The notes beneath the pieces were generated by a model. The model was given only the letters and a program-made list of their open reading frames with translations, did not search any database and was not told where the DNA came from. Below are positions 1 to 21,139 of a stretch of 21,139 nt of DNA, one piece after another. Numbering within the stretch: the stretch's first letter is position 1; every line of letters starts with the position of its first letter. The position numbers and the translations under genes are program-made. The stretch is from positions 1 through 21,139 of IMG/VR virus record IMGVR_UViG_3300030389_003471; one strand, given 5' to 3'. This stretch comes from a virus.

Positions 1-3000
1 TCTACAACAGTAAACTCATCTTCAGTCTCTTCTTGGTATTTACACCAATACGAACTTGCATTGAGAGTAACTTTTTGACCGGGAAGAGGGTGATCTTCTG
101 GTGTGTAAAATACGCCTTGTGCCGGAGATGAGCCTGCACCATAAGAAGACGGATCCACACTATCTGAATATTCCGCACAACCTGCAACATGAATACAATT
201 ATTTCCGTTTATATTCGCATTAGGATCAAAGTTTTCAGGGCTAAGTATAACTTGGTAATTGCCACTTGGTGTTTCACCATCGCCTTCGTAATGGATAACA
301 TCTCCAATGCTATCAATACACCCAACATTAACAACATTCTCATTAGATGTGTCATGTGCTTGCAAACATGTTATAGATATTTTATCTAAATCTTTATTGA
401 CTTTGGTTACTATAAACTTGCCCCAAGCTGGCTGACCGTTAACAATGTTAGCAAAGTCTTCTCCTTGAAAGTCTTTACTATAATCTATACCATAAGGCTT
501 TTTATTGTCACTACCAAGCAAATCATCAAACTTTAACAAATCTCCAACATTTATGTACAAGTACTTTAAAGGTAGCGTCATATCTATTTGTAGCCTTTGG
601 TTGCAATAGTTTGCTAAATAATACTTTCCAAATCTTTTTGCGGTTGAGCCCTCTCTTATATAATCTAGTTCAATAACCTTTTCCCTTAAAGAGTAATAAC
701 TCATATCGTAATTTGGGAAAATAGAGGTTGCGTCGACAGGGTTCATTTTATACTCATAGTCGTTTGATCCATAATTCTTCTTATACTTAATAACAAGCCT
801 ATTCACAACTTCGTCTATAGGTGTTTTTTTATAAGAGTACCCAATAACATCATTTGCCTCTACTGTAGTTACAATGCTACCAATAGTGCTACCAGATGTA
901 TATTCTAAATTATCGTAAAGAGATCCCTCTAATGTAATAAACTTTAACTCGCCTTTATCGATCATAGGCATAAAATTAGTCTCTAAAGAAAAGTCTTCTA
1001 TAAATTTTTTGATATTTGTTTTTTTGTTTAAGGAGAAAGAGTAATTAAAGTCTCCATTAGACTCCCTTGAGATAGCACCACCATTATCTTCAGTTGAACT
1101 ATCAACAGCAGGTGTAAATATAGGGAATACTTCATCATTAGGAAGATACCACTCTCTAAGGTATAAAGAATCTAAATGCTCAATAGAATGTCTTCCTGTT
1201 TGCTTGACAGGTATTAAAAGGTCGTTTGAAGCTATAAACTCCATTATTCTGTGCGGAGCTGTAGATTTATAGCCTTCTCCAAAATCAAACCCAAACCTTC
1301 TAACAAAATAGTCCTTATCTCTAGCTCCATCAAGCAAAGCTCTAGTAATAAACTTAATTCCATAAATATCCAAACTGTGCGAATAGTTTGAAGTCTCAAA
1401 TGAAGACTGCCCATAAAATCCTAAATTTATAAAATTTTGCGTAGTGTCTACATGTGGTTGATTGGGTGTTATAGTAAATTTTTCATGCTCACCAAACAAA
1501 CTATCATGCGTAAAAGAATAAAGTGCATTTTCACCAACAAGCTGACCCCAACCCTGAATGTCAGTTGCAGTACCATTCACATCTTGTGTTAAATCTACAT
1601 TATCATTAATACTTAATGGTGCAAAGCTAGTTTCATCATCTAGGGGAGCTCCTGCGGGGTATCCAAATGTTCTAAATCCTATCCTAGAAGTATCTTTAGC
1701 TGTGTATTGAAATTCACTTTCATTTCCAAAGAAATCAGTAGTAGTTTCGCCAATATTTTCTATGTTGACAGTACCTTTTATTTTAAGATAAATGTCAATT
1801 TCTATGTCTCTGTCTGAATCAAAAGGGCTTTCTTTGAAAAACATTGATGCATGTTTACCACCAAAGCCATCTAAAACTATATAATCATTTAAACCTGTGT
1901 ATGTAAGTTCATTTTCAAATGTTTCTGCAAAATTAATATAGGGATAGGAATCTACACTTCCTTGATAGGGGGATGTATTAAAAACACCTTCAATTAATAG
2001 CTCTTCATCTGTAGTGCTGTTTGTTAAAAAACACCCTGCTTGTCGAGATGTAAAAGTTATATTTTTAACCTTTTTTTCGTAAAGAGTAAGAACCTCGTCT
2101 CGTGTTATATTGTTTTCATTAAAAGGATTAAAAGTTATGTAATTGTTGTTTGGCTCGTATTTAAAGTTTGAATCTGCGTCTTGCATTGAGCCTGTGCCAT
2201 CATTTCCGTAAGAAAGACCTCTAAAGCTATTATCATACACAGATAACGTGCTAAATATAATACCTTGTCCAAGGGTCGATGCTATATCTATAAGACCTTC
2301 GTTTTTTAGTATAACAGGTTGTGCTTGTTCGATAATAAAATTATCAGGTAAGTCTAATTCAGGTAATGCAGTTTTTTTAGTTGATATGGCTCCTGTGTAT
2401 ATTCTATCAGAACCTGTAACGCAAGGAGAGTGATCTACATATCCAAACACATAAGGCAAGTATTCACCTATTGACCTATCAGATGGTGTGCCTTGTATGT
2501 TAGAATTTGAAGTGCTAACCTCATTGGTTATATATGGAATGTTTGTATCTCTTGCTGATTTCTCTGTAACATCCTCAACCTCTACAGATATTACATGATT
2601 TTTTATGTTCACCTCTGTTATAAAACCATCATAGGCGTAATAACAATATTTTAAAGCTTCTTCATAGCTGTAGTCAGGACTATCAAATCTAGTGCTTTGT
2701 GATTTAAAATATACCTTAACTTTTTTGTCAAACAGTTTGTTTGTTATATTTGTATCTGGATCACTAAAAAAGTCTGTAAGGTCGCTAAAATCTAAGTTCA
2801 TTGAGCTTGTTTTAAACTTTTTGCTAAAAAAATCTACGCTTTGAGATACCCTTGGGATGTTTAAGAGTAAAGGATGGTAAGGTCGTTGACCTGTTACGCT
2901 AAGTGGTACAGTTGAAAATTTTAAAGTTTCTTCTTCTAACTCTATGTGTATAAGGGGAATAATTTGGGGATTTCTAGACTGTATGTCATTTAAAAAAGTT

Positions 3001-3026
3001 TGAGGTATTTCTAAACTTGTTGCCAT
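1..3026 (-). CDS. Tail hub/tip-like protein, C-terminus beyond window
   Basis: An uninterrupted frame of 1008 codons runs from an ATG at 3026 off the left edge, so the protein is partial at its C-terminus. It follows the tape measure and a miniprotein, the usual slot for the tail-tip hub. Residues 1 to about 165 are beta-rich and contain a GFITEVNIKNHVISVEVEDV stretch resembling the N-terminal barrel of phage hub proteins. At about residues 735-830 lies a second recognisable pattern: an EVVNRLVIKYKKNYG strand, then RFGKYYLANYCNQR, then a LYINVGDLLKF element, as in hub or gpJ-like proteins where a helix precedes an 'xVGDxxxF' strand. The start shares an A with the previous stop (TAATG), implying coupled translation. 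The hub role is inferred from position and these patterns. A tail-fibre or spike role for the C-terminal part is possible. No catalytic motif was recognised. Confidence 0.72.
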   Translation of the reverse strand, partial: MATSLEIPQTFLNDIQSRNPQIIPLIHIELEEETLKFSTVPLSVTGQRPYHPLLLNIPRVSQSVDFFSKKFKTSSMNLDFSDLTDFFSDPDTNITNKLFDKKVKVYFKSQSTRFDSPDYSYEEALKYCYYAYDGFITEVNIKNHVISVEVEDVTEKSARDTNIPYITNEVSTSNSNIQGTPSDRSIGEYLPYVFGYVDHSPCVTGSDRIYTGAISTKKTALPELDLPDNFIIEQAQPVILKNEGLIDIASTLGQGIIFSTLSVYDNSFRGLSYGNDGTGSMQDADSNFKYEPNNNYITFNPFNENNITRDEVLTLYEKKVKNITFTSRQAGCFLTNSTTDEELLIEGVFNTSPYQGSVDSYPYINFAETFENELTYTGLNDYIVLDGFGGKHASMFFKESPFDSDRDIEIDIYLKIKGTVNIENIGETTTDFFGNESEFQYTAKDTSRIGFRTFGYPAGAPLDDETSFAPLSINDNVDLTQDVNGTATDIQGWGQLVGENALYSFTHDSLFGEHEKFTITPNQPHVDTTQNFINLGFYGQSSFETSNYSHSLDIYGIKFITRALLDGARDKDYFVRRFGFDFGEGYKSTAPHRIMEFIASNDLLIPVKQTGRHSIEHLDSLYLREWYLPNDEVFPIFTPAVDSSTEDNGGAISRESNGDFNYSFSLNKKTNIKKFIEDFSLETNFMPMIDKGELKFITLEGSLYDNLEYTSGSTIGSIVTTVEANDVIGYSYKKTPIDEVVNRLVIKYKKNYGSNDYEYKMNPVDATSIFPNYDMSYYSLREKVIELDYIREGSTAKRFGKYYLANYCNQRLQIDMTLPLKYLYINVGDLLKFDDLLGSDNKKPYGIDYSKDFQGEDFANIVNGQPAWGKFIVTKVNKDLDKISITCLQAHDTSNENVVNVGCIDSIGDVIHYEGDGETPSGNYQVILSPENFDPNANINGNNCIHVAGCAEYSDSVDPSSYGAGSSPAQGVFYTPEDHPLPGQKVTLNASSYWCKYQEETEDEFTVV

Positions 3027-3187
3027 TATTTATCCCATTTGTTTTTAGGGCAAGTCATCTTATCCAATCTTGCCTTTATGTTCATAAAGCACCCACATAA
3101 TTTACATCTATTCATCTTCTTTAAAAACTCACATTTCTGGCAAACCGATATTCTTTCAAAGTAAACTTTCGGTTTAGTTAATACCAA
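3026..3187 (-). CDS. Zinc-ribbon-like miniprotein (53 aa), TTG start
   Basis: This short gene fills what would otherwise be a gap between tape measure and hub. It encodes 53 residues with six cysteines: C16-x2-C19, C28-x2-C31-x-C33 and C46. The CGCFM core and the CPKNKW ending are typical of a small cysteine-rich family I remember from many tailed phages, presumably zinc-binding, with no established function. No ATG lies upstream of the first Cys pair. A TTG at 3187 is preceded by AGAGGA seven bases upstream, which decides the start. The first 14 bases overlap the tape-measure end, and the stop overlaps the hub start (TAATG), so all three genes are likely co-translated. The alternative start is the ATG at residue 25, which would lose the first Cys pair and is less likely. 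Confidence 0.72.
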   Translation of the reverse strand: MVLTKPKVYFERISVCQKCEFLKKMNRCKLCGCFMNIKARLDKMTCPKNKWDK

Positions 3188-4997
3188 AGTCTGATCCTCT
3201 TCTTGCGGCTTTTTTTATGGCAAATGCAAGTTCACCCTCGACAAAATCTTGAGTCATTACATTTCCAGATACATTTACATTTATACTTCCTGCTGAACCT
3301 GTCTTGTTTATTCTATTCATTGTTTCTACACCTACAGATTCAACAGCCCTACGACTCATAATAAACTCTCCACCTTGAGCCATAATTGGCACATTATCAC
3401 CACCATTAACCGATCCGCTTTTAGCAAATCTTTGAATATCTCCATTGTCCTTAATGAGACCACCGGTATGACCAAATACAAACTTTGCAAAACTTGCTCC
3501 ACCTTTTGCAGATGAAAATCCGGGCACAAAAGCAGATATTAGTGCAAATGTAGCTGCTCTTGCCATTATTTCTGCCGCCATAGATCTAATAGCCTTATTG
3601 AATGTTTCCGCCATATCTTTGGAATTTAACGCAGCATCTTTAAAGACATCTGATAGTCTTGACGCAAACGAAACAAAAGCTCTTTCATTTGATGACAGCA
3701 TTTCTAGGGTAGCTTCGTTGTTTTTACTTCTTTTGGCTATTAAAGCATCTAGCTCTGCTTGTAATTGAACAAGAGCGGCTGCTTCTTTAGTATCCATATC
3801 ATTACGAAGTGCAGAAGCTTCAGCTAATGCTAATTGTTCTTCTTTGAGGGCTATTTGACCTTCAAGGCTTCTTGCATACGCTTGATTCAGCAACTCTATA
3901 CCCACAAGCTGATCTTCAAAAGATTGTCCTATTTCTGTAGAAGATTCTTCAGTTTTTTCTATAGACACAGCTAATTCAGCATATCTAGCATCTAATTCCT
4001 TTATAAGTTCTTGTGTAATTTTAATTCGTTCTTGTACAAAATCTTGCCCTTGAAGGCTTACAGGGAGTGCAAGGTCTCGTGCTAAATTTTCTCGTTGTTG
4101 TTTTATTGCTTTTTCTAAGATAGTTAAAGTCTTTGTTGATTTAGCTATATCAATATCTACATCAAATTCTATAACTTCAGATAATCTATTCATGGCTGGA
4201 ACAAGAACAACATTTATAGCATCTCCGATTGCCCGCATTACATTCATTACGTTTGAACCAAACCTTGAATAAGCATCTGAAGCAGTAAGAACCTCTTCAC
4301 CCATTTCTGAGACTTTCTGCTCTGCTGCCTCTAAAGTTGCATTTAAAAACGCTTGTTTTTTCTGAGCGTCTGTTAACTGCGAAGCAGTTTTACCTAAACT
4401 TATTGCATACTTTTCGTAGGCTTCTTCTGATTTTACAATAATACCAATATTATCAAGCATCAATCTTGATTGACGACCAATACCTGTTACAAGAGATTCA
4501 ACCGCATGAGCAGTATCAACACCCAATGCCCTACCTAGTCTTTGTGCTAGATCAAACATTCTTGCCATTTCTTCAGAATTTTTAGTTATACCTAAAACCA
4601 TGGCATTGTTAGCTTGCTTAAACAAATCCATATTGTTCATGGTTCCATCAGTTGCTTCTTTGAGTCTACTTATTGCAATAGTAGCTCCATCTGTTGTTCC
4701 TTGTAATGTATTAAAAGCATTTCTCATGCCTTCAATTTTTGCAGATTGTTTAGCAAAATCTAAAAGTTGCTTTACACCCATAGACATAGCAAACGAAAAA
4801 AGCAACATTTTAGACCTTAACGTTGCAAAAGCAAGATTTAAACCCCTTGATTTATTTCTTAGATTATCTGCTCCATCACCTAATTTTTTCTGTCGACCTG
4901 TCAGCTCTCTAGTTGCATTATCTAACTCTTCTATTGCACGAACTAAGGCTTTGTTTCCTTTAGCTTCAAATTTTATTAGTATTTTTTCTTGAGCCAT
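3174..4997 (-). CDS. Tail tape measure protein
   Basis: This 607-residue protein lies directly after the G/GT chaperone pair, the classic position of the tape measure that sets tail length and occupies the tube lumen. It is mostly helical and charged: a short N-terminal beta segment (MAQEKILIKFEAKG), helices from about residue 15, a hydrophobic stretch near 63-75 (MLLFSFAMSMGVKQLL), a long heptad-rich region near 290-430, and a Gly/Ala-rich C-terminal part containing GGxFIMSRRAVESVG, a motif common near the ends of siphovirus tape measures. By the rule of thumb of roughly 1.5 angstrom per residue, the tail would be about 90 nm long. It starts inside the end of the chaperone gene (32-base overlap), with AGGA eight bases upstream. 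I see no peptidase or lysozyme domain. Confidence 0.9.
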   Translation of the reverse strand: MAQEKILIKFEAKGNKALVRAIEELDNATRELTGRQKKLGDGADNLRNKSRGLNLAFATLRSKMLLFSFAMSMGVKQLLDFAKQSAKIEGMRNAFNTLQGTTDGATIAISRLKEATDGTMNNMDLFKQANNAMVLGITKNSEEMARMFDLAQRLGRALGVDTAHAVESLVTGIGRQSRLMLDNIGIIVKSEEAYEKYAISLGKTASQLTDAQKKQAFLNATLEAAEQKVSEMGEEVLTASDAYSRFGSNVMNVMRAIGDAINVVLVPAMNRLSEVIEFDVDIDIAKSTKTLTILEKAIKQQRENLARDLALPVSLQGQDFVQERIKITQELIKELDARYAELAVSIEKTEESSTEIGQSFEDQLVGIELLNQAYARSLEGQIALKEEQLALAEASALRNDMDTKEAAALVQLQAELDALIAKRSKNNEATLEMLSSNERAFVSFASRLSDVFKDAALNSKDMAETFNKAIRSMAAEIMARAATFALISAFVPGFSSAKGGASFAKFVFGHTGGLIKDNGDIQRFAKSGSVNGGDNVPIMAQGGEFIMSRRAVESVGVETMNRINKTGSAGSINVNVSGNVMTQDFVEGELAFAIKKAARRGSDFGIN

Positions 4998-5430
4998 CTA
5001 TAGCGTCCTTTTCTTGTTTAGCAAATGCTGATTTAAGTATAAATGTTTTGTCTACCCATCGTGCTGGGTGATCTCCAAATGAGCCTGTGTGTGCTGAAAT
5101 CCCAAAGTCTTTACAGTAAATATACTTTTTAATATCCATTTGACTTTGCTTGTCGTATATGATGTTATTACACGCAAAATGTGGTAGCTGTTTATATACT
5201 GCCTTTGCTGTGTCTACATTACGACCTTGCTTTTTAAAGCCCTCACACTCCTCGATAAGGAGATCGATTATTTCCCATACATCATGTTCACTTTCAAATC
5301 TTTTGACTCCATATCCTGATATAGGAACTTCAGATTCATAAGGAAAATCATGAAACCTGCACTTATGGCAAGTTGAGTAGTGAATGTTTACTTCGAGTCT
5401 GAGGGCTTCTCTTCCCCCACAAACATCCAC
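4966..5430 (-). CDS. Tail assembly chaperone, GT-type extension
   Basis: This 154-codon frame overlaps the upstream 95-codon chaperone by 43 bases in the -1 frame and runs 32 bases into the tape measure. That is the lambda G/GT arrangement, where ribosomes slip back one base and make a minor fusion that binds the tape measure. Its only early start is a GTG at 5430 with no Shine-Dalgarno sequence, which supports production by frameshift; an in-frame TGA lies just upstream. A fusion through the G-run at 5414-5418 would be about 236 residues. The body holds a CHKC pair near residues 20-23, a helical centre (DVWEIIDLLIEECEGF) and a C-terminal segment (HPARWVDKTFILKSAFAKQE) resembling the ends of other phage tail chaperones. 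Independent translation from the GTG cannot be excluded. Confidence 0.7.
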   Translation of the reverse strand: MDVCGGREALRLEVNIHYSTCHKCRFHDFPYESEVPISGYGVKRFESEHDVWEIIDLLIEECEGFKKQGRNVDTAKAVYKQLPHFACNNIIYDKQSQMDIKKYIYCKDFGISAHTGSFGDHPARWVDKTFILKSAFAKQEKDAIDGSRKNTNKI

Positions 5431-5675
5431 TTCTGCATTTCAATCATGCAGTTAGTTCTGTCTGAAATACTAAACTTTTTTAGAAGTTTGTCGTCATTAC
5501 CACCTTCTACGCAAGTTCTAATCCATTTTGTAATAGTGGTCTGCATCATCTTCATTCCTATTGTTTGCCCTTTTTCATCATAGTTGTACTCCAATGAATC
5601 CATAAGCATATCTCTTTCGTCAATAGAAACTTCTTTGAATTTAACTTTATCTCCTGATTCTAGTTTAAATTCCAT
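5388..5675 (-). CDS. Tail assembly chaperone, G-type
   Basis: A 95-residue acidic/basic protein sits between the tail tube gene and the tape measure, the position of lambda gpG and its analogues, which coat the tape measure during tail assembly. The sequence begins MEFKLESGDKVKFKEVSIDERD: a short beta segment followed by helices, a layout common among these chaperones. AAGGAG lies six bases before the ATG. The gene ends in the -1 overlap with the GT-type frame, and the last ten codons pass through a run of five G, where slippage could occur. Function is inferred from position and the overlap; the sequence alone is too short and divergent for a firm call. Confidence 0.72.
   Translation of the reverse strand: MEFKLESGDKVKFKEVSIDERDMLMDSLEYNYDEKGQTIGMKMMQTTITKWIRTCVEGGNDDKLLKKFSISDRTNCMIEMQKWMFVGEEKPSDSK
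5412..5420 (-). other. Candidate -1 ribosomal frameshift site
   Basis: On the coding strand the zero-frame codons are TTT GTG GGG GAA GAG, with a run of five G (5414-5418). A GGG codon in the P site can slip back one base and still pair perfectly; the A-site GAA would become GGA, so this is not a canonical XXXYYYZ heptamer. It is the best candidate within the window in which both frames are open (from the -1 frame TGA just upstream of AAT GCA GAA GTG to the zero-frame TAA at 5388). Confidence 0.45.
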
Positions 5676-5691
5676 TTGTTCTCCTTTTTAA

Positions 5692-6729
5692 TTAGCAAGC
5701 AACTTCTACTAAGGCGTTAGTTGCATCGCCAACAGCTTTAACTGATACATCTAACATCATAATATCACCTTCATTAAATGCGACATTTGTAAGAACTGAT
5801 TTTGGTATACTTATGCCAAAAGCTCCATCAGTAAGACTTGCGTCATTGTTTAGTATTGTAGCTTGTGATGCTGTTGCACCTTCTTGTGTTTGGTTGTTAA
5901 AAGATGCAATAAGTGGTTCAGTATTTACATCGTATTTGACTGTTGCGTCTAAAGTCGCTGAAAACTCTCCAGCTCTTGAAGCAATTTCATATCCTGTAGA
6001 AGAAAGACCTGAAAATGTTGCAGGATTTTCCAATGTCAATGAAAATGAACTCATAACCAAATCATCAACTCCATACATCTTTCTATATGAAGTATCGCTC
6101 CAACTACTCATAAAATAGTTTTCATCGGCTCCAAACGCTGTATCTACACCTTGATCGGCACCAGAACCCAAAGCAGCATCTGAAAGATCTTCTGCTAAAG
6201 TTCCTGTTTGAAATGTAGCTGAAAACTTAACTCTCCCACCTTCAGTTCCTGCGTCACCACTTAAATTCAATGAAGTAACAACACAGTCTTTAAAAGCTAG
6301 ATTTGAGTTGCTTAAAGGTGATATTATAATAAGTGAAAGCAAGGTTCCTGCTTGACTTGAATCAGTTTTTCCTACTGATTGAACACCTGCATTTGAAGCA
6401 AAAGAATATACACCGCTCGCTGAACCTTCTGCTTCTCCCATTATGTTTTCTAAAAGCATATCAAGTGCATCTGTAGTTGCTGTACCTGATACTGAGATTT
6501 CTTTAACAGATGCTTTTACATCTTGAAAGAAGTCTTCTTTTTGCAATACCCTACTTCCTGTTCTCACATCAAGAGATTGGTTAGGGTTTAAAGATGGGAA
6601 TCCTACAGAATCCACATCTAAGCCGTGATAGGGATTTCCACCGTCTGCCTCTATAGTTCCAAAATCATCTTGCTCTGCTATGGCAACTTCAAATTGTTTT
6701 GGTGAAAAAGCCGCTGTATTAATAGCCAT
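5692..6729 (-). CDS. Major tail (tube) protein
   Basis: This 345-residue protein precedes the G/GT chaperones, where siphovirus tube proteins lie. It starts MAINTAAFSPKQFEVAIAEQ, then is strongly beta-strand with many Ser, Thr, Gly and Asp residues. It includes a VKEISVSGTATTDALDMLLENI stretch (strand, then a helix counting subunits around the ring) and alternating hydrophobic strands such as SFSLTLENPATFSG and GRVKFSATFQTGT, as expected of the tail-tube fold. Length exceeds the shortest tube proteins (about 150-250 residues), so an extra surface domain is likely in the middle or C-terminal part. The ATG overlaps the stop of the 61-residue gene (TAATG). Identification rests on position and composition. 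Confidence 0.78.
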   Translation of the reverse strand: MAINTAAFSPKQFEVAIAEQDDFGTIEADGGNPYHGLDVDSVGFPSLNPNQSLDVRTGSRVLQKEDFFQDVKASVKEISVSGTATTDALDMLLENIMGEAEGSASGVYSFASNAGVQSVGKTDSSQAGTLLSLIIISPLSNSNLAFKDCVVTSLNLSGDAGTEGGRVKFSATFQTGTLAEDLSDAALGSGADQGVDTAFGADENYFMSSWSDTSYRKMYGVDDLVMSSFSLTLENPATFSGLSSTGYEIASRAGEFSATLDATVKYDVNTEPLIASFNNQTQEGATASQATILNNDASLTDGAFGISIPKSVLTNVAFNEGDIMMLDVSVKAVGDATNALVEVAC

Positions 6730-6914
6730 TATTTACTCTCCTTTTTCTTTTTTATTATTTTTTCTACATAATCCCAAGCAGGCTTTGGAACTTTATCAAC
6801 CTTTACTTGCTTGCCTGAATTTATTTTATCTACAATAGATGAATCGTAGCCTGTAAATTTAAAGCACCATTTCTTAGAAATAGGCTTTTCTTTATTTATT
6901 AGTTTTATTTTCAT
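6729..6914 (-). CDS. Small basic protein of the tail operon (61 aa)
   Basis: Unrecognised 61-residue protein between the tail-terminator-like and tail-tube genes. A longer in-frame reading begins at 6962, but the ATG at 6914 has TTAGGAGAT five bases upstream and avoids overlapping the previous gene, so I chose it. It begins MKIKLINKEKPISKKWCFKF, continues with GYDSSIVDKINSGKQV and a VPKPAWDYVEKI helix, and ends in a run of lysines. The alternation suggests a small alpha/beta domain. Its stop overlaps the tube start (TAATG), so it is probably made in proportion to the tube protein. A tail-assembly role is suggested only by position. Confidence 0.65.
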   Translation of the reverse strand: MKIKLINKEKPISKKWCFKFTGYDSSIVDKINSGKQVKVDKVPKPAWDYVEKIIKKKKESK

Positions 6915-6922
6915 TTTATCTC

Positions 6923-7357
6923 CTAAGATACGTTTCCTAAGTGTTGGCATTTGTATTCCCATTCGACAAGATAAGTTGTATCGTCATCGTCTGCATTTAA
7001 GGTTGTATTTTCAAATCTACAATTAAACGCTGTAGTGCTATCTGCCAATGTCATGGTTATGTTGTCGTGAATTAAAGCCTCTATCCTTGAAACATATCTC
7101 AAAACATGATCCAATACCGTTTCTTTTGTGTTGCTATCTGTCAAATAATACTGTGTAATAATTGTGAACTCTCTTATTTCGCCATTAATGTTATATTCAA
7201 GCAACTCGCTATCTTGTGGTACTAATCTTAGGAATTGACTTCCAGCTTTAGCTTTAGTTCCTCTGTACACAGGCAAAGCATTTTTAAACTCAGCTCTTAA
7301 TAAGCTTTCTAGCTTATCCAATATGTTTTTCCAATTATTTGTAAAGGTAACAGGCAT
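6923..7357 (-). CDS. Tail terminator/completion-like protein
   Basis: A 144-residue protein between the connector-like gene and the tube gene, the usual slot for the ring that caps the tail tube and joins it to the head (lambda gpU/gpZ type). It begins with TFTNNWKNILDKLESLLRAEFKNALPVYRG, an N-terminal helix followed by strands, then has REFTIITQYYLTDS, a helix (LDHVLRYVSRIEALIHDN) and terminal strands ending TYLVEWEYKCQHLG. That helix-strand order with a 'YLVEWEY' last strand is common in tail terminators. The ATG at 7357 shares its A with the preceding stop (TAATG) and has GGAAGAG upstream, so it is preferred over the in-frame ATG at 7369. Sequence similarity itself is weak; role inferred. 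Confidence 0.62.
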   Translation of the reverse strand: MPVTFTNNWKNILDKLESLLRAEFKNALPVYRGTKAKAGSQFLRLVPQDSELLEYNINGEIREFTIITQYYLTDSNTKETVLDHVLRYVSRIEALIHDNITMTLADSTTAFNCRFENTTLNADDDDTTYLVEWEYKCQHLGNVS

Positions 7358-8301
7358 TATCTCTTCCACCTACTCATCTTAACTGATTTTGCACCAGAAG
7401 CATGAGTTTCTTCGTTTGCACCACTAACTTCAATTTCCCATTCATTGTTTGCCGTAGCTGTCGCTGAATCACTTGAGCCCGCGAATCTAATTTCAAGACC
7501 AGATGATAAAGTTTGAAAGTCACCTGTTATTTTTTCATTTGTTATAATTTGGTTGTTTTTAAGTTTAGTGCTGTCTTTGACAAATACACTATACGTAGCA
7601 GTCCCTAGAACGCCCCCTGTATCTATTTTTACTTTAATTAGGTCATAATCCCCATACCAGCGTCCTCTTGTTGCTACAGGGCGAATTTCGCCATCTGTGT
7701 AAGTTACGTCTCTTATAATACCTCTTGAGCTATCTCTAGTATTCATCCACCCAAGTGCAGCCTTTCCTTCATTCAGATCATTAATATTGTTTTGAGCTTC
7801 CTCCATAAGAGCGTTAGCCATTTCATTTGTTGGGTCTTGGGCTCTGATTAGGAAAGCAGCTGCTATAAGAGCGGTAGTCCTTACGACTAAATAATCAAAA
7901 TTACCACTACTATCTTTTAATTGTTCTTTAGGTAAGTTAGGGTCAACCTTTGAGTCAAAAAAGCGGCTTGCATCTGTCCTAAATTGTGTTATTAAGGTAG
8001 TAAAGTCTTCCCCTGCCTCTATAAGCATGTCATTGGGATTAGCAGTATCAATAAAAATCTCTACAGAGTCATTCCCACTTGAATATCTAAACTCATAATT
8101 TGCATTAGGATCATCTGAAACCGCTGTTCCTTCTATGCCATCAAAAAACAAAACGGTAATTAGTCCTGTATTGTAAGACTTGTAAAAATTAGATGTGCCT
8201 GTTGTTTCCCATCCATAGATAGGAGTCTTAGTGTCATACGAACTAATCTGAGGAAATACCCTCTTTAACTCTTTATGTGTGCAATATATAGGTGCTGCCA
8301 T
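7357..8301 (-). CDS. Head-tail connector-like protein with extra C-terminal domain
   Basis: A 314-residue protein lying before the tail-terminator-like gene, so a head-tail adaptor is the likely role. The N-terminal part begins MAAPIYCTHKELKRVFPQIS, a 'helix then segment' opening typical of adaptor proteins. Residues about 95-175 are helical (DFTTLITQFRTDASRFFDSK; RTTALIAAAFLIRAQDPTNE; ALMEEAQNNINDL), matching the helical bundle of gp6-like adaptors. Two additional beta-rich regions are inserted or appended: residues about 40-90 (ITVLFFDGIEG, YEFRYSSG) and about 195-300 (DLIKVKIDTGGVLGTATYSV and following strands). That makes it about twice the length of ordinary adaptors. It adjoins the basic miniprotein block upstream and is 1-base overlapped with the downstream gene. 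Confidence 0.6.
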   Translation of the reverse strand: MAAPIYCTHKELKRVFPQISSYDTKTPIYGWETTGTSNFYKSYNTGLITVLFFDGIEGTAVSDDPNANYEFRYSSGNDSVEIFIDTANPNDMLIEAGEDFTTLITQFRTDASRFFDSKVDPNLPKEQLKDSSGNFDYLVVRTTALIAAAFLIRAQDPTNEMANALMEEAQNNINDLNEGKAALGWMNTRDSSRGIIRDVTYTDGEIRPVATRGRWYGDYDLIKVKIDTGGVLGTATYSVFVKDSTKLKNNQIITNEKITGDFQTLSSGLEIRFAGSSDSATATANNEWEIEVSGANEETHASGAKSVKMSRWKR

Positions 8302-8547
8302 TTATTTACCTCTCATTTTTTTTCTTACTGATTTTGAATAACTTGCTCTTTGTTTACCAGCTTTACTTGCTTTTCTTTTCTTTCTGTTTTCGTATGCTTT
8401 TTGGGATTTTGTTAAACCAGCCCTTACAGATTTAGGCAAATATCTACCTCTTTTAGATCTAGGCTTCTTTTTATCACCCTTAGTAATATAGTCCCACTTT
8501 TGTGCAGTCCATTTCTTTAATGATTTTTGTGACTTTTTAAGTGCCAT
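8302..8547 (-). CDS. Very basic small protein (81 aa)
   Basis: Thirty-two of 81 residues are Lys or Arg and only three are acidic. The protein opens MALKKSQKSLKKWTAQKWDY, has a central GRYLPKSVRAGLT segment and a tail of Lys/Arg/Ser. Proteins with this opening and a 'RYLP' centre occur in marine tailed phages as I remember them, with no known function. The composition suggests binding to nucleic acid. It is the last of four consecutive basic genes; its start shares an A with the preceding stop (TAATG), and its stop directly abuts the connector start. Packaged DNA-condensing protein or assembly cofactor are both open. Confidence 0.7.
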   Translation of the reverse strand: MALKKSQKSLKKWTAQKWDYITKGDKKKPRSKRGRYLPKSVRAGLTKSQKAYENRKKRKASKAGKQRASYSKSVRKKMRGK

Positions 8548-8735
8548 TATTTATAGCCTCCACCAGCTTTTTTGTAGGCACGAGCTAACATTTGGGCTTT
8601 TCTTGCAGACCATTGACCTGCCCTTCCACCTTTAGAGCCCGCTTTGATTCTATAGAAAAGTCTTTTTCTCATTTTGGGCTTTGTATAGTTGCCTGCTTTA
8701 TTTACTGTGCTTTTTCTTCTTTTTTTTCTAGGCAT
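8547..8735 (-). CDS. Very basic small protein (62 aa), NKAGNYTKP type
   Basis: Twenty-two of 62 residues are Lys or Arg and none are acidic. After a basic N-terminus (MPRKKRRK) come NKAGNYTKPKMRKRLFYRI, KAGSKGGRAGQWSARKAQ and a terminal YKKAGGGYK. The 'AGNYTKP...KAGSKGG..GQWSARKAQ' string is a conserved one I remember from cyanophage and other marine virus proteins, annotated as a domain of unknown function; I cannot verify the family number here. A role with packaged or replicating DNA is inferred from charge. It lies three bases after the preceding gene and overlaps the next start by one base. Confidence 0.75.
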   Translation of the reverse strand: MPRKKRRKSTVNKAGNYTKPKMRKRLFYRIKAGSKGGRAGQWSARKAQMLARAYKKAGGGYK

Positions 8736-8738
8736 AAT

Positions 8739-8996
8739 TTACCATTTTTTACAAGACCAATACCTTGCTGTTGTCCTGTCTTTAGCGGTTGCACATCTAT
8801 GCCTCGCTCTAAAAGATTTTCTTCTAGCAGGACTTGATTTCTTTATACGCATATTGGGGTCACCAAATGTCACTCTTTTTACCCTACTTCCAGCCTTAAC
8901 GAACACTTGAAACTTTTTCCTTCCATAGCTTGTTTGACCTTTTCTAATTCTAGTTGGTTTGTTCAGTCTAACTGACCTTCCTCGATATTTAGCCAT
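8739..8996 (-). CDS. Basic small protein (85 aa), RARHxC/YWSCKxW type
   Basis: Twenty-nine of 85 residues are Lys or Arg, with two Asp. The order GRSVRLNKPTRI, YGRKKFQVFVKAG, KRVTFGDPNM, RRKSFRARHRC and TARYWSCKKW matches a conserved phage family of unknown function that I remember from cyanophages and other marine viruses (probably the one catalogued as DUF5754, not checked). The FQVFVK and KRVTFGDPN segments should form a small beta unit, and the two Cys near residues 68 and 82 bracket the conserved end. The family is usually found among structural or head genes. The start lies one base after the preceding stop. Confidence 0.75.
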   Translation of the reverse strand: MAKYRGRSVRLNKPTRIRKGQTSYGRKKFQVFVKAGSRVKRVTFGDPNMRIKKSSPARRKSFRARHRCATAKDRTTARYWSCKKW

Positions 8997-8997
8997 T

Positions 8998-9099
8998 TCA
9001 CTTACCTGTCTTCTTTCTTTTTACCTTCCTTTTAACTTTTTTCATTTTTTTTGAAGGTCTACCTCTTTTCTTACCGTATGTTACTTTTCCGTATGGCAT
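8998..9099 (-). CDS. AT-hook-like micropeptide (33 aa)
   Basis: A 33-residue gene in the gap between two larger ones. The ATG at 9099 is preceded by a perfect GGAGG five bases upstream, and the stop is followed after one base by the next start, so it is very probably translated. Seventeen of 33 residues are Lys or Arg, and none are acidic. KKRGRPSKK at about residues 10-18 contains the RGRP core of AT-hook DNA-binding motifs, which sit in the minor groove of AT-rich DNA. It heads the block of four basic genes. Binding to DNA is an inference from the motif and charge. Confidence 0.7.
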   Translation of the reverse strand: MPYGKVTYGKKRGRPSKKMKKVKRKVKRKKTGK

Positions 9100-9109
9100 G
9101 ATTACCTCC

Positions 9110-10693
9110 TTAGTTAAGTGCTAATACTCTAATTTGTGTTCTAACTTTACTATTTAACGATCTTGCTGCTACTGTGGTAATGCAATTTTCAGTTCCTGAA
9201 CCCTTATTAATTCCTCCTGCGTGAGCTGAGTCATGATTAAGACTGACTACAAAATTAGCCCTAGCTGGAGCACCTATAAAATAAACCTCGCCTGTTTCAT
9301 AGTTTATAGTGCCTGTAACTCCTGCGCCAGACAAGTTACCCATTCCATCATCTATAACAAAAGCTCCTGTATTAGGTCTTTCTTTGTAGCTGTCTCCATC
9401 TCTTACTGTGTCATCAGGAAGCCTAGCTGCTACAGCCGCTTCTGGTGATGCTGGTATTCTACCTATAACATTAGACCCATCAAATAACTCATCTGTGCCT
9501 GCTGAACCATCTGTGTTTGTAGTCAAGGCGATGGCTGATGTCGATGTATGCTGACCTGATGTAACTCTAATATCTCCATTTACTATACCTATCGTAACTC
9601 TGTCTTGAAACATATTCTTGGCAGGGTTGTAGAAGTAAGCATCAAATTGATCTTGTATCTTCTGAATAACTCCGTTTGTTCCTCCAAAGTTTACATTTGA
9701 GCTATCTGTAGTGAAGGTTATCTTATCTGTCGTTCCACCATCCACAGCACAAGAGAAGTAATAAGTGGTTGATGCAGTAAGACCTGAGTTTGTTCCTGCT
9801 GTTACACCTGAAAGTCCAAACTCTTGATAACCGGGCTGATAAAATTTAATTGCTATAGATCCCGGTACTATACCTGTGCTTATATTGTCTCCATTCCGAC
9901 CATATCCAAAAAAGTTCTGACTCCACCATCTTCCTAAAGAGTCTGTCATTAGCTTATCTGCATGGTCAAAGTCATTGTAAGTGTTAAAAAATGGAAGCCT
10001 TATAGCTGCATCGTCTGAGTGTGTAGCTGCTGTTGACCCATAAAGACCTCTTTCTACTGTCATTGTACTGTTAGCAAGATCAGCACCTGTCCCTACTGCT
10101 GTTACTCTTAAAATTTCATTGTCAATCCTTATCAAATCATTTGGTCTAAAGTATTTAGTGTGACCGTTTTCAAGATAGATTGTTGTGACCGTTGCATCTG
10201 AAGCAACATCGCCACTTGTAGCTGTATCTAAATCTGCACCACTATCTACATACGCATTTGAATCAGGAGCTGCGTTACTAACAGTCACAGCGTTAGCAGC
10301 AGAAGCATCTTCATTATAACCTACAAACCTTGCATTGGGTAATTGTATATACTCTCCAGCTGGTAGCATAAAAGTTATAAACCTTGTTGCTGTTGAACCA
10401 CCCCCTAGATCAACTGAGTTCTGAACGTCTACATTCGAATTGTTTTTGTATTCAAGGAATGTTAGTTGTATTTCAGCCGCAGCACTACCTGTGTTGTGAA
10501 TTACCAATGCGTTAATATCATCTAGCGTGCTAGTGCCTACGGTATCCGATAATGATGTGACATTTATAAATCCATCTGTATTGTCAACAGACTGAATTAT
10601 GTCGAATATTTCGTCATAGCTTTTAGAAGAGGAGAAAGAATAGCTCTGTCCTCTTCCTGTAGCTAAATTCAATGTTTGTGTTAAGTTTGCCAT
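9110..10693 (-). CDS. Large beta-rich virion structural protein (527 aa)
   Basis: A 527-residue protein rich in Thr, Ser, Asn, Asp and Gly with alternating strands, as in virion decoration or fibre proteins. Residues about 178-240 contain a recurrent phage module: a YFRPNDLIRIDNEILRVTAV segment, then a MTVERGLYGSTAATH turn. This 'GD/ND.I.ID.E...V....VxRG..GT' pattern is common in tailed-phage structural proteins. A later part (about 275-410) has GLTASTTYYFSCAVDGGTTD and DRVTIGIVNGDIRVTSG, another repeated virion motif. It starts MANLTQTLNLATGRGQSYSF with AGGAG seven bases upstream. Located next to two fibre-like genes, it could be a side fibre, head fibre or decoration protein; the sequence does not decide. 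Confidence 0.65.
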   Translation of the reverse strand: MANLTQTLNLATGRGQSYSFSSSKSYDEIFDIIQSVDNTDGFINVTSLSDTVGTSTLDDINALVIHNTGSAAAEIQLTFLEYKNNSNVDVQNSVDLGGGSTATRFITFMLPAGEYIQLPNARFVGYNEDASAANAVTVSNAAPDSNAYVDSGADLDTATSGDVASDATVTTIYLENGHTKYFRPNDLIRIDNEILRVTAVGTGADLANSTMTVERGLYGSTAATHSDDAAIRLPFFNTYNDFDHADKLMTDSLGRWWSQNFFGYGRNGDNISTGIVPGSIAIKFYQPGYQEFGLSGVTAGTNSGLTASTTYYFSCAVDGGTTDKITFTTDSSNVNFGGTNGVIQKIQDQFDAYFYNPAKNMFQDRVTIGIVNGDIRVTSGQHTSTSAIALTTNTDGSAGTDELFDGSNVIGRIPASPEAAVAARLPDDTVRDGDSYKERPNTGAFVIDDGMGNLSGAGVTGTINYETGEVYFIGAPARANFVVSLNHDSAHAGGINKGSGTENCITTVAARSLNSKVRTQIRVLALN

Positions 10694-10702
10694 TCTGTTC
10701 TC

Positions 10703-11962
10703 CTATGATGTTATATCCCACTTCCATACTGTCGTTACGTTCGTGTCGTAACTTGTAGATGGGCTGGTTACTTTAATTATATATAATCTTCCTTTAGTTA
10801 TTACATTATTGCCTGATGATGCTGAGAGGGTATTAAAATCAAATACCATAGTTGTGTCGTCTGCTTCATTCTGCGTGCTATCCCATTGACCTGTGGGCGT
10901 ACCGGGAACTTCTGTTCCGTCAGATGCTTCGTATATTATTATCCTAAAATTTCCGTTTTGTGCTATTTCGCTTCTAAAATGCAAAGATTCCAATGTTCCA
11001 TTAAAAGGTGCAAGTAATCCTATAAATTCGTTTTGACCTGCGGTTGTTGTTCTTTCTATAACATAGCCAGCTAGTGGAATATAGTTACCTGCTGCTGATG
11101 CAAAATAATTAGAAACTCTAATATCATATTGATATTTACCTATTCCAATTATATCTGTTCCAGCATCATCTGTAAAAGCTAAACAGTTTGGTGTGTCGTT
11201 CTTTACCCATAATTGTCCATAAGCTGCTGTGTCTGCTACTGCATTTGCTGACTCTCTTACTTTTACAGGAACCTCTGAAAGTGTTTCAGTTTCCTTAAAT
11301 GTAGTTATATCGCTATCGCCTAAAGCTATAAAAACGTCTGTTCCGTCTCCATATATGTAGTCTTCTGTTGTAGTTCCGTCTAATGCTATTTTTTGACCTT
11401 GAGCTATGTTCAGTCCTGTAGCTGTAAACCTTGCTTGTTCAGTTCCAGAACAAGTTATTTTTATAATATCACTTTCTGATTCGAGTGTGATATCTCCATC
11501 TGCATCTATCTTAAGGTCTGCACTTTCTCCTGCTGCATCGATTGTTTGTATAGTCATTTCTCCATTATTACCTGCTGCATAGATAGTTAGGTAGTCATCT
11601 GTATTTCCGTTCCATGCATATAATAACAATGTTGGAACTATACCACCACCATTAGAAAAAGCAATAATCTTTTCTGTGTCATTTTGAATGGTCAGATCTC
11701 GACCACCTGTGTTTAAGGTAATATCATTGGATACCGAAGACGTAGATGATGTTAGGTTGATAGTTCCATTTGATTCTAAATTAAGCTCTGATTCGGCTCT
11801 TAATGCTCCATCAATGTAACCATTGACAGTTAAATCTCCGTCAACTTGAAGGTGTTGAGTTTTAACTTTAGACTTGGATACTTCCAAGGAGCTTGAAACT
11901 TCATCTGTCTTAATAGGTTGAAGATGCTCGTTAATCTCATTATTTACCTTCAAGTTCTTCAT
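10703..11962 (-). CDS. Fibre-like virion protein (419 aa)
   Basis: Residues about 40-230 are a run of short beta-repeats: LTVNGYIDGALRAESELNLE, then ITLNTGGRDLTIQN, TIYAAGNNGEMTIQ, LKIDADGDITLESESD and YIYGDGTDVFIALGDSD. This is the layout of trimeric shaft regions in phage fibres and spikes. The C-terminal part from about residue 285 changes to a compact domain (YIPLAGYVIERTT; APFNGTLESLHFRSE; NFRIIIYEASDG) likely to be a jelly-roll receptor- or carbohydrate-binding head. No endopeptidase chaperone motif was seen. The gene overlaps the 264-residue fibre-like gene at a TAATG junction. Receptor binding is inferred from architecture. Confidence 0.62.
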   Translation of the reverse strand: MKNLKVNNEINEHLQPIKTDEVSSSLEVSKSKVKTQHLQVDGDLTVNGYIDGALRAESELNLESNGTINLTSSTSSVSNDITLNTGGRDLTIQNDTEKIIAFSNGGGIVPTLLLYAWNGNTDDYLTIYAAGNNGEMTIQTIDAAGESADLKIDADGDITLESESDIIKITCSGTEQARFTATGLNIAQGQKIALDGTTTEDYIYGDGTDVFIALGDSDITTFKETETLSEVPVKVRESANAVADTAAYGQLWVKNDTPNCLAFTDDAGTDIIGIGKYQYDIRVSNYFASAAGNYIPLAGYVIERTTTAGQNEFIGLLAPFNGTLESLHFRSEIAQNGNFRIIIYEASDGTEVPGTPTGQWDSTQNEADDTTMVFDFNTLSASSGNNVITKGRLYIIKVTSPSTSYDTNVTTVWKWDITS

Positions 11963-12756
11963 TATGTTCCTGTTATATGATAAGCAACTTCCATTGTTGC
12001 TGTTACGTCATCTGTTCCACCGACATTCTCAACCATACATAAAATAACTGAATTTACCGATACCGCAGAGGTGGCGATGGTTAAGGTTGTGGTTGTAATT
12101 CTATCATCTCCTACTGTTAAAGGCGACCCATTAGAAGCAAGAACTGCTCCACTTGAAAGATCACCAGCACCAGCTCCTGTGCCTGTTCCCAAAGTATACT
12201 TCATAACATGAAAATTTAAGGTTGTCGAGGCAGCAGCACTAGCTATCACCCTAACAGCATCAATATTTACAGTATAACCTAAATACCAAAGACATGGAGT
12301 TACGTTTTGTGCACTAGAAGACACAGTTAAAGATGTAGCAGGGTCTACGTCAGTTCCGAAAGATGTTAACGCCCAATCAGCCGAACCACTATCTTCATTA
12401 CCGACTGTTCCACCCATAGGCATAGCATAATGAGTCCCAGCAACAGGAGATATATCAAAGACTCCAAAATTTTTAAACTGAGTGTTATTATGCACCCCAA
12501 GAGACTGCACATGATTATTGCTGGTATCGACAAGAAATTTTGTGTTCCCATTTTTATTCCTCACGCTAAATGATGTTGTTGAGTCTGAGTTTTTAGGCTG
12601 AACTTGCAAATGGTCTTTGCTTATGGCTGTTGAAGTCTCATTCCCATGGGCATCAAAAATAGATCTAGCTGTTGCGTCTGCACCATTGTTAGAGTTTTCT
12701 ATCTTTAGGAGATCTTTGTACCAAGTGCTTAACGATTTTCCTGTGGTTCCTGCCAT
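11962..12756 (-). CDS. Fibre-like virion protein (264 aa)
   Basis: A 264-residue Ser/Thr/Gly/Ala-rich beta protein. The N-terminus (STWYKDLLKIENSNNGADAT) is a short helix followed by a 'NSN.G.DAT.R.I.D..GN.T' segment typical of marine phage fibre-related proteins. Residues about 45-85 contain SFSVRNKNGNTKFLVDTSNN, a collar-like strand pair. From about residue 150 comes a domain (WYLGYTVNIDAVRVIASAAA; LNFHVMKYTLGTG; MEVAYHITGT) with the same strand order as the C-terminal domain of the neighbouring 419-residue protein. The two may be partners or diverged copies of a receptor-binding head. The start abuts the preceding stop, and the stop overlaps the next start. Confidence 0.6.
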   Translation of the reverse strand: MAGTTGKSLSTWYKDLLKIENSNNGADATARSIFDAHGNETSTAISKDHLQVQPKNSDSTTSFSVRNKNGNTKFLVDTSNNHVQSLGVHNNTQFKNFGVFDISPVAGTHYAMPMGGTVGNEDSGSADWALTSFGTDVDPATSLTVSSSAQNVTPCLWYLGYTVNIDAVRVIASAAASTTLNFHVMKYTLGTGTGAGAGDLSSGAVLASNGSPLTVGDDRITTTTLTIATSAVSVNSVILCMVENVGGTDDVTATMEVAYHITGT

Positions 12757-12981
12757 CTATTTTTTCTCCAATTTAGTGAGCCTTTTTTTTATATTAGTTA
12801 GCTCCTTCTTAGAAATAGCTGGAGGGTGTGACTTTCCCTCCAACTCTTCAATTCTTTTTCTCATTGACGCAATTTCATCCACAAGATACTTTAATTGTTT
12901 ATCTGCACTATTCTCTTTATATACGTAGTCGTAAACGTCTTTGGCAGATTTTACAAGTTTCAATACTGCGAAGGGACTCAT
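12757..12981 (-). CDS. Small coiled-coil protein (74 aa)
   Basis: Not recognised. Residues 1-25 are amphipathic helix (FAVLKLVKSAKDVYDYVY). Residues about 27-50 carry heptad-like hydrophobics (LKYLVDEIASMRKRIEELEG), then a SHPPAIS hinge and a second helix (KKELTNIKKRLTKLEKK), so a two-segment coiled coil is likely. It overlaps the upstream membrane protein by four bases (ATGA). The context, between lysis genes and fibre genes, allows an accessory lysis role or a virion minor protein. There is no signal peptide or lipobox to call it a spanin. Confidence 0.62.
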   Translation of the reverse strand: MSPFAVLKLVKSAKDVYDYVYKENSADKQLKYLVDEIASMRKRIEELEGKSHPPAISKKELTNIKKRLTKLEKK

Positions 12982-13280
12982 TTGTTGTCACTCCTTAATC
13001 CTTTAATAAAGCCTTCTACAGCACCACCAACAACATTATCAATAAGGTCAATAAACCAAGGCTCTACAGTTTTGTTCCATATTTTTTTAGTAAGAGACCA
13101 TTTAGTTATTCCTAAAGTTAATGCAGTACCTAGAGCCATGCATCCATCATGTACTCTAATTTTAATCTGATCGTTAGGTATCTGCTTTAGAAACCACAAG
13201 GCTCCTGTCGTGGCAGCACCACCCACAATTAGATTTACGTTGTCTTGCACGAAACTTCCCATTGTTCCAAAAATATCCAT
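12978..13280 (-). CDS. Small membrane-associated protein (100 aa)
   Basis: Not recognised. Two apolar stretches are visible, about residues 15-31 (VNLIVGGAATTGALWFL) and 46-60 (DGCMALGTALTLGIT), and a C-terminal amphipathic helix with VVGGAVEGFIKGL. Each is short for a classical transmembrane helix but Gly/Ala-rich enough to pack in a membrane. It lies at the head of the fibre block, 74 bases beyond the BhlA-like gene, with GGAG five bases before its ATG. Holin-like, antiholin-like or virion-associated roles are all possible; none is shown by the sequence. Confidence 0.6.
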   Translation of the reverse strand: MDIFGTMGSFVQDNVNLIVGGAATTGALWFLKQIPNDQIKIRVHDGCMALGTALTLGITKWSLTKKIWNKTVEPWFIDLIDNVVGGAVEGFIKGLRSDNK

Positions 13281-13297
13281 ACTTTCTCCTTTTTTGC

Positions 13298-13331
13298 GAC
13301 AAAGAGGTAAATTTAAACTATATCCTTTGTC
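13298..13331. repeat. Inverted repeat in the 74-base gap
   Basis: GACAAAG (13298-13304) and CTTTGTC (13325-13331) are exact inverted copies separated by 20 mostly A/T bases. No T-tract follows on either strand, so it does not look like a terminator. On the - strand TATAGT falls between the arms, so a regulated promoter for the membrane/coiled-coil/fibre genes is possible. The matching -35 (TTACTT or ATTACT) is weak. Confidence 0.35.
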
Positions 13332-13354
13332 TTAATTTAAGTAATATTGGTTAA

Positions 13355-13624
13355 TTAGTCTATCTTATTTTTTCCTTTAAACAATCTTTTTAATATATCT
13401 TCTATACCTTCTACGTAGCCTTTTAGTGCTTGGAAGTCAAGCTGTGTAGATTTTATTTGGTCGATAAGTTTAATTGTAATCGCTTCTAATCTTTTAAACC
13501 TTTCGTCCAACTCTTCCATTAGCTCATTTTGAATAAATTGATTTTGCTTCCAGATAAAATATCCAAAAGCAGCGGCAACTGTCAAAGGGATTCCAAATTG
13601 CTCTAAAAAAGCTACGGGATCCAT
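13355..13624 (-). CDS. Holin-like protein, BhlA/UviB-like (89 aa)
   Basis: The protein begins MDPVAFLEQFGIPLTVAAAF and continues GYFIWKQNQF, a single apolar helix at about residues 10-26, followed by a long charged helix (LMEELDERFKRLEAITIKLIDQIKSTQLDF) and a basic end (KRLFKGKNKID). One N-terminal membrane segment plus a coiled coil and Lys-rich tail is the layout of the BhlA/UviB-type holin-like proteins, which form membrane lesions or assist them. The adjacent lysozyme cassette supports a lysis role. It abuts the metallophosphoesterase stop with no gap. The assignment to a holin is by topology and context. Confidence 0.6.
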   Translation of the reverse strand: MDPVAFLEQFGIPLTVAAAFGYFIWKQNQFIQNELMEELDERFKRLEAITIKLIDQIKSTQLDFQALKGYVEGIEDILKRLFKGKNKID

Positions 13625-14395
13625 TTAATTACCATTTAACATTTCGCCCCAAAGGCTACACTTGCCATTAATTATTTGTATAACATTTACAGTAAAAAAA
13701 CCTCTTCCATAGTAATCTACCACAGCAAAAGCGTGAGCCCAATTAATTCTTCTATAATCAAGCCATTGGTTCTTCTCACTAGACATATCTTTTAAACAGC
13801 CAATACTCCATGCTGCTTTAACACCGTCCATGTGAGTAGCTGTCATGTGTTGTAGGTCGTGCCAATGTCCATACATTACATTTACTCCTAGTTTTCTAAG
13901 GTGGTTAGCAGTATGATATTGACCTCCATATTGATGACCATGATAGAAGTACAATTTACCTATTTTTAAATGCTTACCCATAGGATGAAACTTGTACCCT
14001 CTTTCAGATAAATTTAAGGCTTTGTGGGATTTGTATTCAGGTAGGTAAGGATGTTCATCAACGAACATATTCATCCAATTCTCATGATTTCCTTCACAAA
14101 AATGTTTTTCTTTAGTTCCAGCTTTATCAAGAGCTTCGTCAATAATGTCCATTCCTTTGTTTACATCTCTAACGTCATTATCAAGGTCTCTTATCATATA
14201 TTCAAGAGGTGGCTTCTTTTTTCTTTTCCACTTCCAATGAGAGAAAGCTTCCCACTCTCCTGTGTCGCCAAGATCGACATAAATATCAGGTTTTATTATT
14301 TCAATAGCCTTGCATAACACCTTTATGCTAGGCATGTCTGCGTAAGGGAAGTGTTTATCTGGAGTAACGACTGCCCTTTTTATTGTTTTAGCCAT
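13625..14395 (-). CDS. Calcineurin-like metallophosphoesterase
   Basis: All metal-site motifs of the calcineurin-like phosphoesterase superfamily are present in the expected order: D13-x-H15, G43-D44, G102-N-H104-E, H152-G-H154 and G176-H-x-H179. The 256-residue length fits a single catalytic domain without additions. Such enzymes use two metal ions to hydrolyse phosphomonoesters or phosphodiesters. The substrate cannot be read from the sequence; nucleic acids, cyclic nucleotides or cell-wall lipid phosphates are all known for the superfamily. It is unusual in lying between two holin-like genes directly after the lysozyme, with its start two bases from the upstream stop, so it is surely expressed with the lysis genes. 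Confidence 0.88.
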   Translation of the reverse strand: MAKTIKRAVVTPDKHFPYADMPSIKVLCKAIEIIKPDIYVDLGDTGEWEAFSHWKWKRKKKPPLEYMIRDLDNDVRDVNKGMDIIDEALDKAGTKEKHFCEGNHENWMNMFVDEHPYLPEYKSHKALNLSERGYKFHPMGKHLKIGKLYFYHGHQYGGQYHTANHLRKLGVNVMYGHWHDLQHMTATHMDGVKAAWSIGCLKDMSSEKNQWLDYRRINWAHAFAVVDYYGRGFFTVNVIQIINGKCSLWGEMLNGN

Positions 14396-14396
14396 A

Positions 14397-14558
14397 TTAC
14401 CTTCTGTATATAAAATTTAATACCGCAATAACAAGACCTGCGGTTAAAGTGGCTATTCTAAGCCATATCTCTATTTCTGTAAGTGAAACGCTAACTCCGA
14501 ATATGGTGCTCATTACACCTGTGTGTGGGTTAGAAAGAAAAGTCCTGACTGAATCCAT
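14397..14558 (-). CDS. Single-span membrane protein, holin candidate (53 aa)
   Basis: A 53-codon gene between lysozyme and metallophosphoesterase. The ATG at 14558 has TAGGAGA four bases upstream. Residues about 31-50 form a clear membrane helix (IWLRIATLTAGLVIAVLNFI) ending in YRR, and residues 1-30 are a polar/apolar N-terminal arm (MDSVRTFLSNPHTGVMSTIF). Its size, single span, basic end and place immediately after the endolysin make it the best holin or pinholin candidate, with the 89-residue BhlA-like protein as the other. The two could act as a holin/antiholin pair. Confidence 0.65.
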   Translation of the reverse strand: MDSVRTFLSNPHTGVMSTIFGVSVSLTEIEIWLRIATLTAGLVIAVLNFIYRR

Positions 14559-14566
14559 ATATTCTC

Positions 14567-14968
14567 CTATAGAGATTTGATAATGTTGCTCAGTTCTACA
14601 GCTCTATTTGGTGTCTGCCTAGCCCATTTGCTATCTAGCATTTCGACTGAAGCTTCTTGCCATTTGTGGTTTTTAAGGTAAGAAAGTGTTTTCTTGAACT
14701 TAGAAACACCCCCAATACCTAGTTGGTAGCACATATTGACCACTACATGTTGTGCCTTTTCCGGTATTCTGTCATACCAAGTAAATGTTCTTTTAATTCT
14801 TTTTATTAGATGATTTAGCTTTCTTTGAAGGATTATATCGGCAATATCTTGATCTAAGACTAAGTCCTTAACCGCAAAGCCGTATCCTATAGTGTCTACC
14901 CCAGCAGTGCACTTGTATACTGTATCTTTAAATCCTTCGTGTTTTTTAATTTCGTCTATTAATTTCAT
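14567..14968 (-). CDS. Endolysin: T4-type lysozyme (GH24 muramidase)
   Basis: This 133-residue enzyme cleaves the glycan strand of peptidoglycan. It starts MKLIDEIKKHEGFKDTVYKC and continues TAGVDTIGYG. E11, C20 and T26 fall at the E-x8-(D/C)-x5-T spacing of the GH24 catalytic triad, with Cys replacing Asp as in several phage lysozymes; E11 is at the same residue number as in T4 lysozyme, which fixes the start. A later VVVNMCYQLGIGGVSKFKKT matches the 'NxxYNLG..' helix of the family. There is no signal peptide or membrane anchor, so a holin is needed for release. No Shine-Dalgarno sequence precedes the ATG, and a terminator hairpin ends only 10 bases upstream, so expression probably depends on the overlapping promoter. 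Confidence 0.92.
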   Translation of the reverse strand: MKLIDEIKKHEGFKDTVYKCTAGVDTIGYGFAVKDLVLDQDIADIILQRKLNHLIKRIKRTFTWYDRIPEKAQHVVVNMCYQLGIGGVSKFKKTLSYLKNHKWQEASVEMLDSKWARQTPNRAVELSNIIKSL

Positions 14969-14971
14969 ATT

Positions 14972-15002
14972 AATAAAAGGGGGCAGTTTCCCACCCCCTC
15001 TA
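14972..15002 (-). terminator. Rho-independent terminator after the capsid gene
   Basis: On the - strand, AGGGGG-TGG, a GAAA tetraloop, CTG-CCCCCT and then TTTATTA. Five G:C pairs, two G:U-type pairs and one G:C pair close the GAAA loop (loop 14987-14990; arms about 14979-14986 and 14991-14998), and the next outward A/T pairs extend the stem. A short T-rich tract (14972-14978) follows. This is a strong intrinsic terminator placed between capsid and lysozyme. Confidence 0.85.
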
Positions 15003-15030
15003 TTATCAATTAACTATTATTTATTGTCAA
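15002..15030 (-). promoter_or_regulatory. Near-consensus sigma-70-type promoter for the lysis genes
   Basis: TTGACA (15030-15025), 17 bases, GATAAT (15007-15002): one mismatch to the sigma-70 consensus with ideal spacing. The -35 lies in the last codons of the capsid gene. Initiation about seven bases beyond the -10 would fall near 14995, inside the 5' arm of the terminator stem. Confidence 0.7.
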
Positions 15031-16075
15031 TCAATGCGACAATTCTTCTGTCGCCTGTAGTGTTAGCATTTCTGACTGCACAGCCATATATAGAATCAAC
15101 TGTAATTAAATCAGATAATTCTGTATGCTGGTAAGACTGTTGTACTCTTGGTGCTTGAGCAGCAGCATAATACAATGCTGAGTTGTGAATTGCGAAACCT
15201 CTAAGAGCGTCATCATTAGTTGAATCATCTCCGCCTGTTCCACTTGTATCAAAACCTTCCCAAGCTGTGATACCTTTGTCAGCGTCTACTGCCACATCTT
15301 CAACTTCAAGGTATGGGCTGTTAGATAGTATGACAGGCATACCTAGAATATTTCCAACAACACCTGATGAAGCAAATGTAGCCCCTGCTGGTGAAGCAGA
15401 ACCTCTAACAAAACCTGCACCTGAGTCAAGATTTGCAAGGCTACCATATAGTTTTGTTCCTAAAACTAATGACCATCCTTCCATAGACCCTGTCTCTATA
15501 GTACATTTTTCCATCAACTCTCCTAATATAGAAGCACTTAATGCTGTGCCACAATCTATGGTTCCGTCTGTTGCTGCAAATGCAACACCTGTAGCTGTTC
15601 CATATACTGTGCTAAGATTGCTAGCAACCTTGTACATTAAGTAGTTATCTACGCCCCTGCTGATAGCATAAGCCAACTGATCAGAGTACATGTTGAACAA
15701 ATTGTATGAAGCCTGTGCTTTTAAAGCATCAGGTATCCATAGAGATGTTACTTTATGTTGATCTATAGTTAGCTGAGTTTCAGTTGCTACCATTGATCCT
15801 CCTGTTGTAACATCTGAGGCTATCGGAGTTCCTTGTACTACAGATGATAACGGTGTGACACCGATGTGTGGTAGGTGAATTACATCTGCACCTCCAGCTG
15901 CTTCTGATGATAGGTCATTAGCAAGTTGCAACATCATTGTTTTTTGTCTAAATTTGTCAAGAATAGCTTGTCCCCAAACCTCAGGTACAAATTCTTGACC
16001 TACAGAATCTGATGCGGCTGCCGAAGCACCACCTTGCAGCATATTAATATCCAATGGATCACTTATATTCGCCAT
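15017..16075 (-). CDS. Major capsid protein (HK97-fold)
   Basis: The protein of 352 residues follows the scaffold gene. The start MANISDPLDINMLQ leads into EFVPEVWGQAILDKFRQKTM, then strands (ADVIHLPHIG) and a helix/strand sequence (TIDQHKVTSLWIPDALKAQA) matching the E-loop to spine-helix region of HK97-fold capsids. The end is rich in strands (YYAAAQAPRVQQSYQHTELS; YGCAVRNANTTGDRR). It resembles the P22-like/non-cleaved group more than HK97 itself, and no N-terminal prohead-delta region is present because the scaffold is separate. AGGAG lies 10 bases from the ATG through a run of A. The gene ends in the lysis promoter and terminator. Confidence 0.88.
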   Translation of the reverse strand: MANISDPLDINMLQGGASAAASDSVGQEFVPEVWGQAILDKFRQKTMMLQLANDLSSEAAGGADVIHLPHIGVTPLSSVVQGTPIASDVTTGGSMVATETQLTIDQHKVTSLWIPDALKAQASYNLFNMYSDQLAYAISRGVDNYLMYKVASNLSTVYGTATGVAFAATDGTIDCGTALSASILGELMEKCTIETGSMEGWSLVLGTKLYGSLANLDSGAGFVRGSASPAGATFASSGVVGNILGMPVILSNSPYLEVEDVAVDADKGITAWEGFDTSGTGGDDSTNDDALRGFAIHNSALYYAAAQAPRVQQSYQHTELSDLITVDSIYGCAVRNANTTGDRRIVALIDNK

Positions 16076-16130
16076 TTTTTTTTATCTCCTAAATTTACCT
16101 ATTATCAACTGCCGAAGCCTTCAAATAGGG

Positions 16131-16655
16131 TTATTTTTTTTGTTTATAGGAATTTAGGATGTCCCTCCAATTACTTTTCTGCTCTTTTGGTGTTAAGTCC
16201 AACCAATTAGAAACATCTTTCTTTGATTGAACCACCCCTCTAGCTTGAGGTTCAGATGCAGATTTAGTGGCAAGATTTTCAACCATAAATTCCAAGACAT
16301 CTAAATCTTTGTTTTTAAATTCATCACGCTTGCTTTCTGGAAGCATTTGAAGTAGCTTTTCTTTGTTCTTTTGCTCCATAGCCTCAAATTTTTCCTTATA
16401 AGGCATGGTCTGATTAAGTTGAGATTCTAGCTTTTCAGCTAACTGCTTAAACTCCTCTTGCTCCTTTAGCTTGGCATTTTCTTGCTCATTGAATTTAGCT
16501 TCAAGTTCAGCAATTCGTGCCTCAGCGTCTTGTGCCCTCTTGCGATACTTTTTGCTTTCTGCAATTAAACCTTCAGATTCGGGCTGAATCTGAGATTCGT
16601 TCTGTGTAGTAACTTCCTCTACTGATTTGTTTGCTACTATTTTCTCTTCGGACAT
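16131..16655 (-). CDS. Capsid scaffolding protein
   Basis: Highly charged helical protein of 174 residues directly before the capsid gene. Residues about 30-105 are a continuous coiled coil (KKYRKRAQDAEARIAELEAK and following), followed by LLQMLPESKRDEFKNKDLDVLEF and a basic C-terminus (WRDILNSYKQKK). Coiled coil plus basic end that contacts the shell is standard for scaffold proteins that are removed during maturation. I chose the ATG at 16655 rather than 16667 because GGAGG sits five bases upstream of it; the earlier ATG would place that site inside the gene. It is the first gene of the leftward operon. Confidence 0.85.
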   Translation of the reverse strand: MSEEKIVANKSVEEVTTQNESQIQPESEGLIAESKKYRKRAQDAEARIAELEAKFNEQENAKLKEQEEFKQLAEKLESQLNQTMPYKEKFEAMEQKNKEKLLQMLPESKRDEFKNKDLDVLEFMVENLATKSASEPQARGVVQSKKDVSNWLDLTPKEQKSNWRDILNSYKQKK

Positions 16656-16685
16656 ACTGCCCTCCATGTTGTGTTTTAAAAAAGA

Positions 16686-16720
16686 TTTATACTATATATT
16701 GCATAAATCACCTATCGTAA
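16686..16720 (-). promoter_or_regulatory. Candidate promoter for the leftward operon
   Basis: On the - strand TTACGA (16720-16715) is followed after 16 to 18 bases by overlapping TATATA (16698-16693) and TATAGT (16696-16691), then TATAAA (16691-16686). The -10 side is good and the -35 has three of six matches. A promoter must exist near here because this is a divergent gene start; the exact position is uncertain. Confidence 0.4.
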
Positions 16721-16734
16721 CTTAAATTACAATG

Positions 16735-16766
16735 ACTATTATATGCAAATATTTTGCGATAATAGT
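16735..16766. promoter_or_regulatory. Dyad over the large-terminase promoter/start
   Basis: ACTATTAT (16735-16742) and ATAATAGT (16759-16766) are exact inverted copies; inside them GCAAA (16745-16749) and TTTGC (16753-16757) form a second pair. The right arm carries TGCGATAAT (16755-16763), an extended -10-like element, on the + strand. Transcription from it would begin about six bases before the terminase ATG. It could be an operator or a 5'-end RNA hairpin. Confidence 0.45.
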
Positions 16767-16775
16767 TAAAAAAAT

Positions 16776-18083
16776 ATGGGAAATGATTTAAGAAAATTTA
16801 AAAGACAATGGTTTGAGTTTATGGACTATAAGCCCCATCAAGGTCAACATAAACTGCATTTCCCTAAGAAACAAAGTGCAAGGTTTTTTGTAATGATATG
16901 TGGAAGGGGTTATGGTAAAACCTTCAGCTCTGCAAAAGAAGCATCTTTTGTTGCATCTCTTCCTAACAAGAAGGTCGCACTCGTGGGACTGTCTTATAAA
17001 AAATCTAAATTGCTTTTTGAAGAAATATGGAGAACGATGGTCGTTCCTAACAAGAATGATGTTGTAAAGGCTTCTGAAAAAGATCAGTATGTAAGGTTTA
17101 AATGGGGCTCTTCTATTGAGGGGCTTTCTGCTGATAACCCAGATTCCCTTGTTGGTGATGAGTATGATCTTGCAATTATGGACGAAGCTGCAAAAATGAA
17201 GCAAGAGATATGGGACATGTACTTATCTCCTGCTGTTGGAAGGCGAAATGGCAAAGCAATCTTTATATCAACTCCTCAAGGGTTTAATTGGCTTTACGAT
17301 AAATTCTTATTAGGTAAGTCAGATCCGATGTGGGAAAGCCATACAGCTCCATCATGGGAAAATCAATATGCTTATCCCGGCGGCAAAAACAATTCTGTTA
17401 TAGTTGAAAGAAAAAGAAACATGTCTAAGGAAGTGTTTAATCAAGAGTATGGAGCGCAATTCACATCGTTTGCAGGGCAAGTTTATCCGTTTGACAGAAA
17501 TACACATGTCGGTAAATATGGATACAACCCAAACTTCCCTACGTTTTGTGCTATTGACTTTGGGTATAGGATGCCTGCTGTAGGATGGTTTCAAACTTAC
17601 TCAGTAGGAGGTATAACTCATGTAAACATGATAGATGAAATACTGCATGAATCAAACATTAAAACTGATGACCTAGCCCAAAGAATAAAAGATAAAAAAT
17701 ATTATGTTAGAGAATACTACGGAGACCCTGCTGGCATGCAAGCTCAAGGTCAATCAGGATTAGGAGATATAGAGATTTTTAAAAGAAAAGGCATAAAAGT
17801 TAAAACAGTTCGAGATAAAGCCTCAAGAAATAAGGCTTCAGGGGAAAGTCATGTTAGAGGTTTCTTAGAAGCCGCAGACGGTTCAATAAGATTTCACATA
17901 GATGAAAAATGTAAAGGTATACAAGAAGATTTAGAATCACTACGATACCCTGAAAACTCAGGAGATTTAAAACCTGAGTCATTAAAGGACGGGCATCACG
18001 ACCATGGATGCGATATGGTTAGATATTTTTTTATTAACAGGTTTCCAATCAAAAACAGAGAGATTAAAATAAGGGGAAGATAA
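16776..18083 (+). CDS. terL: Terminase large subunit
   Basis: The ATP-driven packaging motor and headful/cos nuclease. Residues 43-49 are a Walker A variant (GRGYGKT), 132-137 a Walker B with the catalytic Glu (LAIMDE), followed by IFISTPQG coupling motif. The C-terminal RNase H-like nuclease shows acidic residues D261 (FCAIDFGY), D317 (EYYGDPAG), D409 and D413 (HHDHGCDMVRY). Length 435 is typical. No Shine-Dalgarno sequence is visible before the ATG; the upstream bases are A/T only and a dyad lies ten bases away. The stop overlaps the portal start (TAATG). The small subunit is not upstream as usual but about 4.5 kb away on the other strand. Confidence 0.95.
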   Translation: MGNDLRKFKRQWFEFMDYKPHQGQHKLHFPKKQSARFFVMICGRGYGKTFSSAKEASFVASLPNKKVALVGLSYKKSKLLFEEIWRTMVVPNKNDVVKASEKDQYVRFKWGSSIEGLSADNPDSLVGDEYDLAIMDEAAKMKQEIWDMYLSPAVGRRNGKAIFISTPQGFNWLYDKFLLGKSDPMWESHTAPSWENQYAYPGGKNNSVIVERKRNMSKEVFNQEYGAQFTSFAGQVYPFDRNTHVGKYGYNPNFPTFCAIDFGYRMPAVGWFQTYSVGGITHVNMIDEILHESNIKTDDLAQRIKDKKYYVREYYGDPAGMQAQGQSGLGDIEIFKRKGIKVKTVRDKASRNKASGESHVRGFLEAADGSIRFHIDEKCKGIQEDLESLRYPENSGDLKPESLKDGHHDHGCDMVRYFFINRFPIKNREIKIRGR

Positions 18084-19396
18084 TGGATTACGGAATGATA
18101 CAAGAAAGCTTAAAAACTTTAAAGTTGTTTAATGGCAACCAAAGGGAGGGATATATAGAAAAACTCCTTGATTATTACAATGGAAATAATGTTGCTGATT
18201 ATATAGCAAGATTGTTTGAGGCGGATGCTTTTTCAGAAATACCTCCTTACGAATCCAATATCACTAAAAAGTTTATAAATAAAATGAGTCGCATTTACAC
18301 GATTGGAGCTGTAAGAAATGTAAATGATAGATATAACTCTATGACCTTCCTTAAAAATGCAAGAATGAAGCATGTAGAGAGAGCAACAAGGTTAGTTGGG
18401 ACTATAGCAACTCGTGTTCTTTGGAATAACAATGAATCAAACTCTGGTTATTTTGACTATAGACCTATATATTATTTCTACCCTTTCTTTAATGATGATC
18501 CTTTTAAGCCATCTTCTATAGCCTACCCCCTTATGCAGCCTGTTGAAGATGTTTCAAGGTCAGATGGTAGTCAATATATACATTGGGATGACACGCTATA
18601 CACAATATTTAATGAGAATGGAGATATTCTTGAAGAAGAAGAGCATGGTCATGGTGTACTGCCTTTTGTTTTTACCCACAGAGAGAATCAAACAGACTCT
18701 TTTTATGTAGAGGGTGCAAATGACATAGTTAATTGCAACGAGCATGTTAATATTGCGATGACAGAAATGCAACTAGGACTTAGATTCCAAATGTTTGGAC
18801 AACCTGTAGCAACAGGTGCAGATTTAGGTGACAAACAGAGATTTGGATCAAATGTTACTATAGAATTACCAGAGGGAGCTACTTATAATATAGTTGCTCC
18901 AGAAGGCAAAGTTATGGATGTTATAGAGAACATCAGGTGGCAAATAGAACTTGTAGCCACAAATAATCACCTATGGGTACAATGGGCTCAACAAGGTGGA
19001 GAAGTTCCCTCTGGACTTAGCTTGATGATAAAAGATCTTGAAGCTCACAACGACTACGAAGATGATAAAGCTCTATGGAAGTTGTATGAGTCTGAATTGT
19101 ACGATGTAGAAAGAAAAATAGCCCAATCAAAGGGCATAGCGTTACCGAGCATGGAGTCATTCGGTATAGACTTTAATGAACCTGAGTATCCTAAGTCGGT
19201 TCAAGATCAAATACAATGGGATAAGCATAGACTAGAGCTTGGCATTGTATCAGAAGCACAACTTTATAAAGAATATAATGATGACGTAACATTAGAAGAA
19301 GCGGAGGTTATAGTTGCCGAAAACAAACAGAAAAACCAAAAACTCACAATCTTTGAAGCAGCACGTCAAAGAGCTGAAACAACTACAGAACTTTAA
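18083..19396 (+). CDS. Portal protein
   Basis: A 437-residue protein immediately after the large terminase, the standard position of the dodecameric portal through which DNA enters and leaves. The N-terminal part (YIEKLLDYYNGNNVADYIAR) is the wing/clip opening often seen in portals; LPFVFTHRENQTDSFYVEGANDI and the NEHVNIAMTEMQLGLRF helix match the SPP1/HK97-like portal stem region. Residues near 330-360 (SLMIKDLEAHNDYEDDKALW) form the long crown helix. The C-terminal 60 residues are acidic and helical. Translation is coupled to the terminase stop, and the end overlaps the next gene by 83 bases. Confidence 0.87.
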   Translation: MDYGMIQESLKTLKLFNGNQREGYIEKLLDYYNGNNVADYIARLFEADAFSEIPPYESNITKKFINKMSRIYTIGAVRNVNDRYNSMTFLKNARMKHVERATRLVGTIATRVLWNNNESNSGYFDYRPIYYFYPFFNDDPFKPSSIAYPLMQPVEDVSRSDGSQYIHWDDTLYTIFNENGDILEEEEHGHGVLPFVFTHRENQTDSFYVEGANDIVNCNEHVNIAMTEMQLGLRFQMFGQPVATGADLGDKQRFGSNVTIELPEGATYNIVAPEGKVMDVIENIRWQIELVATNNHLWVQWAQQGGEVPSGLSLMIKDLEAHNDYEDDKALWKLYESELYDVERKIAQSKGIALPSMESFGIDFNEPEYPKSVQDQIQWDKHRLELGIVSEAQLYKEYNDDVTLEEAEVIVAENKQKNQKLTIFEAARQRAETTTEL

Positions 19397-19544
19397 AGTA
19401 ACATTTGAAGATTCTATTGCAGAAATACTAGATAATCCTAGACAATGGGCTGAAAGAGTTGCAGAAGAGCAAATTATTTTGCATATTAATAAGTACGAAA
19501 AGGCTAAAAAACTAGGCAAACAATTCGCAAAAAAACTAATATGA
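19314..19544 (+). CDS. Small helical protein after the portal (76 aa), TTG start
   Basis: Not recognised as a named family. The only good start is TTG at 19314, preceded by GGAGG six bases upstream, with no ATG in frame. It therefore overlaps the portal gene by 83 bases in another frame. The protein begins Lys/Asn-rich (MPKTNRKTKNSQSLKQHVKE) and from about residue 30 has VTFEDSIAEILDNPRQWAER and a helical KYEKAKKLGKQFAKKLI end. A 'DNPRxWAE' plus amphipathic C-terminal helix is a pattern I associate with small genes between portal and head-morphogenesis genes. The stop overlaps the next start (ATGA). Confidence 0.65.
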   Translation: MPKTNRKTKNSQSLKQHVKELKQLQNFKVTFEDSIAEILDNPRQWAERVAEEQIILHINKYEKAKKLGKQFAKKLI

Positions 19545-20053
19545 TAAAATCAATCACAACTACCTTTGACTTTGGAAAACTGCTAAAGGCTTTGCCTGAA
19601 ATACAGTCTAAGCATACTTCAAAAATTAAAAAATTTGTTGCTGATGATGCGATAGAGATGATCAGGGATGGCAAGTTAAGGAATTTAAAAAAGTCTACAC
19701 TTGATATTTCAAAAAAATACCTTTCAAATAAAAGAAAGAATATTGCAAGGACTTCAAATAACGCATTATTTCACTCTGGATCACTATTAAGGTCTATAAA
19801 GGAAGTTGATCAAGGTATTGAGGTTAATAAATACGCAAAGTACCATATGGATGGTTTTAATATAGTCTCAAATAAATGGACAAGAAAGTTTATACCAAAC
19901 GCCATAGGCACTCATGTGGCACCTAGAAATCCTTTTTTTACAAACAAAGGCAATTTTAGAGGCAAGACTAGGGAGCAAATTGCTATATCATTAACTGAAT
20001 TTCATAAAAAAATAGCAAAAGCTCTTAGACACAAAAGGACAATTCGTTTCTAA
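19541..20053 (+). CDS. Virion morphogenesis/tail-completion-like protein
   Basis: A 170-residue, very basic protein. The centre reads KNIARTSNNALFHSGSLLRS followed by IKEVDQGIEVNKYAKYHMDG, and then THVAPRNPFF. A 'L..SG.L..S' strand, a 'YA.YH..G' segment and a 'PRNPFF' element in this order are typical of the HK97 gp10/phage virion morphogenesis (Mu gpG-like) group, which join head to tail or complete the tail. Such genes usually follow the head-tail connector; here it lies between portal and the gpF-like gene on the terminase strand. The start overlaps the upstream stop by four bases, and the stop overlaps the next start (TAATG). Confidence 0.68.
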   Translation: MIKSITTTFDFGKLLKALPEIQSKHTSKIKKFVADDAIEMIRDGKLRNLKKSTLDISKKYLSNKRKNIARTSNNALFHSGSLLRSIKEVDQGIEVNKYAKYHMDGFNIVSNKWTRKFIPNAIGTHVAPRNPFFTNKGNFRGKTREQIAISLTEFHKKIAKALRHKRTIRF

Positions 20054-20559
20054 TGGCAGAGGAGAGACTAAATGAAGAAGAAAATACGAGAGCTCTTGAG
20101 GAAGGTGATGAGAACGTCATTCTCTGGGTCACACTTGGGATCTCTTATGCGATTGATGTCTTTGCAACAGAGATTGAACGAGAGATTGCAATCCTTAGAA
20201 ATGCAGGTATTGGAAATCAAGGAATCGCAGACACAATACGAAACGACCTACTTACTAATGGACGAGTCTTTGGAAAGTTCTCTAATAACATTAAGCGAGG
20301 AATCGTATCAGGAGTTATGCAAGCAAATAGGATCGGACAGTCTGAAGTTTATGGGGATAGCGTAAATTTTAGGTGGGTTAGTGTAGGATCTCCAAAAATA
20401 TGTGTAGACTGCCAAGAACGTATCGGTGAAGTAGCCACCTTAGATCAATGGGAAGCTATTGGTCTTCCTGCTACAGGTTTTTCAGTATGTAAAGAGTTCT
20501 GTTATTGTCAATTGGTTGAGGAAAGTGTAGAAATTGATGATAAAGTTATTCTTGATTAA
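20053..20559 (+). CDS. Mu gpF/SPP1 gp7-like minor head protein
   Basis: A 168-residue protein. Residues 1-100 are helical (AIDVFATEIEREIAILRNAG; helix RGIVSGVMQANRIG), and the C-terminal domain has FRWVSVGSPKIC with Cys117-x2-Cys120 and later Cys146, Cys150 and Cys152. Together with W133 and the GLPATGFS segment this is the MuF-type fold ('C..C....G....W....GLP..G.S.C...C.C'), which probably binds zinc. These proteins ride in the capsid near the portal and take part in head morphogenesis or DNA ejection. It is short, with no C-terminal toxin or enzyme fusion. The 3' end overlaps a possible small gene on the opposite strand. Confidence 0.82.
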   Translation: MAEERLNEEENTRALEEGDENVILWVTLGISYAIDVFATEIEREIAILRNAGIGNQGIADTIRNDLLTNGRVFGKFSNNIKRGIVSGVMQANRIGQSEVYGDSVNFRWVSVGSPKICVDCQERIGEVATLDQWEAIGLPATGFSVCKEFCYCQLVEESVEIDDKVILD

Positions 20560-20668
20560 GATTCCGAAGTTTTTTCCGTTGCTCATACTGCCTCCGCTTG
20601 TAATCTTTAATCTCTTTACTTTTCTTTTTTCTCAGTTGCTTTCTTTGCTTTGCTTTCTTGTTTGGCAT
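20546..20668 (-). CDS. Candidate basic micropeptide (40 aa) overlapping terminase small subunit
   Basis: In the +1 frame relative to the small terminase, an ATG at 20668 opens 40 codons that continue 70 bases past the terminase stop and end only at 20546, overlapping the convergent gpF-like gene by 14 bases. The product is Lys/Arg/Gln-rich (MPNKKAKQRKQLRKKKSKEI, then KDYKRRQYEQRKKLRNLNQE), an amphipathic helix. Most of the region beyond the terminase stop is otherwise non-coding. The start lacks a clear Shine-Dalgarno sequence. Alternatively this is an A-rich frame shadow, or a frameshifted C-terminal extension of the small terminase through the A-run at its end. Confidence 0.4.
   Translation of the reverse strand: MPNKKAKQRKQLRKKKSKEIKDYKRRQYEQRKKLRNLNQE
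20554..20612. repeat. Imperfect inverted repeat at the convergent gene ends
   Basis: GATTAAGATT (20554-20563) and AATCTTTAATC (20602-20612) pair with one extra T, enclosing 38 bases. It spans the stop of the gpF-like gene and lies between the two convergent stops, so a bidirectional terminator-like role is possible. The stem is A/T-rich and lacks a strong T-tract, so the evidence is weak. Confidence 0.35.
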
Positions 20669-21139
20669 CTATTTCTGCTCTTATTATTGATTCTTCCCAT
20701 TCTTTTCTTTGACCTTTAGTAGGTTTTGAGGCTTTTAAGGGCTGTATTCCGACCTTTTTTGCTCTTTTAGTCCATTTATACCATTCTCGCCTTTTAGCGT
20801 TGTATTCTGCGTTTTTTACAGCTTTCTTAATAGCCTTAGATTCTCTTTGCATGCGTAGGTTCTGATCTTCCTCGTTTCTTGGTGGCAACTCTTCTGTGGG
20901 ACTTTCCGGTAGTTCTTCAAAAACTTCTTCAACGATTTCCGCATCTTGTATATCTGCCCTTTGTGCTTTATGTAACCATTTATCAAAAGGACTGTCAACA
21001 GTTACGTTTACATTCTTAACCAGCTTACCACTATGCTCCAACACCAATCTAGCTGCTTGTACATTACCAGACTCTGCTTCCCTAATCATAGAAGCAAGCA
21101 CTCTAGGCAATACACCACTATAGGCAACCATGTAGTTAT
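20616..21139 (-). CDS. terS: Terminase small subunit (TerS), N-terminus beyond window
   Basis: The frame is open to the right edge, so the ATG at 21131 is likely internal and the DNA-binding N-terminal helix-turn-helix lies outside the window. The visible part starts YMVAYSGVLPRVLASMIREA, then the ESGNVQAARLVLEHSGKLVK segment and VNVTVDSPFDKWLHKAQRAD. Helix, 'AA.LVLE..GK..KN' and 'SPFxKWL' in this order are characteristic of TerS proteins of marine and other phages. A negatively charged linker (EIVEEVFEELPESPTEELPP) and a long Lys/Arg-rich tail (AKKATEKKEK) follow. The small subunit recognises the packaging site and stimulates the large subunit. Here it is convergent to, and 2.5 kb beyond the end of, the large-subunit gene. 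Confidence 0.72.
   Translation of the reverse strand, partial: NYMVAYSGVLPRVLASMIREAESGNVQAARLVLEHSGKLVKNVNVTVDSPFDKWLHKAQRADIQDAEIVEEVFEELPESPTEELPPRNEEDQNLRMQRESKAIKKAVKNAEYNAKRREWYKWTKRAKKVGIQPLKASKPTKGQRKEWEESIIRAEIDAKQESKAKKATEKKEK

Follow-up and report, generated by a model that had tools for sequence, protein, structure and literature searches.

A strong hairpin lies directly behind the major capsid protein gene of the window (the whole stretch of 21,139 nucleotides of viral DNA analysed here). On the evidence of sequence, it quite probably serves as a leaky intrinsic terminator of the capsid gene's 3' end, with partial read-through into the genes downstream and with the promoter nested against it present by chance. 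The capsid gene (15017..16075, minus strand; 352 aa) was recognized by its match to PHROG 267, major head protein (E 8e-25), and ends in a stop codon at 15019-15017. Beyond it on the same strand, the hairpin AGAGGGGGTGGGAAACTGCCCCCTTT occupies 14976..15001 and is built on a core, GGGGGUGG-GAAA-CUGCCCCC (equivalently GGGGGTGG-GAAA-CTGCCCCC; 14998-14979), whose GAAA loop falls at 14990-14987. A T-rich tail, UUUUAUUA (equivalently TTTTATTA), follows at 14971..14978. The lysozyme (endolysin) gene (14567..14968, minus strand; PHROG 7 endolysin, E 5e-18; Pfam Phage_lysozyme) has its ATG at 14968, downstream of the hairpin. Elsewhere in the window, a scaffold-like gene and the capsid gene on the minus strand diverge at about 16700 from the terminase and the next gene on the plus strand (region 16131-18083), and a 1008-aa open frame (3-3026, minus strand) adjoins the tape measure gene and runs past the window end.

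The hairpin and its association with the capsid gene

A fold scan of the whole window placed this hairpin first, at -17.9 kcal/mol, with the runner-up at -11.4 kcal/mol, and none of 200 shuffled sequences folded equally well (z = -4.46). The stem is stable and G+C-rich, as in intrinsic terminators. A known RNA family was dropped as its identity, as Rfam searches with the window and 12 loci returned no match over the curated threshold. The adjacency of hairpin and stop codon had also raised the idea of stop-codon read-through at the capsid end, and this too was dropped; more stop codons follow directly in the window.

Relatives of the capsid gene were collected from viral contigs, giving 38 loci, of which the 35 that extend through the hairpin form the informative set. 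In all 35 (capsid identity 65-93%) a strong hairpin was found soon after the capsid stop codon, and their stems include several quite unlike sequences. A post-capsid hairpin was also present in relatives at 22-51% capsid identity, and at 22-28% it lay behind the capsid gene even though another gene mostly separates capsid from lysozyme. When 74 long ORFs from nine loci were compared, the nine capsid ends carried the top nine hairpins (-14.7 to -19.3 kcal/mol; best other, -13.0; median, -3.9). Lysozyme genes found elsewhere, with no related capsid gene just upstream, had no upstream hairpin stronger than -6.9 kcal/mol, whereas hairpins behind capsid genes in the same comparison ranged from -14.7 to -20.5 kcal/mol (loci up to L083). 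One relative, L007, retains the capsid gene and the hairpin, followed by a gene other than lysozyme. Because displaced lysozymes lack the hairpin and L007 keeps it before another gene, we assign it to the capsid gene; comparison of these loci indicates that the hairpin is part of that gene and tracks it rather than the lysozyme. An element linked to the lysozyme was dropped on the same evidence of displaced lysozymes. A search of cellular genomes with the window's capsid, made in order to find a host, gave no match.

The promoter-like match and the lysozyme start

The original prediction held that a near-consensus promoter at the end of the capsid gene starts transcription inside the hairpin's 5' arm, so that its RNAs lack most of that arm, escape the hairpin and allow one 59-base element to separate capsid from lysis expression. 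Hexamers and hairpin are both present where it had placed them. The match, TTGACA-17-GATAAT, spans 15002..15030 on the minus strand, with the -35 hexamer at 15030-15025, the -10 hexamer at 15007-15002 and a spacer of 17 nt. Agreement at 11 of 12 hexamer positions, ideal spacing and the correct distance speak for a sigma-70 promoter inside the terminator, whose transcripts, lacking the 5' arm, would provide separate lysozyme expression. We nevertheless consider such an arrangement very unlikely, as a match of this quality is expected at chance level: the window holds two sites with at least 11/12 matches compared with a mean of 0.95 per window in 100 dinucleotide shuffles, and 58% of those shuffled windows have one or more sites of 11/12 or better. 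The other 11/12 site (TTTACA-17-TATAAT; 11176, minus strand) lies within a coding region, as chance predicts.

The -35 hexamer is set by codons of the capsid C-terminus, ATT GAC AAT (I-D-N), and loci L002-L004 keep the I-D-N peptide while TTGACA is gone through synonymous change (ATA GAT AAT in L002). We scored promoter conservation as the best -35/-10 pair, with spacing of 16-18, adjoining the stem. The mean over the window and its 35 relatives was 7.4/12, compared with 7.2 for shuffled sequences, and apart from the window a single relative of the 35, L005 (10/12), had 9/12 or more matches at the hairpin. A comparison of relatives had been proposed with the original prediction; now carried out, it found the stem conserved and the promoter hexamers not. 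A conserved promoter at the stem was dropped, conservation of hexamers and spacing being at chance level. With hexamers no better than chance, and with hexamers and spacing not conserved alongside the stem, the near-consensus match at the capsid gene's end is real as a match and, in our judgement, probably a chance one. Since the hexamers are not kept across relatives, the nested promoter can be removed as a conserved mechanism, and one private to the window's genome may exist.

RNAs begun at this promoter are also predicted to behave differently from what had been proposed. A start about 7 nt past the -10 hexamer (14996-14995) costs only two to three of the eight core pairs rather than most of the 5' arm. 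Instead of escaping the hairpin, RNAs from 14996 or 14995 fold at -12.2 or -10.0 kcal/mol, respectively, partly through an additional stem in the start-codon region. What survives of the proposed separation of capsid and lysis expression is the predicted terminator between the two genes, without the nested promoter and without the escape.

The closest precedent for the proposal is T4 gene e (lysozyme), where a late promoter lies inside the 5' strand of the leader hairpin and the effect is on translation (PMC3014915). The shared logic, that a transcript without the 5' arm escapes, lends the nested promoter some plausibility, at the level of translation. However, T4 gene e differs in that its control is translational and its promoter is kept in related phages, whereas relatives of the window do not keep the promoter and the lysozyme start codon is predicted to stay as buried in the short RNA as in the long one. 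A related possibility is that the long stem masks the lysozyme start codon, as in T4 gene e, so that little lysozyme is translated from capsid transcripts. The window's extended stem does come close to the ATG, and the lysozyme has no Shine-Dalgarno sequence. The original prediction was correct in the latter observation, which it took as the sign of a special leader, but such a lack is common, being found in 10 of 24 window genes (the same simple test throughout, with one gene at the window edge left out). Against masking, many relatives have a Shine-Dalgarno sequence and an ATG well past the hairpin, L007 has another gene after the hairpin, and truncation of the RNA leaves the start unexposed: folding predicts an unpaired probability of 0.25 for the lysozyme start in the long RNA and 0.29 in the truncated RNA. 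Start-codon occlusion of the T4 gene e type was dropped on the likeness of these two values, and we regard masking as extremely improbable.

The recurring core and other capsid families

The 20-nt core GGGGGTGGGNAACTGCCCCC, searched with one loop base free, was found in at least 119 viral contigs, and a stem permuted without change of base composition gave no viral hits. In a cellular collection of about 85,000 genomes the same core gave 9 hits, mostly without a T-rich tail or a post-gene setting. Assignable viral copies were defined as the 111, among the matches listed, with an ORF ending no more than 60 nt upstream. Of these, 82 (24 of 36 sequence groups) lie behind a PHROG major head protein, the call for each group resting on its representative's PHROG match; 5 further copies lie behind a head-and-packaging structural protein and the others behind unassigned or other proteins, again among the matches listed. 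The capsid matches upstream of the core include PHROGs 267, 283, 544, 1328, 1357 and 9206 and Pfam families such as SU10_MCP and P22_CoatProtein. Some core-bearing ORF groups have no capsid profile match, yet have a comparable size and layout.

These counts allow for the possibility that the core, GGGGGUGGG-NAA-CUGCCCCC, represents an RNA element confined to viruses, with a specific stem and GNRA-type loop that are recognised downstream of capsid genes in unrelated phages. In its favour are the imbalance between viral and cellular hits, the absence of the permuted stem and, among the matches listed, the 24 upstream ORF groups with several different major-head-protein PHROGs. We hold this view to be doubtful, as the stem is swapped freely among close relatives, the viral collection is composed differently from the cellular one, and non-capsid genes precede some of the copies. 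Some of the imbalance may stem from these collection differences and from common descent among certain capsid modules. Sequences close to the core, or to its 3' part, occur in Vibrio phage 1.117.O (L429, 1501-1521) and Streptococcus phage Javan507 (L430, 1501-1520), behind a queuosine biosynthesis protein gene and a gene for a hypothetical protein, respectively; because these copies follow non-capsid genes, the core is not strictly capsid-linked. In the cellular collection, a contig of a Candidatus Nitrosotalea MAG (L241, about 5837-6674) carries the exact core, followed by a T-rich tail, at 8 nt past a 269-aa ORF; this ORF has a weak phage tail-fibre match, and the region is perhaps viral DNA binned with an archaeon.

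Because a search with the core selects for the core, we sampled two more capsid families, those of L128 and L127, using protein similarity as the sole criterion. The L128 family showed a hairpin 7-19 nt past the capsid stop in 79 of 79 loci, and in the L127 family a strong hairpin was found in 79 of 80 loci, nearly always 6-28 nt past the stop. Stem sequences change fast within both families, so it is the position and the structure, more than the sequence, that are conserved. The 5' arm was G-rich in 102 of 102 distinct capsid hairpins, which had been partly selected for it through the search pattern, and in 70 of 80 of the L127 family, so a strict rule of a G-rich 5' arm was dropped. The L127-family loci L414, L417-L420 and L423 have a C-rich 5' arm, opposite to most others of that family. 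Records of isolate phages also contain a hairpin near the capsid stop, namely those of HTVC115P, HTVC112P, HTVC026P, CRP-3, D6E, BUCT640, VP506 and lambda (gene E); in the records of Mycobacterium phage Scottish, S-CBP3 and Pf-WMP3 no such hairpin lies within the first 75 nt. The lambda hairpin, ATGGCCCTTCGGGGCCAT (L346, about 1162-1182), is strong and stands almost directly after the gene E stop.

Probable termination and possible protection at the capsid gene end

Analysis of the bases directly behind the stem revealed a T-rich tail. In the window's family (20 distinct sequences), T occupies positions +1, +2, +3 and +4 in 90, 85, 85 and 65%, respectively, and is near background from about +6 on. 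At +1 to +3 the L127 family has 79-82% T and the L128 family 64-75%. The window hairpin thus has the U-rich tail of an intrinsic terminator, albeit a short one. In many members the tail is short or broken, the stem being followed by TAACATTAAAAATG in L016 and by TAATAATATTTT in L007, and a terminator score was negative in 18-25% of distinct members.

These broken tails raise an alternative in which the hairpin chiefly shields the 3' end of the capsid mRNA, either from exonucleases or after cleavage downstream, and termination is minor. Loci with an interrupted T-tract (L007, L016, L047, L060, L081) still have a strong stem, and pairing of its flanks is maintained: the pair flanking the core, formed by AT, GC, TA or CG, is present in 87% of 53 distinct sequences compared with 55% when partners are shuffled. 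Protection, however, would need no T, and it is T, not A, that prevails right after the stem in three families. We therefore judge shielding unlikely to be the chief role. From these features we infer termination, partial read-through and mRNA protection at the hairpin, the partial read-through because the U-tract is short and the lysozyme follows at once without a conserved promoter of its own.

The hairpin is best read, from its sequence and setting, as belonging to a known kind, the leaky terminator behind a capsid gene. T-phi of T7 stands behind gene 10, the major capsid gene, and is leaky, with genes 11 and 12 made by read-through only (PMC5592923). The likeness lies in a leaky terminator right behind the capsid gene and in downstream genes reliant on read-through, which for the window is predicted; a conserved position directly behind the major capsid gene was found here in three capsid families. 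T-phi differs in its phage-type RNA polymerase, its C-rich 5' arm and a U-run longer than the window's. LUZ24-like phages have a terminator after the major head gene (PMC3890496), and one of them is Pseudomonas phage tf, whose record carries an annotated terminator right after that gene. In T7-like LUZ100 a terminator behind the head gene was found by transcript mapping (PMC10134795). In LUZ24-like phages and LUZ100 the location is as in the window and the stem sequence is different; for LUZ100, moreover, a local phage promoter for the capsid has been mapped, and none is known for the window virus. As for a general account of post-capsid hairpins, searches of the openly searchable literature turned up reports on single phages only.

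Under the preferred reading of a leaky terminator, RNA polymerase that has transcribed the scaffold and capsid genes would form the hairpin just past the capsid stop codon. With the short U-tract, part of the transcripts would be released there, and the remainder would continue into lysozyme and the genes beyond. The outcome would be capsid mRNA in excess over downstream mRNA, with added shielding of the capsid message by its stable 3' hairpin. What merits further attention is how widespread hairpins behind capsid genes are, and the core that recurs among them. Capsid genes overlooked by profile searches might be recognised simply from such a hairpin in the DNA. The general rule suggested by these data is that, in several families of tailed phages, mostly aquatic ones, a strong hairpin with a short U-tail lies no more than about 30 nt behind the major capsid gene, regardless of which gene comes next; if this rule is true, these phages would share with T7 its means of making capsid in excess over its neighbours.
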